A stretch of DNA of 64,000 nt, taken from IMG/VR virus record IMGVR_UViG_3300021598_001001, positions 62,001 to 126,000 of that record, one strand, 5' to 3'. Origin of the DNA: a virus. The notes below the pieces were generated by a model. It searched no databases. It was not told the DNA's origin and saw only the letters and a program-made list of their open reading frames with translations. How positions within the stretch are numbered: position 1 is the first letter of the stretch; the number at the start of each line of letters is the position of its first letter. Positions 1-64,000 of the stretch are shown here, piece after piece. Both the position numbers and the translations under genes were made by a program.

Positions 1-774
1 CGAGCTTCACTAAGTTACGGTACTTCCCCTAGACCCTCAGCAACTGCCACTGCAGGTTCTTCTGGTGGTGGCGGTACAAATGGAAATCCAGGCACTACTA
101 CTTCTGCAGGTTCTGGTGGTTCTGGTGGTTTTGGTCCTAGTGGTAACCCAGGAAGAGCTAGTACTGTTTTTGGAATATCCTTTCCAGGGGGAGCTGGAGG
201 TTCTGGTGGATCCGGAAATAATGGTACTCCAGGAACTAATGGTGGGGCTGGTACTGGTGGAGCCGGTGGTTCTGGTGGTGGCGGCGGCGGAGCTGGAAGT
301 ATTAATGCTGGAACATTTACTTCGGCTAGTGGAAATACTAGTTTCGGTGGTCCTGGTGGATTGGGAGCAGGAGACATATTTCCCGTAGTTTCATCCAGAA
401 CAGGAAATCCTGGAGGCAGTGGACCCGGAAGAACGGGTACAGGTACTGCGACTGGCGGAGGAGGTGGAGGCGGCGGCTTCGCGGCCGACGGTCAACGTGG
501 CGGCGATGGTGGTTCAGGTGGATCAGTAACCCCACCAACAAATGCTCCACAGATCAAATCTGCTGGCGGTGGAGGAGGTGGAGGAGGTGCTTCAAATCCA
601 GGTAATGCAGGATTTGATGGTGATTTTGGAAATCCAGGAGATTCTAATCCCGGTAATGATGGAAGTCCAGCAAATCCAACTACTGCAAGTGATATTGCAG
701 TTACCCCTCTAACTAATTATCCAGTTTCTGTTGCTGCTGGTGGATACATAACAATCACTTGGGGTTCCCAATAA
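1..774 (+). CDS. Glycine-rich tail fibre/adhesin-like structural protein, C-terminal part
   Basis: The reading frame is open from the first base, so the start lies outside the window. The visible 257 residues are dominated by Gly, Ser, Thr, Pro and Asn in GGSGG, NPG and poly-Gly runs. The last 20 residues change character and end in a short beta-like segment, ITITWGSQ. This layout, poly-glycine then an aromatic beta-strand end, is typical of phage tail adhesins and glycine-rich virion proteins, where glycine runs form packed polyglycine helices. The late promoter motif AATAAATA overlaps its stop. The exact role (fibre, adhesin or other virion protein) is inferred from composition only. Confidence 0.7.
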   Translation, partial: RASLSYGTSPRPSATATAGSSGGGGTNGNPGTTTSAGSGGSGGFGPSGNPGRASTVFGISFPGGAGGSGGSGNNGTPGTNGGAGTGGAGGSGGGGGGAGSINAGTFTSASGNTSFGGPGGLGAGDIFPVVSSRTGNPGGSGPGRTGTGTATGGGGGGGGFAADGQRGGDGGSGGSVTPPTNAPQIKSAGGGGGGGGASNPGNAGFDGDFGNPGDSNPGNDGSPANPTTASDIAVTPLTNYPVSVAAGGYITITWGSQ

Positions 775-777
775 ATA
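770..777 (+). promoter_or_regulatory. T4-type late promoter motif AATAAATA
   Basis: NATAAATA is the late promoter -10 motif known from T4-like phages and proposed for cyanophages. It overlaps the TAA of the glycine-rich protein and lies 24 nt before the next ATG at 801. Confidence 0.55.
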
Positions 778-800
778 GAAGTACTTACTGAAAATTAATT

Positions 801-1253
801 ATGGCACCTAAGAAAACATCAAAAACAAGACAGAAAATCCATCAACTTTATGAAGAAAACGAACTCGCAAATTTAGAGTCAAATAGAAATAGAGCGAGAT
901 CATTTTCAGTAGGAACAACCACTGGTGGAATCTTAGAAATAAGTATGAGAGGTGACTATTCTCATCTTTGGTATATACTCCAACCTGTAGAAGCTGTAGA
1001 GATAATTAACCAATTGGCAGCTGCAACTGGATTAGAAGTTGCGATGAGACCCAGACAAGATTTTGCCACTTGGAGAGGATGGGACACCGATACTCCAAAT
1101 GGTGCTTTTTGGGTGGGAGCTGCTGCTTGGCAACTAAAGGAAGAAGATAGACTTAAAATAGAGGAAACGAAAATGAAAAATATAAAATCAATTGAACCAG
1201 TAAATGAAAATGATGAAGTAAAAGAAGAAAGTGAAGTAAATGACGAAGAATGA
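801..1253 (+). CDS. Conserved-looking hypothetical protein, virion-associated by context
   Basis: 150 residues with a basic N-terminus (MAPKKTSKTRQK), a folded core with Trp-rich segments (ATWRGWDTD, GAFWVGAAAW) and a strongly acidic Glu/Asn tail. It sits 27 nt after a tail-type protein, behind a late promoter motif, and overlaps the next gene by 14 nt. That context suggests a late, structure-related gene. No domain is recognised and no function is assigned. Confidence 0.75.
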   Translation: MAPKKTSKTRQKIHQLYEENELANLESNRNRARSFSVGTTTGGILEISMRGDYSHLWYILQPVEAVEIINQLAAATGLEVAMRPRQDFATWRGWDTDTPNGAFWVGAAAWQLKEEDRLKIEETKMKNIKSIEPVNENDEVKEESEVNDEE

Positions 1254-1797
1254 TTTTTATGTTTTAGTAGATACTAATACGAAACAAATAATAAGTAAAT
1301 TAGAACCACTCCCAGAATACTGGAAAAATATAGCTGGCCTAACCAATTTTTCTGAAGAAGAATTAAAGGACTTAAGTTGGAGTGGGAATCCAGGTTTAGG
1401 ATGGATTAAAATAACTTCAGAATTATTGGAAGACTATAGTTCATCTCCAGAAAATTTAACTCTGAATAAAAATCATTTTAAACAAATTATTTCCGATCAT
1501 TTTGAATTAAAAAAGGAAATAGGTGTTACTTATAAAAATATAAGGTGTCCTGTTAATAAAACTACTATTTTTGATTTAAATATTAAAAATTTACAAGCCG
1601 ATCAAAGTCCAGAAAAAACATTTGTTTATAAGATAATAAACGATTATTATTCATTCCGTGCAGAAGAAATAAAAGAATTGTGTGATCTTATAAATCAACA
1701 TGATATTGAATTATCACTATCAGAAATGAACATTTTTAAAGAAATTGAATCTTGTTCGACAGTACACGAGCTATCTAAAATTAATTATGATCTCTGA
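1240..1797 (+). CDS. Hypothetical protein, possible tail-fibre accessory protein
   Basis: 185 residues, starting inside the previous gene. The N-terminus (DFYVLVDTNTKQIISKLEPLPE) followed by a Trp-containing GLGWIKI segment recalls short tail-fibre assembly/attachment proteins, but this is a weak resemblance. It ends within the start of the dioxygenase gene. Function unknown. Confidence 0.7.
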   Translation: MTKNDFYVLVDTNTKQIISKLEPLPEYWKNIAGLTNFSEEELKDLSWSGNPGLGWIKITSELLEDYSSSPENLTLNKNHFKQIISDHFELKKEIGVTYKNIRCPVNKTTIFDLNIKNLQADQSPEKTFVYKIINDYYSFRAEEIKELCDLINQHDIELSLSEMNIFKEIESCSTVHELSKINYDL

Positions 1798-2458
1798 CTT
1801 TTTTTCATATAAAAATTCTTTAGATGATATCTATCAATTCCAAGTATTATCTAACGGATCAACTAGTGGATATTGGTATTTAAATCCTAAAGAGACTGTA
1901 AGTTATTCAACAGAAGATAATATCTTTGGTCCTGAAGAAATAAGGGCAATTATCTTTATTTCAAAAAAACTAAAAAAACAATATGGAACTGTTGGATCCG
2001 ACGAAAAAGAAATTGTTATTAAGAAAATAAGAACATCTTCAATATGTTGGATGCCAATGAACTGCAATACAGATTGGATCTATAGAAGATTGACTGATTA
2101 TGTCATTAATCACAACAAGACATATTTTGATTTTGATTTAACAAAAATAGAATCTTTACAATTTACAGAATATAGAGGAGAAGAAACTGGACATTATTCC
2201 AAACATGTAGATCCAATGTTTTGGAATATACCAGAAGATCGAAAATTGAGTTTCGTAGTTCAACTATCCGATCCTTCAACATATGAGGGAGGTGATTTAT
2301 TATTATATTCTGGTATTTCTTCTGAACCAATAAAGATTGAAAAAAAGATAGGTAAAATAGTATTCTTTCCTTCCAATGTTTTACACGAAGTAACTCCAGT
2401 AACTAAAGGAACTCGACATACTCTAGTGGGTTGGGTTCATGGTCCCAAATTGAGGTAA
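1787..2458 (+). CDS. 2-oxoglutarate/Fe(II)-dependent dioxygenase, prolyl-hydroxylase type
   Basis: 223 residues. The C-terminal half is a typical P4H/PKHD-like double-stranded beta-helix: the HxD iron motif (KHVDPM, about residue 140), the EGGDLLLY strand, the distal iron His in VLHEVTPV (about 199), and the Arg in GTRHTLVGW that would bind 2-oxoglutarate. The family hydroxylates protein side chains or other small targets using Fe(II), 2-oxoglutarate and O2. I chose the ATG at 1787, which overlaps the previous stop; a longer in-frame start exists at 1745. A second dioxygenase follows 6 nt downstream. Members are common in T4-like cyanophages but their substrates are not established. Confidence 0.88.
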   Translation: MISDFFSYKNSLDDIYQFQVLSNGSTSGYWYLNPKETVSYSTEDNIFGPEEIRAIIFISKKLKKQYGTVGSDEKEIVIKKIRTSSICWMPMNCNTDWIYRRLTDYVINHNKTYFDFDLTKIESLQFTEYRGEETGHYSKHVDPMFWNIPEDRKLSFVVQLSDPSTYEGGDLLLYSGISSEPIKIEKKIGKIVFFPSNVLHEVTPVTKGTRHTLVGWVHGPKLR

Positions 2459-2464
2459 TTTTCA

Positions 2465-3043
2465 ATGAGTTTTAGTAAAAATGGTTATTATATTATAGAA
2501 AATTTTCTTAATCATGATTTTTTAAAATTTATAGAACAATATTTTTATACAAGAATTAAATCTGGATTCAATGTCACCTATGGTGATGATCAAGCTCCAG
2601 GTAGTTGTTCATTTTATGGTGACCCTCTGATAGATACCATATTAGAAAATTCTAAAGAACATCTTTCTAAAGTAACAAATAAAATTTTGTTACCAACCTA
2701 TAGTTACACAAGATTTTATGGTAAAGATGATGAACTTATAATTCATAGAGATAGGCCATCATGTGAAATATCCGCTACACTATCACTAGCAATTCCCAAT
2801 GGAGAAGAAATATCTCCAATTTACTTTAGTGAAAATGAAGATAAAAGTAATGCTGCAGAGATATTACTAAAACCAGGAGATTTATGTCTTTATAGAGGAT
2901 GTGATTTATATCACTGGAGAGAACCATTCACTCAAAGATGGTATTTACAATCTTTCTTACATTATGTCGATGCAGAAGGGCCACATGCAAAAAACATTTA
3001 TGACGGTAGACCCTACTTAGGGTGTCCTCCCAAAAAAGACTAA
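2465..3043 (+). CDS. 2OG-Fe(II) oxygenase-like protein
   Basis: 192 residues. The iron-binding HxD is in IIHRDRPS (about residue 93), the distal His in LYHWREP (about 151), and a basic residue in QRWYLQS (about 158) is placed to bind 2-oxoglutarate. GDLCLYRG precedes the distal His as in the family. It directly follows another dioxygenase and is not closely similar to it, so the pair is unlikely to be a recent duplication. Its stop overlaps a late promoter motif. The substrate is unknown; modification of a virion or host surface component is a guess. Confidence 0.82.
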   Translation: MSFSKNGYYIIENFLNHDFLKFIEQYFYTRIKSGFNVTYGDDQAPGSCSFYGDPLIDTILENSKEHLSKVTNKILLPTYSYTRFYGKDDELIIHRDRPSCEISATLSLAIPNGEEISPIYFSENEDKSNAAEILLKPGDLCLYRGCDLYHWREPFTQRWYLQSFLHYVDAEGPHAKNIYDGRPYLGCPPKKD

Positions 3044-3047
3044 ATAA
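3040..3047 (+). promoter_or_regulatory. Late promoter motif CTAAATAA
   Basis: CTAAATAA overlaps the TAA stop of the dioxygenase gene and lies 28 nt upstream of the ATG at 3076. This position favours 3076 over an in-frame upstream start as the true start. Confidence 0.5.
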
Positions 3048-3075
3048 AGTGTCTGAGTTATTTTACCATTTAAAC

Positions 3076-3255
3076 ATGACCGAAGAAAAATCACAAAATA
3101 TTGACGAAATGATTGCTGAGATCACCAAACAAATCGAAGATCTCAGAGAAGAACTGATTGAAACAGAAAGAACGTTCAATCTTAAAAAAGAACAGTTCAT
3201 TAAACTTCAAGGAGCTCTAGAAGCTTTTGAAGTAGTAAAGACTAATAATCTTTGA
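3076..3255 (+). CDS. Small coiled-coil protein
   Basis: 59 residues, almost entirely charged heptad-like helix (DEMIAEITKQIEDLREELIE, then FNLKKEQFIKLQGALEAFE). It probably dimerises as a coiled coil. It is alone between a late promoter motif and a strong intrinsic terminator, so it is likely an abundant late transcript. Function unknown. Confidence 0.75.
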   Translation: MTEEKSQNIDEMIAEITKQIEDLREELIETERTFNLKKEQFIKLQGALEAFEVVKTNNL

Positions 3256-3285
3256 AACTGCACAGAGTTATTATAACCGCAATTG

Positions 3286-3324
3286 AAGGGGCTAGTCAAC
3301 ATTGACAATAGCCCCTTTTATTTT
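3286..3324 (+). terminator. Rho-independent terminator
   Basis: Stem GGGGCTA (3288-3294) pairs with TAGCCCC (3309-3315) and is followed by TTTTATTTT. It closes the coiled-coil gene and separates it from the AsnB operon. Confidence 0.85.
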
Positions 3325-3341
3325 GTATAATTATTGGATTT

Positions 3342-3620
3342 ATGGACGAAAAAAAATTACCAGAATTAATTGATGAAAATCAATATCCAGACTTTTGGGA
3401 ACAAATAAAATCTTTTCAAGAGTTTGCTAAAGATGTGGGTCAAGGTGCTGCGTCTGGAAATGGATTTTTAGCGTCTAAAGAATTACAAGAAAAAAGAATT
3501 GAAATTTGTAATGAATGTCCAGATTACAACAAAGATCAAAAAAGATGTTACAAATGTGGATGTTTTATGGAACATAAGATAAAATTTGCAAATGTAAAAT
3601 GTCCAGCATCTAAGTGGTAA
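3342..3620 (+). CDS. Small cysteine-cluster (zinc-ribbon-like) protein
   Basis: 92 residues. The C-terminal third carries six Cys in the order IEICNECPDY, KRCYKCGCF and VKCPASKW, a spacing suited to one zinc or iron-sulfur site. The N-terminal part is helical and acidic. One base separates its stop from the AsnB-like start, so the two are co-translated and may work together. No specific function can be given. Confidence 0.75.
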   Translation: MDEKKLPELIDENQYPDFWEQIKSFQEFAKDVGQGAASGNGFLASKELQEKRIEICNECPDYNKDQKRCYKCGCFMEHKIKFANVKCPASKW

Positions 3621-3621
3621 C

Positions 3622-5253
3622 ATGTGTGGTTTTGGTCTGGTATTATGTAAAAGAGATAAAATTGACTATGAGTTGATTCGTATTGCAGAAGATGATCTAG
3701 GTCTTCGTGGCCCATCTTCTGCGACTCACTATTTGAGTGAACAGGTTTATATGTATCAGTCAGTTCTTGCGATACAAACTGAACCTAAACATGAAAAGTC
3801 AATTGCAAATCTACCAATAAATTACAAAGTTACGTTGTATAACGGTGAGATTTATGATGAGACAAAATACTCCAATGACACAGATTACATTAAAAAAGAA
3901 GAGTTAGAAAAAATTCTACTCAACTGCGACGGAATGTTTTCTGTTGCGAATGTGGAAAAACATGGATCGTATTTCAACGTTGATGTTTATAGAGATGTGA
4001 TTGGTGAAAAGAGGTGTTTTTACTACGATTCTCCTAGACTGTTTATCATATCCTCAACTCCATCTTTTATTAAGGATGTGTTGGAAAAATATGGAGTTCC
4101 AATTAGAGTTAATAAAGTTGCTTTAAAAGATTACTTTTTAACAAGACATTACATCTCAAATTCCACTTCAATTGAAGGAATTTATCAAGTACCGCCAGGC
4201 CATAAATTAACTTACAATAAACATTTAACTGTAGAAAGAGTTTGGTCTGGAAGAGATTATTTAAACACCGATCTAATATTTGAACTCAAGAATAAAAGTC
4301 AGCATGATTACACATTACAGGTAAATGAGTTATTGTTAAAAACTTTGCAAAAGATGCAAAAGTCTGTCCTTCCACATGTAAAGGTGTATTCAGTAGTTTC
4401 TGGTGGTGTCGATTCTTCTATTGTTACTCATTTTTTAGAACAGGCTGGAGTGAATGTTGAACGTGCAATTACTCTGACATTTAACCAAAAGGATCCTGTA
4501 GCTTTATCATCAAATAGACTATTCAAGAATCTTTCGTCTTTACAACTACAGAGAAACATTGATATTGATGAGTATTATGAATCTTACTTGGAATGTTTAA
4601 AGTTATGTTGTTCTCCGATTCCATCCCATGATTTCGCTTCTGCAAATATCATGTTTAGTATGGTCGAACCTGGATCAATACTTTATGGAGGAGAAGGTGC
4701 GGATGAATTGTTTTTGGGATACAAATATTACGAAAGTTCAAATAAATCCCAATATACACTACCGATCAGAAATAATTTTATTCTCTCATTTGAGAAAGAA
4801 ATTGAAGAGGATTTTAATTATGTGAAAGACTTTTTTAAAAATCATGGATTTTCAGAAAGAGATTCTTCTATCAAAGCTTGTTCTTATGTAGATTTCTTTC
4901 ATCAGATGCCTAATGCAACATTAATGTCAACAGATCTTATTGGATCAAGTCATGGTATTGAGTGTAGGACTCCCTTTACTCGTAAAGATATAGTAACTTT
5001 TGCTTTAAATTCTCCAGTTTCTTTACTTCTTGGTAAATCATCTTTAGTTAAACTATTTGAAACTTGCTTTAACACAGTTCCGTTTGAAAAACGAGGTTTC
5101 TGTGGACATCCTAACGAGATGTTAAGGTACTTGCCTAACGGGCTCTGCAAGTCTTATAGTACTTTTGGTACGGATAGGTTTGAATCCTCTGACAGAGATA
5201 TTGCATGGAAGTATATCAATACTGAATTTTTCTTAAATAATGTAGCTGGATAA
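3622..5253 (+). CDS. asnB: Glutamine-dependent asparagine synthetase-like amidotransferase
   Basis: 543 residues with both AsnB domains. The N-terminal class II glutamine amidotransferase has the catalytic Cys2 (MCGFG) and the LYNGEIY glutaminase motif. The C-terminal synthetase domain has the ATP PP-loop SGGVDSS (about residue 260) and GGEGADELFLGY (about 356). The family transfers ammonia from glutamine to aspartate via an aspartyl-AMP; relatives in surface-polysaccharide clusters amidate sugars. The length is close to the bacterial AsnB norm, so it is probably intact. As a phage auxiliary metabolic gene it could alter amino-acid supply or a glycan. The substrate is not proven by sequence. 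Confidence 0.9.
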   Translation: MCGFGLVLCKRDKIDYELIRIAEDDLGLRGPSSATHYLSEQVYMYQSVLAIQTEPKHEKSIANLPINYKVTLYNGEIYDETKYSNDTDYIKKEELEKILLNCDGMFSVANVEKHGSYFNVDVYRDVIGEKRCFYYDSPRLFIISSTPSFIKDVLEKYGVPIRVNKVALKDYFLTRHYISNSTSIEGIYQVPPGHKLTYNKHLTVERVWSGRDYLNTDLIFELKNKSQHDYTLQVNELLLKTLQKMQKSVLPHVKVYSVVSGGVDSSIVTHFLEQAGVNVERAITLTFNQKDPVALSSNRLFKNLSSLQLQRNIDIDEYYESYLECLKLCCSPIPSHDFASANIMFSMVEPGSILYGGEGADELFLGYKYYESSNKSQYTLPIRNNFILSFEKEIEEDFNYVKDFFKNHGFSERDSSIKACSYVDFFHQMPNATLMSTDLIGSSHGIECRTPFTRKDIVTFALNSPVSLLLGKSSLVKLFETCFNTVPFEKRGFCGHPNEMLRYLPNGLCKSYSTFGTDRFESSDRDIAWKYINTEFFLNNVAG

Positions 5254-5258
5254 GTAAC

Positions 5259-5660
5259 ATGGGGATGTTTGACTATTTCAGATCATCATACGATCTTGGT
5301 AAAGAATTTACGAATGTAGTATGTCAAACCAAGGATATTGAAGATGGTTATGGTGGCACAATGACCGATTACTGGTTAGATCCCTCGGGAAAGTTGTGGT
5401 ATCCAAGTTATAGTGGTTGTTATACGATGGAAATCTTTGAAGAAGATCATCCAAAGTATGATCCAAAACGTAAATGGATGAACTTTGAATGGGTTCGCAC
5501 TGGCAGTCGTGGTAAAGTAATTCTGTGTTATATTACCAAATATATTGAAGTGTATCCAGAAAATTGGAAAGGTGAGTGGGAAGACTGGCCAAGAATGAGA
5601 TTACACTTTAAGTATGGAATCATACAAGATTTCGAAAATGTCACAGGGAAATACAAATGA
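5259..5660 (+). CDS. Hypothetical protein with MGMFDY N-terminus
   Basis: 133 residues beginning MGMFDYF, an N-terminus shared by a group of phage hypothetical proteins. The core is rich in Trp and Tyr (TDYWLDPSGKLWYPSYSGCYT) with an extended beta pattern. It starts the long run of accessory genes after the AT-rich AsnB block and overlaps the next gene by 4 nt (ATGA). Function unknown. Confidence 0.75.
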   Translation: MGMFDYFRSSYDLGKEFTNVVCQTKDIEDGYGGTMTDYWLDPSGKLWYPSYSGCYTMEIFEEDHPKYDPKRKWMNFEWVRTGSRGKVILCYITKYIEVYPENWKGEWEDWPRMRLHFKYGIIQDFENVTGKYK

Positions 5661-6037
5661 AATACCTACTTTTCTTACTACTACTTACTCCAACGCAAGT
5701 GTATTCACAACAAGTAAACGATTATCAAACTTGTACAAAGTATCGTGAAGTTTACACTCCTGGTTACTATGATAGATATGGTAATTATGTACAAGGAAAT
5801 GTTTCTACTCAGTCATACCAAGTCCCTTGCGGAAATGGACCCGTCAATTATCAGCCACGTAGAGTTGATAATTATGGGAACAATTATTATCGCCGCGGTT
5901 ACTGTAATCCTACTCAGGCGACCCTAGGCGCACTTCTAGGGGGTGGTGTGGGTGCTGCACTATCTAGAGGTGATGGACGTTGGTGGGCGATCCCTGTAGG
6001 CGCTGCCGTAGGTGGTACAATTTTTGGATGTAACTAA
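5657..6037 (+). CDS. Secreted glycine-zipper protein
   Basis: 126 residues. An N-terminal signal peptide (hydrophobic LLFLLLLTPTQVYSQ) is followed by a Tyr/Asn-rich repeat-like region with two Cys, then a glycine-zipper pair (ATLGALLGGGVGAAL and VGAAVGGTIFG) and a final Cys. This matches the layout of small bacterial envelope proteins with a glycine-zipper 2TM domain. It probably sits in or on the host envelope; the role in infection is unknown. Confidence 0.8.
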   Translation: MKYLLFLLLLTPTQVYSQQVNDYQTCTKYREVYTPGYYDRYGNYVQGNVSTQSYQVPCGNGPVNYQPRRVDNYGNNYYRRGYCNPTQATLGALLGGGVGAALSRGDGRWWAIPVGAAVGGTIFGCN

Positions 6038-6039
6038 AA

Positions 6040-6312
6040 ATGAATTTAATTAATTTTAAACACCGTGAAGACTTTGGACACGAATGGTATGTTCAGGTTC
6101 TAAATGCAAAAGGTTGGAGTTTGCTTCAAGCATCTGTAAGTTGGAATGATTATCCTGGATGGCCTTACATCAAGATTAGTTCTGGAACTGGTTCTACTTT
6201 GAGTATTATGTTCTGGGCATATAAGTTTGGTTTTGATATTGGTATTATTGAACGCACTTGGAAGTGGGATTACTTAGAGGAACTAGATGAAAACGAAACT
6301 GAACTGGATTGA
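6040..6312 (+). CDS. Hypothetical protein, Trp-rich
   Basis: 90 residues, a compact alpha/beta-looking protein with many Trp (HEWYVQV, GWSLL, WNDYPGWPYIKI) and an acidic tail. It lies 2 nt after the secreted protein and overlaps the next gene by 26 nt. Not recognised. Confidence 0.7.
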   Translation: MNLINFKHREDFGHEWYVQVLNAKGWSLLQASVSWNDYPGWPYIKISSGTGSTLSIMFWAYKFGFDIGIIERTWKWDYLEELDENETELD

Positions 6313-6625
6313 GTATTATTTCGGTCACTGCTTCCAGACTGGTTGGAGGGAGATGTGGAACAACTTCAAGATGTGGAGAGACCTCATTAGTGGAAATTAT
6401 AAAGACTATGCCCTACTTTCAACTGATGACCCTTATGAAGAATGTTATCAATGGTTCTGGTGTAGTATCAATATGGATGAAACTTATCCCAAAGAGTTTT
6501 TAGAATACTTGATGGAAATGTGTGATCGTATTGATCGTGGAGAAGAGAAATTGATTCCGTTGACTGAAGATTTTATGGATGATTTGAAAAAAATGTTAGA
6601 AGAATCTAATGAAGAGGACACTTGA
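6287..6625 (+). CDS. Hypothetical acidic helical protein
   Basis: 112 residues, Trp-rich N-terminal half (YYFGHCFQTGWREMWNNFKMW) and a helical acidic C-terminus. The last codons (EEDT, stop) lie inside a repeat that recurs at 10155 and 10566, so its 3' end is shared with other genes. Function unknown. Confidence 0.7.
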   Translation: MKTKLNWIEYYFGHCFQTGWREMWNNFKMWRDLISGNYKDYALLSTDDPYEECYQWFWCSINMDETYPKEFLEYLMEMCDRIDRGEEKLIPLTEDFMDDLKKMLEESNEEDT

Positions 6626-6672
6626 GGAACTGTCCATCGACCCTTGACTTTTACAACCAGAATCTTTATAGT
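6613..6672 (+). promoter_or_regulatory. Promoter cassette (type 2) with consensus -35/-10
   Basis: The shared stretch GAGGACACTTGAGGAACTG spans the upstream stop codon. It is followed by CTGTCC (6630-6635), 8 nt, TTGACT (6644-6649), 17 nt and TATAGT (6667-6672). This copy is a near-consensus sigma70 promoter, which fixes where the -35 and -10 fall in the other cassettes. It should drive the gene at 6695 and those after it. Confidence 0.8.
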
Positions 6673-6694
6673 ATGAATATACAAATCTAGATCA

Positions 6695-7252
6695 ATGACT
6701 TACAAAGCAACACTGAAAGTTCACTTTGATACTGAATGGACTCCTAGTTATGGTGGGTCTGGAATCTATGATGATGAAACTCTTCCAGAGGAACATTATA
6801 CCTTTGAGATTCCTTGTCATGACATCAATACCATTCAACTGTTCCGTTTCTTTGGAAATATTGCCCGAACAATGGGGCACTGTGAACAAGGTATTATGAA
6901 AGGAGCTTGTTCACTTGCATTTAATGATATGCGTGGTGAAGAAGAAATGCGTAAGGTTGCTGAAGAGTTTGATATGAAACTTGCAGAAGATTATGCAAAA
7001 GAGTTTCGTAAGTTGGAAGATGAAATTTATGATCTGAAAGCTAAACTTTCTCGTCTCGAACAACCTGAGAATTCTCAATATACTGATGAAGAAATGGCAG
7101 CCATTACTCATCAGGAATGGAAAGGTCTTGTTCCTGGTAGCAATTCTGCTGTGATGAAGGGATGTAAGTGTCCTGTAATGGATAACGAAGAGATGCCTGA
7201 AGATCGTAAATGGGTAAATGGCGACTGCCCTCTACATGGTAAACAAAAATGA
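6695..7252 (+). CDS. Hypothetical protein with coiled coil and C-terminal Cys/His cluster
   Basis: 185 residues. An N-terminal beta-rich domain (TLKVHFDTEWTPSY) is followed by a charged coiled coil (residues about 85-130) and a C-terminal segment with CKCPVMDN and DCPLHGK. That Cys/His pattern recurs as a small zinc-binding-like module in phage proteins. It is the first gene after a strong promoter. Function unknown. Confidence 0.75.
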   Translation: MTYKATLKVHFDTEWTPSYGGSGIYDDETLPEEHYTFEIPCHDINTIQLFRFFGNIARTMGHCEQGIMKGACSLAFNDMRGEEEMRKVAEEFDMKLAEDYAKEFRKLEDEIYDLKAKLSRLEQPENSQYTDEEMAAITHQEWKGLVPGSNSAVMKGCKCPVMDNEEMPEDRKWVNGDCPLHGKQK

Positions 7253-7434
7253 AACCTAACTTTCGTAAAGTCCTTAGTATGGCCCTTGAAGAAGGTGTCA
7301 GGTATGGATACAATCGTGCCCACAAACATGTAGAGAATCCACACGAAGATGCAGTGGTTGATCTAGTGGTTGAGGGTGCAATGAACTCTATCTACGAATG
7401 GTTTGAATTTGAGGAGAATCATGTCTCTGATTGA
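7249..7434 (+). CDS. Hypothetical small helical protein
   Basis: 61 residues, amphipathic helices (VLSMALEEGVRYGYNRAHKH, then EDAVVDLVVEGAMNSIYEWF). It overlaps the previous stop by 4 nt and the next start by 14 nt. Not recognised. Confidence 0.65.
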   Translation: MKPNFRKVLSMALEEGVRYGYNRAHKHVENPHEDAVVDLVVEGAMNSIYEWFEFEENHVSD

Positions 7435-7768
7435 CACAATTAATCATTTCATTCAAGACCAAGAAGGACATCTTCAGTGTCTTGAATGGGATATTCGTGA
7501 AGAAACTAATCAAGAAGAACCACAACTTGATTGGTATTGTGAAGAGTATGACCTGTGTAAAGAACGCATAGAACATCTACAACAAATCAAATCTGAACTT
7601 GCTCGTCTTCAACGCTATGATGATGAACTTTCATCTGTAATGCCTGAGGACTACAAAGATTGGTGGCAGAACTCTAAGGAAGAGTGGCCTGAGGTTGCTA
7701 AAGGTTCTATTGAGAATCTACGTGAACGTGAAGAACTTGCTTGGAAACAACTGGAGGCACAACAATGA
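7421..7768 (+). CDS. Small helical protein, IREETN family
   Basis: 115 residues starting MSLIDTINHFI; the start at 7421 is chosen because gaggagaatc precedes it as a ribosome binding site. It contains LEWDIREETN and a coiled coil ERIEHLQQIKSELARLQ. The protein at 12191 shares SWEIREETN and the following Tyr/Asp pattern, so the two are paralogues, this one with an added C-terminal region. Function unknown. Confidence 0.75.
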   Translation: MSLIDTINHFIQDQEGHLQCLEWDIREETNQEEPQLDWYCEEYDLCKERIEHLQQIKSELARLQRYDDELSSVMPEDYKDWWQNSKEEWPEVAKGSIENLREREELAWKQLEAQQ

Positions 7769-8115
7769 GCGGCGGACACTTTAATGATTGTGGTTACGAT
7801 TACTACAAGGTAGCACAGTTTGCTGATGAGTTGGAAGTAGAAATCCAAAACAACAACAAAAAACTGGATGAATATGAGTATGCTCCCAATTTTTCACCAG
7901 AAACTATCAAGTATTTGAGGAAGCAACTTCGTCAGATGCGTAAGGTAGCAGAGATCATGAGGCATATTGATTATCTGTATTCTGGTGATCATGGTGAAGA
8001 TAGTTTTATGCATCGTGTAAAAGAAGTAGAGAAACACTGGGAGGAGATTGAAGAGATAGTTACACGCATGGATAATCATCCAGATGGATGGAATGAAACT
8101 GGAGACGGTGTGTGA
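7765..8115 (+). CDS. Phage SGGHFN-family hypothetical protein
   Basis: 116 residues beginning MSGGHFNDCGYDYYKV, an N-terminal signature seen in many phage hypothetical proteins, followed by helices that carry EVEIQNNNKK and LRKQLRQMRK. The start at 7765 overlaps the preceding stop (ATGA). The biochemical role of this family is unknown. Confidence 0.75.
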   Translation: MSGGHFNDCGYDYYKVAQFADELEVEIQNNNKKLDEYEYAPNFSPETIKYLRKQLRQMRKVAEIMRHIDYLYSGDHGEDSFMHRVKEVEKHWEEIEEIVTRMDNHPDGWNETGDGV

Positions 8116-8234
8116 AACTTCCATATGTGCTAAAATCGTGGTATTATCACATCACAGGATACTGGGAGAAGAAACTACCACATCTGCCTGGTGCTAATTC
8201 TAAACAATTTTGGAACATTATTAACGGTAATTGA
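8112..8234 (+). CDS. Very small basic protein (GTG start)
   Basis: 40 residues starting at a GTG that overlaps the preceding stop (GTGA). The composition is aromatic and basic (SWYYHITGYWEKKLPHLPGANS). It exactly fills the gap between two genes, which supports translation. Not recognised. Confidence 0.5.
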   Translation: MKLPYVLKSWYYHITGYWEKKLPHLPGANSKQFWNIINGN

Positions 8235-8236
8235 TT

Positions 8237-8422
8237 ATGGTTGAGAAAGTAAAGTTTGTAACGGTCACTCGTGTGATTGATGACCGCAAAGGTATTCATT
8301 ACCTGGATGCTATTGATGAGAATGGTATCCACTGGACTGCTGAATTGGATAACAAACAAGAGAAATGGTTAGTATATACTAAACTATGGACTAGAGATCC
8401 TCAACATCCTTACGATTTATGA
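8237..8422 (+). CDS. Small hypothetical protein
   Basis: 61 residues, beta-rich (VKFVTVTRVIDDRKGIHYL, then WTAELDNKQEKW). ATG at 8237 is preferred over a TTG 6 nt upstream. It overlaps the next gene by 4 nt. Function unknown. Confidence 0.65.
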   Translation: MVEKVKFVTVTRVIDDRKGIHYLDAIDENGIHWTAELDNKQEKWLVYTKLWTRDPQHPYDL

Positions 8423-8637
8423 AAAACTATCGTATCAAAAAAGTAACAGACGGACACTCAACCAGATATTATCCACAACACAAAAGATATGGATTGTTTT
8501 GGTATAATCTATTTGTAGATGAATATAGGGATGGTGATTATTCTACATTTGAAGAAGCACAGTGGCACCTTTGCAACTATTTGAGAGAACCTGTGATAGA
8601 ATATTTGTCCTTTGATTGTGATTGTGGAGAAAACTAA
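8419..8637 (+). CDS. Small hypothetical protein, EEAQ-family
   Basis: 72 residues: MKNYRIKKVTDG, an aromatic strand RYGLFWYNLFV, then TFEEAQWHLCNYLREPVIEYL and a Cys-containing end. The protein at 8956 has the same order (Y-R-I, aromatic strand, LQEAQ, NEPV), so they are probably paralogues. Function unknown. Confidence 0.7.
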   Translation: MKNYRIKKVTDGHSTRYYPQHKRYGLFWYNLFVDEYRDGDYSTFEEAQWHLCNYLREPVIEYLSFDCDCGEN

Positions 8638-8738
8638 TGACTGAATGTGTGTCTGACCCAAAAACTTGGATTGATGTGGCTCAACTAGCAGTTTTTATGG
8701 TTCCTGTCTCCATTTTTCTTTGGAGAGTATCACAATAA
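8637..8738 (+). CDS. Tiny single-pass membrane protein
   Basis: 33 residues: a short polar N-terminus and one hydrophobic helix (VAQLAVFMVPVSIFLW). ATG overlaps the preceding stop (TAATGA) and its stop overlaps the next ATG, which argues for real translation. Probably sits in the host membrane. Confidence 0.5.
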   Translation: MTECVSDPKTWIDVAQLAVFMVPVSIFLWRVSQ

Positions 8739-8956
8739 TGACCGACCTAAAACTCTGTAAGGATTGTAAGCACTACAAGAAAGATTGGTTTGAGCATCTT
8801 ACTGGTGGTGGAGACCGATTTGATATGTGCCTCAATCCAGTAGTGAGTGGCAATCTGGTGACTGGAAAAGTCAAAGGTGGTCGTTTTTGTGATATGATGA
8901 GATTGCCTTATGGTAGATGTGGTAATGAAGGTAAGTATTGGGAGGCACGGAAATAA
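8738..8956 (+). CDS. Small Cys-rich, probably zinc-binding protein
   Basis: 72 residues with CKDCKHY near the N-terminus, then MCLNP, GRFCDMMR and GRCGNEGKYWE. The spacing suggests one metal site. Start 8738 overlaps the preceding TAA. Similar small Cys proteins occur in other cyanophages and phages, with no known function. Confidence 0.7.
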   Translation: MTDLKLCKDCKHYKKDWFEHLTGGGDRFDMCLNPVVSGNLVTGKVKGGRFCDMMRLPYGRCGNEGKYWEARK

Positions 8957-9159
8957 TGAAAGTTTATGATTACCGAATTGTAGAAGACCTCAATTTAAAA
9001 ACTTTGAAACCTTATTTTTTCATTCAGTATTATCATCTTGCTGAAAAAAAATATATTCTTCACTCAGATGCTACATTCCAAACACTTCAAGAAGCACAAG
9101 AAGCAATACGACTACTGAGAAAATACAACGAACCTGTGTATCATTATGTTGAGGATTGA
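8956..9159 (+). CDS. Small hypothetical protein, EEAQ-family paralogue
   Basis: 67 residues: YDYRIVEDL, aromatic strand PYFFIQYYHL, then TLQEAQEAIRLLRKYNEPVYH. It parallels the protein at 8419 and is probably a diverged duplicate. Function unknown. Confidence 0.65.
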   Translation: MKVYDYRIVEDLNLKTLKPYFFIQYYHLAEKKYILHSDATFQTLQEAQEAIRLLRKYNEPVYHYVED

Positions 9160-9160
9160 A

Positions 9161-9334
9161 ATGATTGAAACTAAACCAATTACGAACAGAAGACCAACAA
9201 AAGAAGATGCTAATGGATTTGGGTTAGTTCAGTATTATCGTAATGATTTTGGTGTATGGGGATATGATTACTGGTATAATGTAAGAACCGATGGTTGGGC
9301 ACACACATCAAATTGGAGACCTCAAAATGATTGA
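9161..9334 (+). CDS. Small hypothetical protein
   Basis: 57 residues with a Trp/Tyr-rich centre (GVWGYDYWYNVRTDGW) after a polar start. ATG at 9161 sits just after the previous stop; an in-frame ATG at 9146 lies inside the previous gene. Overlaps the next gene by 8 nt. Not recognised. Confidence 0.6.
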   Translation: MIETKPITNRRPTKEDANGFGLVQYYRNDFGVWGYDYWYNVRTDGWAHTSNWRPQND

Positions 9335-9497
9335 AATTACCAAAAACTACAAACTCACACTCACAGAAGACCAAGCACGACAACTCCATTCTATGCTAAA
9401 AGCTAATAAGGAACTATTGGATATTGGGTCTGGGTATGACGAACTGCGACCACTTTATCGGGAACTAAAAGAACTCTTTGATAATGGGATACGATGA
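9327..9497 (+). CDS. Small helical protein
   Basis: 56 residues, helical (TEDQARQLHSMLKANKELL, then LRPLYRELKELF). Overlaps its neighbours on both sides. Function unknown. Confidence 0.6.
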   Translation: MIEITKNYKLTLTEDQARQLHSMLKANKELLDIGSGYDELRPLYRELKELFDNGIR

Positions 9498-9670
9498 TTG
9501 AACCAACAGATACAGAAATCCTTGAGTTTCTACTCAATCAGTTCAAACCACATTCTCTTAAAATGAATGGTGAGAGTGATTGGGTGTTTATTAATAGTGG
9601 ATTTCCTATGAATAGAGCAAAAGGTAAAAGTGCCCGTGATGCTGTGATTGCTGCTATGGAGGCAAAATGA
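9494..9670 (+). CDS. Small hypothetical protein
   Basis: 58 residues starting MIEPTDTEILEFLLNQF and ending in a helix SARDAVIAAMEAK. Both ends overlap neighbouring genes by 4 nt (ATGA). Not recognised. Confidence 0.55.
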   Translation: MIEPTDTEILEFLLNQFKPHSLKMNGESDWVFINSGFPMNRAKGKSARDAVIAAMEAK

Positions 9671-10169
9671 CTGAAAGACTAAATCATAATCTTAATGTAG
9701 ATACAATCAAAACAATTAAAGATGTGAAGAATATCTTTGATACTATGGAATTGGTTGCTTCTATGGATAAAGATAATCCAAAATATGAAGTCGCAAAGGA
9801 ATACTTATTGATGCTCTCATAAAGGCAACAAAAGAAAAGTTTGATTGTTCCCAATATTTTGCTGGAAAAAGATATAACGAAAAGTTTGATAGGATTATTC
9901 AGGACTTTGAGTATGCGAAGGAACACGGAAGCTTTCCACAAAAACTTACTCTTGGTTACTCCAAGTTTGATTACTCCAATTTTGTTGTGACTGGTAGTTC
10001 TGTGGAATCCTCTTTTGTAATCAAACAGGGGAAAACCCACGAAGGTTATTATACGAATGGAAACCGTAGATATTTGAAGTATTATATGCCTGATAAACCG
10101 AATATGATTGTTCGTTTCTTTATGAAAACTTGTTTGGGCTTTGTGTGGGTTGATGAGAAGGACACTTGA
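9667..10169 (+). pseudogene. Frameshifted hypothetical gene
   Basis: The first frame runs 9667-9822 (51 residues, ending EVAKEYLLMLS). In the -1 frame, coding-like sequence continues from about 9789 to 10169 (LIDALIKATKEKFD, FAGKRYNEKFD, VDEKDT). No ATG opens the second part, and joining them at the overlap gives a smooth EYLIDAL helix. This looks like one protein of about 165 residues broken by a single missing base. It could be real decay, an assembly error or programmed frameshifting; no classic slippery heptamer is obvious. Its last codons lie in the repeat at 10155. Function unknown. Confidence 0.65.
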
Positions 10170-10216
10170 AGAACTGGCACAGGGAGACCCCACAAGGTCT
10201 CCTATTGGTCTATAAT
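10155..10216 (+). promoter_or_regulatory. Promoter/stem-loop cassette (type 2)
   Basis: Contains GGACACTTGAAGAACTGG shared with 6613 and 10566. Geometry: CTGGCA, 8 nt, CCCCAC at the -35 position, 17 nt, TATAAT (10211-10216). A perfect hairpin GGAGACC/GGTCTCC lies over the -35 region and spacer. It would drive the gene at 10239. Confidence 0.7.
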
Positions 10217-10238
10217 ACTCTCATAAGCAACCAAACCG

Positions 10239-10568
10239 ATGATTGACCTCTCTCAACTGAATGTAGAACAACTCAAAGAACTTGAACTTCAAATTCAGAA
10301 ACATAAGGAACAACAGAAGACAAAGGATGCTCTGGAAAATCTACAAGGTTATAAAGTAACTTTTTATATTAGGTTTGACCCTGAAAAGCATAAGGATCAC
10401 GATATGCTTACAAATAAAGGGAAACTTGACCCGAACATTTTTGCTGATTATCTGTGTGATAATCTTGTTACAGACCTGATTAGGGATTTTGAATTGTATG
10501 GTTATGAGGATGTGAGTTATCCTAATGTGGAAGTAGCAACAAAACAAGAAATTGAAGAGAAGTTTTGA
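10239..10568 (+). CDS. Hypothetical protein with N-terminal coiled coil
   Basis: 109 residues: coiled coil LNVEQLKELELQIQKHKEQQ, then an alpha/beta segment with YKVTFYIRFDPEKHKDH. It is a single gene between two type 2 cassettes. Its stop falls within the downstream cassette. Function unknown. Confidence 0.7.
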   Translation: MIDLSQLNVEQLKELELQIQKHKEQQKTKDALENLQGYKVTFYIRFDPEKHKDHDMLTNKGKLDPNIFADYLCDNLVTDLIRDFELYGYEDVSYPNVEVATKQEIEEKF

Positions 10569-10625
10569 GGACACTTGAAGAACTGGCACAGGGACACTCC
10601 AAAGCCCCCTGTGATGCCTTATAAT
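10564..10625 (+). promoter_or_regulatory. Promoter/stem-loop cassette (type 2)
   Basis: Shared GAGGACACTTGAAGAACTGG overlaps the upstream stop. Geometry: CTGGCA, 8 nt, CTCCAA, 17 nt, TATAAT (10620-10625). A stem CACAGGG/CCCTGTG spans the -35 region. The following ACTCTCAT is also shared with the copy at 10155. Confidence 0.7.
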
Positions 10626-10649
10626 ACTCTCATACACAAAGGAACTCCA

Positions 10650-10871
10650 ATGACTATTGAAATCACCAACCAAGTTCGTATTCAACAATACGAAGATTTT
10701 TGGTATACAGTAGAAGACACTCACCTTGATGTGGGATGTGATGGTTGCACCATTTCTTATTGGGTATATGATGTTGAGAAAGGTGATAAACGAGTACAAC
10801 ACATTTGTATGAATGAAGAACAAGCACTTGCTATTGCTGATGCCATCTACAAACTCTTCAAGAAGGACTGA
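10650..10871 (+). CDS. Small hypothetical protein
   Basis: 73 residues, beta-rich start (TIEITNQVRIQQYEDFWYTV), central CDGCTISYW and a C-terminal helix EEQALAIADAIYKLFKK. First gene behind a TATAAT cassette; the start at 10650 follows the promoter, whereas a longer in-frame start would lie inside it. Not recognised. Confidence 0.7.
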   Translation: MTIEITNQVRIQQYEDFWYTVEDTHLDVGCDGCTISYWVYDVEKGDKRVQHICMNEEQALAIADAIYKLFKKD

Positions 10872-10872
10872 G

Positions 10873-11067
10873 ATGATGACTGAAGAACAAATCCTACAAC
10901 TTGCTGAAAATTATCTAACTTTTGAAAAGTGGAATGATATTTGTTGGAAGGCAGATACTCTACAACTTTTGAACTTTGCCCGAGCAATGTATGATGAAGG
11001 TTATGACTATGGATATGATGAAGGTTACAGTAATTGTTCTATTGATATGGGAGATGAGAATGTATGA
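10873..11067 (+). CDS. Small helical protein, GYDEG family
   Basis: 64 residues: EEQILQLAENYL, then LLNFARAMYDEGYDYGYDEGY. The gene at 11303 encodes the same plan (QILKLAKSCG, LLKFAALIYTEGF, GYDEGW), so the two are paralogues. ATG at 10873 or 10876. Function unknown. Confidence 0.65.
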   Translation: MMTEEQILQLAENYLTFEKWNDICWKADTLQLLNFARAMYDEGYDYGYDEGYSNCSIDMGDENV

Positions 11068-11303
11068 CTAAACTTTCTACACAAACACAAGCAATCATAG
11101 ATGCTGCCGATGAAGTATTTTCTCACGGAGGAACAATTAGAGAGGGTTTTGCTGCTTCTCTTCGTGTTCTTGCTGATAATGTTGCCCCTGAAAATTATGC
11201 CTGTTTTTCGGGGCATAGAGAATGGGATGAAGCACTTGAAACAAGAAATGAAAGTATTCGTGAGGCAATTTTAGATATTGCTACTGAATTGGAGCAAACC
11301 TGA
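11064..11303 (+). CDS. Small helical protein, family with DELE-type end
   Basis: 79 residues starting MTKLSTQTQAIIDAADEVF, with SLRVLADNVAP and a C-terminal ILDIATELEQ. The genes at 12382, 14474 and 15348 share the layout of a helical start, a central RELxxEL-like helix and a final ILxxxDELE helix. They look like a local paralogous family. Function unknown. Confidence 0.65.
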   Translation: MTKLSTQTQAIIDAADEVFSHGGTIREGFAASLRVLADNVAPENYACFSGHREWDEALETRNESIREAILDIATELEQT

Positions 11304-11521
11304 TGACTGACGCACAAATCCTAAAACTTGCTAAATCCTGTGGGTTTGATACATTCGTGGGTGAAAAAGATGATGGGACAAACTCCGATTACTGGGAGTG
11401 TTGGGAACGACAACTCTTGAAGTTTGCTGCTCTAATCTACACAGAAGGCTTCAAAGTGGGTTATGATGAAGGTTGGGAAAGAAGTAATGTAAGCACCAAA
11501 TGGAGTTCTGATGATGACTAA
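11303..11521 (+). CDS. Small helical protein, GYDEG family paralogue
   Basis: 72 residues; parallels the protein at 10873 with an insertion of about 10 residues (EKDDGTNSDYWECW). Overlaps both neighbours. Function unknown. Confidence 0.65.
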   Translation: MTDAQILKLAKSCGFDTFVGEKDDGTNSDYWECWERQLLKFAALIYTEGFKVGYDEGWERSNVSTKWSSDDD

Positions 11522-11714
11522 ACTCACAGCACTTGATTTGATGGTAATTTCAGATACTTTGTATAGAACTCTTTCTATCGCAGGATTTGAGGGAACTCTT
11601 GGTGGATATACAAAAGAAGCAAGAGAAAATGTTGCGAATAAGGTTCAAACAATTTTGAGTAATATGGAAGTAGAACTAACTGTGGAGAAAACTGATGCCC
11701 AAGATGACTTATGA
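11514..11714 (+). CDS. Small protein, MTKLTxLDL family
   Basis: 66 residues starting MTKLTALDLMVISDTLYRTL and including TKEARENVANKVQTIL and NMEVELTV. The gene at 12015 has the same pattern, so these are tandem paralogues. An in-frame ATG 3 nt upstream is also possible. Function unknown. Confidence 0.65.
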   Translation: MTKLTALDLMVISDTLYRTLSIAGFEGTLGGYTKEARENVANKVQTILSNMEVELTVEKTDAQDDL

Positions 11715-11862
11715 AGAATGGTGTGAAAAAAATCCAATTGATTGGGATGAGATTGAAAAAAATGATAATCCAGATATGTTGATTACTAAAACAGGTGTAG
11801 AAATGATGCATTATCACCTATACTTGTGGGAATGTAAAAAAGAAGAAGAAACAAATGACTGA
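11704..11862 (+). CDS. Small hypothetical protein
   Basis: 52 residues, MTYEEWCEKNPIDWDEIE followed by a helix ending in a Lys/Glu-rich tail. Starts within the previous gene and ends within the next. Not recognised. Confidence 0.55.
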   Translation: MTYEEWCEKNPIDWDEIEKNDNPDMLITKTGVEMMHYHLYLWECKKEEETND

Positions 11863-12022
11863 CAAACAACCAACTTGGGATGGGATTTACAAATCTCTTA
11901 ATGTAGGTATTGTGAATGTTTATGAACTCACCGAACACTTGGATACACTCTACACTAAAATTTCTGAACTTGAAGCACGATTGGATAAAGAGGAAGAATA
12001 CCGACAGGAGCAAAATGACTAA
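11855..12022 (+). CDS. Small coiled-coil protein
   Basis: 55 residues: MTDKQPTWDGIYKSL, then a coiled coil HLDTLYTKISELEARLDKEE. Overlaps both neighbours by 8 nt, the typical packing here. Function unknown. Confidence 0.55.
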   Translation: MTDKQPTWDGIYKSLNVGIVNVYELTEHLDTLYTKISELEARLDKEEEYRQEQND

Positions 12023-12191
12023 ACTCACATCATTAGATTTATACATTCTCACCGATACTGTGCTACACTCCATAAGTCACGGTGATTATTGGACTGGTTC
12101 TGCTACAAAAGAAGCACGGGATGGTGTCATCAAAAAACTTCAAATGATTATGAATGAAATGGAAGTAGAAGTATCTGTGGGAGAAAACTGA
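12015..12191 (+). CDS. Small protein, MTKLTxLDL family paralogue
   Basis: 58 residues: MTKLTSLDLYILTDTVLHSI, TKEARDGVIKKLQMIM, NEMEVEVSV. Closely follows the plan of the gene at 11514. Function unknown. Confidence 0.65.
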   Translation: MTKLTSLDLYILTDTVLHSISHGDYWTGSATKEARDGVIKKLQMIMNEMEVEVSVGEN

Positions 12192-12385
12192 TGACTTTAC
12201 TTGAAACACTTGAATACTTTCTCACAGAAACCGCAGCAGATATGGATGGTTTGTCTTGGGAAATCCGTGAGGAAACTAACTTTGAGGACAACAACATAGA
12301 CCATTTGACTGAATGTTATGATTTCAATAAACAACTTTATGATAATCTCAAACAAATCAAATCTATTATTGAGGAACTGAAATGA
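12191..12385 (+). CDS. Small helical protein, IREETN family paralogue
   Basis: 64 residues: LLETLEYFLTETAADMDG, LSWEIREETN, then LYDNLKQIKSIIEELK. It is the short form of the protein at 7421. Function unknown. Confidence 0.65.
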   Translation: MTLLETLEYFLTETAADMDGLSWEIREETNFEDNNIDHLTECYDFNKQLYDNLKQIKSIIEELK

Positions 12386-12618
12386 CTGACAAAAAAGAAG
12401 TAGCACAAACACTAAAAGATGCTGTAAAAACACTTTATCAGGATGAGAAGTGTGCCGAAATGGGTTGGGAAACAGATAAACCTACTGTTATTATTGTTCT
12501 CCGTGAGTTAGTAGCAGAACTCCAATACTATCAGTTTTGTAGAGAGGAAGGTGTGGAAGATATGGTGCTTGATGCCCGTGCTATACTTGATGTATGTGAT
12601 GAATTGGAGAACCTGTGA
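12382..12618 (+). CDS. Small helical protein, DELE-end family
   Basis: 78 residues: VAQTLKDAVKTLYQDEKC, VLRELVAELQYY, then ILDVCDELENL. Belongs with 11064, 14474 and 15348 by layout. Function unknown. Confidence 0.65.
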   Translation: MTDKKEVAQTLKDAVKTLYQDEKCAEMGWETDKPTVIIVLRELVAELQYYQFCREEGVEDMVLDARAILDVCDELENL

Positions 12619-12794
12619 TGAGACATCAACACAACCTCAAACAAACTAAAATGTTGATTGATGCTGTTGAGCATTACATTTACACTATCAAAGATGCTGC
12701 TCCTCAATATGCTGTGAAAGAATACCAAGAGTTGCTGAAAGAACTTGAAGAAGAGGAAGCTCTACTTGAAAGAACTATTAAGAGGGATTTGTAA
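12618..12794 (+). CDS. Small helical protein
   Basis: 58 residues: MLIDAVEHYIYTIKDAAPQ, then a charged helix YQELLKELEEEEALL. The gene at 27174 has a similar core (MTIEAVEYYIYRMKEDN, YTKFLEELE), so the two appear to be distant paralogues in different operons. Function unknown. Confidence 0.65.
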   Translation: MRHQHNLKQTKMLIDAVEHYIYTIKDAAPQYAVKEYQELLKELEEEEALLERTIKRDL

Positions 12795-13516
12795 TGACTA
12801 ACCTTAAATTCACATCACCAAGTGGAGAAACTACCATAAAAGTTGAAGATACTGGTAGATTGGGAACAGTAGCACCTAAAACACAACTACACATTCGCAA
12901 AATGGATGAACCAGTGAAATATGAAACTCCTATGACTGAAATTGAAGAACTGAAAGCACAAATCAAAGTGCTTGAAAAGAAGCTCTCATTCCTTGAAGAA
13001 CTGGAAAAAACAAAATCACCAGTAGAAGAAGCATACAAAGATTGGTGGGGACAATATCCTAAATTAGAAACTGATTCCAAGTATGATGTTATAAGGTGGC
13101 AAGGTTTCCAAGCAGGATATAATGCTGCTTATGAAGAAAAGGTAAGTGAAACCGCACAAGAACGAGGAGAACGAGTTCATAATGAAATGGAAGAAACTAT
13201 CAAAATCCACGATGGTTATGGTGTAGTTGATTACAAACCAACTCCACAAACACCAGAACAAGTTGCTGATGGATTGAAAGAAGCATTTAGAGAAGCAGTC
13301 AAACAAGGTGTAGTTTCATCTACTAAATCAAAAACACTCACAGACCTGATTTACGATTGGTGGGAAGATGTATTCACAACTCATAGTGATTGGGATATGG
13401 AAACTTCCATTGATAATTTGGTAGATGAAATTAGTTTGTGGTTGCCTACAGAACACGATACTAACAGTTATAAGTGGAATGAGTGTATCCGAATGATTAG
13501 AGAGAAACTACGATGA
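12794..13516 (+). CDS. Hypothetical protein with coiled coil
   Basis: 240 residues: an extended N-terminal segment (LKFTSPSGETTIKVEDTG), a coiled coil about residues 48-78 (EIEELKAQIKVLEKKLSFL), the segment YKDWWGQYPKLETDSKYDVI and a C-terminal helical domain with two further DWW/DWD segments. It is among the largest proteins of the small-gene block. Its YKDWW motif recalls the DYKDWW segment of the 7421 protein. Function unknown. Confidence 0.75.
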   Translation: MTNLKFTSPSGETTIKVEDTGRLGTVAPKTQLHIRKMDEPVKYETPMTEIEELKAQIKVLEKKLSFLEELEKTKSPVEEAYKDWWGQYPKLETDSKYDVIRWQGFQAGYNAAYEEKVSETAQERGERVHNEMEETIKIHDGYGVVDYKPTPQTPEQVADGLKEAFREAVKQGVVSSTKSKTLTDLIYDWWEDVFTTHSDWDMETSIDNLVDEISLWLPTEHDTNSYKWNECIRMIREKLR

Positions 13517-13695
13517 CTGAAAGAAACTTCAAACAAGAGCTCGTTCACTCCTGTTACTATGATATGGAGAATGGATACGACAGCGAAACAATTGATTATG
13601 ATTGTCTGATTGGTATTATCACTGAATTGTGTGATAGAATAGAGCAGTTGGAAAAGGACAACGAGCTCCTGAAATCTTATGCTTGGGAACAATGA
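13513..13695 (+). CDS. Small hypothetical protein
   Basis: 60 residues: FKQELVHSCYYDMENGYDS, then a helix IGIITELCDRIEQLEKDNELL that looks like a short coiled coil. 4-nt overlaps on both sides. Function unknown. Confidence 0.6.
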   Translation: MTERNFKQELVHSCYYDMENGYDSETIDYDCLIGIITELCDRIEQLEKDNELLKSYAWEQ

Positions 13696-14477
13696 CTGAA
13701 TACAATCTACCAGAAAAAGATGATGCTCCCTGGTTAAACACTACTTATGATGGATTTATGACCCACGAAGAAATGCTTGAAGTTGCCGCACAACGAGAAG
13801 CAGCAAATGAAGTGATTGTTGCTAAGGTATCTGAGGAAGACTATCAGAAAGTTCAGAAAGAAGTGGCAAACAAAAAAGCATGGGAAGCAGTAAAAAAACT
13901 GTATGATGAGAATGGTGATGCTCTCCAACAACTTGCTGATATCGAAAAGGAGGAACGAATGGATGCTGTGAGAACTGCTATTGCTGGTATTGATAAGTAT
14001 TCTGATGCTCTCAAAGAACTTAATGAAACTGAAAAAGTAGAACTGCGAGCAGAGTTAGAAGCAAAGAAGAAAGAAAACTTTCAACTGGTTGCTGATGCTT
14101 GTATGAAAGAATATGAGCAGAAGTATCATCGTGATGTATTCCCTGTGGATGAACACTGGGTTTATATGGTTTCTGAATACTTTGGCACAGGTGAAGGTCA
14201 AACCGTGTGTATTATGATGACACAGGCAAATCCTGGTCATCCTGAAGATTTTGAAACATCTACCAATAAGTATGTTGCTTGCACCACTAAACAGTATCGT
14301 GCTGTGAGAGCATTCCATGAGCAGTTTGGCACTTGGCATCTTCATGGTCTCAGATTTCTCAGTAAAGAAGATTTCTTCAGCGAATATTCATACTACATTC
14401 CTCCAGCGATGATGAAACTCCTCAATAGAAGTTGCTTCAAAGACTTCTACACTCGTGTTCACTACAACTTCTCATGA
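13692..14477 (+). CDS. Hypothetical protein, helical N-terminus
   Basis: 261 residues starting MTEYNLPEKDD. The first half is a long charged helical region (residues about 25-145). The second half is a folded domain with WVYMVSEYFGTGEGQTVC and FGTWHLHGLRFLS. No family is recognised. It overlaps the preceding stop, which supports 13692 over a start 9 nt upstream. Confidence 0.75.
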   Translation: MTEYNLPEKDDAPWLNTTYDGFMTHEEMLEVAAQREAANEVIVAKVSEEDYQKVQKEVANKKAWEAVKKLYDENGDALQQLADIEKEERMDAVRTAIAGIDKYSDALKELNETEKVELRAELEAKKKENFQLVADACMKEYEQKYHRDVFPVDEHWVYMVSEYFGTGEGQTVCIMMTQANPGHPEDFETSTNKYVACTTKQYRAVRAFHEQFGTWHLHGLRFLSKEDFFSEYSYYIPPAMMKLLNRSCFKDFYTRVHYNFS

Positions 14478-14659
14478 CTAAACTTTCTCCAAAAGCAAAG
14501 GCAATTATGGATGTTTTTGATAATGAATATTATCATAAAGCAAAATTACGACAAGTTGCTATTGCTTCTACTCTTCGTGAGTTGATTAAAGAACTCAAGT
14601 ATATTGGTATTACTGAAAAGAACATTCTTGAAATTGTTGATGAACTGGAGGCATTATGA
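14474..14659 (+). CDS. Small helical protein, DELE-end family
   Basis: 61 residues: MTKLSPKAKAIMDVFDNE, STLRELIKELKYI, ILEIVDELEAL. The opening MTKLS links it to 11064. Function unknown. Confidence 0.65.
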   Translation: MTKLSPKAKAIMDVFDNEYYHKAKLRQVAIASTLRELIKELKYIGITEKNILEIVDELEAL

Positions 14660-14859
14660 CTGATAAAGAGCTCTACAACCCTGATGAGTTTCTACTGGAT
14701 AACATCAAAGGGTATCACTATGAGGTGATGGATGAAGGACATCATGTGTGGATGGCTTTCTATTTTGAGAATGGTAACACAGGGCACTTGAATGTCTTTC
14801 TGAATGATGGTAAGATTAACACACGTTATGAAGAGTGGGTGAATGACTTACAAACTTGA
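14656..14859 (+). CDS. Small acidic hypothetical protein
   Basis: 67 residues: LYNPDEFLLDNIKGYHYEVM followed by beta-like strands HVWMAFYFENGNTGHLNVF. Overlaps the next gene by 17 nt. Not recognised. Confidence 0.6.
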   Translation: MTDKELYNPDEFLLDNIKGYHYEVMDEGHHVWMAFYFENGNTGHLNVFLNDGKINTRYEEWVNDLQT

Positions 14860-15148
14860 TGAAAACGCCAAAGCATTCTCTTATACCAAAGAAGAATTGT
14901 TTGATTGCATTACCCGTATTGTTGCACACCCACACACTGCCATTACACATCACGATAAAACTCGTGCTATGGCAATATTTCTTACGTTTGCCGATTATCT
15001 TGGAAACTATACTGAAAGCGACAACAACTTCGGTCATGTTATCTACGAATCAGATTCTACCGATTTTGAGGGACATGTTCTACAGTTGTTGGGTAAGAAT
15101 AAGCCGATGGATTTTTATCAACCTGATGTTGATGAGTTACTGAAATGA
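14843..15148 (+). CDS. Hypothetical protein
   Basis: 101 residues. His-rich centre (AHPHTAITHHDKTRAMAIF) and an acidic C-terminus. The His cluster might bind metal, but no known motif is complete. Function unknown. Confidence 0.65.
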   Translation: MTYKLDENAKAFSYTKEELFDCITRIVAHPHTAITHHDKTRAMAIFLTFADYLGNYTESDNNFGHVIYESDSTDFEGHVLQLLGKNKPMDFYQPDVDELLK

Positions 15149-15351
15149 AAGAGTGGTTTGAAGATGCTTGGTGGTCTTGGACTAATTGTATTAACTTTCG
15201 ACTCGTCAAGTATGGTGACGAGATAGATCGTTTTGCCTTCTTTGAAGAATTAAACAACGGTTGGTATCACATGTATATCTACCCTTATGATGACTGGTAT
15301 CATCCGACTATCTCACAAGAACGAAAAAAGTTTTTAGGCCAAACACCATGA
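15145..15351 (+). CDS. Small Trp/Tyr-rich protein
   Basis: 68 residues: MKEWFEDAWWSWTNC, then YHMYIYPYDDWYHP. Aromatic content is unusually high. Overlaps both neighbours. Function unknown. Confidence 0.6.
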   Translation: MKEWFEDAWWSWTNCINFRLVKYGDEIDRFAFFEELNNGWYHMYIYPYDDWYHPTISQERKKFLGQTP

Positions 15352-15539
15352 CTACTAGAGCGTTACAAATCCTGGAATGTACGATGGAACTTTCTATGCG
15401 TCCTAAAAGTGGCGATAGACAAAAGTTGATTGCTCGTGTAATTCGTGAGGTTGCTGATAGATTATGTACCGATTGGGGAGAACTTGAAGACCCTATTGAG
15501 ATTTTGCGTGAAATTGCTGATGAGGTGGAGGCACTCTAA
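15348..15539 (+). CDS. Small helical protein, DELE-end family
   Basis: 63 residues: ALQILECTMELSMRPKSGD, IARVIREVADRLC, ILREIADEVEAL. Fourth member of the family with 11064, 12382 and 14474. Function unknown. Confidence 0.65.
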   Translation: MTTRALQILECTMELSMRPKSGDRQKLIARVIREVADRLCTDWGELEDPIEILREIADEVEAL

Positions 15540-15697
15540 TGTTTGAAACTGAAACAACTTGGTGGTTTGAAAAACAAGACCGCAAAACTTGGTTACATCG
15601 TGCTCAATCAAAACTTGAAGAAGTTGTAGAACGACATGATGATGATATTGAACAAATTGAGAAAAGACTTCGTTATTTGGAGGATAATTTATCGTGA
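15539..15697 (+). CDS. Small coiled-coil protein
   Basis: 52 residues: aromatic start TTWWFEKQDRKTWLH, then a helix LEEVVERHDDDIEQIEKRLR. Overlaps the preceding TAA by one base. Function unknown. Confidence 0.6.
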   Translation: MFETETTWWFEKQDRKTWLHRAQSKLEEVVERHDDDIEQIEKRLRYLEDNLS

Positions 15698-15828
15698 CTG
15701 AAGAACAAAAAACACTTCTTGAAATGGTTGCAGAGGAACTCGGTGGAAAACTTTACACGGTTCTAGTGGCTGATAAGTACAAAGAACACAAAGAAATTGT
15801 AATTAGATATGATGAACAAAAACGATAA
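15694..15828 (+). CDS. Very small hypothetical protein (GTG start)
   Basis: 44 residues starting at GTG that overlaps the previous stop (GTGA): TEEQKTLLEMVAEELGGKL, then a strand YTVLVADKYKEHKEI. Plausible by packing and composition. Not recognised. Confidence 0.5.
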   Translation: MTEEQKTLLEMVAEELGGKLYTVLVADKYKEHKEIVIRYDEQKR

Positions 15829-15836
15829 GAACCTAG

Positions 15837-15959
15837 AAGTTAGACTTTATTATTCTTACAAATAAAAAGTTAGATGTTGCAAAAGTTTTCAAAATGTTAC
15901 AAGACAAGTCAGCTTCAGATCCAAAATATGTTACAATGTTTAAGGAATGGAGATATTAA
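15837..15959 (+). pseudogene. Possible gene remnant without a start codon
   Basis: An open frame encodes ILTNKKLDVAKVFKML and KSASDPKYVTMFKEWRY before TAA, with no ATG, GTG or TTG in a sensible place. The DPKY helix resembles part of the 9667 protein (KDNPKYEVAKEYL). It may be the tail of a deleted paralogue. This 133-nt stretch holds nothing else. Confidence 0.35.
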
Positions 15960-15961
15960 GA

Positions 15962-16150
15962 ATGAATGTAACTGAATACAATGTAACTGACTGGCAACTA
16001 ACTCAAGATGAGTTTGCTGATGTGATTCATCTTGTAAAGAATGAAATGCAAAAACATTCTGATGATAAGTTCAAAGAACTTTATTATGGTTTGATTGCAG
16101 GAAAACTATTAATTATGAAGAATGAAACGCAACCGTTCTCAAATAACTGA
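15962..16150 (+). CDS. Small hypothetical protein
   Basis: 62 residues; ATG at 15962 has GGAG 10 nt upstream. Helical (TQDEFADVIHLVKNEMQKH). Overlaps the next gene. Function unknown. Confidence 0.6.
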   Translation: MNVTEYNVTDWQLTQDEFADVIHLVKNEMQKHSDDKFKELYYGLIAGKLLIMKNETQPFSNN

Positions 16151-16292
16151 ATTTTATAAAGTTGGTTATATTCTAGACGAAGAACAAAAATGGGCTTGTT
16201 ATTTTGACTTTAATTGTGCTCAAGAAGCTATGATGAAGATGATTCGACTCGGTATAAATGTGACTGGAATGGAAACACAAATGATGGTGTGA
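16122..16292 (+). CDS. Small hypothetical protein
   Basis: 56 residues: MKRNRSQITEFYKVGYILDE, then CAQEAMMKMIRLGINVTGM. Its TGA stop is the TGA of the GTGACAG that opens the regulatory cassette, so gene end and cassette are fused. Not recognised. Confidence 0.55.
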   Translation: MKRNRSQITEFYKVGYILDEEQKWACYFDFNCAQEAMMKMIRLGINVTGMETQMMV

Positions 16293-16360
16293 CAGTCTGT
16301 TGGCTGTCCACTAACCACGCCGAAGGGGCTCAGATCTTGGTATCTTAGCCATGTTGAGAC
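16289..16360 (+). promoter_or_regulatory. Regulatory cassette type 1, copy A
   Basis: GACAG...CTGTCC half-sites, then 8 nt, CGCCGA, 17 nt, TATCTT (16341-16346) and the leader AGCCATGTTGAGAC. It heads the operon starting at 16414. Copies recur at 26766, 28356, 29551, 30263, 31187, 32335, 33471, 34410, 35015, 35422 and 37811. Confidence 0.75.
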
Positions 16361-16413
16361 ACGGATGTGGTCTTGACGCAACACAAACCCCTTTCAAGTA
16401 ACTTCAAGACAAC

Positions 16414-16797
16414 ATGGCGACTCGTTCTCGCATTGGTGTTCAACTCAAGAATGGCTCTGTCCTTTCTGTGTATTGTCACTGGGATGGCTATCCGGAGTGG
16501 AATGGTAAGAAACTGAAAGAATACTTCAACACTCGGCAGAAAGCTGCGGAATTGGTTGATGGTGGAGACATCAGTGCTCTGTGGACTGATAAAGATTGGG
16601 ATGGTAAAGAACAAGAGTTCGGTACTCTTTACTACGAAGGTCGTGGTGATGTAGACACTGAACCCAATTTGAGTGAATCTTTCCAAGACTTTATCAAGTC
16701 CGTGAATGATTCTTGGGCGGATTATGCTTACCTCTTTGCCGATGGTGAGTGGAAGTGTTATACTCCTAAAGGTAATGAAGAAAAAATCCCTGCCTGA
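16414..16797 (+). CDS. Phage hypothetical protein, CHWDGYP family
   Basis: 127 residues beginning MATRSRIGVQLKNGSVLSVY followed by CHWDGYPEWNGKKL and GGDISALW. This N-terminal pattern is widely shared by phage and some bacterial hypothetical proteins of similar length. It is the first gene behind cassette A. No biochemical role is known. Confidence 0.8.
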   Translation: MATRSRIGVQLKNGSVLSVYCHWDGYPEWNGKKLKEYFNTRQKAAELVDGGDISALWTDKDWDGKEQEFGTLYYEGRGDVDTEPNLSESFQDFIKSVNDSWADYAYLFADGEWKCYTPKGNEEKIPA

Positions 16798-16798
16798 T

Positions 16799-16936
16799 AT
16801 GGAAAACCTCATTCAAGTGAAGTATTACTTCAAGGAACATCCCAACACTACTCTCTCGGTGTTCCTTAAGACTAAAGAACAAGTTGAGGCTTTCAAGGCT
16901 AAACATCCCGACTATGTTTATGTGGAGGCTAAATGA
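16799..16936 (+). CDS. Small hypothetical protein
   Basis: 45 residues: IQVKYYFKEHPNTTLSVF, then TKEQVEAFKAKHPDY. Looks like a beta-alpha unit. One base after the previous stop. Function unknown. Confidence 0.6.
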   Translation: MENLIQVKYYFKEHPNTTLSVFLKTKEQVEAFKAKHPDYVYVEAK

Positions 16937-17073
16937 TTTACGTTGTTGAACTTTATGTTGGCGGCACTGTCTTCAAAGAAGAAGTGATTGCTACTAATCC
17001 TAAAGATGCCCGCGAAACTGCTCTTGCTCGTAATCCCAAAGCAAAAGTTGTTGGTGTTAACGTTAAATTCTGA
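16933..17073 (+). CDS. Small beta-alpha-beta protein
   Basis: 46 residues: MIYVVELYVGGTVFKEEVI, TNPKDARETALARNPKAKV, VGVNVKF. The genes at 28764 and 35687 have the same fold-like order (strand, strand, xA helix, strand), suggesting a small dispersed family. Function unknown. Confidence 0.6.
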   Translation: MIYVVELYVGGTVFKEEVIATNPKDARETALARNPKAKVVGVNVKF

Positions 17074-17081
17074 AAATTATT

Positions 17082-17489
17082 ATGACTAAACAAAACGGAT
17101 TTATTGACCCTGCTGTTGCTGCTATTGCTGTCGGTGTGGTTGTGATTGGTGGTCTCATCTTCATTGGTGGCCCACAATATAATGTGTGGCAACAATCTCT
17201 TGCTGGTAAGGCGGAACTGCAGAAAGCAGAATACACACGTCAGGTTGCTGTTCTTGAAGCACAAGCAAAGAAAGATAGTGCTCAACAACTTGCTGATGCT
17301 GAAATCATTCGTGCTACTGGTGTTGCTAAAGCAAACCAAATCATCGGTGATAGTCTGAAAGATAACCGTGAGTATCTTCAGTACCTGTATATCACTGGTA
17401 TTGAAGATGGTGCCAAGAATGGTAACGTGACCATCTATGTTCCCACCGAAGGTGGTATGCCAGTTCCTACTCTTCAAATGAATAAGTGA
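17082..17489 (+). CDS. Membrane-anchored prohibitin/Band 7-like protein (C-terminal domain only)
   Basis: 135 residues: one N-terminal transmembrane helix (AVAAIAVGVVVIGGLIFIGG), then a long Ala/Gln/Glu-rich coiled coil (EAQAKKDSAQQLADAEIIRA) and a segment GVAKANQIIGDSL with EYLQYLYITG. The coiled coil and KANQII region match the C-terminal part of SPFH/prohibitin proteins, while the SPFH domain itself is missing. It is probably oligomeric in the host membrane. Prohibitin-like genes occur in other cyanophages, with unknown roles. Confidence 0.75.
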   Translation: MTKQNGFIDPAVAAIAVGVVVIGGLIFIGGPQYNVWQQSLAGKAELQKAEYTRQVAVLEAQAKKDSAQQLADAEIIRATGVAKANQIIGDSLKDNREYLQYLYITGIEDGAKNGNVTIYVPTEGGMPVPTLQMNK

Positions 17490-17875
17490 TGAAACATCTG
17501 TTGATTCTTGTGTCTCTGTTGGTAACTTCTCCTGCATTTGCACAAACAAAAGAAGTCACTAAACAGAAAGTATATCGTCCTTTTACATACGAAACTGCAT
17601 GTGCATTGGAAACTCCTCAAGAGTTTCAAGTAGATACATGTAAAGTTGTGGAAACTAGGGAGTCTACTGGTGCTCTTCGCACTCGTAATATCTTCTCTAA
17701 TCGTTTCCGTCTTACCATCAAATCTCGTTTTGATAAAGAAAAGGGATTTGTAACTTGGGATTCTCACAATAAGTTTGAGTACAAGTTTGAATATAAAGTT
17801 GGTGGTGTAGATGGCCTTGGTGCCTGGTCTTATGTAATGCCAGGATTCTTACTTGAGAATGTCTCATGGGACTGA
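17489..17875 (+). CDS. Secreted hypothetical protein
   Basis: 128 residues. A clear signal peptide (HLLILVSLLVTSPAFAQ) ending at an AxA-type site, then a mature domain with two Cys (ACALETPQEFQVDTC) and beta-rich repeats FEYKFEYKVGG. It follows the membrane protein with a 1-base overlap, so both may act at the envelope. Function unknown. Confidence 0.75.
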   Translation: MKHLLILVSLLVTSPAFAQTKEVTKQKVYRPFTYETACALETPQEFQVDTCKVVETRESTGALRTRNIFSNRFRLTIKSRFDKEKGFVTWDSHNKFEYKFEYKVGGVDGLGAWSYVMPGFLLENVSWD

Positions 17876-17899
17876 TAAGGATCTTTGATCAATCAGCCC

Positions 17900-17928
17900 T
17901 TGACTTTCTTCCGTTTTTTTCTTATTGT
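17900..17928 (+). promoter_or_regulatory. Sigma70-type promoter
   Basis: TTGACT (17900-17905), 17 nt, TATTGT (17923-17928), 24 nt before the ATG at 17952. The upstream GGATCTTTGATCAATC is repeated at 20146 ahead of the helicase gene. Confidence 0.65.
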
Positions 17929-17951
17929 ACTTTTGTTCAACTGATTCACAC

Positions 17952-18098
17952 ATGAACGACGATTTCAATTTTGATTCCTTTGATGAAGGTGATCTCTATG
18001 AATCCTTGATGGAATCTAATCCAGAAGATTGGCTTCCTGATGCTGGTATCCGAGAAGAGTTTGATTCTGAAACTCTTGCCCTTCTACGGAACTTTTAG
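17952..18098 (+). CDS. Small acidic protein
   Basis: 48 residues, very acidic and aromatic (NDDFNFDSFDEGDLYESLM). It is alone behind its own promoter. The protein at 37148 has similar acidity and size. Highly acidic small phage proteins can act as DNA mimics or RNA-polymerase binders, but nothing here proves that. Confidence 0.6.
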   Translation: MNDDFNFDSFDEGDLYESLMESNPEDWLPDAGIREEFDSETLALLRNF

Positions 18099-18129
18099 TA
18101 TAATAAAATGGGTAAGTAGGTGAGTGTTA

Positions 18130-18636
18130 ATGAAGGTTGTTGAAAGACACCGATACGAAAACGGAGAAATCTTTGAGACTAGATCTCTGAGGTTTCTCCC
18201 TTTTTATTACTCGGAAGAGATTGCTGAATCTCTGATGAAGATCATTCGTAATCAACTTACACCTGACTTGCTGACTAAAAAGTATCGCAAGGAGAATGAA
18301 ACAAACCCAATGTACGGGCATTGTTATCATTCAACTCAAGCCCTATTTTATCTCATGGAACCTCACGATTTGATTCCAATGAGTGGAATAGATTACAGAG
18401 GTGATACACACTGGTGGTTGTATGATGACCGAGGAGTTATCTATGACACAACCGCAGATCAGTATTACTCTGTGGGACAAGTTCCCCCACATGCTGTTGG
18501 AAAGAAAACAGCTTGGTATGGTTGGAAACAACGACCACACCAAAGATCTCTCACTTTAATCATGAGAGTTCTTGATGCTTGTAACATTGAGTATTGTTAC
18601 GAAACCATCAAACCTCAGACGGGGGGCTTGACATAG
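18130..18636 (+). CDS. Hypothetical protein with possible Cys-His-Asp triad
   Basis: 168 residues. YGHCYHSTQALFYLM (Cys at the start of a helix), DTHWWLYDDRG (His on a strand) and VIYDTTADQYY (Asp) occur in the order expected for a papain/transglutaminase-like fold. This is inference from pattern, not a family match. ATG at 18130 is preferred; GTG at 18124 is possible. Its end overlaps the hairpin upstream of the next promoter. Confidence 0.7.
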   Translation: MKVVERHRYENGEIFETRSLRFLPFYYSEEIAESLMKIIRNQLTPDLLTKKYRKENETNPMYGHCYHSTQALFYLMEPHDLIPMSGIDYRGDTHWWLYDDRGVIYDTTADQYYSVGQVPPHAVGKKTAWYGWKQRPHQRSLTLIMRVLDACNIEYCYETIKPQTGGLT

Positions 18637-18656
18637 TTCTTTGTCTGATCTATACT
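18628..18656 (+). promoter_or_regulatory. Consensus sigma70 promoter for the DUF262-HNH gene
   Basis: TTGACA (18628-18633), 17 nt, TATACT (18651-18656). CAGAC upstream pairs with GTCTG in the spacer, which could form a small operator-like hairpin. It gives the nuclease gene its own strong promoter with a leader of about 80 nt. Confidence 0.75.
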
Positions 18657-18746
18657 CAAAACATCAAAGACACGGACACAATCCCAACTCTTAATTGAGA
18701 CGGTCAAAACTCCAAGTCCTAGATGCAAACCTTACAAACAAAAACC

Positions 18747-20126
18747 ATGAAAACTAACACCAAAACGTACACTCTGACTGTATCTCAACTGGCTTCTCTA
18801 CAAAAGGACACCAAGATTTATCTTGATGAAGCCTTCCAGTCCAATACACGTTGGAATACTGCAATGAATCAAGCATACATTAAGTCTGTGCTTGAAGGTA
18901 AAGCAATTACCCCCATTACTTTAGGTAAAATCTCTGATCTTTTGAGTTCTATTGAACTTCATTATGGTCCTACTCATTCTGACTATCAATTTTTTAGGGA
19001 TCTTCTAGATCAAGATTTCATCTATATCACGATTGATGGAAATAATCGTGATAACTGCATCTGCAAGTTCCTGAACAATGAGTTTCCCCTCTCTGAAGGG
19101 AAATACTATATTGAACACAATAACATTGTGTACTTTGAAGCGACTAAGAACAACAAGTATTTCAAAGATCTAGATGCAGAAGTTCGCAACTACATTGAGA
19201 ACATTTCTCTGAACACTCTTGTAGTTTTGCAATCTGATCGTAAGGGTCTTGCTGAACTGTTCAGTAACATTAATGAGGGTCTTCCCCTTAATAATCAAGA
19301 GAAACGCAACGCTACTCCTTGTCGTTTCGGTGCTCTTGTTAGGAATCTTGTTCAAAGTCACTTGAATGGATTTTCTATGTTGTATAGTTCTAAGAACATC
19401 AATCGTCGTTATCCCGATGAATTGGTTGTGACAATTTCCACAATCGTTGCTCATGGGATAAAGAATCTGGATAAGAATACTCTAGATGCTGCTTATGGTG
19501 ATTCTACGGTTGAGGTTATTTCTTTCAACAAAACCGCAACTATTGTTGAACAACTTTCTAAGATTGTTGTCAACTATGGTGCTGCTGGATTTGATGTTGG
19601 TGGTAAGAAAAACTCTAACCTGATTGACTTTGCAATGTTGTTGAACTATCTCAACAATAACTCGATTGTCATCGAAGATTACGAAGCTTTCTACAACTGG
19701 TTCACTGAAAGTCAGGGAGAACGAATTGAAGATCCTACCATTCTCTACTATGGTAAAAAGGGTAATAATCCTCGTAGTTATGCTGGTCTTCTCCGTGGAT
19801 CTTCTTCCAATTTCCTTCAAATCCGACTCAGTAAGTTGGTTGATTCCATCTCTTCTACACCAGACAACGTTCTGACCTTCCGTGACAAAGATCGCAAGTA
19901 TGATCCTAAGATTCGATTCTCTCTTTGGAAATCTCAGGGTGGGCGATGTGCATTGACTGGTGAACCTATTGATGCACGTCACATCTACGATGGATCTGTG
20001 ACTCATATCGACCATAAAGATCCTTGGTCGAAAGGTGGACAAACTACAGTTGAAAATGCACAACTGGTATTTGCAAATGCAAATCTCCGTAAAGGTGCTC
20101 AACTCGTAGAAGTTCCCTCTCTTTGA
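18747..20126 (+). CDS. DUF262-like protein with C-terminal HNH endonuclease
   Basis: 459 residues. The N-terminal part resembles DUF262 (ParB-like NTPase fold of GmrS-type proteins): ITIDGNNRDN (about residue 95) stands where the family has DGQQR, and ELFSNINEGLPLNNQEKRNA matches the conserved Asn/Glu helix. The C-terminus is an HNH nuclease: CALTGEP (about 401), THIDHKDPWSKGG (about 420) and NAxLRKGA (about 448). DUF262 plus nuclease is the architecture of modification-dependent restriction enzymes such as GmrSD. In a phage it could cut competing DNA or host DNA. ATG at 18747 or 18723. A split helicase follows. Confidence 0.82.
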   Translation: MKTNTKTYTLTVSQLASLQKDTKIYLDEAFQSNTRWNTAMNQAYIKSVLEGKAITPITLGKISDLLSSIELHYGPTHSDYQFFRDLLDQDFIYITIDGNNRDNCICKFLNNEFPLSEGKYYIEHNNIVYFEATKNNKYFKDLDAEVRNYIENISLNTLVVLQSDRKGLAELFSNINEGLPLNNQEKRNATPCRFGALVRNLVQSHLNGFSMLYSSKNINRRYPDELVVTISTIVAHGIKNLDKNTLDAAYGDSTVEVISFNKTATIVEQLSKIVVNYGAAGFDVGGKKNSNLIDFAMLLNYLNNNSIVIEDYEAFYNWFTESQGERIEDPTILYYGKKGNNPRSYAGLLRGSSSNFLQIRLSKLVDSISSTPDNVLTFRDKDRKYDPKIRFSLWKSQGGRCALTGEPIDARHIYDGSVTHIDHKDPWSKGGQTTVENAQLVFANANLRKGAQLVEVPSL

Positions 20127-20141
20127 GAACTTATCTAATCC

Positions 20142-20210
20142 ATAAGGATCTCTGATCAATGGCCCTCTTGCCCCGCAACGGGTAAGAGGGTATTCTAGCT
20201 ATGTTGAAAC
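20142..20210 (+). promoter_or_regulatory. Divergent type 1 cassette relative with hairpin
   Basis: Begins ATAAGGATCTCTGATCAATG (shared with 17876), then a stem CCCTCTT/AAGAGGG enclosing CCCG/CGGG, directly followed by TATTCT (20191-20196) and AGCTATGTTGAAAC, a variant of the cassette leader. No CTGTCC half-site at the usual distance. It heads the split helicase. Confidence 0.6.
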
Positions 20211-20218
20211 GCAATTCA

Positions 20219-20359
20219 ATGAATCTCCGACCACACCAAGAACGTGCAGTTGAGGTAATGCAACTGCATAAAAAGGGTCAAATCATTGTTCCCACTGGTG
20301 GTGGTAAAACAATGAAGATGATCAAAGACGCAATGATTCAATTCCAGGAACAGAAATGA
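20219..20359 (+). CDS. N-terminal fragment of a split SF2 helicase (Walker A)
   Basis: 46 residues: NLRPHQERAVEVMQ is the Q-motif-like helix and IIVPTGGGKTMKMI is helicase motif I (ATP-binding P-loop). The stop overlaps the next ATG (ATGA), and motifs Ia to VI are in the next ORF, which lacks a P-loop. The pair is either a true gene fission with translational coupling or a -1 frameshift between two halves. ATG at 20219 is chosen because 20201 lies in the cassette leader. Confidence 0.75.
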   Translation: MNLRPHQERAVEVMQLHKKGQIIVPTGGGKTMKMIKDAMIQFQEQK

Positions 20360-21465
20360 TCGAAATGCAATCACAAACTGAAAAAACGATTGTTGTTGTT
20401 GCTCCTCGTATTCTTCTCGCAGAACAACTTTGTTCCGAGTTTCTGGAGTTTATCACCAACGCAAGTGTGATGCACGTTCACAGTGGTGAAACTCATCACT
20501 TTTCGACTACCAAACCCCAAGAGATTTCTAACTGGTGGGTGAATACTCGTGGTCACAAACTAATCTTCACCACTTACAACTCTCTGGAGAGGTTGCAACA
20601 ATCTCGCATCAAGGTTGACACCATTTACTTTGACGAAGCTCACAACTCCGTCAAACGCAACTTCTTCCCTGCAACTGAATACTTCAGTCAGGAAGCTGAC
20701 CGTTGTTACTTCTTCACTGCGACTCCCAAACATTCACTCGCAGTTGGTAAGCCTGGGATGAATGATGTAGAAGTTTATGGCCAAGTCATTTGTAATGTTC
20801 CTGCACCTGAACTTGTCGAAGGTGGTTACATCCTGCCTCCGAAAGTTATCGCAAAACAACTTCCGATGGTAAAGTCTGGTAAGATTCCTGCAGATCGTGA
20901 CTGTGAGAATCTGATTGAGACTCTGGATGAATGTGGTAAGGGTAAAGTGTTGATCTGTGCGAAAGCTACCAAACAGATCTCTGCACTGATGTCTGAGACT
21001 GACTTCATTCAACAACTGCAAGATCGCGGATTCTCTTACCTCTACATCACCGCAAAGACTGGTGCAATTATTGATGGTAAGAAGGTGAATCGTGAGGTGT
21101 TCTTTGATACTCTCTCTGCATGGGGTAAGGATGACTCTAAGAAGTTCGTTGTTCTCCACCACTCCATCCTTTCTGAGGGTATCAATGTGTCAGGTCTGGA
21201 AGGTGTCATCTTTATGCGTTCGATGGACTACATTGGTATCTCCCAAACCATCGGCCGTGTGATTCGGATGCACCATGATGATGCAGCTCGCATCCATAGT
21301 GGTGAACTTGTCCCTGGTGATGTTGACAACTATACCAAATCTTTCGGTCTAGTTGTTGTTCCTGTCTTCAACAAAGTTGGGATCTCTACTCACCAGAAGA
21401 TCCAAGCTGTGGTGGATACGATCTTCCAAAAAGGAATGCCCGCTATTTCTGTCGTAAAACGATGA
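20356..21465 (+). CDS. SF2 DEAH-type helicase, lacking motif I
   Basis: 369 residues with motif Ia (VVAPRILLAEQL), motif II (IYFDEAHNS), motif III (FFTATPK) and motif VI (QTIGRVIR). It resembles ResIII/type III restriction helicase domains and T4 UvsW-like enzymes. Without the Walker A of the preceding 46-residue ORF it could not hydrolyse ATP alone. It follows a DUF262-HNH nuclease, the combination expected of a nuclease-translocase module. It overlaps the next gene by 4 nt. Confidence 0.85.
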   Translation: MIEMQSQTEKTIVVVAPRILLAEQLCSEFLEFITNASVMHVHSGETHHFSTTKPQEISNWWVNTRGHKLIFTTYNSLERLQQSRIKVDTIYFDEAHNSVKRNFFPATEYFSQEADRCYFFTATPKHSLAVGKPGMNDVEVYGQVICNVPAPELVEGGYILPPKVIAKQLPMVKSGKIPADRDCENLIETLDECGKGKVLICAKATKQISALMSETDFIQQLQDRGFSYLYITAKTGAIIDGKKVNREVFFDTLSAWGKDDSKKFVVLHHSILSEGINVSGLEGVIFMRSMDYIGISQTIGRVIRMHHDDAARIHSGELVPGDVDNYTKSFGLVVVPVFNKVGISTHQKIQAVVDTIFQKGMPAISVVKR

Positions 21466-22016
21466 TGGAAAAGTGGGAAGTCTACGCTGAAGGCACCTTC
21501 AACAATATGAGGGCCAATGCACACAACTGGGAACGATCTTTCGATGACAAACGAAAGATCTCCCGTGATTTTTACTACGGGGTTTTTGATGCAGGAAATC
21601 CCAACCCTACGAACCTGATCAGTGAACAAGCTTTGGAGAATCAACTCTCCAAACAATACAGGCTAAATACTCTGGATCACTACCACTCTCCACAATTTGT
21701 TGGTCGAATGATTATGGAGAATCGAGACAAATATCTAGAGGATTATGAAGAGTTCAAGAAGATCTTTCTGGTCTGCACACAACAAATTGTTGTGACCAAA
21801 AAGGAGAATGAATCTCTGTCATTCTTGACTGCACCTGACAAAGAAGATTATAAGGTTCTTGTACCTACCAATCTCAAGTACAACCATCTTGGTATCAGAT
21901 TGTATCAGAGACAAGAGGGTAAAACTAGGTGGAAAAACTCCGATCCAATTGATTCCAACATTCTGGAGATTCCTGAAGATCTGTTAGAATATGAGAAAAA
22001 GTATCTAGTAACGTAA
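21462..22016 (+). CDS. Hypothetical protein translationally coupled to the helicase
   Basis: 184 residues, alpha-helical and charged (FNNMRANAHNWERSFDDKRK, EDYEEFKKIFLVC). It overlaps the helicase stop and its own stop overlaps the next start. Not recognised; by position it could be a helicase partner. Confidence 0.7.
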   Translation: MMEKWEVYAEGTFNNMRANAHNWERSFDDKRKISRDFYYGVFDAGNPNPTNLISEQALENQLSKQYRLNTLDHYHSPQFVGRMIMENRDKYLEDYEEFKKIFLVCTQQIVVTKKENESLSFLTAPDKEDYKVLVPTNLKYNHLGIRLYQRQEGKTRWKNSDPIDSNILEIPEDLLEYEKKYLVT

Positions 22017-22456
22017 TGAACTACAAGTTTATACCAGATAAGTACCAACTATGTAAAAATGTAACTTGGGAAGATGTAATCAATAAAATGGATGTGGAGA
22101 TCTACAATCAATCACACAAATTGATTGTAGACTATGGAATCGCTCCAACAATTATCTTACATGAAGACTATTATCCAGGATCTATTTCATCTGCATTTAA
22201 CGAAGTCCAGCAAGATCTAAATATTGAAGTTCTTCACATTTATACTTCTCTTGGTAGAAATGCCAAGACTTTTGGTAGACATTGTGATACAATGGATGTA
22301 GTAATTGTTCAATCCATAGGGAGAATCTATTACGATTTTGATTGTGGATCTAGGGTAGAACTTAATCCAGGAGATGCACTCCACATTCCGAAAGGAATCT
22401 ATCATAACCCCATTGTTTTTGAACCTAGAGTTACCCTGAGCTTTTCTTGGACATGA
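22016..22456 (+). CDS. Cupin/JmjC-like Fe(II) oxygenase domain protein
   Basis: 146 residues. A metal motif HxD in GRHCDTMD (about residue 88) and a later ALHIPKGIYHNPIV strand pair with His at about 122 and 129 give the cupin-like HxD...H pattern of JmjC-type 2OG hydroxylases. The short length suggests a minimal barrel. Substrate unknown. Confidence 0.75.
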   Translation: MNYKFIPDKYQLCKNVTWEDVINKMDVEIYNQSHKLIVDYGIAPTIILHEDYYPGSISSAFNEVQQDLNIEVLHIYTSLGRNAKTFGRHCDTMDVVIVQSIGRIYYDFDCGSRVELNPGDALHIPKGIYHNPIVFEPRVTLSFSWT

Positions 22457-22995
22457 CCGCAGACTATAATGATTACATGTTTTATGCACCAATTTATCAC
22501 TACGCAGTGAGAGATTGGAAGAATAAAAAAACTTCTTTGATGGAATTGTATAACAGGATTGATAGAAACTTAGAAAGAAAAGATGATGACAGTGTGATTA
22601 CAAATTATCATAAGGATTCACTTTCTATGATAGAAAGTATTTCCGAAATTTTTACTGATGAGATCAATTTGTTTTGTGGTAAAGTTCAATCTCGATTCAA
22701 ATTAGCCTGTGCATGGTTTGAATTGACTGATAAACATGCTTATCACTCAATGCACAATCATGGATGTACGGGATACAGTTCGGTGTGTTACATCAAATAC
22801 AATAGTGATGAACATAAACCCACACATTTTATGTCTCCTTTTCCAAACTTTTTAACTGGTCTTCAACTAACTTATACTCCAGAAGTTGATGAAGGCTCAA
22901 TTATATTTTTTCCATCATATATCAGTCACTTTACTGAACCTAATTTGTCTGATGAGAATAGACTAATCGTATCTTTTAATCTACAATCAGTTTGA
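22453..22995 (+). CDS. 2OG-Fe(II) oxygenase, small phage type
   Basis: 180 residues. SMHNHGCTGYSSVCYIKY (His-rich strand, about residue 100), DEGSIIFFPSYISHFTEPN (distal His, about 158) and ENRLIVSFNL (Arg, about 173) match the 2OG-FeII_Oxy_5-like phage family. ATG at 22453 overlaps the previous stop. With 1787, 2465 and 22016, it makes four likely non-haem iron oxygenases in the window. Confidence 0.78.
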   Translation: MTADYNDYMFYAPIYHYAVRDWKNKKTSLMELYNRIDRNLERKDDDSVITNYHKDSLSMIESISEIFTDEINLFCGKVQSRFKLACAWFELTDKHAYHSMHNHGCTGYSSVCYIKYNSDEHKPTHFMSPFPNFLTGLQLTYTPEVDEGSIIFFPSYISHFTEPNLSDENRLIVSFNLQSV

Positions 22996-22996
22996 G

Positions 22997-23386
22997 ATGA
23001 TGTACCCCAACACAAGTATTCTTGATCCCGACAATGGCCCTACTGGATTTACCACTCCAGACTTCCAATTTGCTGCTATTCCATTTGGAAAAGAATACAT
23101 GATCATTGCAGATGGCCAACAACTTGAAGTAGTCAAAACAAGACAACTTGCAGAGATTCGGCTTGAACAATTAAAAAACTCGCATCGGACTCTGAAGAAG
23201 GGTACTAAGACCCCTGCACCACCAAAATCACAAAAAAAGGCGAAAACGTCTAGTGGCCGCAAGGGGTCTCAGGGACCAAAGCCAAAGGCCACCAAGGGTT
23301 CTACCAAGTCTCCTAAATCTAAGAGTGTGACAGTCAAGAAACCGTACACTCTTCATCCAAATCCATTGATGGATGCACTACTCTAG
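22997..23386 (+). CDS. Protein with lysine/serine/proline-rich basic tail
   Basis: 129 residues. The first 65 are a small folded region (FQFAAIPFGKEYMIIADGQQ, AEIRLEQLKNSH). The last 60 are a disordered basic tail rich in Lys, Ser, Pro and Gly, ending HPNPLMDALL. The tail resembles histone H1-like or nucleic-acid-binding tails. Binding to DNA or RNA is inferred only from charge. Confidence 0.7.
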   Translation: MMYPNTSILDPDNGPTGFTTPDFQFAAIPFGKEYMIIADGQQLEVVKTRQLAEIRLEQLKNSHRTLKKGTKTPAPPKSQKKAKTSSGRKGSQGPKPKATKGSTKSPKSKSVTVKKPYTLHPNPLMDALL

Positions 23387-23401
23387 CTATAGTTCAGAAA
23401 A

Positions 23402-23653
23402 ATGTCTATCGAAGAAAAACTCTTATCTTTGGGATTTGCATACAATGCAAAGGGGAATGTTCTATCAAAACGTGTCTTACGAAAAAGTCAAATCCCCATA
23501 GGTTGTTTCTTCAAATCCTTAGAAACTGGTGTTGAGTTTTACTCTCAAAATCCAGAAGATGATACTAAGTGGGATCATCTTATTATGACAAGAGATTTTG
23601 AAGAAGTTCTACTTGACGAAACTGTTACTGCACAATCAATTCTTGAATTATGA
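23402..23653 (+). CDS. Small hypothetical protein
   Basis: 83 residues: SIEEKLLSLGFAYNAKGNVL, WDHLIMTRDFEEVL. Preceded by CTCTAGCTATAGTTCAGA, a degraded match to the cassette leader. The protein at 29640 has a similar arrangement (LIASGYVFDDEN, WNYVKMTDDFDV). Function unknown. Confidence 0.65.
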   Translation: MSIEEKLLSLGFAYNAKGNVLSKRVLRKSQIPIGCFFKSLETGVEFYSQNPEDDTKWDHLIMTRDFEEVLLDETVTAQSILEL

Positions 23654-23868
23654 CCACAAAAACTAAAATGAAACGAGTTTGTGTTACTCCTCTCTCTAGT
23701 AAGGCTAAAAACCGATTCCATAACATTATGGATCAGTTTCATACCTGTACTGTTGAACAAGAGAAGACTATTGATGGAGTTCCACATTTGTTTCTAGTTT
23801 CGATGAATGGTCAATACTGTTTCTGGGTTCCGAATAAAGGTAACGAACACTGGAAAGTTGAAAAGTGA
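23650..23868 (+). CDS. Small hypothetical protein
   Basis: 72 residues, basic start then beta-rich (GVPHLFLVSMNGQYCFWVPN). 4-nt overlaps on both sides. Function unknown. Confidence 0.65.
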   Translation: MTTKTKMKRVCVTPLSSKAKNRFHNIMDQFHTCTVEQEKTIDGVPHLFLVSMNGQYCFWVPNKGNEHWKVEK

Positions 23869-24149
23869 CAGTCGAACTTTTTCATAAAGCTCCTAATGGT
23901 TATCATTATGAACAAGAAAAAGATTTCAAGAGAAATGTTACTGCTATCTGGTTACATCATCATAGGAAGTATGACTTTAATCTTGGAAAACCAGTTAAAA
24001 CCATCTGGGGATTCTACAATACAAAAACCAGACAATTCCACGCACCAGTTAATAGTCAGACAGTGGGAAGTGTAGTTGAGATTGAAAATACTACCCCATA
24101 TACGGCTATGCCTATCAAAATAACTCCACTTGAAGCTGCATTTGCATGA
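23865..24149 (+). CDS. Small hypothetical protein (GTG start)
   Basis: 94 residues from a GTG overlapping the previous stop (GTGA). Beta-rich with WLHHHRKYDF and KTIWGFYNTKTRQF. Function unknown. Confidence 0.65.
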   Translation: MTVELFHKAPNGYHYEQEKDFKRNVTAIWLHHHRKYDFNLGKPVKTIWGFYNTKTRQFHAPVNSQTVGSVVEIENTTPYTAMPIKITPLEAAFA

Positions 24150-24322
24150 TTAAAAGTAAGAAAGAACTTATCAGGTATCTTGAAAACTACCATGAATCGA
24201 GATGTAGTGATCTTGCATCTGAAGGTAGAGAAAAAGATGCAATGTCCATCTACAGTGAAATTATTGTAGATGAAGAAGATCCAGATTCCTATTTGTTTAT
24301 TTCCCTCCACAAAGTATTATGA
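24146..24322 (+). CDS. Small acidic helical protein
   Basis: 58 residues: SKKELIRYLENYHESRCSD, then a helix and an acidic loop DEEDPDS. Both ends overlap neighbours by 4 nt. Not recognised. Confidence 0.6.
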   Translation: MIKSKKELIRYLENYHESRCSDLASEGREKDAMSIYSEIIVDEEDPDSYLFISLHKVL

Positions 24323-24714
24323 AGTACAAAGTTGATTGGACCTCTCCAACTCAGGGTGTTCGCTCTACTACAGTTGACGCACTGACTTTGAACACGGCTC
24401 GAGAACAAGTTGAGTCAATGTATAGGGATCTTAAAGGATTCAAAGTAGTTTGCATTTCTCCTGTTTTCGAGAAAAAGGAATACGAAGAACCTGAGACTTA
24501 CTCTACATCCAGTCAATCAGATAATCGTAGTTCTGATCCTGATGATTTTAATTTGAGTACGATTGTAGGAACTGCGGGCATTTGTATTGGTGCATTTATC
24601 GCACTTATTGGGTTGTTTAGTCTTCCTTCTGGTATCATCGCTCTAGTTATTGGTGGACTCATTGGCTGGGGTGGTATGCAACTCGGCTTCTGGATTAGTG
24701 ACAGAGGTTGGTGA
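24319..24714 (+). CDS. Membrane protein with C-terminal hydrophobic hairpin
   Basis: 131 residues: a soluble N-terminal domain (YKVDWTSPTQGVRSTTVDAL, a beta-alpha-beta pattern), a Ser/Asp linker and two adjacent membrane helices (GICIGAFIALIGLFSL and GIIALVIGGLIGWGG). Likely in the host inner membrane. Function unknown. Confidence 0.7.
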   Translation: MKYKVDWTSPTQGVRSTTVDALTLNTAREQVESMYRDLKGFKVVCISPVFEKKEYEEPETYSTSSQSDNRSSDPDDFNLSTIVGTAGICIGAFIALIGLFSLPSGIIALVIGGLIGWGGMQLGFWISDRGW

Positions 24715-25094
24715 TGGATTACATTACTCCAACGCATCAAGAAATTCTTGACGTATTAAATAGAGTCAACATTCAAATCATTGTTGACAACCATCCTATC
24801 TGTGATAGTAAACAGTATGATGGCTTTGTTATGAGTACCAAAGATTCTCGTAATAGTTCTGATCGCACACAATTCTTGTTGTGTGTTGAGGCCATGCAAC
24901 AGAACTATACTGATTGGATTGGAGAAGTGAATCGCACATTAGCTCATGAAGCTCTTCATGTAGCACAACTATGTAAATCTAAAGATGGTTTATTTTATCC
25001 TCTTGGATTTAGGAATGATGTAGAAAAAGAAGCTTTTGCGGTTCAAGAACAACCGAGAGAAGTTCTTCGTATTCTCAAAAAGTATTGTCTTTGA
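24714..25094 (+). CDS. Zincin-like protein with HEALH motif
   Basis: 126 residues. TLAHEALHVAQLCK (about residue 76) carries the HExxH zinc-protease signature, and VEKEAFAVQEQ about 30 residues later supplies a third-ligand Glu as in gluzincins. The rest is short, so this is a minimal zincin domain. It could be a peptidase or an inactive relative; target unknown. Start overlaps the membrane protein's stop. Confidence 0.72.
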   Translation: MDYITPTHQEILDVLNRVNIQIIVDNHPICDSKQYDGFVMSTKDSRNSSDRTQFLLCVEAMQQNYTDWIGEVNRTLAHEALHVAQLCKSKDGLFYPLGFRNDVEKEAFAVQEQPREVLRILKKYCL

Positions 25095-25097
25095 CCA

Positions 25098-25126
25098 TTG
25101 ACAAATACGGACAAAACCCTTACACT
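25098..25126 (+). promoter_or_regulatory. Sigma70-type promoter
   Basis: TTGACA (25098-25103), 17 nt, TACACT (25121-25126), followed by TATAAAAG. It lies in the 55-nt gap before the gene at 25150. Confidence 0.6.
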
Positions 25127-25149
25127 ATAAAAGTAATTCACAACTTACA

Positions 25150-25395
25150 ATGACACAAAAATTTCTTTACATCGTTGATCATTATGTTCCCTTTCCCTCT
25201 AGTGAGTATGGTGGGCTTTGGAATGTAGTTGCTACCGACGATGATGAATGTTTTGAGATGATTGTTGCTGAAGATGATGGCAATTTCAATCAGCCATATT
25301 ACAATAAACTTCGAGAAAACATTCTTAATTCCCGTACTTTTGCTCTTGCAGAAGATGGTCTAGATTCTTGCGTTGTAGAAAGTTTTACGACATGA
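25150..25395 (+). CDS. Small hypothetical protein
   Basis: 81 residues: FLYIVDHYVPFPSSEYGGLW, then DDDECFEMIVAEDDGNF. The pattern of strand, DDxEC helix and strand resembles small phage regulatory-type proteins but cannot be named. First gene behind a sigma70 promoter. Confidence 0.65.
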   Translation: MTQKFLYIVDHYVPFPSSEYGGLWNVVATDDDECFEMIVAEDDGNFNQPYYNKLRENILNSRTFALAEDGLDSCVVESFTT

Positions 25396-25568
25396 TAAAC
25401 TTTACTGAGCACGAATGTGGCATCATCAATGATGCAGTAAGATTTTATCAAATGAACAAAAGTACAACAGGAAGTAAATTGTACTGGGATTGTGATTCTA
25501 TTCTAAGAAAAGTTTTTCCATACAAAAAACTTGATGGTATAGAACCAGGATACAGATCAGATACATAA
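25392..25568 (+). CDS. Small hypothetical protein
   Basis: 58 residues: MINFTEHECGIINDAVRFYQ, then SKLYWDCDSILRKVFPYK. Overlaps the previous stop. Function unknown. Confidence 0.6.
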   Translation: MINFTEHECGIINDAVRFYQMNKSTTGSKLYWDCDSILRKVFPYKKLDGIEPGYRSDT

Positions 25569-25591
25569 TTGTTGTTAGTTTTTGAGTTTCT

Positions 25592-25753
25592 ATGTTAGAT
25601 CCTAGATTCCAAGATCCGGAAAGACAAAAAAGATTAAGACAACAAAAAAGTGATGCTCTTAAGGTCATTATGAGTGAGATGTTGGATAATCCATCCTCAA
25701 AGGAAAATCAACAATTAAAAGATGTAATAGAGTTTCTGGATAAAGTAGAATAG
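25592..25753 (+). CDS. Small helical protein
   Basis: 53 residues: basic start LDPRFQDPERQKRLRQQKSD, then helices ending VIEFLDKVE. Ends just before the terminator/promoter cassette at 25756. Not recognised. Confidence 0.6.
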   Translation: MLDPRFQDPERQKRLRQQKSDALKVIMSEMLDNPSSKENQQLKDVIEFLDKVE

Positions 25754-25755
25754 TA

Positions 25756-25815
25756 TGTGACGCTTTGAGAACTGTCACAGGGGCTCTTTACAGAGCCCCT
25801 TTTTGCATGTATTGT
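25756..25815 (+). promoter_or_regulatory. Type 2 cassette with strong intrinsic terminator
   Basis: CTTTGAGAACTGTCACAGGG resembles the type 2 core. CTGTCA, 8 nt, CTTTAC, 18 nt, TATTGT (25810-25815) keeps the geometry. A perfect terminator stem GGGGCTCT/AGAGCCCC (25780-25799) with T5 sits over the -35 to -10 spacer. Terminator and promoter are therefore one unit. Confidence 0.65.
25779..25804 (+). terminator. Rho-independent terminator
   Basis: Eight-bp perfect stem GGGGCTCT/AGAGCCCC with a TTAC loop and a TTTTT tail. It ends the operon that closes at 25753. Confidence 0.9.
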
Positions 25816-25821
25816 GGCTAC

Positions 25822-26766
25822 ATGAAGAACACTCACCTCGAACATCCCGAAGATTCTGTACTTCTCGGTAAGAAGGCTGTGCAGGATACTATCAACTATC
25901 TGCGTAACTGCAAAGGTGATTGTAGTGTGAAGTATGATGGTGCTCCTGCCATTGTGTTTGGGACGCATCCTGTCACTAATCAATTCTTTGTAGGGACGAA
26001 AAGTGTATTCAATAAGAAGAAAGTTAAGGTTAATTATACTCACGCTGACATCGAAAAGAATCACGGTAATAATTCCAAAGTTGCAGGAATACTTCACACT
26101 TGCCTTGAAGTATTGCCTAAGTTGGAGGGTGTTTACCAAGGTGATTTTATTGGGTTTGGTGGTACTAACCGATTCACCCCTAATACTATCACTTATACCT
26201 TCAATACCGATAGCGATTCTTTTCGTAATTGTTCTGTGGTCTTTGCTGCTCATACACGGTATTCTGGAGATACGTCATGCGTTGAAGGTTCGGAGAACCC
26301 GCTCAACAAACTGAGTGCATCTTTTGATGTTCCTGAGTATCTCAAACACAACTTTATGTCAACTTACTTTGTGAATGGTGATGCACAATTTACCTCCCGT
26401 CGTCGTAGGATTGATTACCTTCTTGGCCTTGCAAGTTTGGTTAGCAATTTTGTTAGATACCCTGAAGAAAAAGAAGTAGCAAATCTCAAAGTTGCGATCA
26501 ATAAGTGCATCCGAGAGAATGTTCCTGTTGATTGTATTGACGGCAATCTTCTCCTGTTGTTCAACCTGTTGACCAAAGCCAAGGATTTGATTGTAGAAGG
26601 AATCACCGTCACTGGTGATCAAGTTGATGCAGTGATTGATCTCGGTGTGGATTATGTTGCGTCTGGCCATGAAGGTTATGTTCACTCTAATGATTATGGG
26701 ACTTTCAAGTTAGTCAACCGTCGTATGTTCTCTTACTTTAACTTCACCAAACCAAAAGGTTGGTAG
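25822..26766 (+). CDS. Nucleotidyltransferase/polynucleotide-ligase-like protein
   Basis: 314 residues. CSVKYDGAPAIVFG (Lys about residue 37) is a KxDG motif I of the covalent nucleotidyltransferase (ligase/capping) superfamily. FIGFGG follows in the middle, EGYVHS (about 284) fits motif IV and GTFKLVNRR (about 295) fits motif V. Similar proteins occur in T4-like cyanophages as uncharacterised DUF proteins. Activity as an RNA or DNA ligase is plausible but untested; T4 ligases are longer. ATG at 25822 is downstream of the terminator and promoter, so an in-frame earlier start is unlikely. Confidence 0.75.
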   Translation: MKNTHLEHPEDSVLLGKKAVQDTINYLRNCKGDCSVKYDGAPAIVFGTHPVTNQFFVGTKSVFNKKKVKVNYTHADIEKNHGNNSKVAGILHTCLEVLPKLEGVYQGDFIGFGGTNRFTPNTITYTFNTDSDSFRNCSVVFAAHTRYSGDTSCVEGSENPLNKLSASFDVPEYLKHNFMSTYFVNGDAQFTSRRRRIDYLLGLASLVSNFVRYPEEKEVANLKVAINKCIRENVPVDCIDGNLLLLFNLLTKAKDLIVEGITVTGDQVDAVIDLGVDYVASGHEGYVHSNDYGTFKLVNRRMFSYFNFTKPKGW

Positions 26767-26838
26767 GGACAGTTGCCTGGCTGTCCACCAGAGGCGCCAG
26801 GATCGTTCCTGGCATCGTATCTTAGCTATGTTGAGAGG
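26766..26838 (+). promoter_or_regulatory. Regulatory cassette type 1, copy B
   Basis: GGACAG/CTGTCC half-sites, 8 nt, CGCCAG, 17 nt, TATCTT (26818-26823), leader ending TTGAGAGG that serves as ribosome binding site for 26846. Stems CCTGG/CCAGG and GCCAGGA/TCCTGGC give two alternative hairpins. Confidence 0.75.
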
Positions 26839-26845
26839 TTCACCC

Positions 26846-27019
26846 ATGACTCGTCTTGAAATCCAACAGGCACTGTATGAGACTCGCAACAACTATCTCA
26901 AAGCAAAAGCTTCGGTAGAGTTCTATCGTAAGGAGATCATGTTCCTCAAGGAATGTGAAGCAAACCTGGACAAACCTGAAGGTTGGTTGTATCAAGAAAT
27001 GTTCGGAGCTGAAGTATGA
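26846..27019 (+). CDS. Small coiled-coil protein
   Basis: 57 residues: TRLEIQQALYETRNNYLKAK, then EIMFLKECEANLDKPEGW. GAGAGG from the cassette lies 8 nt before the ATG. Function unknown. Confidence 0.65.
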   Translation: MTRLEIQQALYETRNNYLKAKASVEFYRKEIMFLKECEANLDKPEGWLYQEMFGAEV

Positions 27020-27171
27020 AGGTTGAACTCACCGACTATCAGATCAATTTGATTCTTTATTGTCTTGAACAACAAACTTATGAGTTTAGTTGGGACGAAA
27101 AGAATGACTACACTGGTATCCTAAGGGCTATTGAGTCTGCTGCTAACTTTGAGTACGATTTCGGGTATTAA
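27016..27171 (+). CDS. Small hypothetical protein
   Basis: 51 residues: VELTDYQINLILYCLEQQ, then YTGILRAIESAANFEYDF. This matches a common phage pattern of a helix-loop-helix with a late Asn/Glu-rich end. Function unknown. Confidence 0.6.
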   Translation: MKVELTDYQINLILYCLEQQTYEFSWDEKNDYTGILRAIESAANFEYDFGY

Positions 27172-27173
27172 AG

Positions 27174-27323
27174 ATGACTAACTTTATGACTTGGGATAAG
27201 TTGAAAAAGCAGATGACGATTGAAGCTGTTGAATACTACATCTATCGGATGAAGGAAGACAACTGCAATCAAGCTGCGATTGATGTCTACACAAAGTTTT
27301 TGGAGGAACTTGAATCGGAATGA
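27174..27323 (+). CDS. Small helical protein
   Basis: 49 residues: MTIEAVEYYIYRMKEDNCNQ, then AAIDVYTKFLEELESE. Similar to the 12618 protein. Overlaps the next start (ATGA). Function unknown. Confidence 0.6.
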   Translation: MTNFMTWDKLKKQMTIEAVEYYIYRMKEDNCNQAAIDVYTKFLEELESE

Positions 27324-27505
27324 CCTACACAATTTCAAAAGAAATTAGAATCCACAATGATCAAGATGGTTGGGAGTATGTATTTACAACCGATGATTAT
27401 GGAACTGTAAATGTGCAAGATAGTAATGGTCCTACATTTCAAACCATTCACATTCCTAGGGATTGTATTCAACACTTCATTGATGCTTTGGAAGAACTGA
27501 AATGA
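27320..27505 (+). CDS. Small beta-rich protein
   Basis: 61 residues: YTISKEIRIHNDQDGWEYVF and a final helix CIQHFIDALEELK. Overlaps neighbours by 4 nt. Function unknown. Confidence 0.65.
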   Translation: MTYTISKEIRIHNDQDGWEYVFTTDDYGTVNVQDSNGPTFQTIHIPRDCIQHFIDALEELK

Positions 27506-27876
27506 ACTATCAATGTCCTCGTTGTCAAGAACGTGTAAAAGATTGGGAAGGTGATGATCCCAAATGTGGTTTTGATGAGAATGGCAACTTTCTAGAAAAT
27601 AACTGGAATTGTGCTACTCTCAATGCTCTGCGTGAGAGAGCAGAAGAGAACACAGTGTGGAGTAACAATCAACAAAATGTTTCTGTCATTCAAACATATG
27701 ATGTAGGACATGCTATCCTCTCTTGGTATAAGTGGAGAGGTCAAACTGATGACTTCCGTGATGGTTACTTTGATCGTGGAACTCTAACGTATGCCCAACA
27801 GATTCTAGGTGATAGAGAACCTGACAATGGTTTTGATGGTTGGGAAGATTCTATTTTTGATGAGGATGAAGAATGA
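27502..27876 (+). CDS. Hypothetical protein with N-terminal zinc-ribbon
   Basis: 124 residues: YQCPRCQERVKDWEGDDPKCGF and NWNCATLNALRER give four Cys in a CxxC...C...C arrangement. The second half (YDVGHAILSWYKWRGQTDDF) is aromatic. Possibly a small metal-binding regulator; not recognised. Confidence 0.7.
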   Translation: MNYQCPRCQERVKDWEGDDPKCGFDENGNFLENNWNCATLNALRERAEENTVWSNNQQNVSVIQTYDVGHAILSWYKWRGQTDDFRDGYFDRGTLTYAQQILGDREPDNGFDGWEDSIFDEDEE

Positions 27877-28136
27877 CTAACTCAAATCTCTCTAAGATCC
27901 GTCCCAAACTGAGGACAACTGGGCGTGTTTCTGGTAACTTTGGACGAAACAAAGTTGTTAGTGGATCTCCCATAAATGATCTAGGTATTACTAAAGTTGA
28001 AGTCGTCAAGTGTGCGACACAAGATGAATATCTTGCACGACTTTGGTACGCATTTGATAACACTGACGATGATAAACTTCGTCTTTTCCTACATCAAGAA
28101 ATCCGCAAAATCCACATTCAACGAGGTACATGGTGA
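27873..28136 (+). CDS. Small basic protein
   Basis: 87 residues: a basic, Gly/Arg-rich start (SKIRPKLRTTGRVSGNFGR), then VVKCATQDEYLARLWYAF and RLFLHQEIRKIHIQ. Could bind nucleic acid by charge. Function unknown. Confidence 0.65.
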   Translation: MTNSNLSKIRPKLRTTGRVSGNFGRNKVVSGSPINDLGITKVEVVKCATQDEYLARLWYAFDNTDDDKLRLFLHQEIRKIHIQRGTW

Positions 28137-28351
28137 TGAGAAAAAAGTACAACTTCAATAACATGTCTCTTGCAGAGCTTCTGGGAATCTTTGTAGGTAT
28201 CCTTGCAATCGTGTTTCTCTTTCTCAGTTTTGAAGCTTGGTTGCTTGGACTGATTCTATCTTGGTTTGCAGTTCAACTCACCTTCTGGCAATGTTTCGCT
28301 ATTGTCTTTCTCATTCAGGCCATTTTGGGCTCTGCAAAGAGCAATAACTGA
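28136..28351 (+). CDS. Small two-helix membrane protein
   Basis: 71 residues with two hydrophobic helices (LLGIFVGILAIVFLFLSF and LLGLILSWFAVQLTFW, extended by CFAIVFLIQAILG). Start 28136 overlaps the previous stop; other in-frame starts lie at 28130 and 28133. Likely host-membrane protein. Confidence 0.65.
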   Translation: MRKKYNFNNMSLAELLGIFVGILAIVFLFLSFEAWLLGLILSWFAVQLTFWQCFAIVFLIQAILGSAKSNN

Positions 28352-28355
28352 CCTA

Positions 28356-28428
28356 GTGTGACGGTTGGCGGACTGGACACCAAACCCGCCAACCGCAGCC
28401 AGATCCTGTATCTTGGCCATGTTGAGAG
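28356..28428 (+). promoter_or_regulatory. Regulatory cassette type 1, copy C
   Basis: GTTGGCGG and CCGCCAAC form a perfect stem around a loop holding CTGGACACC. CTGGAC, 8 nt, CGCCAA, 16 nt, TATCTT (28409-28414), then GGCCATGTTGAGAG. The next ATG follows immediately at 28429. Confidence 0.75.
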
Positions 28429-28599
28429 ATGAATCAAATGCGAATCGACATCCGTTGTCCTGCTGCTCCCTGGGAGAATCACACCACTGATCTAGACAGA
28501 GCATACGACATCGCATACAATTTGAGTGAAGAATACCAGTGTGATGTTGACCTCTACTACAACACCACTGGCACACTTTACACCACTGTTTCTGCCTGA
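28429..28599 (+). CDS. Small hypothetical protein
   Basis: 56 residues: MRIDIRCPAAPWENHTTDLD, then YQCDVDLYYNTTGTLYTTV. Start is 0 nt from the cassette leader, so 28438 (second Met) may be used instead. Function unknown. Confidence 0.6.
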   Translation: MNQMRIDIRCPAAPWENHTTDLDRAYDIAYNLSEEYQCDVDLYYNTTGTLYTTVSA

Positions 28600-28602
28600 A
28601 CA

Positions 28603-28767
28603 ATGTCAGTATCTATTCTGCGTCCTGAACAACAATTCCTGTTCACACATGAACAGATGGGCTTAATTTATGATCTCTTGAGTGCATATTTGGGAGAGAC
28701 AAATCATCCTGATGAAGTTGCTCTCACTCAGGAAACTCTAGATGTTATCACCATTCAATCCGTATGA
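28603..28767 (+). CDS. Small hypothetical protein
   Basis: 54 residues: QQFLFTHEQMGLIYDLLSAY, then VALTQETLDVIT. Overlaps the next gene by 4 nt. Function unknown. Confidence 0.6.
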   Translation: MSVSILRPEQQFLFTHEQMGLIYDLLSAYLGETNHPDEVALTQETLDVITIQSV

Positions 28768-28928
28768 TCTATAAAGTATTGATTGAGTTCACAGACAACA
28801 ACTTTGAAGAAAAAATTATAGCATCTAATGCCTCAGCGGGAACTTTATGCGACAAGATTTTATGTCAAGATCGCATAGGTAAAATCCGATCTGTAGAAGC
28901 AAATCCACTTAAATCTTTAGGAGAATAA
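28764..28928 (+). CDS. Small beta-alpha-beta protein, paralogue of 16933
   Basis: 54 residues: IYKVLIEFTDNNFEEKIIA, ASAGTLCDKILCQDRIGK, IRSVEANP. Same order as 16933 and 35687. Function unknown. Confidence 0.6.
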   Translation: MIYKVLIEFTDNNFEEKIIASNASAGTLCDKILCQDRIGKIRSVEANPLKSLGE

Positions 28929-28930
28929 TT

Positions 28931-29068
28931 ATGTTCACATCCTTGACTATATTTGTTGCATGGTTTGCCTTTGGTTACTGTATTGCTGACATTATCACGA
29001 ATTGGCGTAGTCAAAAACAAATTGATGAGCTCGTCAAAGAGATTGTAAAAGAAGGCGATAAACAATGA
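28931..29068 (+). CDS. Tiny single-pass membrane protein
   Basis: 45 residues: one hydrophobic helix (LTIFVAWFAFGYCIADII) then a charged coiled-coil tail (IDELVKEIVKEGDK). It is translated just before the RlpA-like protein with a 4-nt overlap. Function unknown. Confidence 0.6.
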   Translation: MFTSLTIFVAWFAFGYCIADIITNWRSQKQIDELVKEIVKEGDKQ

Positions 29069-29370
29069 TCCTCGCTGGATTGATGTGTGGAATCGCAACA
29101 TTTTATGGTGTTGGTGATGGATTCCACGGCCAAACAACTGCAAGCGGAAAATCATTCAATGCCTATGGTCTGACTGCTGCTCATCCATACTTGAGAATGG
29201 GCAGCAAATTACGCATCACAAATCAGGATAACATGAAACAAGTTATCGTGACTGTGAATGATCGTGGACCGTACAGCCATGCGGATATTGATCTTTCGTA
29301 TGGGGCTTTTAGGAGAATTGCTTCACCTTCACAAGGTAACGCAGTTGTATGTTTTAGGGTGATCGGTTAG
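29065..29370 (+). CDS. RlpA-like double-psi beta-barrel protein
   Basis: 101 residues. GIATFYGVGDGFHGQTTASG, YGLTAAHPYLRMGSKLRITN and VNDRGPYSHADIDLSYGAF are the core motifs of the RlpA/expansin-like DPBB domain. Bacterial RlpA proteins bind or cleave denuded peptidoglycan; the DxxxDLSYGAF segment holds the expected acidic residue. Here only the barrel is present behind a short hydrophobic start, with no SPOR domain. It may help remodel the host wall. It is coupled to a membrane mini-protein. Confidence 0.82.
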   Translation: MILAGLMCGIATFYGVGDGFHGQTTASGKSFNAYGLTAAHPYLRMGSKLRITNQDNMKQVIVTVNDRGPYSHADIDLSYGAFRRIASPSQGNAVVCFRVIG

Positions 29371-29550
29371 TTACAACAATTCATTTTTGATGAATCTGAT
29401 TGCAGGGGATGACCTAATCCCCTACTGGGGTAAAATTGCAGAAAAATCATTGTTTGCTCAAACTCAGATCCCTTGCCACGACAGGGATCTCAAAGAGAGA
29501 TCGGTGCGACGCTTTGAGGGTTGGACAGATCAGAGGCAAACCGAGCCAGA
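29371..29550 (+). other. Non-coding stretch with two hairpins
   Basis: No convincing gene. Two perfect stems are present: AGGGGAT/ATCCCCT (29404-29423) and GATCCCT/AGGGATC (29467-29489). Neither has a U-tract. It may be a structured leader, an RNA or the remains of a deleted gene ahead of cassette D. Confidence 0.4.
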
Positions 29551-29624
29551 GTGTGACAATCCCCAAACCGCACACCAATTCAACCAAAGGTGGCCATGAG
29601 GATGTATCTTAGCTATGTTGAGAC
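29551..29624 (+). promoter_or_regulatory. Regulatory cassette type 1, copy D (diverged)
   Basis: GTGTGACAATCC start, CCGCAC at the CTGTCC position, 8 nt, AACCAA, 17 nt, TATCTT (29605-29610), AGCTATGTTGAGAC. Spacing is kept although the hairpin and half-sites have decayed. It heads 29640. Confidence 0.65.
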
Positions 29625-29639
29625 AAACACACAAACCTC

Positions 29640-29861
29640 ATGACTTTCGTTGACGCACTGATTGCATCGGGTTATGTATTCGATGATGAGAATTATGATG
29701 GTTGTTATGTAAAACAAGATTCCGAAGGTTTCATTCATCTTTACCAGGAAAATGTGGATGATGATACTGACACTCTCTGGAATTATGTCAAGATGACTGA
29801 TGATTTTGATGTGATTCATGAAGTAACTTTTGATCCTAATGTTGACACCATTGTTGAGTGA
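29640..29861 (+). CDS. Small acidic protein
   Basis: 73 residues: TFVDALIASGYVFDDENYDG, then DDDTDTLWNYVKMTDDFDVI. Strongly acidic. Possible relative of 23402. Function unknown. Confidence 0.65.
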   Translation: MTFVDALIASGYVFDDENYDGCYVKQDSEGFIHLYQENVDDDTDTLWNYVKMTDDFDVIHEVTFDPNVDTIVE

Positions 29862-29864
29862 ATC

Positions 29865-30029
29865 ATGAACGACAAAACTAAACTCATTCTCGCATTGATG
29901 CAAATTGATAACATCACCAACCTGATGAAAGAGAATGAGTATGAGCACTTTATGGTGTCGCATTTAATTCCTCTCAAAGTAGAAATGGAACGACAATTAA
30001 CTAACTTGAACCGACCCGAATCTAAATAA
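29865..30029 (+). CDS. Small helical protein
   Basis: 54 residues: LILALMQIDNITNLMKEN, then FMVSHLIPLKVEMERQ. Its stop is part of the late-type motif CTAAATAA. Not recognised. Confidence 0.6.
   Translation: MNDKTKLILALMQIDNITNLMKENEYEHFMVSHLIPLKVEMERQLTNLNRPESK
30022..30029 (+). promoter_or_regulatory. Late promoter motif CTAAATAA
   Basis: Overlaps the preceding stop and lies 19 nt before the ATG at 30048. It is an isolated late-type signal inside a block otherwise governed by the cassettes. Confidence 0.45.
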
Positions 30030-30047
30030 TTAAAAATTAGATTCAAG

Positions 30048-30254
30048 ATGAAAACCTTTCAAGAGTTCGTTGCTGAAATGGCCTATAAGGGAATGAGTAA
30101 AGAGAAAGAAAGTAGGATCAAAAAACAAATGACTGCGGCTAAAAAGTCATCGAAGAAAGCATCACAAGAAGGTGATGATGAGGCTGCAGAGAGACACGAT
30201 CAAAGGCACAGAGCCCTGCGAGATAGAGTCAAACGCAGCGATCTGCCTTTCTGA
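30048..30254 (+). CDS. Small charged protein, MKTFQEF type
   Basis: 68 residues, starting MKTFQEFVAEMAYKGMSKEK and then very Lys/Glu/Arg-rich (KKQMTAAKKSSKKASQEGDD, QRHRALRDRVKR). MKTFQEF starts are common among small cyanophage proteins, some encoded with late structural genes. The late motif upstream agrees. Might be packaged or bind DNA; unproven. Confidence 0.65.
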   Translation: MKTFQEFVAEMAYKGMSKEKESRIKKQMTAAKKSSKKASQEGDDEAAERHDQRHRALRDRVKRSDLPF

Positions 30255-30262
30255 TGTAGCAA

Positions 30263-30335
30263 TGTGACAGTCTGCGGGCTGTCCACTGATCGTGCCGAAG
30301 GGGGCTGTGGCCCTGTATCTTAGCCATGTTGAGAG
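30263..30335 (+). promoter_or_regulatory. Regulatory cassette type 1, copy E
   Basis: GTGACAG...GGCTGTCC, 8 nt, TGCCGA, 17 nt, TATCTT (30316-30321), AGCCATGTTGAGAGG. GAGAGG provides the ribosome binding site for 30345. Spacer contains GGGGGCTGTGGCCC, a weak hairpin. Confidence 0.78.
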
Positions 30336-30344
30336 GAATCACTG

Positions 30345-30584
30345 ATGACTGACCGCAAGTTTCACAACATGAGCGTCGAAGATCGTGAGATGTTTGCTTA
30401 CAATGCAGCTTACGAGCGTCGTCAACAACAACTCGCTGCAGTTGCTCCTGAGCTGCGTATCAAATACTGCTTCGAGTTTCTGAAAGGTTATGTTGCTGAT
30501 GGTGATGATCTGATGTCAGCTCGTTGTTACGATGGCATCGCAAAGTACAGCGACAAACTTGACTGGTCTGAGGCACACTACTGA
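30345..30584 (+). CDS. Small helical protein
   Basis: 79 residues: MTDRKFHNMSVEDREMFAYN, ERRQQQLAAVAPEL, then LMSARCYDGIAKYSDKLDW. Ends in a TGATCATG junction with the next gene. Function unknown. Confidence 0.65.
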   Translation: MTDRKFHNMSVEDREMFAYNAAYERRQQQLAAVAPELRIKYCFEFLKGYVADGDDLMSARCYDGIAKYSDKLDWSEAHY

Positions 30585-30586
30585 TC

Positions 30587-30778
30587 ATGCACATTCCTTT
30601 TTTCACCAAGCTTAACATTGGTGTTGATAGTTTCAAGGATGCTCTTTACTGGTGGAATGAGAATGAAATGCCCGCCTTCTGGGTTGAACTGAATAGTGGT
30701 TACTATCAGCTACATCCCCAACAATACGCTGAGGTTATGCTGGGGGAAGGTTATGCTGATGTTGTCTACACTAACTGA
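30587..30778 (+). CDS. Small hypothetical protein
   Basis: 63 residues: IPFFTKLNIGVDSFKDALYW, FWVELNSGYYQLHPQQ. Stop-to-start spacing is the 2-nt TGATCATG junction recurring in this block. Function unknown. Confidence 0.6.
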   Translation: MHIPFFTKLNIGVDSFKDALYWWNENEMPAFWVELNSGYYQLHPQQYAEVMLGEGYADVVYTN

Positions 30779-30784
30779 TTCGGA

Positions 30785-30961
30785 ATGACTTACAAAGAAC
30801 TCCTGCAACAGCTTCAACAACTCACCGAAGATCAGCTCAACTCTGATGTTGCTATCTATGATGAAGGCACCGATGAGTATTATCAACTCAAAGTTGAGTT
30901 GGTATTTACTACCGGAGAATGTGATGTTCTTGATCCTGACCATCCTGTAATTCGTTTCTGA
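30785..30961 (+). CDS. Small acidic protein, MTYKELLxxLQ family
   Basis: 58 residues: MTYKELLQQLQQLTEDQLNS, VAIYDEGTDEYYQL, ending DPDHPVIRF. This short pattern recurs in phage and bacterial hypothetical proteins. Function unknown. Confidence 0.7.
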   Translation: MTYKELLQQLQQLTEDQLNSDVAIYDEGTDEYYQLKVELVFTTGECDVLDPDHPVIRF

Positions 30962-30963
30962 TG

Positions 30964-31185
30964 ATGTACGCAACCCTAGCTGAGTTTTACCGTTATGTTT
31001 ATGCCTTCTATGGTCGTGGTGGTGTGTATCCCATGGGCGCAACTTTAGATGAGATTGAATCAGCAACTAAGATTCTCATTCGTGAGCTCACCGCAACAGA
31101 TAAAGACTTTGTGGGTGATAGCATTGATCGTGAGCTTGTGCGGGACATCCTCATTTCAGAATACGGCTTAGAGTTTCCTGACTAA
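30964..31185 (+). CDS. Small hypothetical protein
   Basis: 73 residues: YATLAEFYRYVYAFYGRGGV, then DEIESATKILIRELTATD. ATG at 30964, or 30961 overlapping the previous stop. Last gene before cassette F. Function unknown. Confidence 0.65.
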   Translation: MYATLAEFYRYVYAFYGRGGVYPMGATLDEIESATKILIRELTATDKDFVGDSIDRELVRDILISEYGLEFPD

Positions 31186-31186
31186 G

Positions 31187-31261
31187 TATGTGCCAGTTGG
31201 CGGGCTGTCCACCAAATCCGCCAAAGGGGCTCAGGGCCCTGTATCTTAGCCATGTTGAGAC
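31187..31261 (+). promoter_or_regulatory. Regulatory cassette type 1, copy F
   Basis: TTGGCGG and CCGCCAA form a 7-bp stem whose loop holds GCTGTCCACC. CTGTCC, 8 nt, CGCCAA, 17 nt, TATCTT (31242-31247), AGCCATGTTGAGA. Confidence 0.78.
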
Positions 31262-31272
31262 AAACAAACGCA

Positions 31273-31551
31273 ATGAGTCAATTCATTTGTATCACTTTCG
31301 GTCCTCGCAATGATGATCCTGCACAATTCTGGAATGAGCGTACTTTCTGGGATCGTCAATCACAAGCAGAAAAGTGGGGTCTCAAGTCTCTCTCGATTGC
31401 AGGAACTTTCGGTTATGTTGTGATCGAAGATTGTGAAGATTCGTGGGAGATTGTTGATGAGTGCGGAGCACCTGATCATGCTGTGAGTATTTCCTGCGAC
31501 AGACTTGGCACCTATTCTGTTCAACCTGCACCTAAACTCATTCTGATCTGA
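31273..31551 (+). CDS. Hypothetical protein
   Basis: 92 residues: SQFICITFGPRNDDPAQFW, YVVIEDCEDSWEIVDEC, VSISCDRLGTYSV. Beta-rich and acidic. ATG at 31273 lies just downstream of the cassette. Function unknown. Confidence 0.65.
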   Translation: MSQFICITFGPRNDDPAQFWNERTFWDRQSQAEKWGLKSLSIAGTFGYVVIEDCEDSWEIVDECGAPDHAVSISCDRLGTYSVQPAPKLILI

Positions 31552-31709
31552 TGAACAAACAAATGGAAATGATCGACATTCTGCAAGAAGAATGCCGCAA
31601 AGATTCTGAACTCCTCGATATGATCATTGAGGAATATGTGATGGGGCTAAATGCTTTTGAAGAAGCAAATCTTGAAGATTTTATTGTCAACAACTTCGGA
31701 GATCTTTGA
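31551..31709 (+). CDS. Small acidic helical protein
   Basis: 52 residues: MNKQMEMIDILQEECRKDSE, LLDMIIEEYVMGLNAF, NLEDFIVNNFGDL. The genes at 35876 and 36121 have similar length and acidic helical order, possibly related. Function unknown. Confidence 0.6.
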   Translation: MNKQMEMIDILQEECRKDSELLDMIIEEYVMGLNAFEEANLEDFIVNNFGDL

Positions 31710-31711
31710 TC

Positions 31712-31981
31712 ATGGCTGCTAACAACACTCTCGCACATCTCCGTGATCGTGTGCAGCGTTTGATTGAACAACAGGGAGAAGATGCTCCTGCTGCTGCATT
31801 TATCTTTACCAATGCAGATGTATTCATTTGGGATGAAGGTGACGGAGATCAAATGCCTGTAGAACGTCAAATTGCTTCCGACATTCTCAATGAGATTGAG
31901 GACTATGATCACATTTACACTGAGGTATTTGATCTGATCGAAGAAGAACTCAAGGCTCGCAATCTTATCGAAAATGACTGA
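31712..31981 (+). CDS. Small acidic protein
   Basis: 89 residues: NTLAHLRDRVQRLIEQQGED, FIFTNADVFIWDEGDGD, then EVFDLIEEELKARNL. Preceded by the TGATCATG junction. Function unknown. Confidence 0.65.
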   Translation: MAANNTLAHLRDRVQRLIEQQGEDAPAAAFIFTNADVFIWDEGDGDQMPVERQIASDILNEIEDYDHIYTEVFDLIEEELKARNLIEND

Positions 31982-32174
31982 GCACACTGGTTACACTTTC
32001 AACCGAGTTAAGTTCACCAAAGATGAGGAAACTTGTCTCTTACGTTTGCTGTTCCAAGCACGAGATTGTGGGAACTGTAATGTTGATGAAGAATGGCTGC
32101 CTTTGTGTAATGATCTGATCACAAAGTATTACAACAGCCAGATCAAAGAAGCTCAACCTATCCAAACTCTCTGA
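31974..32174 (+). CDS. Small hypothetical protein
   Basis: 66 residues: YTFNRVKFTKDEETCLLRLL, CGNCNVDEEWLPLCNDLI. The CGNC and later C could form a metal site. Function unknown. Confidence 0.6.
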   Translation: MTEHTGYTFNRVKFTKDEETCLLRLLFQARDCGNCNVDEEWLPLCNDLITKYYNSQIKEAQPIQTL

Positions 32175-32181
32175 AATTATC

Positions 32182-32337
32182 ATGGTCGTTCACTTCTATG
32201 AAGGTCAGTCTTACTCTTGGGAGTATTCCAACCGCAGCTATGATGATAGCGGATGCTGGGAGGATTATCTGACTGCCGATGAGTATGAAGATGCTCTAGA
32301 TCGTAAGCGGTTTGAGCAATCAAATCGAGACTGGTAG
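32182..32337 (+). CDS. Small acidic protein
   Basis: 51 residues: VVHFYEGQSYSWEYSNRSYD, CWEDYLTADEYEDALDRK. Its stop lies inside cassette G. Function unknown. Confidence 0.6.
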   Translation: MVVHFYEGQSYSWEYSNRSYDDSGCWEDYLTADEYEDALDRKRFEQSNRDW

Positions 32338-32406
32338 GCCAATTCACTGGCTGCACACTAAAGCTGCCGAGTGCAGCCAGAACCTGTATCTTGGCCATGT
32401 TGAGAG
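32335..32406 (+). promoter_or_regulatory. Regulatory cassette type 1, copy G
   Basis: CTGGCTGCAC and GTGCAGCCAG form a perfect 10-bp stem, the longest of the copies. CTGCAC, 8 nt, TGCCGA, 16 nt, TATCTT (32387-32392), GGCCATGTTGAGAGG. Sequence differs from other copies on both stem arms at once, that is, compensatory change. Confidence 0.78.
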
Positions 32407-32419
32407 GAATCGCTCCCCA

Positions 32420-32563
32420 ATGTTTGACGAACTCTGGTCCGAGATTGCTGATGCTCCTGGTGAGATCTTCGACCGTCCGATGACAGCAGAAGAACGAGCT
32501 GAGTTTCAGAGAGTCTGTGAAATGTCTGAAGAAGAGTATTACTATTACATGGAAGCTGCCTGA
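32420..32563 (+). CDS. Very small acidic protein
   Basis: 47 residues: FDELWSEIADAPGEIFDRPM and a C-terminal EEEYYYYMEAA. GAGAGG from the cassette precedes it. Function unknown. Confidence 0.6.
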   Translation: MFDELWSEIADAPGEIFDRPMTAEERAEFQRVCEMSEEEYYYYMEAA

Positions 32564-32564
32564 A

Positions 32565-32744
32565 ATGATGAACGATCTCCGTCAACGTTGTATGGATCTC
32601 GCCGATGAAATGTCGGCCGAGATCAATGGCAACCTGTTCTATGTTCCCGACGAAGACATAGAGAACTGCCTCAAAGCTCTGACTGAGGATAACATCCAAG
32701 ATGTCGCAGCTGAACTTGCAAACCTAGCTCACTGGTTTAACTGA
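32565..32744 (+). CDS. Small helical protein
   Basis: 59 residues: NDLRQRCMDLADEMSAEING, CLKALTEDNIQDVAAELAN. ATG at 32565 or 32568. Ends in a TGATCATG junction. Function unknown. Confidence 0.6.
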   Translation: MMNDLRQRCMDLADEMSAEINGNLFYVPDEDIENCLKALTEDNIQDVAAELANLAHWFN

Positions 32745-32746
32745 TC

Positions 32747-32944
32747 ATGAATCTGAACACTCTTGAATTGCTCATTGCTGACTGCTTTGAGTACATCAAT
32801 GACAACGATCCCAAAGCTGGTGCGTATTGGAGCAACCAACTCTTCACCAAGCAAGGTGACATCAAACGTCATATGATTACTGAGATGACGCTTCAGCGGC
32901 TAGAGAACATCGCTGCTGAACTCTGCGACTATCAGGAAGTCTGA
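32747..32944 (+). CDS. Small helical protein
   Basis: 65 residues: NTLELLIADCFEYINDNDPK, then TLQRLENIAAELCDYQ. A recurring style of helix-Asn/Asp loop-helix. Function unknown. Confidence 0.6.
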   Translation: MNLNTLELLIADCFEYINDNDPKAGAYWSNQLFTKQGDIKRHMITEMTLQRLENIAAELCDYQEV

Positions 32945-32972
32945 TTAACACAAACACAACACACACAAAACA

Positions 32973-33299
32973 ATGGAACTGACCAAAGCTTTCCCTCCCG
33001 CTGACGATCTGATCATGAAACTGCAAGAGATTGATTACAGCAAACACTTCCACAAATACATGGACATTGTTGAAACTATTGTGGTGTGGATTGCCGCAAT
33101 CGCTACTATCATCTTCGAGAAGCTGCAGACGATGCGATTCAAAACTCCCGACACGATTGCTGACTACTTCTACTTCAACATCAACATGATTGCTGCTCCT
33201 GGTGATGAGATTGTGGGTCTGAGTGTAGGCAATCGTTACATCGGTTTCTATGGCGACTCTCTGAACTGGGGTGTGCTCGACGAGAACGGCTGCCTTTGA
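32973..33299 (+). CDS. Hypothetical protein with one hydrophobic helix
   Basis: 108 residues: an N-terminal polar region, a hydrophobic helix (VETIVVWIAAIATIIFE) and a C-terminal beta-rich part (NRYIGFYGDSLNWGVLD). The gene is followed by a strong terminator. Possibly membrane-associated. Function unknown. Confidence 0.65.
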   Translation: MELTKAFPPADDLIMKLQEIDYSKHFHKYMDIVETIVVWIAAIATIIFEKLQTMRFKTPDTIADYFYFNINMIAAPGDEIVGLSVGNRYIGFYGDSLNWGVLDENGCL

Positions 33300-33328
33300 T
33301 TTGAGCGAACAATTAAATTGATTTAATT

Positions 33329-33370
33329 CTGGCTGCATGGAGTGATCCAACCTACCATGCAGCCAGTTTT
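33329..33370 (+). terminator. Rho-independent terminator
   Basis: Perfect 11-bp stem CTGGCTGCATG/CATGCAGCCAG followed by TTTT and, 6 nt later, TTTTT. Ends the operon that starts with cassette G. The stem is close in sequence to the arm of cassette G (CTGGCTGCAC). Confidence 0.9.
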
Positions 33371-33470
33371 AACGCTTTTTCCGGTTTCTGCCGTAGTGGT
33401 GGCCATGAGTCTCACCGCTTGCGACTTGAGACTGGCTGGGGGCTGGGTCAGATCCTACCAAACCTGGCCG
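33371..33470 (+). other. Intergenic stretch without gene
   Basis: About 100 nt between the terminator and cassette H, visibly GC-rich. No ORF with coding-like sequence. Contains TGAGTCTCA and TTGAGACTGG, which are loosely palindromic. Confidence 0.4.
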
Positions 33471-33543
33471 GTGTGTGACAATCGGGTGGCTGTCCACTGA
33501 TCCCGCCGAGAGGGCCCGTTAGGCCCTATATTGGCCACATGAG
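33471..33543 (+). promoter_or_regulatory. Regulatory cassette type 1, copy H
   Basis: CTGTCC, 8 nt, CGCCGA, 17 nt, TATATT (33527-33532), then GGCCACATGAGG, a shorter leader variant. CGGG/CCCG and AGGGCC/GGCCCT stems are present. Confidence 0.75.
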
Positions 33544-33589
33544 GGAGAGGGAACGACCTCCCCCCACCAAACCATTCTCCGCTCAAACC

Positions 33590-33904
33590 ATGCGTAAGAT
33601 CGAAACTCTGATGAACCAGGCCATCCAGAAAGAAATCGACTGGAAGCTGGACAACACTGAAGTAATCAGCTGCTCCAACGTTTCTGATGTCTACCTGCAT
33701 GGCAACCTGATTGCTCGTATCGGTGAAACTTGGATGGAACTGTTTGACGGTGGCTGGCAGACTGCTACCACCAAGTCCCGTCTGAATGCTATTCTCTCTG
33801 CACACGGCTGCCCTGGTGAGCGTGTCTTCCAACAGAAAGGCCAGTGGTTCATCACCATCAACGGAGCTAAGGTTCCTTTCTTCTCGGGTATGCGTCTGAA
33901 CTGA
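33590..33904 (+). CDS. Hypothetical protein
   Basis: 104 residues: RKIETLMNQAIQKEIDWKLD, DVYLHGNLIARIGETWMEL, FDGGWQTATTKSRLNAIL. The middle is a compact beta domain of the type found in several cyanophage mini-proteins. An upstream in-frame ATG (33539) lies in the cassette leader, so 33590 is preferred. Function unknown. Confidence 0.68.
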   Translation: MRKIETLMNQAIQKEIDWKLDNTEVISCSNVSDVYLHGNLIARIGETWMELFDGGWQTATTKSRLNAILSAHGCPGERVFQQKGQWFITINGAKVPFFSGMRLN

Positions 33905-34062
33905 TGGCTAGAACCAAAACGCTAACATTCAAGTCACCAAACAAAATGAAAACAATTGGCCTGATCTTTGTGATAGCGTTTCTGATCTTTCCATCAGTTC
34001 GCTACACCACTGGGAGCATTCTGCACTCCACTGGTGACTTCATTCAATCCACAGCTGATTGA
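33904..34062 (+). CDS. Tiny membrane or secreted protein
   Basis: 52 residues with one hydrophobic helix (IGLIFVIAFLIFPSV) after a basic start. A later Met at 33946 could start a 38-residue form. Overlaps the previous stop. Function unknown. Confidence 0.55.
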   Translation: MARTKTLTFKSPNKMKTIGLIFVIAFLIFPSVRYTTGSILHSTGDFIQSTAD

Positions 34063-34067
34063 TTACG

Positions 34068-34229
34068 ATGAAGCACACCAACACAGTTCGCATCATTGAC
34101 CGCCTCGGCTTGTTCCCTGAAACTAGAGGAAAAGCCCGCTACATCTCGGTCAAAACTTATGCTCATGCAATGGAGATTGTCGATGAGCAAAACAAACTTG
34201 GCAACACAGCCACACTGATTAACTGGTAA
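34068..34229 (+). CDS. Small basic protein
   Basis: 53 residues: MKHTNTVRIIDRLGLFPETR, then VKTYAHAMEIVDEQNK. Function unknown. Confidence 0.58.
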   Translation: MKHTNTVRIIDRLGLFPETRGKARYISVKTYAHAMEIVDEQNKLGNTATLINW

Positions 34230-34235
34230 CAAATT

Positions 34236-34403
34236 ATGGCTAAAGATTCTACAATGGTTGAAACTGAATACTACGAGCTTCCGCTTGATTTTTATCTGAA
34301 GTGTGAGTTCATTGCTGCTCAATTAGAGGTCACAGTTGATTACCTTCTGGAGGAGTTTTACGATGATGGTGAACTCATTGTGCCAAACTTTGTGCAGGAA
34401 TGA
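34236..34403 (+). CDS. Small acidic protein
   Basis: 55 residues: VETEYYELPLDFYLKCEFI, then VTVDYLLEEFYDDGELI. Function unknown. Confidence 0.6.
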   Translation: MAKDSTMVETEYYELPLDFYLKCEFIAAQLEVTVDYLLEEFYDDGELIVPNFVQE

Positions 34404-34409
34404 GCAACA

Positions 34410-34482
34410 ATAGGACAGTCTGATGGCTGTCCACTAAATACGCCGCACCCAGCCAGAACTGGTATCTTAGCCATGTTGAGAG
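34410..34482 (+). promoter_or_regulatory. Regulatory cassette type 1, copy I
   Basis: Perfect palindromic half-sites GGACAG and CTGTCC, 8 nt, CGCCGC, 16 nt, TATCTT (34463-34468), AGCCATGTTGAGAG. Precedes 34500. Confidence 0.78.
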
Positions 34483-34499
34483 ATTCAACCGAACCCCAA

Positions 34500-34631
34500 A
34501 TGTTCACAATCACCTATCAAGTTCCCTACAACAACTGTGAGTGGCGGACTCAAAGCTTCAAGACTCTCGCTGAAGCAGAGTCGATGATAGCTTTCTACCG
34601 CTCCTGTGGTTCACCTGCTAAACTTGTCTGA
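34500..34631 (+). CDS. Very small protein
   Basis: 43 residues: FTITYQVPYNNCEWRTQSF, then TLAEAESMIAFYRSCGS. It resembles the small beta-alpha pattern of other phage proteins. Ends in a TGATCATG junction. Function unknown. Confidence 0.6.
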   Translation: MFTITYQVPYNNCEWRTQSFKTLAEAESMIAFYRSCGSPAKLV

Positions 34632-34633
34632 TC

Positions 34634-34870
34634 ATGAAAACTTTAACTCTTCAAGTTACAGACGTTGAGTTTGATTTTGATGATGAAGATTTTACGATTG
34701 AAGAGCAACTAGAAGTTATCAGCTCTGTCGTTGGTAACACCTTTGAGGTTGAAGTTGATGATGACGATGATGATGAAGCCATCGCACATTGTCTAGTTGA
34801 AGAGGTGACAGATGCCACTGGTTGGTGTGTCTTCTCTCTTAATTTTGTTCACATTCTTAACACTCACTGA
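34634..34870 (+). CDS. Small highly acidic protein
   Basis: 78 residues with long Asp/Glu runs (FDFDDEDFTIEEQLEV and VEVDDDDDDEA). Acidity suggests a DNA- or protein-mimic or a metal-rich loop; no family. Stop 1 nt before the next ATG. Confidence 0.65.
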   Translation: MKTLTLQVTDVEFDFDDEDFTIEEQLEVISSVVGNTFEVEVDDDDDDEAIAHCLVEEVTDATGWCVFSLNFVHILNTH

Positions 34871-34871
34871 C

Positions 34872-35018
34872 ATGCGAATCGCTCTTCTGATTGCTACTCT
34901 TGCTCTTGGGCTGAAGACTGGTCTTGCTGCTCATGCGACTGTGAATGCTTATCAAGAAGCACAAGCCGAACGGATGTGCCAGATTGATCCAAGCTACTGC
35001 GGACTGAAGCAAAAATAG
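34872..35018 (+). CDS. Tiny secreted protein
   Basis: 48 residues: signal peptide RIALLIATLALGLKTGLAAHA, then a short mature part with two Cys (MCQIDPSYCG) that could form a disulfide in the periplasm. Its stop is within the first bases of cassette J. Function unknown. Confidence 0.65.
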   Translation: MRIALLIATLALGLKTGLAAHATVNAYQEAQAERMCQIDPSYCGLKQK

Positions 35019-35083
35019 GACAGTTGGATGGCTGTCCACTCAATCCGCCGAACCGACCCGTTTGGCCCTATATTGGCCACATG
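35015..35083 (+). promoter_or_regulatory. Regulatory cassette type 1, copy J
   Basis: GGACAG/CTGTCC, 8 nt, CGCCGA, 17 nt, TATATT (35069-35074), GGCCACATG. The same short-leader variant as copy H. Confidence 0.78.
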
Positions 35084-35407
35084 AAGAACGAAACCGCTCA
35101 AATGTCACTTTTCTCCCAAGGCTGGAAAGCTGAAGTCTACTTCGGTAGCGAGTTGACTGCTCATCATATGAACACCCGTTCGGTGTATCGTTTCAAGGAG
35201 AATGCCAATGTGAGCATCACTCACTCCGGAAAGTATGCTGAGAATGGAACTGTGGATGTGTTCGCAGTTTCTATTCGTGAGGAGATCAATCCTCGTCACT
35301 CTGTGACACAAACTGTTGAGACTTTTGATAACTGGTTGGACGCATACTACTGCGGTGTTCAGTGTGTCAACAATCTGAACAGCGACATTCTCGCTGCTCA
35401 ATGCTGA
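35081..35407 (+). CDS. Hypothetical protein
   Basis: 108 residues: KAEVYFGSELTAHHMNTRSV, YRFKENANVSITHS, then FDNWLDAYYCGVQCVNNL. Its ATG (35081) is the end of cassette J, so it may start leaderless or at the Met at 35102. Function unknown. Confidence 0.65.
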   Translation: MKNETAQMSLFSQGWKAEVYFGSELTAHHMNTRSVYRFKENANVSITHSGKYAENGTVDVFAVSIREEINPRHSVTQTVETFDNWLDAYYCGVQCVNNLNSDILAAQC

Positions 35408-35421
35408 TCGGTTAGGGTTAG

Positions 35422-35494
35422 GTGGGACAGTCATCTGGCTGTCCACCAAATCCGCCGAGACCAGCCACCTGATGTATTCTAGCCATGTTGAGAG
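35422..35494 (+). promoter_or_regulatory. Regulatory cassette type 1, copy K
   Basis: GGACAG/CTGTCC, 8 nt, CGCCGA, 16 nt, TATTCT (35475-35480), AGCCATGTTGAGAGG. Confidence 0.76.
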
Positions 35495-35507
35495 GAATCC
35501 GAACCGA

Positions 35508-35684
35508 ATGAAAGTCTACGCTGTGATCGCTGGAATTGATTACGAAGGCGAAGTGTTTGATACTCTGCGCCTGTTCGATTGCAAGTCTGCCGCAGAAGCA
35601 TATGAGGCAGAACTTGATGCAAACTATGATTATACCCTGATGGAAGCCCGTGAGGTGATCATGGAATCTGCAATCGCTGCTTGA
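35508..35684 (+). CDS. Small protein, DYEGE family
   Basis: 58 residues: MKVYAVIAGIDYEGEVFDTL, CKSAAEAYEAELDANYDY. The DYEGE pattern occurs in many small phage and bacterial proteins with no known function. GAGAGG of the cassette is the ribosome binding site. Confidence 0.7.
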   Translation: MKVYAVIAGIDYEGEVFDTLRLFDCKSAAEAYEAELDANYDYTLMEAREVIMESAIAA

Positions 35685-35686
35685 TC

Positions 35687-35848
35687 ATGAAAAACTATCG
35701 AGTTCGTGTTGAGACTTATGATGGCTGTGTCACGATTTGGTATGAGAAATCCAAGGCCAAATCCGCAGACAAATTGATTCTCAATCGTGTCTACAATCAG
35801 CTCTGTGGGCTGAATGTCAAAGAAATCGAAGTTACTCCTTCCGTCTGA
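35687..35848 (+). CDS. Small beta-alpha-beta protein, paralogue of 16933
   Basis: 53 residues: NYRVRVETYDGCVTIWYE, KSADKLILNRVYNQLC, VKEIEVTP. Same order as 16933 and 28764. Begins in a TGATCATG junction. Function unknown. Confidence 0.62.
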   Translation: MKNYRVRVETYDGCVTIWYEKSKAKSADKLILNRVYNQLCGLNVKEIEVTPSV

Positions 35849-35875
35849 ACTTTTCACACTAATTAACACAAACTC

Positions 35876-36049
35876 ATGAATCGCCAAGAACTTCAAGATC
35901 AGCTCATTCAGACAATCCTCGATGGTATGGATCTGAAATGTTTGCTTCAAATGTGTTACGATGTGATGGATGAGAATTATGATAAGTATTCGGATGAAGA
36001 ATTGATTACTGAATGTGAAGAATACTATCCCGAACTTCTAGAGGGCTGA
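35876..36049 (+). CDS. Small acidic helical protein
   Basis: 57 residues: NRQELQDQLIQTILDGMDLK, then DEELITECEEYYPEL. No gene follows for about 70 nt. Function unknown. Confidence 0.6.
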   Translation: MNRQELQDQLIQTILDGMDLKCLLQMCYDVMDENYDKYSDEELITECEEYYPELLEG

Positions 36050-36120
36050 TTCGCCATTCGCAAATAGAGAATGAGATGCGCTCTAAAGACACTCAAACTC
36101 ACCAACACCAACACACTCAA

Positions 36121-36246
36121 ATGATCGCAACTCGTAAAGACTTCTTCATCGCTGTGCTTGATCAGTTTGCTACTAATGGTAACGAACTTCTGCAACTTCT
36201 GGATGACATTGTGAACGGCGAATGTGAATGCTATCTTGAAGACTGA
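36121..36246 (+). CDS. Very small acidic protein
   Basis: 41 residues: ATRKDFFIAVLDQFATNGNE, LLQLLDDIVNGECECYLED. The 70 nt before it hold no gene; a CATTC/GAATG hairpin is near 36055. Function unknown. Confidence 0.55.
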   Translation: MIATRKDFFIAVLDQFATNGNELLQLLDDIVNGECECYLED

Positions 36247-36285
36247 TTAACTGTTCATTTCTTACACTTTTTCTTCTTTTCTCTC

Positions 36286-36453
36286 ATGACTCTTCAATCT
36301 GCAATCGCTCAACTTCGCGCTGCTCGCAACGGCGCTGAAATGCTCCAAGTTCTCGACATGCTCGCACAAGACTCTGTAGGTTACACCTATGCCGAGTCCC
36401 CACAAATCGCCAAGGTTCTCGGAGTGCCCACACTTGAAGCTGTAGAGCTCTGA
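36286..36453 (+). CDS. Small helical protein
   Basis: 55 residues: QSAIAQLRAARNGAEMLQVL, PQIAKVLGVPTLEAVEL. A pyrimidine-rich leader (ttcttcttttctctc) precedes it. A sigma70-type promoter overlaps its 3' end. Function unknown. Confidence 0.6.
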   Translation: MTLQSAIAQLRAARNGAEMLQVLDMLAQDSVGYTYAESPQIAKVLGVPTLEAVEL

Positions 36454-36462
36454 TGGTATAAT
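36434..36462 (+). promoter_or_regulatory. Sigma70-type promoter overlapping a gene end
   Basis: TTGAAG (36434-36439), 17 nt, TATAAT (36457-36462), immediately followed by a terminator stem. The short promoter-terminator unit would make a transcript that stops almost at once unless antiterminated. Confidence 0.6.
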
Positions 36463-36489
36463 AAAGGGGGCTCACATCCCCCCCTTTTT
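36463..36489 (+). terminator. Rho-independent terminator
   Basis: GGGGG (36466-36470), loop CTCACAT, CCCCC and T5. It follows the TATAAT directly and precedes the ATG at 36492. Confidence 0.85.
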
Positions 36490-36491
36490 GT

Positions 36492-36656
36492 ATGACTGAT
36501 ACGGAGAAACTTCTCGAACTTTCAGAGTTAATCAGACAGATCATCTTTGCTCTAGAGATGACACAATACGAAATCTCCGATTCACAACAAAAGAATAATG
36601 TTCTAGAACTCTCTGAGATCTATCACCAGAAGATGATTGCTATTCTAACCACATGA
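36492..36656 (+). CDS. Small helical protein
   Basis: 54 residues: EKLLELSELIRQIIFALEMT, then NVLELSEIYHQKMI. Overlaps the next gene by 4 nt. Function unknown. Confidence 0.6.
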   Translation: MTDTEKLLELSELIRQIIFALEMTQYEISDSQQKNNVLELSEIYHQKMIAILTT

Positions 36657-36781
36657 AGAAACACCATCTGATTGTTGCTTCAATCATCCCAGCTATCCTA
36701 CTCACATTCGCAACGATTCGTGATAGCTGCGCAAACCCCGATTATGCCAATTACTTCACAGAATCATGCAAAACAAAGTAG
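36653..36781 (+). CDS. Tiny secreted or membrane protein
   Basis: 42 residues: a basic start then a hydrophobic helix (LIVASIIPAILLTFATI) and a short tail with two Cys (SCANPDYANYFTESC). Function unknown. Confidence 0.55.
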   Translation: MKKHHLIVASIIPAILLTFATIRDSCANPDYANYFTESCKTK

Positions 36782-36921
36782 AAAACTGGGTGGACAATCT
36801 AACACTCACACAACAACAAAAAGTTTACAACGAGATCGTGGATTATTTCACAAGTGAGGTGATTAAAGAGGTGTTATCAAAGTATGACAATTCTCTTGAC
36901 ATTGAACATCTAAACGTATAA
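36766..36921 (+). CDS. Small helical protein
   Basis: 51 residues: VENWVDNLTLTQQQKVYNEI, VIKEVLSKYDNSLD. A sigma70-type promoter overlaps its 3' end. Function unknown. Confidence 0.55.
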   Translation: MQNKVENWVDNLTLTQQQKVYNEIVDYFTSEVIKEVLSKYDNSLDIEHLNV

Positions 36922-36924
36922 AAT
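36896..36924 (+). promoter_or_regulatory. Sigma70-type promoter
   Basis: TTGACA (36896-36901), 17 nt, TAAAAT (36919-36924). Drives 36963 with a 35-nt leader. Confidence 0.7.
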
Positions 36925-36962
36925 AGTAACGTACTTTCATTCACACTTAAGGACACACACTT

Positions 36963-37148
36963 ATGCAAACCATCAACAACAAAGTTACACGTTACAGAGT
37001 TACCTTGGACTTTACAGTTGATACATCTAACTGTGTAAGTCCTAAAGAATGGAATTGGGCTTCACTTCTCGAACTCGGTAACAACGAATCAGTCAATGAG
37101 GTTTATGTAGAGAACCTCGGAGAATATACCACTCGTAGGAGTAAGTAA
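36963..37148 (+). CDS. Small hypothetical protein
   Basis: 61 residues: KVTRYRVTLDFTVDTSNCVS, then WASLLELGNNESVNEVYVEN. Two strands and a helix. One base overlap with the next gene. Function unknown. Confidence 0.62.
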   Translation: MQTINNKVTRYRVTLDFTVDTSNCVSPKEWNWASLLELGNNESVNEVYVENLGEYTTRRSK

Positions 37149-37297
37149 TGGACCTCACTACCGCTCACCCTTACGGGGAAGAAAGTTTGTTCGATTTTGA
37201 ACAAGAGATCAATGATCAGTATGCTGCTCAGTATGATGAAGATATGATCTTCGATGATTACTCTAGTGGCATAGATGCTGAGAGTTATGATCCTTGA
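37148..37297 (+). CDS. Small highly acidic protein
   Basis: 49 residues, rich in Asp, Glu, Tyr (EESLFDFEQEINDQYAAQYD). Resembles the acidic protein at 17952. Last gene before the candidate origin. Function unknown. Confidence 0.6.
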   Translation: MDLTTAHPYGEESLFDFEQEINDQYAAQYDEDMIFDDYSSGIDAESYDP

Positions 37298-37309
37298 TTG
37301 ATCTCTGAT

Positions 37310-37640
37310 TGTTTATACTGTTTTCCACAGCTTTATGATACCTTTGTGGAAAAAGCTGTGGAAAACAAGCCATTAAAAAAAGGCTAAAAAAATCAAGCTT
37401 GTGTGAAAGCTTTCTCGTTTATGTTCTCTCTGTGGCCCCTCTGATGGCTTATAAAAAAGCCTCTGAGACCTTGTAATCTTAGCGGGCAGGCTATCACACG
37501 ACCGCATAAATGTCAAGAGACCCCCCACATAAGTCTCCGGGACCACACAGTTTGAGCAACATAAGGTCTCACAGTTTCTTATAGTTTTCCACAGCACTTG
37601 TGGAAAAAGTCTATAAGTTTTCCACAGTCTTATGAGCACT
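37310..37640. other. Candidate replication origin with six DnaA-type boxes
   Basis: Six perfect TTTTCCACA boxes: 37321-37329 (+), 37345-37353 (-), 37357-37365 (-), 37585-37593 (+), 37599-37607 (-), 37618-37626 (+). TTTTCCACA is the cyanobacterial form of the DnaA box. The first three lie in a perfect 15-bp inverted repeat (37320-37334 with 37352-37366). The second set lies in an inverted repeat with CTTATAG/CTATAAG arms. The region is non-coding and is followed by a consensus promoter and a structured transcript. Origin function is inferred. Confidence 0.6.
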
Positions 37641-37663
37641 CTAAGTCCCCCACATCTCGGAGC

Positions 37664-37692
37664 TTGACATAAGCTCTCTGAGGCCTTATAAT
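37664..37692 (+). promoter_or_regulatory. Perfect-consensus sigma70 promoter beside the DnaA boxes
   Basis: TTGACA (37664-37669), 17 nt, TATAAT (37687-37692). No ORF follows for about 190 nt; the transcript would contain the stems CTTAAG/CTTAAG and GGCTT/AAGCC near 37728-37763. It might make a regulatory RNA or a replication primer. Confidence 0.75.
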
Positions 37693-37810
37693 AACTCTGT
37701 GGGAGTGCATAAAGGGGCTGAGTGCTTAAGCTCTTTGAGCCGGCTTAAGTAAAGCTCAAGCCACAAAGACTCATGAGCCTACCATAGAACCTTGACAACT
37801 GAGATACACA

Positions 37811-37882
37811 ATGGACACTTATCTAACTGGCCACAGAATGTGCCAGAGGGAGCCAGATCCCGTATATTAGCCATGTTGAGAG
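37811..37882 (+). promoter_or_regulatory. Regulatory cassette type 1, copy L
   Basis: CTGGCC, 8 nt, TGCCAG, 16 nt, TATATT (37863-37868), AGCCATGTTGAGAGG. CTGGC/GCCAG form a stem between the first two boxes. Heads the frameshifted gene at 37891. Confidence 0.72.
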
Positions 37883-37890
37883 GAACACAC

Positions 37891-38126
37891 ATGAGCCCAC
37901 TCAAGCTACCTACAACGGTTATGCTAACTATGAGACCTGGAATGCTGCTCTGTGGATTGGCAATGAGTACAGTCTGTATAAGATTGCTCTTCGTTGTGAA
38001 GATTATGCCGAGTTCCAAGAGCTTATGATTGATCACTACGGTATGAGCTGCACCCCTGATGGTGTACTCTGGAACGACTCTGAGCTTAACCACGATGAGC
38101 TCGACGAAGTGATCAAAGAACTCTGA
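37891..38126 (+). pseudogene. Frameshifted NYETWN-family gene
   Basis: After the expected ATG (37891, 8 nt past the GAGAGG of the cassette), the right protein is in another frame: YNGYANYETWNAALWIGNE is a clear match to the widespread small phage family beginning NYETWNVALW. It continues to a TGA at 38124-38126, with no start codon of its own. One extra C in the CCC run at 37896-37898 would restore ATG-AGC-CCC-ACT-CAA into that frame. Either a homopolymer sequencing error or a recent loss. Confidence 0.7.
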
Positions 38127-38164
38127 GCTTCGTCTATTCTAACCGTTCACCACACACTAACACC

Positions 38165-38410
38165 ATGAGCACCATTAACGTCGCAACCGCTACCAAACTC
38201 GACCTGCTGATTGCTGATACTCAAGGGCAGATTAAGTACACCGTGCTCCCCACCCGTAAGGCTCGGAAATCTGAACTGCTCATGAGCCGCACGAATGGCG
38301 TCCGCACCAACACTAACCGTAAGGGTCAGGCATACAGCGGACATGCCACACATGCACAGAATGCTGTGATGGAGGGCAATGCTGCTGCGTATTTCAAGAC
38401 CAGCGGCTGA
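38165..38410 (+). CDS. Small basic protein
   Basis: 81 residues: VATATKLDLLIADTQGQIKY, then TNRKGQAYSGHATHAQNAV. Basic middle part (TRKARKSELLMSR). It may bind nucleic acid and lies next to the candidate origin. Not recognised. Confidence 0.6.
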   Translation: MSTINVATATKLDLLIADTQGQIKYTVLPTRKARKSELLMSRTNGVRTNTNRKGQAYSGHATHAQNAVMEGNAAAYFKTSG

Positions 38411-38703
38411 TGGGGTAGAGTGTGCGTCCCCTCTGAGGCTTATGAGCACTTGGAGGGGACACGAATACAGGGTAGACGAGCAGCGGTGTTCGTGATCTTA
38501 TGAGCACTTTGAGCAGTTGTTTATGCGCCCGTTTGTTATAGCGCGGGGCGCGGTGGCCCCCTATTTCAAAAAACGCTCACTACCCTAATCTATAACGACC
38601 CCAAAAAGCGCTCATAAAGCTTCACACGACTCAAAATTTTTTTCGCCAGCCAAAAACACTCAAAACCCCCTTTCATAAATTCTTAGAGATACTTTGAGTA
38701 ATC
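38411..38703. other. Non-coding region with GC-rich inverted repeats
   Basis: No ORF of coding character. GTCCCCTC/GAGGGGAC (38426-38460) is a perfect stem enclosing CTTATGAGCACT. GGGGC...GGCCCC near 38543-38560 is a second GC stem, followed by an AT-rich stretch (ATTTTTTT near 38636). It marks the change from GC-richer to AT-rich sequence. Confidence 0.5.
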
Positions 38704-38835
38704 ATGAAAAGTCCCCTTCGATATCTTTATGAGAATGTGTATGGTACAGATATTACAATTGTTGATGAATGTACATATATCTTGATCTGTATTCAAGAGT
38801 GTGTTAGAATCTTATGGTCTAAAAAGACGAAATGA
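38704..38835 (+). CDS. Small hypothetical protein
   Basis: 43 residues: KSPLRYLYENVYGTDITIVD, then ECTYILICIQECVRILW, a hydrophobic helix with three Cys. Function unknown. Confidence 0.5.
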   Translation: MKSPLRYLYENVYGTDITIVDECTYILICIQECVRILWSKKTK

Positions 38836-38868
38836 ATATATAATGTTTGAGATGAACATTCAGAATAC

Positions 38869-39018
38869 ATGGAATTACAAATAGATCACTACGAAAAGGA
38901 TTTACTTATTGATTGTATTCAACATCGTTTGGATACTGATAAGATTTTAATTATCAATGATTCTCTAAAGTCTGAGATTGAGGACCTGCTTGCAAAAGTA
39001 GAAGAGGAGTGTGTATAA
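38869..39018 (+). CDS. Small acidic helical protein
   Basis: 49 residues: YEKDLLIDCIQHRLDTDKIL, SEIEDLLAKVEEECV. Overlaps the next GTG start. Function unknown. Confidence 0.55.
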   Translation: MELQIDHYEKDLLIDCIQHRLDTDKILIINDSLKSEIEDLLAKVEEECV

Positions 39019-39172
39019 TATACTTGTAGATGGTTATGTAATTGCACAGAATGTTTCGAAGTGTGATTTGAAACATAAGGTGGAGATCATCAGAGCATAC
39101 TGTAATCTTGAAGAAGATCTCAGATTTGCTAAGGTTACATACGTTCTAAATAATCCAGAAACCATTGCATGA
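39011..39172 (+). CDS. Small hypothetical protein (GTG start)
   Basis: 53 residues from a GTG inside the previous gene: YNILVDGYVIAQNVSKCDLK, EDLRFAKVTYVLNNPE. The frame is clean and ends before the glycosyltransferase leader. Function unknown. Confidence 0.5.
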   Translation: MYNILVDGYVIAQNVSKCDLKHKVEIIRAYCNLEEDLRFAKVTYVLNNPETIA

Positions 39173-39216
39173 ATTGATTTGTAGTGGTAGAATAATTACG
39201 TCGCAATTCTAGTTTT

Positions 39217-39969
39217 ATGTCAAAAGGATTTACAATTAAAGCAAACGCTCCGACTCCAAAGAAAAACGAGGATGATTTTGATATTGAAGCCGCGAAGGAA
39301 ATGATTCGTGGTAAATCGATTATCTTCTGTCTTCCTGGACGTGGATGTTCATATATTTTTCTGAAGAATTTCGTACAGTTGTGTTTTGATCTTGTGCAGT
39401 CTGGTGCAAGTATTCAAATTTCACAGGACTATTCTTCCATGGTTAACTTTGCACGTTGCAAAGTACTAGGTGCAAATGTTCTTCGTGGACCAAAGCAGAT
39501 TCCTTGGGATGGAAGACTGCAGTATGATTATCAACTGTGGATTGATAATGACATTGTATTCAACACTGAGGCATTCTATCGTCTTGTAGCAATGGATCGT
39601 GACATTGCGGCTGGTTGGTACATGACTGAAGATGGTCAGACTACTTCAGTTGCTCATTGGCTTGAGGAAGATGACTTCAAGAAGAATGGTGGAGTCATGA
39701 ATCATGAGACTGGTGATACGATGAGTAAGCGTCGTAAGCCATTCACAGTAGACTACACTGGTTTTGGTTGGGTATTGATTAAGAAGGGTGTATTTGAGTC
39801 TCTAGAGTATCCTTGGTTCGCTCCGAAGATGCAAGTGTTTGACTCTGGAGAAGTTCAGGATATGTGTGGAGAAGACGTATCCTTCTGTCTTGATGCAAAG
39901 GCAGCGGGCTTTGAGATCTGGTGCGATCCTAAGATTCGCGTTGGACACGAGAAGACTCGTATTATCTGA
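39217..39969 (+). CDS. Glycosyltransferase-like (GT-A) protein
   Basis: 250 residues. The metal-binding DxD-type motif is in LWIDNDIVF (about residue 110). GFGWVLIKKGVFE and GEDVSFCLDAKAAGFEIWCD (about 218) give the acceptor-side and ED motifs of GT-A folds, and VGHEK follows. Similar proteins are typical of T4-like cyanophages and may glycosylate virion or host surface components. Substrate unknown. It starts the AT-rich right-hand block. Confidence 0.78.
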   Translation: MSKGFTIKANAPTPKKNEDDFDIEAAKEMIRGKSIIFCLPGRGCSYIFLKNFVQLCFDLVQSGASIQISQDYSSMVNFARCKVLGANVLRGPKQIPWDGRLQYDYQLWIDNDIVFNTEAFYRLVAMDRDIAAGWYMTEDGQTTSVAHWLEEDDFKKNGGVMNHETGDTMSKRRKPFTVDYTGFGWVLIKKGVFESLEYPWFAPKMQVFDSGEVQDMCGEDVSFCLDAKAAGFEIWCDPKIRVGHEKTRII

Positions 39970-39975
39970 TCTTCG

Positions 39976-40003
39976 GCGCGTTAAAAAATCAATTTTTGGC
40001 GCG
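39976..40003 (+). terminator. Hairpin, possible terminator
   Basis: GGCGCG...CGCG arms around AAAAAATCAATTTTT just after the glycosyltransferase stop. A long A/T stem with T-run could end transcription; the U-tract lies inside the stem, so this is only a candidate. Confidence 0.45.
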
Positions 40004-40031
40004 TATGTAAAACAATTGTGAGGTATTCAAA

Positions 40032-40178
40032 ATGGCAACAAAAAAATCATCGTCTAACAAGGTAGTCATTGAATCGACACCTAAGAAAAGTCGTCAAGGA
40101 ACTGGAAAGCATACTAAATATGCTGCCACCAGTCGAAATGGGGCACGTAAACGTTACCGTGGTCAAGGGAAAGGTTGA
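40032..40178 (+). CDS. Small basic protein, RKRYRGQG type
   Basis: 48 residues, very basic: TGKHTKYAATSRNGARKRY, ending RGQGKG. It resembles a short conserved basic protein found next to structural genes in cyanophages. Likely binds nucleic acid or another acidic partner. Function unknown. Confidence 0.68.
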   Translation: MATKKSSSNKVVIESTPKKSRQGTGKHTKYAATSRNGARKRYRGQGKG

Positions 40179-40197
40179 TATCAACCAAAGGAAAAGT

Positions 40198-40205
40198 CTA
40201 AATAA
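40198..40205 (+). promoter_or_regulatory. Late promoter motif CTAAATAA
   Basis: CTAAATAA lies 24 nt upstream of the ATG at 40229. Starts the late-type block that leads to the baseplate genes. Confidence 0.55.
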
Positions 40206-40228
40206 TTCAAATTAATCTAATTATACAG

Positions 40229-40375
40229 ATGGCTGATTCAGATCCAAAAACATCACCTAATGCGGAACCAGAAGCACCTTCTGAAGCCAATGTTTTTTCT
40301 TATGATGTTGCTTCACAAGTTAAAGCCGCTCCAGAAGTAAAGCCAAATCCAAACTCTCCCCTAGCTGCAGGTTGA
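40229..40375 (+). CDS. Small disordered Pro/Ala-rich protein
   Basis: 48 residues: SDPKTSPNAEPEAPSEANVF, QVKAAPEVKPNPNSPLAAG. Low-complexity, probably unfolded. Follows a late promoter motif; likely virion-associated or a scaffold peptide, unproven. Confidence 0.6.
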   Translation: MADSDPKTSPNAEPEAPSEANVFSYDVASQVKAAPEVKPNPNSPLAAG

Positions 40376-40376
40376 T

Positions 40377-40844
40377 ATGACCGAAAAAGAAGCGTATATT
40401 CATGAGTGGATCGCTGAAGTATCTAAACAACGTTTAGAATTAGGTGGTTTCGCCGTTTGTCCATACGCTTCTAATTCAAAAACTAGCATTGTAGAGACTC
40501 CTATCGATGACATCGTACCTGAGCCAGGTCATGATGTCATCGTTTTTATTGTAGAAAGTTTTTGGAGACCTGATCAAATTCAAAAATGGGTAGAATTTTA
40601 CAACGAAAAGTTTACCTATTACAAATTCTTTGAAGATTTGTCAACAAAAGATACTTATATCAATGGCGTAAAGACTAATAATTCAAAATATAATTTAATT
40701 TTGTGTCAATCGAAGATTAAATTAAGTAAGATTCGTAAACAATTATCAAAATCAGAGTACTATAATTACTGGAATGAGGAATATTTGAAGGAAATCCTTG
40801 GTGATGACTACGAACTAGTAAAAGAAGACGACATTTCGGGATAG
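40377..40844 (+). CDS. Conserved-looking protein, GFAVCPYA type
   Basis: 155 residues: SKQRLELGGFAVCPYASNSK near the N-terminus, VIVFIVESFWRPDQIQKWV, then a helical C-terminus. The GxxxCPYA pattern loosely recalls DUF1415-like proteins (LxLCPFA). Position between late promoter and baseplate genes suggests a late function. Not assigned. Confidence 0.7.
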   Translation: MTEKEAYIHEWIAEVSKQRLELGGFAVCPYASNSKTSIVETPIDDIVPEPGHDVIVFIVESFWRPDQIQKWVEFYNEKFTYYKFFEDLSTKDTYINGVKTNNSKYNLILCQSKIKLSKIRKQLSKSEYYNYWNEEYLKEILGDDYELVKEDDISG

Positions 40845-40847
40845 CAA

Positions 40848-40884
40848 CCCCGTAAAAAGTTCTGATTTTTACAATCAGGAGCTA
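40848..40884 (+). other. Intergenic hairpin
   Basis: CTGATT (40862-40867) and AATCAG (40873-40878) form a perfect stem around TTTAC, and CGGG/CCCG is just upstream. No clear U-tract. Confidence 0.35.
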
Positions 40885-40887
40885 AAA

Positions 40888-41127
40888 ATGTCCAATTTTC
40901 CAGTAGATAGAGACAAAAATTACATGTTTCAAACGTGGGGAACTACTAAACTCGTCACAGATTATAGTCCTCTTACAGAAAAAAAGGTTCTACAAGAGAT
41001 CGTTCATGATACTGCACCCAATCACGATCTAAAGAAACAAACTGAACTGCATGAGAAGATCCGTAATGACCAAGATTACGATGATTGGGAGTATGGAACA
41101 GAACCAACTTACGGTAAAAAGTGGTAA
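40888..41127 (+). CDS. Small late hypothetical protein
   Basis: 79 residues: DRDKNYMFQTWGTTKLVTDY, EKKVLQEIVHDTAPNH, then DYDDWEYGTEPTYGKKW. It lies directly upstream of the baseplate genes and GGAG precedes it, so it is probably a late small virion or assembly protein. Not recognised. Confidence 0.68.
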   Translation: MSNFPVDRDKNYMFQTWGTTKLVTDYSPLTEKKVLQEIVHDTAPNHDLKKQTELHEKIRNDQDYDDWEYGTEPTYGKKW

Positions 41128-41144
41128 AAAAGTCTTATAGATAT

Positions 41145-41152
41145 AATAAATA
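41145..41152 (+). promoter_or_regulatory. Late promoter motif AATAAATA for the baseplate operon
   Basis: AATAAATA 16 nt before the ATG of the gp25 gene. It is the T4-type late -10 motif. Confidence 0.6.
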
Positions 41153-41167
41153 CCCTTAGTTTAAGTA

Positions 41168-41566
41168 ATGGTAAGGATTTCTCGCAAATTCAAAGATATT
41201 AGTCTGTCATTTGTGAGAAATCCTGTGACAAATGATATTCTTGCAATTACTGATTCTGATGCGATTAAAAAATCTATCATTAATTTAGTTAGAACTAGAG
41301 TTGGTGAGAGATTTTTTAATGATTTGTTGGGTACTAATGTTGATAGTTCTATTTTTGAACTCCAAAGTCCTGAAGTTGCATACCAACTTGAACTTGAAAT
41401 TTCGACTCTATTAAAAAATTATGAGCCAAGAATAAATCAATCTACAGTTTTAGTTACATATACAGAAGAGTCGAATGATTTGAATATTAGAATTTCATAT
41501 GATATAGTTGGGTTACCAATACCAACACAAAGTATAGAATTTATTTTACAACCCACTAGAGTCTAA
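41168..41566 (+). CDS. 25: Baseplate wedge protein gp25
   Basis: 132 residues, the length of T4 gp25. It has the lysozyme-like wedge fold pattern of the gp25/TssE/GpW-like family: RKFKDISLSFVRNPVTNDIL (phage gp25 start), ALTDSDAIKKSIINLVRTRV-like helix with VGERFFNDLLG (the conserved GERxF(N)PxxG region) and SIEFILQPTRV at the end. It nucleates sheath and wedge assembly in T4. It overlaps the gp6 gene. Confidence 0.92.
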   Translation: MVRISRKFKDISLSFVRNPVTNDILAITDSDAIKKSIINLVRTRVGERFFNDLLGTNVDSSIFELQSPEVAYQLELEISTLLKNYEPRINQSTVLVTYTEESNDLNIRISYDIVGLPIPTQSIEFILQPTRV

Positions 41567-43437
41567 TGTCATTCAATCAGTTTACCAACTTAGATTTTAA
41601 TGATCTAAGAACACAAATTAAAGATTACCTTAGATCCAACAGTGATTTTACTGATTTTGATTTTGAAGGGTCTAATTTTTCTACGCTGATTGATTTACTC
41701 GCATATAATAGCTACGTTACCGCCTTTAATACAAACATGGCGGTTAATGAAGTATTTTTGGACAGTGCAACACTAAGAGAAAATATTGTTTCTCTTGCAC
41801 GTAACATTGGATATACACCAAGATCGAGAAGATCTGCAAAAGCTAGAATAAGTTTTAATGTTGACTTAACTACATCAAGTGCGGCTAGAACTTTAAAGAT
41901 TCAAGCAGGTCAAGTAGCACTTGGAGCTGTAAGAGATGGTAATTATATTTTTTCTATTCCAGAGGATGTAACAACTCCAGTTGATAATAACGGTATTGCT
42001 ACATTTGAGAACCTAGAAATCTATGAAGGGGTTTATTTAACAAGTACTTTTACAGTAGATTCATCCCAGAAAAATCAAAGATTTATTTTACCTAATGTAA
42101 ATATTGATACTACAACAATTAGGGTATCAGTAAGAAACTCAGTAACAGAACAATATACTCTTTATACTGATATTCTGAATGTTGGTCCAGATACAAGAAT
42201 GTTTCTTATTGAAGAAGTAGCTGACCAAAAATATGAAATTCGTTTTGGTGACGGTATCTTAGGAAAAAAACCTGCATCCGGTAGTGACATTATAGTGACC
42301 TACATTGTGACTAATGGTAGTTTAGGTAACAGTGCTTCTAATTTTACTTTTGCAGGGGTTCTAAGGGATAATAACCAGGCTGCAGTATCAACTGGCATCT
42401 CCCTACTCAGAACACTTTCTGCGTCCCAAAACGGCGATGAAATAGAAAGTGTAGACTCTATCAAGTACCTAGCGCCAAGAGTTTATGCATCCCAGTTCCG
42501 TGCAGTTACTGCAAATGATTTCAAAGGATTAGTTCCTTATGTATACAGTAATGTGGAATCTGTTACTGCATATGGTGGTGAAGAATTAGATCCTCCAGAA
42601 TATGGAAAAGTTTTTATTTCTATTAAACCTAGAAATGGTACTTTTCTATCGCAAATTACAAAAGAAGATATTTTAAGAAATTTAAAACAATATTCTATTG
42701 CAGGAATCAGACCAGAAATAATAGACCTTTCATATCTGTATATTGAACTTGATACTACAGTTTATTACAATGTAAACCAAGTATCAAGTGCAGATGGATT
42801 ACGCACTAAAGTATTAAATACTCTTACATCATATGCTAGATCTAGTGATGTAAATAGTTTTGGTGGAAGATTTAAATTCAGTAAAATCAATACTTTGATT
42901 GATGGAACTGATCAAGCAATCACTTCCAACATTACTAAAGTTAGAATGAGGAGAGATTTTACTCCTGCTTATAATACTTTTGCAACGTATGAAGTTTGTT
43001 TTGGTAATAGAGTTCACATCAAACGAGGCGGTTATTCAGTAAAATCTACTGGATTTACTATAAGTGGAGTTGATGAAACTCTATATATGGGGGATACCCA
43101 GATTGATGATATTAGTGGAAGAATTTTCTTCTTTAAAGTGGAAAATAATGTTCCTGTAATAATTAAAGCCAATGCTGGAACAATAAATTATAAGAGTGGA
43201 GAAATATTATTGGACGTTGTAAATATAACTGGATCTTCTCTTCAAAATGGATTTATTGAGGTTCAGGCAGTTCCAGAATCAAATGATATTATTGGATTAA
43301 AAGATCTTTACTTACAAATTGATGTTCAAAATTCTGTGGTAAATACTATAGAAGATATTATTACATCAGGTGAAAATACAGCAGCTACATTGTTTACACC
43401 GACTTCAAGTTATTTAAACGGAAAGTACACTAGATAA
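41566..43437 (+). CDS. 6: Baseplate wedge protein gp6
   Basis: 623 residues (T4 gp6 is 660). FTNLDFNDLRTQIKDYLRSN, then FTDFDFEGSNFSTLIDLLAY and NSYVTAFNTNMAVNEVFLDS form the conserved gp6/J-like start. ARNIGYTPRSRRSAKARI and QYSIAGIRPEIIDLSY follow. In T4 gp6 forms the inner iris of the baseplate with gp7. It follows gp25 with a 1-base overlap and precedes the giant gene in T4 order. Confidence 0.9.
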   Translation: MSFNQFTNLDFNDLRTQIKDYLRSNSDFTDFDFEGSNFSTLIDLLAYNSYVTAFNTNMAVNEVFLDSATLRENIVSLARNIGYTPRSRRSAKARISFNVDLTTSSAARTLKIQAGQVALGAVRDGNYIFSIPEDVTTPVDNNGIATFENLEIYEGVYLTSTFTVDSSQKNQRFILPNVNIDTTTIRVSVRNSVTEQYTLYTDILNVGPDTRMFLIEEVADQKYEIRFGDGILGKKPASGSDIIVTYIVTNGSLGNSASNFTFAGVLRDNNQAAVSTGISLLRTLSASQNGDEIESVDSIKYLAPRVYASQFRAVTANDFKGLVPYVYSNVESVTAYGGEELDPPEYGKVFISIKPRNGTFLSQITKEDILRNLKQYSIAGIRPEIIDLSYLYIELDTTVYYNVNQVSSADGLRTKVLNTLTSYARSSDVNSFGGRFKFSKINTLIDGTDQAITSNITKVRMRRDFTPAYNTFATYEVCFGNRVHIKRGGYSVKSTGFTISGVDETLYMGDTQIDDISGRIFFFKVENNVPVIIKANAGTINYKSGEILLDVVNITGSSLQNGFIEVQAVPESNDIIGLKDLYLQIDVQNSVVNTIEDIITSGENTAATLFTPTSSYLNGKYTR

Positions 43438-43438
43438 A

Positions 43439-46400
43439 ATGACAGATATCAAGAGAGTTAGAATCAACGACATCGTGGAATCTCAGATTCCAGAGTTTTT
43501 AAATGAGGAATCTCCTTTATTTAAAGTTTTTTTGAAGTCTTACTATAATTCTTTAGATCATAAGTCTGGTGCTATAGATTTAGTTGATAACATAAAGTTT
43601 TATAAAAGTGTAGAGGCTTTTAATAATAATGATTTAGTTCAGTCAACGACTTTAAATGGGTACATTTATGCGTCAGATAGTACCATTAATGTCGATAGTA
43701 CTGATTCTTGGCCAGAAAAATATGGACTATTAAAGATAGATGATGAAATTATAACTTATACTGAAAAAACTGCCACATCTTTTATCGGATGTATAAGAGG
43801 ATTTAGTGGAATAGATCAAATAAAATCCACACAAAATTCAGAGTTTTTACAATTTCAGAAAACAGAAGCAGAAGAACACGAAGATAACTCTATTGTATAT
43901 AATTTAAGTAATTTATTTTTAGTAGAATTCTTTGAAAAGTTTAAATATGAATTTGTACCTGGATTTGAATCAAGATCTTTTTCTGAAGGAATTTCCTCAG
44001 AAAATATTTTAACAAGAATTAAAGATTTTTATAGATCCAAAGGAACAAATTCATCATATGAAATTTTATTCAAAATTTTATATGGTAAAGATATTCAAAT
44101 AATTAAACCACAAGATTATACACTAGTACCTTCATCTAATAGCTATTTTGTAACAAAAAATATTTTAGTAGAAAAAATTTCTGGAGGAGATCCAACAGAA
44201 ACAAAAGGAAATTTTTTATACCAAAATCTTCCTGGTATAGGTACAGTTAGTGCTTCGATTTATAACGTAGAATATAGACCTATAGGAAATAAACTATTTT
44301 ATGAAATATCTTTAGACTCTACTTCTTTTAGTGGAGTATTTCAAGTTTCTGGTAAAACTAAAGTATTAGAATATACTCCTGCAGGTTCAAATAGTATTCT
44401 TGTAGACTCTACTATTGGATTTTCTAAATCTGGAAAACTTTTAGTAAAACCAAAAGATTCTAATTATATAGAAATTACTTACTCTGATAAGAGTAGCAAT
44501 CAATTTTTAGGAGTTAGTGGAGTTACTAAGCCTCTTGACTTTTCTTTGGATATTGTAGAAGAGAAATTTGCTTACAGTTACATTGGTGTTGGTAATACAT
44601 CTAAAGTAGATTTTAGAGTTATCAATGTAATTGATTCTATAGATTTCTCAGAAACTTCCAATTTAAAAGTAGGTGATAAGATAAGACTATCAGGTTTTGG
44701 TAAGGATATGTCTTCTAGCTATCAATTTAGTAGCTGGATATACAATGTTCCAACAAATCACAATATAAAAAATGTATCTCAGGTAGATTCCGATAAGTAT
44801 AGGATAATATTATATGATGAGGTTTCTTTTTATAAAGAACAGACTATAAAACTGGAAGATATCTTAGGAAATATTTCTGATGCTACCATTCTAGATGTAG
44901 AGTATCCAGCTGGAGATACAATTAAAAAGTATACTAATAGAATTCTAGTTCAAGTTACTGGGTCTACTTTTAATGTTTTGGATTCTAAAATATTAAAAAC
45001 TTTAATCATAAAATCTAGTCATTTTTCCAATGATTATTCATATATTAATATTATCCCATCCGGAGTACAAAATACCTATATTGATTTTAAAGAACAAAAT
45101 TTTTATGTAACTTCTACTGGTTTACCAAATTATACTATTGAGGCTTCTGATACTAAAAAAACAATCTCGGTAGTAGGAGCTTCTTCCACAAGTTTAATTT
45201 ATTGTCCAAGACATAATATACAAACTGGAGAATCTGTTTATTATGATCCAGGTACTAATTCCACTTCAGGGTTATCTACTGGATTTTATTTTGTAACTAG
45301 AGTAGATTTAGATAACATAAAATTATCTTTCAGTAAAAATGATATTTTCTCCAAGAAGTATATTACACTGAATCCATTAACTGGTAATTTAGATTTTATC
45401 TATAAATCTGGATATCAAAATAAAATCATAAAAAATCAAAAGATATTTAAAAAGTTTGATCTTACTGGTAGAAAGAAAATTTTTGATGATAAGAATAAAA
45501 GATCTACCAATAATAAACAAATAGGACTTTTATCAAATGGAGTTGAGATACTATCTCCAACATTATTTGACGAAAATATTTACTATGGAAAGTTGAGTTC
45601 AATTGAGGTAACTAATTCTGGAAAAGATTATGATGTTGTAAATGTTCCACAAATAATAATTCAAGATGAACAAGGATCTAATGCAAAAGCTCACTTAAAT
45701 TTAAGTGGTGAAGTAAAATCTATTAAAGTTATTAATCCAGGAATTGGATATCAAACAAAACCAAAAATTACTATAACTGGCGGAAATGGTAGTGGATGCG
45801 TATTAGAATCAAATTTAGTAAAGTCAAGGATTACTGTTGGTTTTAGACCAAGTATATCTGTAGATGTTGGATCAAACTCTATTACCTTTATTAATAATCA
45901 TAATCTCGTAGACGGCGAAGAAATAATTTACAATTCAAATGGAAACGCTAACATAATTGGATTAGTAGATAAATCTCATTATTTTGTTGGGGTTTCTTCT
46001 GAAAAAATTATTAAGCTATATAATACCTTCACAGATGCAGTTGATAAAACAAATGAAATAAACATAACTGGTATTAGTTCTGGTTCTCATTCTTTAGAAA
46101 CACTAAAAAATAAAAATACTATTACTAGGGTTTATGTAAAGGATCCCGGTAAAGGTTATTCTAACAGAGCAGTAAGAATTCCATCGCAATTTACAACAGG
46201 AGAAACTGTAGGTATCAACACTTTTGATTCTTACATTTTTGCGACTAAACATGGATTTAATGATGGTGAATTAGTAACATATAATCATACTGGAACTCCA
46301 ATTTCAGGATTATCGACATCAATTAATTATTATGTAAAAGTTTTAGATGCAAATAGATTTAAGTTATCTGTAGCTGGTATTGGAACTACTCTTTCCAAAG

Positions 46401-49400
46401 AAGATTTTTCAAATAAAAAATATGTTAAGTTTTCTAGTGTAGGCCTTGGTACACATATAATTGCATATCCGCCAATTACAATTAATGTAGAAACTATTTC
46501 CGAAATTGGTGAAAGTAGTATAGTGACTCCCATTCTACAACCTGTGGTTTTGGGATCAATATCTGATGTTTATCTTGAAGATGGTGGCATTGGATATGGT
46601 TGCACAGATATTTTAAATTTCCATAGAAGACCTTTGGTTACAGTTCAGACCGTAACTTCTGAGTGTGTATTAAAACCTATTATTCTTGGTGGTTCTATTA
46701 TAGATGTAAAGATAATAAACAGTGGAAATGGATATAGAGCTGACTCAGATATTGTAATAAGTGGAGATGGATCTTTTGCTGAAATTGACCCAATAGTTAC
46801 GAATGGTAGAGTAACTGGTGTCAATGTATTACGTGGAGGTGTTGGATATGCATCTTCTAATACCGTATTAACTGTTGTTAATAGAGGTAAAGATGCTAAG
46901 TTCCTAGCAAATGTTAATGAATGGAAAATTAATCAGGTAATTAAACTTTCTGGACAAATTTCCAATGAAGATGATGGAGTATTGTTCCCCAGTAAAAATG
47001 AAGATCTTGGATTACAATTTATAAATTTCTATGCACCTAAAAAGTTAAGATATCAATTAGATGATAACTTTACCGAAACAAATAAAGAAAGTCCAAATAA
47101 TAAAGTACACTCTCCAATACTAGGATTTTCTTATGATGGATATCCTATTTACGGACCATATGGCTATGATCCATTAGTTGGTGGTACTATAAGACTATTA
47201 AAAACAAGTTATGAACTTCAACCTGATTTAACGCCAGGAATTAGACCTCCAGGGTTTATTGCAGGGTATTTCATTGATGACTATATTTTTACCGGATCCG
47301 GAGATTTAGATCAATATAATGGAAGATGGTGTAAAACTCCACAGTATCCTAATGGAACTTATGCTTACTTTAGTTCAATAACTGTTGATCCTACTGGCAA
47401 ATCCTCTCCAACATATCCATATATTATTGGAAAATATTTTAGAGGTACTCCAATAGAGGACAATTTCTTACAAAAAATAAATCAAGATACGGATCTATCT
47501 TCATATAGAATAACAAGAAATATTGGCCCATATTATATTAATAGTAATAATTCTGGATATGATTTGATTGATAAAATTTCTGATACTTATAAACAAGAAT
47601 TTAGAGTTAAGGAAGTTCAGGATTCCGGTATTGAGAGTGCAGTTATATTTTCTCCTGGGGACAATTATAGAATAAATGATAGACTTTTAATTAATAATAA
47701 GAATACATCTGGAACTGGAGCAAATATTGTAGTAGATTCTTTAAAAGGAAAAGAAATAGAATCTTTTATGATCGAGGATGTAAAAATAGAAAATGTTACA
47801 TTCTTATTTAAAAATGATGTAGTAGTCGTCCAAACAACAGAACCACATGAACTTTCTAATGGTGAAGTGATAACGATAACTGGTGTTTCTACCATAACTG
47901 CTTCTGAATTGGAAGGTAACTGGAAAGTATCAGTAGAAAATAAAACAGTTCAATTATCTGAAAATATTACAGTTGCTGCTTCTGGTGTTACCACTTTTAT
48001 TGGTGTTAAGGACATAAACGGATTTAATGTTAATGATGTTATTGGCATAGGAACAGAAATTTTAAGGATAGTTGACATATCTGCTCCTAGATCTGGATTT
48101 TATGTTAATAGGTTAGCAAATCCAGGAATTCATACAGCAGGAATAGATAATGTTAGGTTATTGCCAACAAGTTTTGAGTTTGTACCAAAGAGTCCTGTAA
48201 CTCAAGCTACCTTTGAAAATAGTGTAACATTTTTCAATCCAAAAGAAACTGTAGGTACAGGAACAGATAAAACTATAAGATATATTGTCGGTATTGGAAC
48301 CAGCACTGTTGAAGCCAGGGTTATCCCATCCAGATCCATTTATATACCAAATCATAGATTTTACACTGGTGAACCTCTTTTATATGGTCCAGGTTTAGGT
48401 GGAACTAGTTTATATTTTAATAATGTGGGTAGTGGAGTAAGTATTCCACTTTTAGATGGTCAAATAGTTTATGCCGTTAATTTGGGTAAAGATCATATTG
48501 GATTATCGACACTTGGATTTACCACAACTAGTGGTATAGGAACTAATTTAAATTCAGTAGAATTTGTTAATTTTGATTACTCATTTAGTATAATTGGTTC
48601 AGCACACTCACTGACAACATTATATCCAGAAATAAAAGGATCTATTTCCAAACATAATGGTATAGTAACTACTACTAGTAGTCATGGATTAAGTAATAAT
48701 GATATAGTTAATCTCAGTATTAATAATAGAGAACTAGATGAAGTAAAGATTCTTTATAATCCTGAAATAAGAAAATTAACAACTGCAAAAATACCTTTCG
48801 CTAATACTGATGTTTCTATTGCTGATAATACAATAGGTATTGGGTCAGCTATTTTAAAAACTGGAGATAAAGTAGTTTATCATACTGAGGGAAGTACTGT
48901 TGGTGGATTGCAAAATAATAGTACTTATTATATTTTAAGACTAAATCTGAATAGAATTCAACTTTGTGAATATGAATCTGATATTAAGAACTCCAATGTA
49001 ATAGATCTTACATCAACTGGACATGTATCGCATGGTTTTTATCTAATAAACCCTCCATTGAATTTTGTCGAAGGTAGTATTATAAAATTTGATTTGTCTG
49101 ATCCAAGTCTTCTTGAAATGGATCTACAATTCTATGAAGATCCCGATTTCCAAAATACTGTAGAGGTTATTGGAAATGATATTGATAACTTTGTTATTTC
49201 TAGAACTTTGGAATCACCAGGAACTTTTGGATCTTACGTTACTTTAGATTCATCTAATAAACAATACCCTAAATTACTGTATTATAATTTAATCGCTAAA
49301 AATCCACTAGATCTTAGAAAAAAAGAAATAACATCCGATAGAGAAGTAAAAGGAAATAATAAATTAACGGTAACTAAACACTCTTTAGATAAGAGTTATA

Positions 49401-52400
49401 TAGTTTCAGTGCCAAATGATACTACATTTACTTTCAATCTAAGTCAAAAATTAACTAAGCTTGAAGAACAGGCATATATTTCTTCTAATGAAAATGTTAC
49501 TTATACTACAAAATCTAAAACGGCTTTAGGTCCAATAAATTCTCTTAAAATTAATTTCCCAGGAAGAGGTTATAAAAAATTACCTTTTGTTGAAGGAATT
49601 GACACGCAATTTGGTGAAAATGCTATTATTAAACTCAAATCTTCCAAAATAGGTAGAGTCGAAGATTATGAGAGAATCAAAGATGGATTTGATTATCCAA
49701 CAGATCCAACTTTAACTCCTTCTTTAAGTGTACCAACAGTTATTGGAATAAGAGATATTTTAACTATAGATTCTGTTGGTATTTTAACTGGAGGTAGAGG
49801 ATATAATACTGCTCCGACTTTATTTGTAAAGGATAACCCATCAATAAAATTAAAAGCTGATATAACTGGAGGTTCAGTAACAAAAGTCACTATAGTTAAC
49901 AACTCAACTTCTTTGAGTTCACCACTACAAATTTCCTCAATTTATAATTCTAATGGATATGATATTGATAATGTTTCTGTTTCTGGAAATGATGTAACTT
50001 TAGAATTATTAGATACTAATTTTATTAATGTTGGTTTTGGGAATACACAAATTGATTTTCCTTTCGCAGTTGGAGATGAAATTTTTATTGAAGGTTGCCG
50101 ACTGACTAATTCCACTTCATCCAAGGCAAACTTTAATTCTAAATCATATGGATATAGATTCTTTAAAATTACTTCCACTAGCGTAGAAAATAAAACCATT
50201 ACTTATAGTATGTCTGGTATTTCTACGGGAGATTTTGGTACTTATGATGATACCATTACTTTGGGATATGTAGTTAATAAAAAATCTATGCCATCATTTG
50301 AGATGATCTTAAATGATAATGTTAACTATCTGTCTGGAGAAAGAGTAACTTCTAGAGTCTTCTCTGGAAATGTAATGGAGGGTGGATGGGATAATGAACT
50401 AAACCAGTTGAGAATAAATGATTCTGCTGGAAGTTTGATAGTTGGAGACAGAATATTTGGAGAAAATTCCAAAATAAATGGAGTAGTTGAATATTTTGAT
50501 ACTTTTAATCTAAACTCTACTTTAGGAGTTTCCAGAGATAAAGTTGGAGTGATAGACAATGCTGTTGGAATATTAAATGATTTCCAACAAAGAATTTCAG
50601 ATAATTTCTATTATCAAAAGTTTTCTTATGCTATTAAGAGCGAAATACCTTATGATTCTTGGAGAGAATCTGTAAGATCCTTGGTGCATCCATCCGGATT
50701 TAAAGAATTTTCAGACTTAGAAATCGTTACCGAGGCTACTCAACCCGAAGTTCAAATTGGTATATCAAAATCTACAGATCTAAGACCAACAGTTTTAGAA
50801 TCAGCATCATCATTCCTAGTTAATGTTGATAATAAAATTTCTATTGGTGAAAGAAGTAATTTTAATTTAGTTTATGAGGAAGATTTTCTTGATGATGGTT
50901 CTGTAGAGAAGGTATTCTTTAATGAAGGTATTGCTTTAAGAAATTATATTTTAAATAAAACAAATAAAGTTGTAACAATAGATGACATTAGTAGTCAATT
51001 TGATGGATCATCAATTCAAACTCTTGATGGAACTTATGCTGATGCTTCTGATCTATTAGATGGAAACAAAGCTTTTATTCAGCAAGAAGTAGTTGGATTT
51101 ATCACTGCAACTTATCCTGGAATAGTTACCAGTGTTGGATGGAGTAAAACCAGTTTTACTGAAGAAATAGGAAATGTTGTAGATGCTATATCTCATGACA
51201 TTAAGTACAATTCTAACAATAAATCAGTAGGCCAGGGACTGGATTATTGGTCTGGTATTGGAACAAGTTATATTTCTGGCATCACCACTGAAAGATTATC
51301 TGCTTATAATTACATAACAGATATATCAAAATACATTATTAATAATGTTGGAGTTAAAACTTCATATCAACTTGGAACTCCATTTGCAATAACAACTTCA
51401 TCTTATAATAATGTTACTGGAATTCAGACTATTAGATTAACTCCCGCAAATATAGTTAATTTAAATGCCTCTGTTGGTGATTACGTTGTAGTTAAAAATC
51501 TAGTTTTTTCTTGCAACTCTGGTGGAGGAATAAGTACTGCAATATTCCCAAATCTTGGTGCAGGTTTGGATGGAAACGGCCCATTATCACCAAAAGGATT
51601 TGTATATGAAATTATTGGAATAGGTTTGAGTACGATAGAAATAAATCCAGGAATATCTACTATTGATCACACATATGTTGGTGGCGGCACGGTAGAAAAA
51701 GCATTTATATCTACCAGTCAGTACTATAATTTTTCAATTTTAGCAGATTCGGATTGTAGTGTATCTTATAGTTCTAGTTGTTGTGCTAATGTTCAATCTT
51801 CAATTGTGAATTATGTTGGAATTATTACTACAATAATAGGATTAGGAACAGCCTCTAGTCCAGAAATAACCTATCCATCCATAACAAGAGGTGGAGTTAT
51901 AGTAGGTTTAACCACATTTAAATTAACATCAAATGGAAATCCACTATTTAAGAGAGAGTTTAGTGGATCTGATTCAAATGTAATTAAGATTGACACTGAT
52001 ACTTTTATTTTCAATAATCACAATTTCCAAAGTGGTCAAGAACTGATTTATACCTATTCTGGAACTCCAATTGGAATAGCAACTACTTCATATACCACTG
52101 AAATTAAAGATATTTTAATGCAGGTTGGTAATTATAATGGAACATCAATTTATGAAAATGGGTATGGTGCTGCTATTACAACATCAATAACTGGAATTTC
52201 TACGGTATTAGTTCCAGCAGGTCCAACAACGCAATTATTTAATGATGTAGTAGGAACCAGTACTTCTGGTGGAATTAATGCTGTGTTCGATGTAGTAGTT
52301 TCGTATTCTGCAACAACAGGACAACCATTATCAACATCAATTTCTCTGGTTTCAGGTGGAAAAGGATTTGCCGTTGGACAAACAGTATCTATAGCTGGTA

Positions 52401-55400
52401 CTTATTTTAAAGGATCTAATCCAACAAATAATCTCTCATTTGTAGTAAGTTCAACTGGACCAACAGTAATTCAAGCGGCAGCAAATCAAACCTATTCAAA
52501 TGTTCCCTCTTTGGATGTAAATGGAGCTACATTTAGTGTTTCTAGAAACAATGATGGAGAAATAAGTTCAATACAAGTTACCAATGGCGGATCTGGATAT
52601 GCATCTACCTCCGTAATTTCTATTGCAGGCACTTACATAGGTGGTTCTAATTCTAACGATAATGTTTCATTTACACCTATTGTTCTTGGATCGAATAAAC
52701 TTCCAAAATCTGTATTTGTCACTAAATTGGATGATAGTAAGTTTAAATTATCAGGATTATCTACTGCAACTATACTCAATATAGTTGGTTTTGGTACTGG
52801 AATCCATTCATTTGAGTACAAAGAACCCAATACAAGTTCTATTATCACCATAGATGGAGTTATTCAGACTCCAATTAGAAGTAAATCATTATCCATAACT
52901 TTAGGTTCCCCTGTTTCTTCAGCTTCTACAACTTTAATACAAGTTTTAACTGGAATATCTTCTCTTTATACTGGTGACATCATTAATATGAATTCCGAAT
53001 ATGTTGTTGTTAAGAATATCGGTGTCGCAGGAACTGATATTATTAAAGTAGAAAGGGGATATTTGGGAACTTCTGCAGGAGTCCATACTGTTGGAGTAGC
53101 TTGTACCGTATTAACTGGTGATTATAATATTGTAGGAGATGTAATTTACTTCACTACAGCACCATATGGAAAAATTGGTCCAGTAGGATTAAAAACTGGA
53201 TCTATATTTGGTGGAAGAGTTTTCTCTAGACAATTTGATCCTGGTGAACCTGAAGATAAGAATATTATTTTGGATGATATATCTTTATCATTTACTGGAA
53301 TAGCCGCTACAGAGTTTACTGCAAAAACTAAAGGATCTACAACAACTGCTCTATTCAATAATACTAATTCATCAACAAATATCAATAATAATCCTATAAT
53401 TTTAATTAATAATGTTTTCCAACGTCCTAGAACGGATTATGATATAGACGGTACTTCCGAAAATGTAATTAAGTTTTTAACTGGAACTCCTAGTGCGGGT
53501 AAAATAGTTAAAGTCGGTGTGACTACTGGATATGGATATTATCCTTTATTGGGCGCGAGTGCAGTGGCTAATGTTTCTGCAGCTGGAACTATTTCTTCTT
53601 TAACTCTTACTGGAAGTGGATCTGGATATAGATTACCTCCAACTGTAGGCATTTATTCTACTGTTGGTTCTGGAGCAAGTATAACTGCATCAGTTAGTGC
53701 AGCCGGTACAATAACCGGGTTCACAATTGTTAACGCTGGATCTGGTTACACTACAACCTCCATCCCAGAAGTTGTAATAGGAATACCTACTGCCTATAGT
53801 AATTTGGGAGTAGCATATACTGGCGGTTCTTCTGGAGTAGGCCAGGGTGCAAAAATTTCAGTTACTGTTGGTCAAGGATCTAGTATTATTGATTATAAAA
53901 TAGATAACCCTGGAATTGGATATAAAGTAGGTGATATATTAAAAGTACCAAATTTACTGATAAATTCTGGATTATCTACTGTTTTCCAAGAATTTAGACT
54001 AACTGTTAGAGAAGTTCAAACCGATAAGTTTTCTGGTTTTTATCCTGGACAGTTTATATTATTCGATGATTTTTCTGATAGATTCAATGGATTCCGTAAA
54101 AAGTTTACACTATCCGTTACTAATAACAATGTTAGAGAAATTCTGAGTTTAAAAACTCTCGCTGGAACTGATTTAAACTTAGAAAATAATCTTTTCATCT
54201 ATATTAATGATATTTTACAAATTCCTGGAGTTTCTTATACGTTCTCTGGATCTAGAGTTTTATTTACTGAAGCTCCAAAACAAAATTCCACCTGCACAGT
54301 TTTATATTACAGAGGATCTTCTATAGATGTAGAGGAGGTAACTCCACCACCTACCCTTAAAGAAGGTGACACTATTATTATTAAAGAAAATGAGTTTGAT
54401 CTTTTTGATACTGATCAATTGGAAAGAATTGTCAAAAAAATATCTGCTTCAGATCAAATAGACACTTTTACTTATAATAGTGTTGGAATAATTACTGATC
54501 CAAATAAAAATAGACCTCTAACTTGGATTAAACAGGAATATGATAGAATCATTAGCGGACAACTTTATTCTAAGTCAAGATTAAGTTTAAAGAGTAGTAT
54601 TAGACCTGTTGCTAAACTAATTAAGTCTGTAACTGAAACCGATTCTGTAATTTACGTTGATAATGCGTTCCCAATTTTTAGTGATGTTGACTTATTAAGT
54701 GAAGATAAGAGAAATGTTGTTATAAGTGAAGTTAAAAATATATCAGCAGCAATCTGTACATCTATAGTTTCAAGTTCTTCAACAATTTCTTCTATTAGTG
54801 TTGTTGATGGTGGAGTTGGTTATGCCTATACTCAAAACCCTGTCATCAGTATTTCTAAGTCATTGATTTCTAGAAAAGATCCAATTAAAGACTGGAAACC
54901 TTCTACAGGAATTACCACAGGATATGAATTAAACTCATTAATTTATGGAAATACTTTGGTTGCTGTTGGATCCTCTTCTCTATATGCCACAAGTATTGAT
55001 GCTGAAAGTTGGTCTACAGGATCTATCGGATTTGGTGGAACAATAAACTTTACTTCCGTATCTTGTGGTGGAACAAATGTTTATATGGCTGTTGGTGAAT
55101 ATGGTATAGTTTCTAAATCACTTGGATATGGAAGTACAGTTGGTCCATGGACTTTAATAAACCTTCTGGAGGAAAGTGTAGTTCCTGGTTTAGGACTTAT
55201 AACTAGATTCCCAACAACTTACACGGGAACTCTAAATGACATAGTTTATTCTCCAAATTTAGATTCATGGACTGCTGTTGGAGCTGCAGGATCAATATTT
55301 GGTGGAGTTGGTATAGGATCTACAATGTTAATTAGTAGATTCTCAGGAACACTTCAAAATATTAATAGTATAACTTATTCTCCAAGTGGACTTGTTGCAG

Positions 55401-56557
55401 TAGGTGACAATGGCGTAATATTATCTTCCGCTAATAATGTAATTTGGGATTCAAATAGTAGTCCAACATCCTTTAATTTAAATAAAGTCATTTATGTAAA
55501 TGGTAATTATGTAGTCGTAGGAGACTTTGGAGTAGTATTAAAGGGTATGAATCCTAGTTCTCTGCAATTAATGCCTGTTAATATTTCTGAAAATCTAGTA
55601 GATGTTTATTATAATGATTTTTACGTTGCTATCACTTCTAATGGCGACTTGTATTACTCTTTTGATCTATCTACATGGATTTATAGAGATACCAATCAAC
55701 CTAATAATTTAAAGGACATTTTACAGGTTCCAACATTAGGTTTAGAGGGAAGATATATTTCTGTAGGATCTGCAGGAACCGCAATTTATAGTGATCCTAT
55801 TTTCAATAGAGCCACTGCTATTGGTTATGTTTCTTCAGGAATATTAACTTCCGTCGAAGTTACAAATGGTGGATTTGGTTATCAACAAGATAATGAGCCT
55901 CCAGTTTTAGTTGAACCAGACATTGTTAAGATAGAAACTATTAAATCATTTAAAGTTATCGGTGATTTCGGAACTATTATCGGAATTAATACTTTTGTTG
56001 CAGGTACTCCAGGAATAGGAACAACTTCTCCAAAAATAGAATTTATACTGAAGTCTGAGACTTATGATAATAGTACATTAGGTATTGGGTATTCATCTCT
56101 TAATAATTTTGGAGTCGATTCCAGTCAACTTTCTAAGGGAGATTATTTCATTATTACTGATAGTAATGTAACTGTTGGACATGCATTAACGGGCATTACT
56201 ACAAGTTTGGGTGGTATGTCTAACTATCCAAACTCCAGAGTTGGTACTGCATATACCTACTTGGATGGAGTTTACAGGGTAGAGTCCGTAACTACCGCTA
56301 GTGTTGGAATTGTAACTGTAAGTTGCAATTTTGCTCCATTAGAATCTCCTGCAGGAAATTACATAGAAGTTTATAAGAGAGGTGAAGATGTAAGTGGTGT
56401 TAATACAAATGGATTCTACGGAAGATATAGTTGGAGTAAAATATATGATTATCAAAATAGGGCATTAGGAACTCCAGAAGCTTTTGATATTAATACAAAT
56501 AATGGTTTGACCGGACTTTCCACAGCACCACAAGTTACTAGAACGATATCAGTCTAA
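43439..56557 (+). CDS. Giant baseplate/tail protein in the gp7 position (4372 residues)
   Basis: A single frame of 13.1 kb. The N-terminus (RINDIVESQIPEFLNEESPL, about 1-300) is a helical wedge-like domain. The bulk is repeats of two kinds: GGxGYxxxPxVxI-type short beta units and HGFNDGELVTYNHTGTPIS-type beta sandwiches with IGGL/YYV/FKLS. About residues 1224-1336 hold a YHYH-like domain (SYDGYPIYGPYGYD, YNGRWCKTPQYPNGTYAYF). About 3817-4120 are Ycf48/BNR-like beta-propeller blades (LVAVGDNGVILSS, YVVVGDFGVVLKG). In T4 the gene between 6 and 8 is gp7 (1032 residues), so this protein would be a greatly expanded counterpart. Function of the extra domains unknown; host binding is plausible. Confidence 0.8.
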   Translation: MTDIKRVRINDIVESQIPEFLNEESPLFKVFLKSYYNSLDHKSGAIDLVDNIKFYKSVEAFNNNDLVQSTTLNGYIYASDSTINVDSTDSWPEKYGLLKIDDEIITYTEKTATSFIGCIRGFSGIDQIKSTQNSEFLQFQKTEAEEHEDNSIVYNLSNLFLVEFFEKFKYEFVPGFESRSFSEGISSENILTRIKDFYRSKGTNSSYEILFKILYGKDIQIIKPQDYTLVPSSNSYFVTKNILVEKISGGDPTETKGNFLYQNLPGIGTVSASIYNVEYRPIGNKLFYEISLDSTSFSGVFQVSGKTKVLEYTPAGSNSILVDSTIGFSKSGKLLVKPKDSNYIEITYSDKSSNQFLGVSGVTKPLDFSLDIVEEKFAYSYIGVGNTSKVDFRVINVIDSIDFSETSNLKVGDKIRLSGFGKDMSSSYQFSSWIYNVPTNHNIKNVSQVDSDKYRIILYDEVSFYKEQTIKLEDILGNISDATILDVEYPAGDTIKKYTNRILVQVTGSTFNVLDSKILKTLIIKSSHFSNDYSYINIIPSGVQNTYIDFKEQNFYVTSTGLPNYTIEASDTKKTISVVGASSTSLIYCPRHNIQTGESVYYDPGTNSTSGLSTGFYFVTRVDLDNIKLSFSKNDIFSKKYITLNPLTGNLDFIYKSGYQNKIIKNQKIFKKFDLTGRKKIFDDKNKRSTNNKQIGLLSNGVEILSPTLFDENIYYGKLSSIEVTNSGKDYDVVNVPQIIIQDEQGSNAKAHLNLSGEVKSIKVINPGIGYQTKPKITITGGNGSGCVLESNLVKSRITVGFRPSISVDVGSNSITFINNHNLVDGEEIIYNSNGNANIIGLVDKSHYFVGVSSEKIIKLYNTFTDAVDKTNEINITGISSGSHSLETLKNKNTITRVYVKDPGKGYSNRAVRIPSQFTTGETVGINTFDSYIFATKHGFNDGELVTYNHTGTPISGLSTSINYYVKVLDANRFKLSVAGIGTTLSKEDFSNKKYVKFSSVGLGTHIIAYPPITINVETISEIGESSIVTPILQPVVLGSISDVYLEDGGIGYGCTDILNFHRRPLVTVQTVTSECVLKPIILGGSIIDVKIINSGNGYRADSDIVISGDGSFAEIDPIVTNGRVTGVNVLRGGVGYASSNTVLTVVNRGKDAKFLANVNEWKINQVIKLSGQISNEDDGVLFPSKNEDLGLQFINFYAPKKLRYQLDDNFTETNKESPNNKVHSPILGFSYDGYPIYGPYGYDPLVGGTIRLLKTSYELQPDLTPGIRPPGFIAGYFIDDYIFTGSGDLDQYNGRWCKTPQYPNGTYAYFSSITVDPTGKSSPTYPYIIGKYFRGTPIEDNFLQKINQDTDLSSYRITRNIGPYYINSNNSGYDLIDKISDTYKQEFRVKEVQDSGIESAVIFSPGDNYRINDRLLINNKNTSGTGANIVVDSLKGKEIESFMIEDVKIENVTFLFKNDVVVVQTTEPHELSNGEVITITGVSTITASELEGNWKVSVENKTVQLSENITVAASGVTTFIGVKDINGFNVNDVIGIGTEILRIVDISAPRSGFYVNRLANPGIHTAGIDNVRLLPTSFEFVPKSPVTQATFENSVTFFNPKETVGTGTDKTIRYIVGIGTSTVEARVIPSRSIYIPNHRFYTGEPLLYGPGLGGTSLYFNNVGSGVSIPLLDGQIVYAVNLGKDHIGLSTLGFTTTSGIGTNLNSVEFVNFDYSFSIIGSAHSLTTLYPEIKGSISKHNGIVTTTSSHGLSNNDIVNLSINNRELDEVKILYNPEIRKLTTAKIPFANTDVSIADNTIGIGSAILKTGDKVVYHTEGSTVGGLQNNSTYYILRLNLNRIQLCEYESDIKNSNVIDLTSTGHVSHGFYLINPPLNFVEGSIIKFDLSDPSLLEMDLQFYEDPDFQNTVEVIGNDIDNFVISRTLESPGTFGSYVTLDSSNKQYPKLLYYNLIAKNPLDLRKKEITSDREVKGNNKLTVTKHSLDKSYIVSVPNDTTFTFNLSQKLTKLEEQAYISSNENVTYTTKSKTALGPINSLKINFPGRGYKKLPFVEGIDTQFGENAIIKLKSSKIGRVEDYERIKDGFDYPTDPTLTPSLSVPTVIGIRDILTIDSVGILTGGRGYNTAPTLFVKDNPSIKLKADITGGSVTKVTIVNNSTSLSSPLQISSIYNSNGYDIDNVSVSGNDVTLELLDTNFINVGFGNTQIDFPFAVGDEIFIEGCRLTNSTSSKANFNSKSYGYRFFKITSTSVENKTITYSMSGISTGDFGTYDDTITLGYVVNKKSMPSFEMILNDNVNYLSGERVTSRVFSGNVMEGGWDNELNQLRINDSAGSLIVGDRIFGENSKINGVVEYFDTFNLNSTLGVSRDKVGVIDNAVGILNDFQQRISDNFYYQKFSYAIKSEIPYDSWRESVRSLVHPSGFKEFSDLEIVTEATQPEVQIGISKSTDLRPTVLESASSFLVNVDNKISIGERSNFNLVYEEDFLDDGSVEKVFFNEGIALRNYILNKTNKVVTIDDISSQFDGSSIQTLDGTYADASDLLDGNKAFIQQEVVGFITATYPGIVTSVGWSKTSFTEEIGNVVDAISHDIKYNSNNKSVGQGLDYWSGIGTSYISGITTERLSAYNYITDISKYIINNVGVKTSYQLGTPFAITTSSYNNVTGIQTIRLTPANIVNLNASVGDYVVVKNLVFSCNSGGGISTAIFPNLGAGLDGNGPLSPKGFVYEIIGIGLSTIEINPGISTIDHTYVGGGTVEKAFISTSQYYNFSILADSDCSVSYSSSCCANVQSSIVNYVGIITTIIGLGTASSPEITYPSITRGGVIVGLTTFKLTSNGNPLFKREFSGSDSNVIKIDTDTFIFNNHNFQSGQELIYTYSGTPIGIATTSYTTEIKDILMQVGNYNGTSIYENGYGAAITTSITGISTVLVPAGPTTQLFNDVVGTSTSGGINAVFDVVVSYSATTGQPLSTSISLVSGGKGFAVGQTVSIAGTYFKGSNPTNNLSFVVSSTGPTVIQAAANQTYSNVPSLDVNGATFSVSRNNDGEISSIQVTNGGSGYASTSVISIAGTYIGGSNSNDNVSFTPIVLGSNKLPKSVFVTKLDDSKFKLSGLSTATILNIVGFGTGIHSFEYKEPNTSSIITIDGVIQTPIRSKSLSITLGSPVSSASTTLIQVLTGISSLYTGDIINMNSEYVVVKNIGVAGTDIIKVERGYLGTSAGVHTVGVACTVLTGDYNIVGDVIYFTTAPYGKIGPVGLKTGSIFGGRVFSRQFDPGEPEDKNIILDDISLSFTGIAATEFTAKTKGSTTTALFNNTNSSTNINNNPIILINNVFQRPRTDYDIDGTSENVIKFLTGTPSAGKIVKVGVTTGYGYYPLLGASAVANVSAAGTISSLTLTGSGSGYRLPPTVGIYSTVGSGASITASVSAAGTITGFTIVNAGSGYTTTSIPEVVIGIPTAYSNLGVAYTGGSSGVGQGAKISVTVGQGSSIIDYKIDNPGIGYKVGDILKVPNLLINSGLSTVFQEFRLTVREVQTDKFSGFYPGQFILFDDFSDRFNGFRKKFTLSVTNNNVREILSLKTLAGTDLNLENNLFIYINDILQIPGVSYTFSGSRVLFTEAPKQNSTCTVLYYRGSSIDVEEVTPPPTLKEGDTIIIKENEFDLFDTDQLERIVKKISASDQIDTFTYNSVGIITDPNKNRPLTWIKQEYDRIISGQLYSKSRLSLKSSIRPVAKLIKSVTETDSVIYVDNAFPIFSDVDLLSEDKRNVVISEVKNISAAICTSIVSSSSTISSISVVDGGVGYAYTQNPVISISKSLISRKDPIKDWKPSTGITTGYELNSLIYGNTLVAVGSSSLYATSIDAESWSTGSIGFGGTINFTSVSCGGTNVYMAVGEYGIVSKSLGYGSTVGPWTLINLLEESVVPGLGLITRFPTTYTGTLNDIVYSPNLDSWTAVGAAGSIFGGVGIGSTMLISRFSGTLQNINSITYSPSGLVAVGDNGVILSSANNVIWDSNSSPTSFNLNKVIYVNGNYVVVGDFGVVLKGMNPSSLQLMPVNISENLVDVYYNDFYVAITSNGDLYYSFDLSTWIYRDTNQPNNLKDILQVPTLGLEGRYISVGSAGTAIYSDPIFNRATAIGYVSSGILTSVEVTNGGFGYQQDNEPPVLVEPDIVKIETIKSFKVIGDFGTIIGINTFVAGTPGIGTTSPKIEFILKSETYDNSTLGIGYSSLNNFGVDSSQLSKGDYFIITDSNVTVGHALTGITTSLGGMSNYPNSRVGTAYTYLDGVYRVESVTTASVGIVTVSCNFAPLESPAGNYIEVYKRGEDVSGVNTNGFYGRYSWSKIYDYQNRALGTPEAFDINTNNGLTGLSTAPQVTRTISV

Positions 56558-56563
56558 TTTACA

Positions 56564-56575
56564 AATAAATAAATA
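56564..56575 (+). promoter_or_regulatory. Tandem late promoter motifs ATAAATA
   Basis: Two overlapping ATAAATA copies 18-28 nt before the ATG of the gp8 gene. Confidence 0.55.
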
Positions 56576-56592
56576 AAAACCAGTTATTTAAA

Positions 56593-58188
56593 ATGCCTGC
56601 TATTATATCAGATCAATTTAGAATATTGAATGCTGAAAATTTTGTAAAGAATCTTACTGGTGCAGCTAGTACTACTGATAAGTATTATACATTTATCGGT
56701 ATGCCTAATGCACTCAATCCTCTTGCAGGAGGTAGTCCAACTTGGAATACCAATGTTCCATCTCCTTTGGATGGATTTAAAGAAGAGGCTCAAATAAAAG
56801 AATCTATTATAGCAATGAAACAAATTACATCTCAGGATGTAAGAAGATTGGTTAGAAAAATAGAATGGGTTGCAGGAAATAGTTATGAAATGTATAGACA
56901 TGATTATAATGTTTATAATTTAACTCCTGTAACTAATTCATCTTCTCTTTACCAATCAAATTATTATGTCGTAAATGAAGATCTGAGAGTTTATATCTGT
57001 TTACAGAATGGAACTGATCCTGAGAACCCTAAAGGAAGACCTTCTTACGATCAACCATCCTTTATTGACTTAGAACCAAGAGCTGCAGGAACTTCTGGAG
57101 ATGGATATATTTGGAAATATCTTTATACAATTAAACCATCCGAAATAGTTAAATTTGATTCTGTTGAATATATTCCAGTTCCAGAAGAATGGGGTCAGTC
57201 TGGAGAAAGCATAGCGACAAAAAATAATGCTATTGACGGAAAAATTGAAGTAATATTAATCAATAATAGAGGTTCTAATTATCAACCAATTTCCACATCT
57301 TTCTCTAATGTCCCTATTTTAGGAGATGGTAGTGGAGGAAAAGCTACGATAACTATAGACTCTTTTGGTAAAGTTTCTGAAGTTTTTGTTACTGATGGTG
57401 GAAAAGATTATACTTATGGTACTATTCAATTTTATCCAGGAGCTCCTGGTTCTCAAGTTGGAGGACCAATTAATAATTTAAGTAATACCGGTATAGGTAC
57501 GACATCTGTAGCTTCATTTAATGTTATTATTCCACCAAAAGGTGGTCATGGATATGATGTTTATCGTGAACTTGGTGCTTATCGAGTTTTATTGTATTCT
57601 AGATTTGAAACTTTAGAAACAAATCCAGACGTAATTCTTGGTAATGATTTTGCTAGAGTTGGAATATTAAAAAATCCAACTATTCCAAATAGTAATGTGG
57701 AAGTTCTTAATACTTCAATGGTTAGTGGTTTACAATCATTAAAATTATCTGGAGTTACTACAAATACGACCTATGCTGTCGATTCTATAATTAAACAAAC
57801 AGTAGGTCTTGGATCTACTGCTATTGGTTTTGTTGCTTCTTGGGACAATGTAACTGGTGTTTTAAAATATTATCAACCAACTGGATTGGCATCCAGTGAA
57901 ACTGGATTTAAGATTTTGAAATTTACTTCAAATCCTGACGCTGGATATGGTACAACAATTAATTGTTCTTCTATTGTAGGTCCTGCTTTATCTATAGATA
58001 CAAATTTCAACGGTATTACTACTACAATAAATAATAAAATATACCAATTAGGGATAGATTTTGTTTCTGGTATAGGTTCTGCCGAATTCAATAAAAAGTC
58101 TGGTGAAGTTATCTACATAGATAATAGGCAACCAATTCCTAGATCTGCTAGCCAAAAAGAAGATATCAAAGTTGTACTGGAGTTCTAA
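56593..58188 (+). CDS. 8: Baseplate wedge protein gp8
   Basis: 531 residues (T4 gp8 is 334, so this is extended). MPAIISDQFRILNAENFVKN and the segment QDVRRLVRKIEWVAGNSYEM with MYRHDYNVY match the gp8 N-terminal half; GDGYIWKYLYTI is the next conserved strand. In T4, gp8 dimers join the wedge subunits. The C-terminal part adds beta repeats similar to those of the giant protein (GGKDYTYGTIQFYPGAPG). Preceded by late motifs. Confidence 0.9.
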   Translation: MPAIISDQFRILNAENFVKNLTGAASTTDKYYTFIGMPNALNPLAGGSPTWNTNVPSPLDGFKEEAQIKESIIAMKQITSQDVRRLVRKIEWVAGNSYEMYRHDYNVYNLTPVTNSSSLYQSNYYVVNEDLRVYICLQNGTDPENPKGRPSYDQPSFIDLEPRAAGTSGDGYIWKYLYTIKPSEIVKFDSVEYIPVPEEWGQSGESIATKNNAIDGKIEVILINNRGSNYQPISTSFSNVPILGDGSGGKATITIDSFGKVSEVFVTDGGKDYTYGTIQFYPGAPGSQVGGPINNLSNTGIGTTSVASFNVIIPPKGGHGYDVYRELGAYRVLLYSRFETLETNPDVILGNDFARVGILKNPTIPNSNVEVLNTSMVSGLQSLKLSGVTTNTTYAVDSIIKQTVGLGSTAIGFVASWDNVTGVLKYYQPTGLASSETGFKILKFTSNPDAGYGTTINCSSIVGPALSIDTNFNGITTTINNKIYQLGIDFVSGIGSAEFNKKSGEVIYIDNRQPIPRSASQKEDIKVVLEF

Positions 58189-58194
58189 GTTAAC

Positions 58195-61100
58195 ATGGCA
58201 CAAAATACCAACCTAAATGCATCTCCATATTTTGATGATTTTGATGCTACTAAAAATTATCAAAGGGTACTGTTTAAACCAGGAACTCCAATACAGGCTA
58301 GAGAACTAACAACTCTACAATCTATTCTACAGAGCCAAATAGAAAAGTTTGGTAAGCACTTTTTTAAAGAAGGATCTGTAGTTATTCCTGGACAAATTGC
58401 TTACGACCCCGATTATTTTTACGTTCAAATTGACCCCAGCCACTTAGGTATACCAGTATCTCTTTATATTTCCGAATTAGTAGGAAAATATATAAAAGGC
58501 GAGACTAGTGGAGTTAGAGCTTTAGTACAAGGATATATTACTGATCAAGAGTCTACTAACGGTAACTATACTCTTTATGTAAAATATCAAAGTAGTAGTG
58601 AAATAGATTTTTCGACCAACTCCTTTGTTAATGGTGAAAATTTAATCTTATTGCAAGATCTAGAATACTCTCTTTCTACAATTAGATCGGATTCCACTTT
58701 TGCTACAACTATCGTAACAGATGCTGTTGGATCTGCTTCTGCTGCTAAAATTGAAAATGGTGTTTATTTTATAAGAGGATTTTTTGTAGATGTTAGTGCT
58801 CAATCAATAATTTTAGATCAATATTCTAGTTTTCCATCATATAGAGTTGGATTATTAATAAATGAGTCTATTGTTGTAGCTTCTCAACAAAATCCTGATC
58901 TATTTGATAATGCTAGGGGATTCTCTAATTTTGCGGCTCCTGGAGCTGATAGATTTAAGATAACAGCAACTCTAATTAAAAAATCTTTGAATGATTTAAA
59001 TGATGAAGATTTTATTGAGTTAATGCGACTTGAAGATGGAATCATTCAAAAGTTCGTTAAAGAAACTAACTCAACATTGATTAGGGATGAATTAGCTAGA
59101 AGAACTTATGATGAATCTGGGGATTATTATATAAATCCGTTTACAGTAAACATAAAAGAATCCCTAAACGACAATATGGGGAATGGTGGAGTATTCGGTG
59201 AAGGTCAAATTACGAAATCGGGGAATCTTCCATCTGAAGATTTGATGTCTATTCAAATATCCCCAGGTAAAGCTTATGTAAGGGGATATGAAATAGAAAC
59301 CATCAATACAATTTCGGTTGATTTAGAAAAAACTAGAACAACTGAAAAAGTACAAAACTCTTCAGTACCCTTTACTTTAGGTAGACAATTAGAACTTAAC
59401 AATGTTCATGGGTCTGTGCCAATAGGATTTGATTCTACTTCTACTGTCAAATTTTATTCAAATAGAACAGTTTCGGGTGGAAGTGCATCTGGACTAGAAA
59501 TTGGTGTTGGTAGAGTATATGATTTTAAATTAAAAAGTTCAGAATATGTCAATAATTCAACTGTATATGAAACTTCACTATATGATATTCAGACATATGT
59601 TTATTTAAATTTAAATGCAACTATCACACTTCAAGCACCTGCATTTATTGAAGGCAAAAACAGCAATGCATCTGGATACTTAGTACAAAATGCCACAGAA
59701 ACGAATCAGTTAATACTTTATCAAGTTTCTGGTACATTTGCTCAAAATGAAGAAATAAAAATTAATGGTATAGATGCATCTAGAACTATTAAATCCGTAA
59801 GAGATTATAGTATTTCCGATATCAAACAAGTAGTTGGTAACGGTGTTACTTTTAGTGCAGATACTGTTCTTTCCAGGGGAATAGATCTTTCTCCACAAGG
59901 TTCTACTTTTACAATTACCGGCAGTTCTGGAGGAGTTAGTACAGTAACTACATCAAGTTCAACATTTTATGTTGGTGTTAGTACTGGTGATATAATCTCA
60001 TACAGTTCTTCAGGAAACACTGTACCTACTTATAATAGAGTAAAAGAAGTTGTAGCAACTTCAAATTCTATTATTATTGAGCCTACCACCGATGTTGTGG
60101 GAGTTTCTTCTGGATCTTTACCAGGAAGTACAATAAACACCACTAATCTGATAAAAGTTACTCCTCAGATTTTAAATACAAATCAGGCATACTTATATAC
60201 AGAATTGGAGTATGACAACGTTGCTGAAACTGATCTTACTGGATCTTCTATTGTAATTAGAAAGTCATATTCAGTCACAGTTTCTTCTGGTGGACTAAAT
60301 CAAGTATTAGAAACTGATACTTCTTTAACTTTAGAACCATACGATGAAGAATATTACAACCTTTCTTTTGCGAATGGGGATGTTGAACAACTTAACAATC
60401 AAAAACTAACTGTATCGGGAAGAACTGTAAGTCTGCAAAATATAAGTCAAGACGGACCTGCAAGATTGACCGTCACATTTTTAAAAGAAGATTTAAAACC
60501 AAAAAATAAAGTTTATAATAGATGTAGTGAACTTATAGTAAGTGGATCATCAAACACTTCTTCTGGTGTAGCCGGAACATCACTAGCTGATGGTTTGACA
60601 TATAATTCCTTATATGGAACTAGAGTTCAAGATAAAAATATATGTTTAAATGTACCTGATGTAGAAGAGCTACTGGCTGTTTATGAATCTTCGGATTCTA
60701 ATGATCCAGATCTGCCAAGACTTGTTCTAACAAATTTAAATGCAAATATACTTAATTCAATAAAAGGTGAATTAGTTTTTGGACAAGCAAGTAGAGCAGC
60801 AGCTAGATTAGTATCCAATAATAGTACAAATGAGGTTGAGGTTGTCTTTTTAAATGAAAAAACTTTTGTAACCGGAGAAAGAGTTACATTTAAAGAATCT
60901 CAAATAACAGCTATTGTCTCTTCCTTTGTTCAAGGTGATAGAGATATAACTTCTAGTTTTGTTTTAAATCCAAATCAAAAGCCGGAGTATTCTGATTATT
61001 CGTATGTAACAAGAAGATCTGATGATTCTCCTCCAACTAAAAAGTTAAAAATAATTTTCAATAATTATACCATTGATTCTAATGATAATGGTCACTTCGT

Positions 61101-64000
61101 TACTGTAGATTCATACGCTAAGGATAGATATACTTCAGATTTACCAATTATTTCAAATATTGCCGCTAGTGATATTATTGATGTAAGACCAAGAGTAGTT
61201 CCATTTAACGTTTCTACTGCAACTAAATCTCCATTTGAATTTGGATCAAGAGTCTTCACCACCGGTTCAAATTCCAGTCCCTATAATTTTGCAAAAGGTA
61301 GATCGATAAATCTAGGTTATTCATATTATTTGGGAAGAATTGACAAATTGTATTTGAGTAAAGATGGAAAGTTCTTTGTAAATGCTGGAGTACCTTCATT
61401 AGAACCAAAAGAACCAAATCCTGTAGATAATTGTCTTGAAATATCAACTATAGTCATACCTCCATATGTCTATGATGTTTCAGATGTTAAAAATATTTTA
61501 TCATCTCATAAGAGATATAGAATGAAAGATATTTCCAATTTGGAAGATAGATTGAAAAATGTAGAGTATTATACTTCACTCTCTCTATTGGAAACGGATA
61601 CCAAAAATTTAACTCTACGAGATGAACAAACTCAGTTAGATAGATTTAAATGTGGATTTTTTGTAGACAACTTTAAATCTATTTTTGGTGGTGGGTTAGG
61701 AAACCCTGCCTATAAATGTAGTATAGACACAGCGAATGGATATTTAAGACCACAACATTATACTACTTCATTAGATCTTCTTTTAGGTTCTGAAGCAGTA
61801 ATTGGTGTAGGAAATACATCTAATCCTGACGCAGATCTTAGATTTGTAACTGATCTTGGATCCCCAAATACAAAAAAAGTAGGTGATGTAGTTTGTCTGA
61901 ACTATACAGATGTTGTTTATTTTAGAAATAATTTTGCAACTAGATCTGAAAATGTAAATCCTTTTGCTGTTGTTAACTGGATTGGATCAATTGATTTGAG
62001 TCCAGCTTCCGATACTTGGGTAGAAACAAGAGTCACCGAAAAAGTTGAAGATCGTGACGGCAACTATCAATCAACTATTGATCAGTTAGGTATAGACAGT
62101 AATACTGGACTTTCTCCAGTCAATTGGGGTGCATGGGAAACAAACTGGACGGGTTCTCGTGAAGCCGGTAGACAAACAGTAGAAACCATAAAAACTGGTA
62201 GTACAGTTCTGTCTACAGATGTTTCTAAAATTCCAAAAAAGAAAAAAAATAACAATAAAAATAAAAACAATAAAGCTAAGAAAAAAGGTAAAGGTAAGTC
62301 ACTAGTTACCACTACTATTGAAGAAGAATTTACAACGTTTGAGAATGTCTCTACAATAACAACTACTAATCAATCTAGAAGTGGTATACAGTATAAAGTT
62401 AATGAAAGATGGGACAGTGTTAATGTAGGAGACAGAGTAGTTTCTACTGACATAATTCATACGATGAGAAGTAGAAACATTGAATTTGTTGCAAGAAGAA
62501 TGAAACCAAATGGATTAGTATATCCATTTTTTGATAACGTTGACATGTCATCGTATATAATTCCAAAACTTCTTGAAGTTACCATGGCTTCTGGAACATT
62601 CTCTGTAGGAGAAACTGTAACTGGAGTTTCTGGATCTGTAAGTGTTAGATTTAGATTAGCAAGTCCTAATCACAAATATGGTCCATATAACAGTCCAACA
62701 CAAACTTATTCGCAAAACCCTTATAATACAACTGAAGTAGTACCAACTTCATATTCTACTACATCTACTATTTTGAATGTAGATACCGCTAGTTTAGAGT
62801 TACAGTCAAATTCTGCTTTCTATGGCAATATTATTGTTGGAATGACTCTTACTGGAGCTTCTAGTGGAGCTGTAGCTAATATTACAAATATTAGACTTAT
62901 TGCTGATAATACTGGCGCAATAATAGGATCTCTCTTTATTCCAGATCCAACATTACCATCAACTCCTAAGTTCGAAACTGGAACTAAAACCTTTACACTT
63001 ACATCAAGTAAGACTAACGCCACAATAATTGGAACAACAGATAGCACTGCAGAAACAAACTTCTCTTCTTCTGGAACATTAGCTAATGTAGAAAATCTTA
63101 CAATAAGAACAAGAAATGCAGATGTAGAAAGACTTACTCAATCTGATGAAAGAGAAGAATCTGAAACTACTACTGAATTGCAAGCCGCAACTTCTACAGA
63201 AGTAGTGACTTCAGAAGAAGTAGTTAGAACCAGATCAATACAAACTCCTGCAAATCAAAAACCACAAAAGAAACAACCAAAAGCAAATCAAAAACCAGAA
63301 AAGAAACAAAAACAACAACAAGCTAAGTGTAAAGAGTTAAAAAATAGAGGAAAAAATCAAAAGAGATTTGTTGATCCTTTAGCACAATCTTTTGAAGTAG
63401 TAGAAACTAACGGTGTTTATATCACAAAAGTTGAAGTTTTCTTTAGATCTAAAGATACTACTGGACTCCCTGTTACGATGCAAATTCGTACAATGCAAAC
63501 TGGTTTACCAACACAAACCATAGTACCTTTTGGTGAAATTGTTTTAGATCCGGAACAGGTTAATGTTTCCGATGATGCAAGTGTACCAACAGCTTTTACT
63601 TTCCCATCCCCAGTTTATTTAGCTCCAGATAGTCAATATTCCGTTGTCTTACTATCAGCATCTAATTCCTACAATGTTTGGATTTCTAGAATGGGTGAAA
63701 AAGACATTTCAACCATTAATAGATCTGAGTCTGAACAGATTATTGTTTCTCAACAACCATTATTAGGATCCCTATTTAAGTCCCAAAACGGAGCAACGTG
63801 GGATCCAAGTCAATTGGAAGATTTAAAACTGGTTGTATATAGAGCGGAATTTTTCAATGGAACTTCTACAGTACGATTCTATAATCCAGATTTGAATATT
63901 GGTAATAATCAAATTGCATCATTACAAGTCAATCCAATTGAAACAATATCTAAGACTGTTTTAGTTGGTATTGGTAGAAGTCTAACCAATTCTGAAGTTA
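58195..64000 (+). CDS. Large DUF4815-type structural protein, partial
   Basis: Open from ATG at 58195 to the window end (at least 1935 residues). NASPYFDDFDATKNYQRVLF, PGTPIQARELTTLQSILQSQ and GKHFFKEGSVVIPG are the start of the DUF4815 domain of cyanophage and other T4-like structural proteins. DRLKNVEYYTSLSLLE and RFKCGFFVDNF (about residue 1150) are also conserved. Two lysine-rich linkers (KKKNNNKNKNNKAKKKGKGK, about 1345, and KPQKKQPKANQKPEKK, about 1690) separate later domains. It follows gp8 in the position of T4 gp9/gp10; it may link short fibres to the baseplate. Confidence 0.85.
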   Translation, partial: MAQNTNLNASPYFDDFDATKNYQRVLFKPGTPIQARELTTLQSILQSQIEKFGKHFFKEGSVVIPGQIAYDPDYFYVQIDPSHLGIPVSLYISELVGKYIKGETSGVRALVQGYITDQESTNGNYTLYVKYQSSSEIDFSTNSFVNGENLILLQDLEYSLSTIRSDSTFATTIVTDAVGSASAAKIENGVYFIRGFFVDVSAQSIILDQYSSFPSYRVGLLINESIVVASQQNPDLFDNARGFSNFAAPGADRFKITATLIKKSLNDLNDEDFIELMRLEDGIIQKFVKETNSTLIRDELARRTYDESGDYYINPFTVNIKESLNDNMGNGGVFGEGQITKSGNLPSEDLMSIQISPGKAYVRGYEIETINTISVDLEKTRTTEKVQNSSVPFTLGRQLELNNVHGSVPIGFDSTSTVKFYSNRTVSGGSASGLEIGVGRVYDFKLKSSEYVNNSTVYETSLYDIQTYVYLNLNATITLQAPAFIEGKNSNASGYLVQNATETNQLILYQVSGTFAQNEEIKINGIDASRTIKSVRDYSISDIKQVVGNGVTFSADTVLSRGIDLSPQGSTFTITGSSGGVSTVTTSSSTFYVGVSTGDIISYSSSGNTVPTYNRVKEVVATSNSIIIEPTTDVVGVSSGSLPGSTINTTNLIKVTPQILNTNQAYLYTELEYDNVAETDLTGSSIVIRKSYSVTVSSGGLNQVLETDTSLTLEPYDEEYYNLSFANGDVEQLNNQKLTVSGRTVSLQNISQDGPARLTVTFLKEDLKPKNKVYNRCSELIVSGSSNTSSGVAGTSLADGLTYNSLYGTRVQDKNICLNVPDVEELLAVYESSDSNDPDLPRLVLTNLNANILNSIKGELVFGQASRAAARLVSNNSTNEVEVVFLNEKTFVTGERVTFKESQITAIVSSFVQGDRDITSSFVLNPNQKPEYSDYSYVTRRSDDSPPTKKLKIIFNNYTIDSNDNGHFVTVDSYAKDRYTSDLPIISNIAASDIIDVRPRVVPFNVSTATKSPFEFGSRVFTTGSNSSPYNFAKGRSINLGYSYYLGRIDKLYLSKDGKFFVNAGVPSLEPKEPNPVDNCLEISTIVIPPYVYDVSDVKNILSSHKRYRMKDISNLEDRLKNVEYYTSLSLLETDTKNLTLRDEQTQLDRFKCGFFVDNFKSIFGGGLGNPAYKCSIDTANGYLRPQHYTTSLDLLLGSEAVIGVGNTSNPDADLRFVTDLGSPNTKKVGDVVCLNYTDVVYFRNNFATRSENVNPFAVVNWIGSIDLSPASDTWVETRVTEKVEDRDGNYQSTIDQLGIDSNTGLSPVNWGAWETNWTGSREAGRQTVETIKTGSTVLSTDVSKIPKKKKNNNKNKNNKAKKKGKGKSLVTTTIEEEFTTFENVSTITTTNQSRSGIQYKVNERWDSVNVGDRVVSTDIIHTMRSRNIEFVARRMKPNGLVYPFFDNVDMSSYIIPKLLEVTMASGTFSVGETVTGVSGSVSVRFRLASPNHKYGPYNSPTQTYSQNPYNTTEVVPTSYSTTSTILNVDTASLELQSNSAFYGNIIVGMTLTGASSGAVANITNIRLIADNTGAIIGSLFIPDPTLPSTPKFETGTKTFTLTSSKTNATIIGTTDSTAETNFSSSGTLANVENLTIRTRNADVERLTQSDEREESETTTELQAATSTEVVTSEEVVRTRSIQTPANQKPQKKQPKANQKPEKKQKQQQAKCKELKNRGKNQKRFVDPLAQSFEVVETNGVYITKVEVFFRSKDTTGLPVTMQIRTMQTGLPTQTIVPFGEIVLDPEQVNVSDDASVPTAFTFPSPVYLAPDSQYSVVLLSASNSYNVWISRMGEKDISTINRSESEQIIVSQQPLLGSLFKSQNGATWDPSQLEDLKLVVYRAEFFNGTSTVRFYNPDLNIGNNQIASLQVNPIETISKTVLVGIGRSLTNSEV

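What the first reader, a model, noticed from the sequence alone, without database searches (positions are those of the whole stretch)
18628..22016. DUF262-HNH nuclease next to a split SF2 helicase: candidate phage restriction-like module
A GmrS-like DUF262 protein fused to an HNH nuclease, with its own consensus promoter, is followed by a Walker A mini-ORF, a DEAH helicase without Walker A and an unknown coupled protein. Nuclease plus translocase is the core of several restriction and defence systems. A phage copy could attack competing phages or host DNA.
Basis: partly seen in the sequence, partly recalled or inferred. Interest (0 to 1): 0.7.

Follow-up and report, generated by a model that had tools for sequence, protein, structure and literature searches.

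The report
Swappable ParB-fold genes beside phage helicase
In a virus of cyanobacteria, a probable DNA-cutting protein sits in a gene slot beside a virus-specific DNA helicase, and related viruses refill that slot again and again with unrelated proteins of one DNA-binding fold, which suggests an exchangeable tool for fights over DNA.

Summary
The genes are as described. A 467-aa DUF262-HNH protein has its own early promoter. It is followed by a 52-aa Walker A ORF, a 369-aa DEAH helicase missing Walker A, and a coupled 184-aa protein.

The helicase is not UvsW. It is the second, cyanophage-exclusive SF2 helicase (T4-GC36); eight of eight isolate genomes carry both.

Adjacency is conserved beyond this clade. 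Searches with DUF262 or ParB-like proteins alone found the helicase directly downstream in most loci. The partner changes: alleles with about 93-95% identical helicases carry DUF262-HNH, ParB-like proteins or other families between the same promoter and the same stem-loop/promoter. On the helicase tree the partner family changes at least 21 times. Most DUF262 relatives lack HNH, so the common theme is the ParB/Srx fold, not the nuclease.

The helicase split is real. It occurs in several lineages in two frame arrangements, and both halves are under purifying selection.

Best reading: an exchangeable early cassette of ParB/Srx-fold proteins beside a constant helicase; here it encodes a GmrSD-like NTP-gated nuclease, probably for DNA conflict. 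Function is inferred. An obligate nuclease-helicase complex is not supported: promoters are separate, HNH is optional and some slots are empty.

The parts
18124..18636 (+). 170-aa conserved protein (phrog_12251); upstream anchor of the exchange slot
   Evidence: 71-88% identical in the close clade, 53-64% in others
18628..18656 (+). Early sigma-70-type promoter TTGACA-17-TATACT at the end of the 170-aa gene; retained whatever gene fills the slot
18723..20126 (+). DUF262 (ParB/Srx-type, DGNNR motif) - HNH protein, 467 aa (start may be 18747); present occupant of the slot
19035..19049 (+). DGNNR motif (residues 105-109), counterpart of GmrS DGQQR
19947..20096 (+). HNH nuclease region (CALTG...HIDH...ENAQLV...NLRKG), Cas9-type HNH
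20163..20196 (+). Stem-loop followed by promoter-like TTGCCC-17-TATTCT ahead of the helicase (PeSL-like); shared by all slot alleles
20201..20359 (+). Helicase part 1, 52 aa: Q-motif region and Walker A (VPTGGGKT)
   Evidence: dN/dS about 0.07-0.13 against diverged split relatives
20356..21465 (+). Helicase part 2, 369 aa: DEAH, TAT and QTIGRVIR motifs; overlaps part 1 by ATGA
21462..22016 (+). 184-aa protein of unknown function, ATGA-coupled to the helicase; recurrent helicase neighbour

Best explanation
This is an exchangeable gene cassette next to a constant, cyanophage-exclusive SF2 helicase. The cassette lies between a fixed early promoter in the tail of the 170-aa gene and a stem-loop plus promoter in front of the helicase. 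By recombination in those shared borders it is refilled with different proteins, most often of the ParB/Srx (DUF262/ParB-like) superfamily. In this virus it holds a DUF262-HNH protein. Inferred mechanism: the ParB/Srx domain binds DNA and an NTP and selects its target, and the HNH domain cuts it, as in single-gene GmrSD-type enzymes. It is made early in infection against host or competing phage DNA. The helicase (with the 184-aa protein) is a separately expressed unit that works on the same DNA but does not need the nuclease. Here the helicase is made as two polypeptides, the P-loop on one and the other motifs on the second, by coupled translation. Shown: exchange, adjacency, borders, split and selection. 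Inferred: target, nuclease activity, early timing and functional cooperation.
For: Slot borders are shared across alleles: promoter, stem-loop and promoter. Different occupants occur beside closely related helicases. Searches by occupant alone recover the helicase: DUF262 16/20 new loci (10/14 at 95% dereplication); ParB-like A2 16/18 (8/9 dereplicated new clusters); an A3 subgroup 10/10. The isolate P-SSM2 has an A3 protein 75 nt upstream of its helicase. In 23 whole records the families A1-A4 occur once, one family per record, beside the helicase in 9 of 10. Partner family changes at least 21 times on the helicase tree. The A3 model matches ParB, Noc, PadC and Srx as its top 21 PDB hits; A2 is related to A3 (98.4% probability); DUF262 is GmrSD_N, a ParB/Srx-fold family (PMC4619093). 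The helicase is distinct from UvsW. Both halves of the split helicase are under purifying selection.
Against: No assay or expression data. About 50 of 110 scorable helicases had no A1-A5 partner beside them, so the pairing is frequent, not universal. The fold of A4 and A5 rests on a motif and weak hits, and A4 also occurs away from the helicase. The AlphaFold model of the DUF262-HNH protein failed (pLDDT 39.5). Free partner swapping argues against a tight co-evolved complex.
Confidence: 0.55

Rival explanations
1. Dedicated two-component system: the ParB/Srx-fold protein is an exchangeable specificity or effector subunit that loads or directs the SF2 helicase onto target DNA, as a phage-borne restriction-like machine; HNH is an optional added cutter.
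For: Same position refilled repeatedly by one superfamily, on either side of the helicase. Adjacency recovered from three sequence-unrelated occupant families. These families are otherwise absent from the records searched.
Against: Separate promoters and a stem-loop between the genes; helicases without any such partner are common; slots are empty in L121, L122 and L124; partners swap beside near-identical helicases.
Confidence: 0.25
2. The DUF262-HNH gene is a free-standing homing (marker-exclusion) nuclease that cuts the helicase region of phages lacking it, like T4 SegE beside uvsW.
For: T4 segE lies directly upstream of uvsW and its target is in uvsW (PMC2988022). HNH+ alleles of window and L011 are closer to each other in the nuclease gene (dS 0.19) than in the helicase (dS about 0.5), showing recent transfer of the gene.
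Against: The same slot is filled mostly by proteins without HNH, which have no way to home. The architecture is GmrSD-like, not a known homing family. It has an early promoter, whereas T4 endonuclease-specific promoters are middle or late (PMC2988022).
Confidence: 0.12
3. Ordinary hyperplastic-region traffic: ParB-like proteins are abundant accessory genes of cyanophages, and a stem-loop/promoter border beside the helicase is simply a convenient insertion point without functional meaning.
For: PeSL-mediated shuffling is a known process in T4-type phages (cited in PMC4503421). Other genes (methylase with endonuclease VII, tail fibres) also occur there.
Against: In 23 records (about 1.6 Mb) the ParB-type families were found almost only at this place; occupant-based searches return to the helicase.
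Confidence: 0.15

Closest known systems
GmrSD-type (Type IV) restriction enzymes, single-gene ParB_n-HNH form
   Same: DUF262-type N domain with HNH nuclease at the C end in one polypeptide; nearest by domain order (PMC4619093, PMC12373910)
   Different: DGNNR instead of DGQQR; Cas9-type HNH_4 instead of DUF1524; carried by a lytic phage in an exchange slot; most relatives lack the nuclease
PeSL regulatory cassettes of T4-type phages (Arbiol 2010, Comeau 2014; cited in PMC4503421)
   Same: Stem-loop plus early promoter between genes, shared by alleles and marking exchange borders
   Different: Known as a general shuffling device; here one border pair is repeatedly refilled by one protein superfamily beside one helicase
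T4 SegE beside uvsW
   Same: Endonuclease gene directly upstream of an SF2 helicase gene, involved in exchange between related phages (PMC2988022)
   Different: GIY-YIG homing enzyme beside true UvsW; here DUF262-HNH beside a different helicase, early promoter, mostly nuclease-free alternatives
Cyanophage helicase T4-GC36
   Same: The helicase is its ortholog; consistent with the helicase listed as cyanophage-exclusive in 14 of 16 genomes (PMC3037559)
   Different: Split into two ORFs in this clade; single ORF in all isolates examined
Split phage genes, e.g. nrdA of Aeh1 and gene 43A/43B of phage 25 (PMC2988022)
   Same: One enzyme made as two conserved polypeptides
   Different: Here the cut separates the P-loop from Walker B of an SF2 helicase, and no insertion element lies between

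Membership tests
GmrSD restriction enzymes | DUF262 (PF03235) N-terminal domain | tested here: met
   Family members score above or near the cut-off (L158 36.3 bits vs 33.2; L020, L147 below it) and the window protein aligns with them at the conserved motifs; the window protein alone gives no Pfam hit
GmrSD restriction enzymes | DGQQR motif | tested here: not met
   DGNNR in window and most relatives, EGNNR or DANNR in others
GmrSD restriction enzymes | GmrD/DUF1524 nuclease domain | tested here: not met
   HNH_4/HNH found instead, closest to Cas9 HNH
GmrSD restriction enzymes | Cleaves modified DNA with NTP | not testable with these tools
   needs biochemistry
T4 UvsW helicase | UvsW_N and UvsW.1 domains | tested here: not met
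   Present in T4 UvsW, absent in the fused cyanophage helicase
T4 UvsW helicase | Ortholog of uvsW in the genome | tested here: not met
   A separate UvsW ortholog coexists in isolate cyanophages
Type I/III-like nuclease-translocase restriction module | Nuclease and translocase genes always together | tested here: not met
   HNH absent in most relatives; helicase often without partner
Type I/III-like nuclease-translocase restriction module | Co-expression as one unit | tested here: inconclusive
   Sequence shows separate promoters and a stem-loop between the genes; no transcript data
Homing endonuclease gene | Known homing family and cleavage of the empty allele | not testable with these tools
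   No homing-type DNA-binding module seen; cleavage needs an assay
PeSL exchange cassette | Stem-loop plus early promoter at the exchange border, shared by alleles with different genes | tested here: met
ParB/Srx fold | Fold of the slot proteins | tested here: met
   A3 by model and Foldseek (local TM-scores modest), A2 by profile match to A3, DUF262 by family; A4 and A5 not shown

The most novel reading that the evidence does not exclude
Cyanophages carry a two-part conflict system in which a constant SF2 helicase works with an exchangeable ParB/Srx-fold subunit that sets specificity; adding HNH makes it a cutter; in one clade the helicase itself works as two polypeptides with the P-loop on a separate 52-aa subunit.
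Probability: 0.25. Interest if true: 0.82.

Novelty: new variant of a known kind. Interest (0 to 1): 0.6.

Why it matters
It gives a testable role to a long-known, unexplained helicase found in most cyanomyoviruses and links it to a set of 'hypothetical proteins' of one fold. If the partner sets specificity, this would be a modular phage weapon or counter-defence whose target changes by swapping one gene. The split helicase would be a natural SF2 enzyme with its P-loop on a separate small polypeptide.

Tried and rejected
(1) Split as assembly or sequencing error: rejected; identical in contigs from several metagenomes and present in diverged lineages. (2) Split as pseudogene: rejected; dN/dS about 0.05-0.13 in most comparisons of both halves (up to 0.34 in a few short h1 pairs). 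(3) Programmed frameshift: disfavoured; the same conserved ATG starts part 2 while the frame relation differs between form A (+23 nt) and form B (+19 nt). (4) Split caused by the nuclease gene: rejected; HNH+ relatives with fused helicase (L013-L015) and HNH- relatives with split helicase (L035, L040, L042, L056) exist. (5) Helicase is UvsW: rejected. (6) AlphaFold of the DUF262-HNH protein: too poor to use. (7) Profile comparison A1-A3, A4-A3 and A2-A4: no similarity. (8) Close relatives in bacterial genomes: none found with the two short motifs used; a distant cellular origin remains open. (9) A3 as a scan query: too divergent, so one member was used. (10) My first ORF caller missed genes hidden by longer antisense ORFs; repeated without that filter.
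Full report
Setting. The window is bases 62001-126000 of a 162-kb virus record. All 418 phage records that match the helicase are named Synechococcus, Cyanophage, Prochlorococcus or Marine virus, so this is a T4-like cyanophage.

Observation. The four ORFs are as described. The first encodes a DUF262-like domain with an HNH nuclease of the Cas9 type. Pfam does not hit the DUF262 part of the window protein itself. It aligns over its length with relatives that Pfam does recognise as GmrSD_N, one above the curated cut-off, and shares their invariant motifs. The promoter TTGACA-17-TATACT at 18628 is the best in the region. The two helicase ORFs overlap by ATGA: the 52-aa ORF holds Walker A, and the 369-aa ORF holds DEAH, TAT and QTIGRVIR.

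What the helicase is. T4 UvsW and this helicase both match PHROG 16, but the cyanophage protein lacks UvsW_N and UvsW.1. Eight isolate genomes each carry two such helicases: a roughly 495-aa UvsW ortholog and this roughly 400-aa one; S-CRM01 UvsW finds the former in P-SSM2 and S-SM2. This is T4-GC36, consistent with the helicase listed as cyanophage-exclusive in 14 of 16 genomes (PMC3037559). No UvsW was found in the window's own record, which may be incomplete.

The split. Relatives over 90% identical show three states. Form A (window, L011, L012, L016, L035) has 23 extra bases relative to fused genes. Form B (L040, L041, L042; L056 also appears split) has 19. Fused genes occur in L013-L015, L037, L048, L049 and L053. 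Both split forms keep the same ATGATG start for part 2 while the frame relation changes, which favours re-initiation over frameshifting. Both halves are under purifying selection: for window against L011/L012, omega is 0.07 for part 1 and 0.09 for part 2. More distant helicases are all fused. The split does not follow the nuclease gene.

The slot. Upstream flank (170-aa gene) and downstream flank (helicase) are conserved while the gene between differs. The promoter in the 170-aa gene's tail is present in front of every allele of the close clade, and homology ends at about its -10 element. Homology resumes after the slot gene, at a conserved ATAAGG(A/T)T..CTGATC stretch, a stem-loop and a TTGCCC-17-TATTCT promoter-like element before the helicase start; each stem folds well despite different sequences. 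This resembles the promoter-early-stem-loop cassettes held to mediate shuffling in T4-type phages (cited in PMC4503421; the primary papers were not held).

Who fills it. Five occupant families were seen: A1 (DUF262, with or without HNH), A2, A3, A4 and A5. A2 and A3 are related (hhalign probability 98.4%). The A3 model (pLDDT 77) has as its 21 best PDB matches ParB, Noc, PadC, KorB-type and sulfiredoxin structures; alignments are local with modest TM-scores. DUF262/GmrS is assigned to the ParB/Srx fold in PMC4619093. A5 has weak ParB hits; A4 rests only on a GNHR motif. L049 has, beside A2, an endonuclease VII-like gene and an N6/N4 methylase.

Is the neighbourhood meaningful? Searches with occupants alone, without the helicase, were used as a fair test. 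DUF262: 16 of 20 new loci have the helicase within 600 bases downstream, 10 of 14 after grouping at 95% identity, and 5 of 8 lineages at 70%. A2: 16 of 18 loci at 62-100 bases, or 8 of 9 clusters when loci already seen are removed. One A3 member: 10 of 10 (three on contigs already seen, all close relatives). Isolate P-SSM2 shows the same pair 75 bases apart. In 23 whole records A1-A4 occurred at most once each, never two families per record apart from one protein hit by both A2 and A3, and 9 of 10 beside the helicase (A3 was searched in 15 of the 23). Limits: A4 also lies elsewhere, in Syn1 and ACG-2014j; S-SSM7 and Sf-FS3 have DUF262-HNH 2.5-4.2 kb away; and many helicases have no A1-A5 partner.

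Descent or refilling? On a tree of 126 helicases the partner family changes at least 21 times among partnered rows, 43 when 'none' is counted (quick tree, support moderate). Within the starred clade of 11 rows around the window there are five families. Inheritance from one ancestral pair cannot explain this; repeated refilling can.

How it works. Best supported is an exchangeable early cassette beside a constant helicase. For this allele the domain order of single-gene GmrSD enzymes (PMC4619093, PMC12373910) suggests NTP-gated DNA recognition by the DUF262 domain and cutting by HNH. Likely targets are host or rival phage DNA; that is inference. Cooperation with the helicase is plausible because the same fold returns to the same place. 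It is not required: promoters are separate, HNH is optional, and some slots are empty. T4 SegE beside uvsW (PMC2988022) is a real precedent for an exchange nuclease beside a helicase, but cannot explain nuclease-free occupants.

Verdict. The nuclease is one allele of a slot whose constant feature appears to be the ParB/Srx fold. The finding is a new variant of known kinds (GmrSD-like protein, stem-loop exchange cassette), with an unexplained link between one fold and one helicase, and an unusual natural helicase split.

Noticed in passing
L049:546-3172 (also L182): Slot with ParB-like A2 protein followed by an endonuclease VII-like gene and an N6/N4 DNA methylase, resembling a restriction-modification set beside the helicase.
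   Followed up: partly
L019:6001-7172 (same contig as L039): DUF262-HNH gene with an internal deletion of about 229 bases, then a switch to a 95% identical helicase: a broken allele, a recombinant or an assembly chimera.
   Followed up: no
L161:4935-6323 (P-SSM2 PSSM2_038) and L165:565-1938: A3-type ParB-like protein with an extra C-terminal part weakly like the DpnI HTH domain (E 0.014 in P-SSM2), with a dam methylase two genes after the helicase in P-SSM2.
   Followed up: partly
L163:3479-6050 (ACG-2014j): A4-type protein directly after genes annotated R.RsaI endonuclease and DNA adenine methylase.
   Followed up: no
window 21462-22016; L093, L094, L100, L105, L121, L131: The 184-aa protein recurs directly downstream of the helicase at 47-51% identity in distant relatives; function unknown.
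   Followed up: partly
window 22016-22995: JmjC/cupin-like gene and 2OG-Fe(II) oxygenase gene directly after the module; absent or swapped in relatives.
   Followed up: no
G000 (162-kb record): No UvsW ortholog found in the window's own record although isolates have one; the record may be incomplete.
   Followed up: partly
L002:3871-5645 (S-SM2): A gene annotated as type II restriction enzyme and an unknown 379-aa protein lie directly upstream of the helicase.
   Followed up: no

Follow-up and report, generated by a model that had tools for sequence, protein, structure and literature searches.

A conserved non-coding locus with phased DnaA boxes and divergent promoter-like motifs in T4-like cyanophages

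Results

DnaA boxes in a cyanophage genome

The window, a stretch of 64,000 nucleotides, comprises bases 62,001-126,000 of a 162,060-base virus record whose nearest neighbours, by both DNA and protein, are T4-like cyanophages of the Kyanoviridae. The initial annotation reported six perfect copies of TTTTCCACA, the DnaA box of most cyanobacteria (PMC4674748), and an exact-match search located all six within 306 bp (37321-37626). The features of the locus and its surroundings are as follows.

37319-37367, no strand: inverted repeat around cluster 1, with perfect 16-nt arms (37319-37334 and 37352-37367) and a 17-nt loop
37321-37329, plus strand: DnaA box 1 (TTTTCCACA), exact match; the opposed box of cluster 1, resembling box I of E. 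coli DARS
37345-37353, minus strand: DnaA box 2, exact match; convergent with box 1 across a 15-bp spacer
37357-37365, minus strand: DnaA box 3, exact match; tandem with box 2 across a 3-bp spacer, a 'double DnaA box'
37372-37394, no strand: short AT-rich element; relatives carry ATTAAAAATGTATTAAAAAATAT or similar at the same place
37471-37516, minus strand: conserved core ('element B'), single copy per genome, kept with or without boxes
37488-37516, minus strand: leftward promoter-like motif inside the core, TTGACA (complement of 37511-37516), 17 nt, TAGCCT (complement of 37488-37493)
37585-37593, plus strand: DnaA box 4 (cluster 2), exact match
37599-37607, minus strand: DnaA box 5 (cluster 2), exact match; convergent with box 4 across a 5-bp spacer
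37618-37626, plus strand: DnaA box 6 (cluster 2), exact match; 19 bp start to start from box 5
37664-37692, plus strand: rightward sigma-70-type promoter TTGACA-17-TATAAT, 12/12 match
37827-38126, plus strand: open frame for a small cyanophage protein (TYNGYANYETWN...), stop to stop, 3' of the rightward promoter; in-frame ATG absent
41180-41551, plus strand: gp25 baseplate wedge gene (tblastn), a syntenic landmark 3.9 kb 3' of the locus
41566-43437: gp6, after gp25

The whole record holds eight exact copies of TTTTCCACA, the seventh of which lies far off inside the window. Dinucleotide shuffles give an expectation of 1.5 copies per window, and the maximum in any 306-bp stretch across 200 shuffles was two. 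The window therefore contains a cluster of matches to the host 9-mer in excess of chance, the boxes of which are conserved in relatives, and the shuffles, together with an empty reversed-pattern control (below), rule out chance or low complexity as the origin of the boxes. Each cluster had been placed inside a long inverted repeat, which is accurate for cluster 1, where the arms hold boxes 1 and 3 and the loop most of box 2, but only partly right overall, because the palindrome of cluster 2 holds only boxes 4 and 5. The arrangement of boxes 4, 5 and 6 (+13/14-19+) recurs in other loci.

Divergent promoter-like motifs and the conserved core

The -35 element of the rightward promoter begins 38 bp from the end of cluster 2. 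This promoter had been recognized previously as a consensus promoter, a description that is correct but incomplete, as it overlooked the conserved promoter core that lies between the clusters on the minus strand (37471-37516) and with it a second, divergent promoter-like motif. The leftward motif points towards the AT-rich element and cluster 1, and the core looks like a minus-strand promoter from which a transcript would cross both. Long variants of the core read, on the minus strand, TTGACA, 17 nt, TAnnnT, with T at position 6 of the -10 element in 28/31 and a perfect TATAAT in the cores of loci L038 and L180; short variants read TTGAC[AT], 17 nt, TAAG[AC]C, with a poorer -10. The motif GCTAAGAnnACAA (minus strand; window 37471-37487) is present in both variants and has been kept even though its distance to TTGACA differs by ~12 bp between them. 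A rightward promoter matching at least 9 of 12 positions follows the core within 230 nt at 56/100 loci.

An RNA family was ruled out, as the region has no Rfam match, and a structured RNA core was likewise rejected by a consensus-structure test, which found no conserved pairing in the core on either strand. Given that RNA structure is not conserved, we interpret the core as an element at the level of DNA, with divergent promoters.

It had also been proposed that the rightward transcript codes for nothing. This is doubtful, given the downstream frame at 37827-38126, albeit one without an in-frame ATG. The frame (encoding TYNGYANYETWNAALWIGNEYSLYK...) matches annotated cyanophage genes, and an ATG lies just upstream in a different frame; a frameshift, pseudogene or assembly error is thus possible.

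Conservation of the locus in T4-like cyanophages

To find relatives of the locus, the region was subjected to BLAST, followed by the S-PM2 and S-SCSM2R copies as queries. The same non-coding locus is present in many Kyanoviridae (20 reference phages and about 80 IMG/VR loci), and the boxes, which the initial annotation suggested seeking in related phages, were strongly recovered at a T4-like cyanophage locus 5' of gp25. Along the coding strand of the 20 reference phages, the order is DnaA boxes, if present, a short AT-rich tract, the core and, in many, a TTGACA/TATAAT promoter. The core is strongly conserved across these phages (TTGTnnTCTTAGCnCGC...GTCAA), and a core profile gave one strong match per genome in seven complete genomes, the match in P-SSM4 being weak. 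The distance from the locus to gp25, on its 3' side, is 3.9-7.6 kb in the seven genomes in which both were placed. In S-PM2d it is intact at 100% identity despite the loss of 9.5 kb of neighbouring ORFans (5,799-15,339; the 'ORFanage'). In the S-PM2 record AJ630128 (17414-19333; L131), annotated tRNAs overlap with the box locus and with genes next to it.

Phased DnaA boxes accompany the core in more than half of lineages, whereas 7/20 reference phages possess the core without exact boxes, suggesting that DnaA is not needed by all. S-SCSM2R (L129, 2240-2740), S-RSM4 (L362) and Bellamy (L370) retain the core, the AT-rich tract and the promoters and are missing the boxes; S-CAM4 is another relative without boxes. 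Gain or loss of the boxes has therefore occurred independently of the core, which implies that the DnaA module is accessory or optional and that the core has a function of its own.

Phasing of the DnaA boxes

Because fetching loci by box-pair patterns would be circular, IMG/VR was searched with the core alone, independently of the boxes, which yielded 49 new unique loci. Within 230 nt upstream of the core, 29/49 loci carry an exact box and 25/49 at least two, compared with any box in 0/69 control windows. TTTTCCACA was also the top de novo enriched 9-mer upstream of the core (29/49 loci versus 7/147 control windows).

In loci fetched by convergent-pair and tandem-pair patterns, convergent spacers peak at 4 and 14-15 bp and third boxes lie at 11-12, 21-22 and 31-34 bp. 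The boxes are helically phased, with convergent starts mostly 13-14 or 23-24 apart and tandem starts 12, 24 or 32-33 apart, and overall spacers are 4-5 or 13-15 bp for convergent pairs and 3 bp for tandem pairs. Many copies form TTTTCCACA-N4-TGTGGAAAA palindromes, while S-CAM1 and Syn1 carry tandem boxes only, the inverted partner being absent.

An exhaustive scan for exact triads (+, -, -), with the tandem spacer fixed at 3 and the convergent spacer allowed to range over 4-15, returned 86 stretches. The 66 unique triads among the loci collected have convergent spacers of 4, 5, 13, 14 or 15 only, with none at 6-12, and 50 of them adjoin the core in mixed orientation (32 versus 18); the loci share ancestry, so these counts are of non-independent events. 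The reversed control pattern gave no matches in the same scan. A further 59 viral stretches (L784-L842) lack the core element and contain TTATCCACA-type triads that resemble DARS and are more broadly spaced (4-15).

Comparison with host DnaA boxes and oriC

DnaA domain IV from Cyanothece binds such boxes in EMSA and footprinting, as pairs and not as singles (PMC4674748). The boxes of the window are very probably bound by host DnaA, judging from their identity to this consensus. In a comparison set of 61 genomes, taken as picocyanobacterial from family grouping, DnaA is encoded above the score cut-off in 52/61, an exact tandem pair is present in 1/61 and an exact convergent pair in 0/61. Upstream of dnaN in three genomes of the host family, 1/14 boxes is exact and almost all others are one mismatch off consensus; in the host dnaN-upstream regions examined, the boxes are mostly divergent, with a CTACTACTACTA trio beside the last box. 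A tandem-pair scan of bacterial genomes gave matches scattered over diverse phyla.

The phage locus shares with cyanobacterial oriC the same 9-mer and nearby AT-rich DNA; however, its boxes are convergent and occur in either orientation, and it lacks both a DnaA-trio or DUE beside a correctly oriented box and a dnaN neighbourhood. The box arrangement, the missing trio and the absence of the convergent pair from all 61 host genomes rule out a copy of the host oriC.

Comparison with E. coli DARS

E. coli DARS cores consist of three boxes, the first opposed to the other two, with equal spacing at both sites (PMC5742627), and the two boxes that face each other head-to-head have been called essential (PMC10380432). 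The sites that E. coli DnaA prefers in vivo are tandem boxes separated by 2-3 bp, and the same tandem pairs are listed at DARS1 and DARS2 (PMC11317965). The cores were assigned from the MG1655 sequence as TTATCCACT-N5-TGTGGATAA-N3-TGTGTATTA for DARS1 and TTATTCACC-N5-TGTGGATAG-N3-TGTGAAGAA for DARS2, so that direct reading gives the geometry + N5 - N3 - for both.

Window cluster 1 and the 66 triads likewise consist of three boxes with box I opposed to boxes II and III, and the 3-bp spacer between II and III is also found in reference phages. The exact N5/N3 spacing of DARS is found in S-CAM3 (L130) and L232 (6/66 triads), the rest having N4 or N13-15, with N3 preset by the scan. S-PM2 has N4/N3, and window cluster 1 has N15/N3, which is the DARS spacing plus 10 bp; the first two boxes of window cluster 2 are convergent at N5, the spacing of boxes I and II in DARS1 and DARS2. 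Most phage triads, however, differ from DARS in having 4, 14 or 15 bp between boxes I and II, and the phage boxes are perfect cyanobacterial consensus sequences with no sequence homology to DARS. The likeness is one of box geometry; E. coli DARS reactivates DnaA by promoting the release of ADP from it. On this geometry, the architecture of the locus appears much closer to the E. coli DARS core than to cyanobacterial oriC.

DARS2 requires IHF and Fis, and we know of DARS activity in proteobacteria only. The phage locus also resembles datA and other titration clusters in being a non-coding DnaA-box cluster outside an origin, and would hold many DnaA molecules as phage copies rise, but datA requires an IHF site and has a different box order.

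Strand composition and duplex stability

Cumulative GC skew does not turn at the locus but tracks the coding strand, and the detrended extremes lie elsewhere; the change in skew sought around the locus as a sign of an origin was seen in neither the raw nor the detrended curve. The window locus is not AT-rich, and 92-97% of genome bins contain less stable DNA. In S-PM2, S-CAM1, Syn1 and S-RSM4, by contrast, the DNA immediately 3' of the rightward promoter ranks with the least stable in the genome, so that a promoter followed by an easily unwound element is seen in these phages and is absent in the phage of the window. In S-PM2 (L131, about 2640-2880), L361, L360 and L362, leaders of ~200 nt with repeated AAAAACTGAGATTTT-like tracts run from the rightward promoter to the next gene and rank among the least stable DNA of those genomes.

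Discussion

The locus is a conserved, single-copy and presumably cis-acting element, consisting of a core with a minus-strand host-type promoter motif and an AT-rich tract, a rightward host-type promoter motif, and flanking DnaA boxes. An origin, a DnaA decoy and a DnaA-regulated promoter had all been offered as explanations. These options address the right family of elements, and the boxes are conserved, but the skew test failed and the architecture does not match a cyanobacterial oriC. We favour the capture or handling of DnaA combined with control of the flanking promoters, followed by a replication origin and then by plain promoter control.

The best reading of the locus, by analogy, is a DARS-like host-DnaA complex beside divergent early promoters. 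The boxes, most likely bound by the host initiator DnaA, combine a head-to-head pair with a tandem 'double box' (3-bp spacer), the second box of the pair being shared between the two. Because a convergent pair with such a double box is the core geometry of DARS, we infer that a DARS-like multi-DnaA complex may assemble on the phage DNA. As the phage genome multiplies, so would its perfect-consensus boxes, which could pull DnaA off the near-consensus boxes of the host oriC, and DnaA occupancy might determine how active the two flanking early promoters are. That this combination of DnaA capture or handling and promoter control is the purpose of the locus has, on the sequence evidence, about an even chance of being correct. 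Against it stand the seven box-less reference phages of 20, the mixed triad orientation and the restriction of known DARS activity to proteobacteria, and a titration role alone leaves the precise geometry unexplained. A stricter version, in which the locus is a viral DARS, a cis element that would assemble head-to-head host DnaA and recharge or sequester it during infection, coupled to the divergent early promoters and phage replication, is unlikely.

Alternatively, the locus may be a phage replication origin, a tentative reading in which the AT-rich DNA would be opened, and the first replication round initiated, by the joint action of RNA polymerase priming from R-loops at the divergent promoters, as in T4, and host DnaA on the boxes. 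It is consistent with a non-coding locus, single-copy per genome and conserved together with its AT-rich tract and promoters, with the unstable DNA after the rightward promoter in S-PM2, S-CAM1, Syn1 and S-RSM4, with the survival of the locus in S-PM2d, and with a single theta origin predicted for Syn9, as cited in PMC2984593. The flat skew and relatively stable DNA of the window locus argue against it, as do the convergent, trio-less boxes, unlike those of dnaN-adjacent host origins, and their mixed orientation relative to the AT-rich tract. The locus resembles T4 oriF (ori uvsY) in being promoter-based and near gene 25 in a T4-type genome, but the gene order is not the same, cyanophage uvsW and uvsY lie elsewhere, and the position thus does not match. 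Synteny with T4 oriF is unsupported: the UvsW homologue maps elsewhere, and the helicase encoded close to the locus is a different one.

It is considerably less probable that the locus is an ordinary DnaA-regulated early promoter pair, at which DnaA would act as a transcription factor with DnaA itself and replication unaffected. DnaA is a known transcription factor (PMC11317965) and the boxes do lie beside two promoter-like motifs; however, the gene 3' of the rightward promoter varies among phages, the leftward transcript has no evident gene, and simple regulation needs no DARS-like geometry. It is highly implausible that the boxes serve as an operator for some unrelated dimeric repressor, of host or phage, and resemble DnaA boxes by chance, since the many palindromic copies are offset by several tandem-only phages such as S-CAM1 and Syn1, by a spacer that varies by one helical turn, and by a unit that is the exact cyanobacterial DnaA consensus (PMC4674748).

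The prevailing view is that T4-type phages rely on replication machinery of their own and do without host DnaA as initiator. A search of open-access papers turned up no report of DnaA boxes in T4-like cyanophages. We know of no DnaA-handling element described previously in any lytic T4-type phage, nor of any DARS-like element with a cyanobacterial link; a viral DARS, if true, would be the first of both kinds. The persistence of a strictly phased DnaA-box locus in phages that include some of the ocean's most abundant suggests that host DnaA matters to the phage, or the phage to DnaA, and that many ocean and lake T4-like cyanophages may capture or control a host protein thought to be unneeded. 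The locus provides a small, well-defined target for determining where cyanophage replication starts and how the phage halts initiation of the host chromosome.
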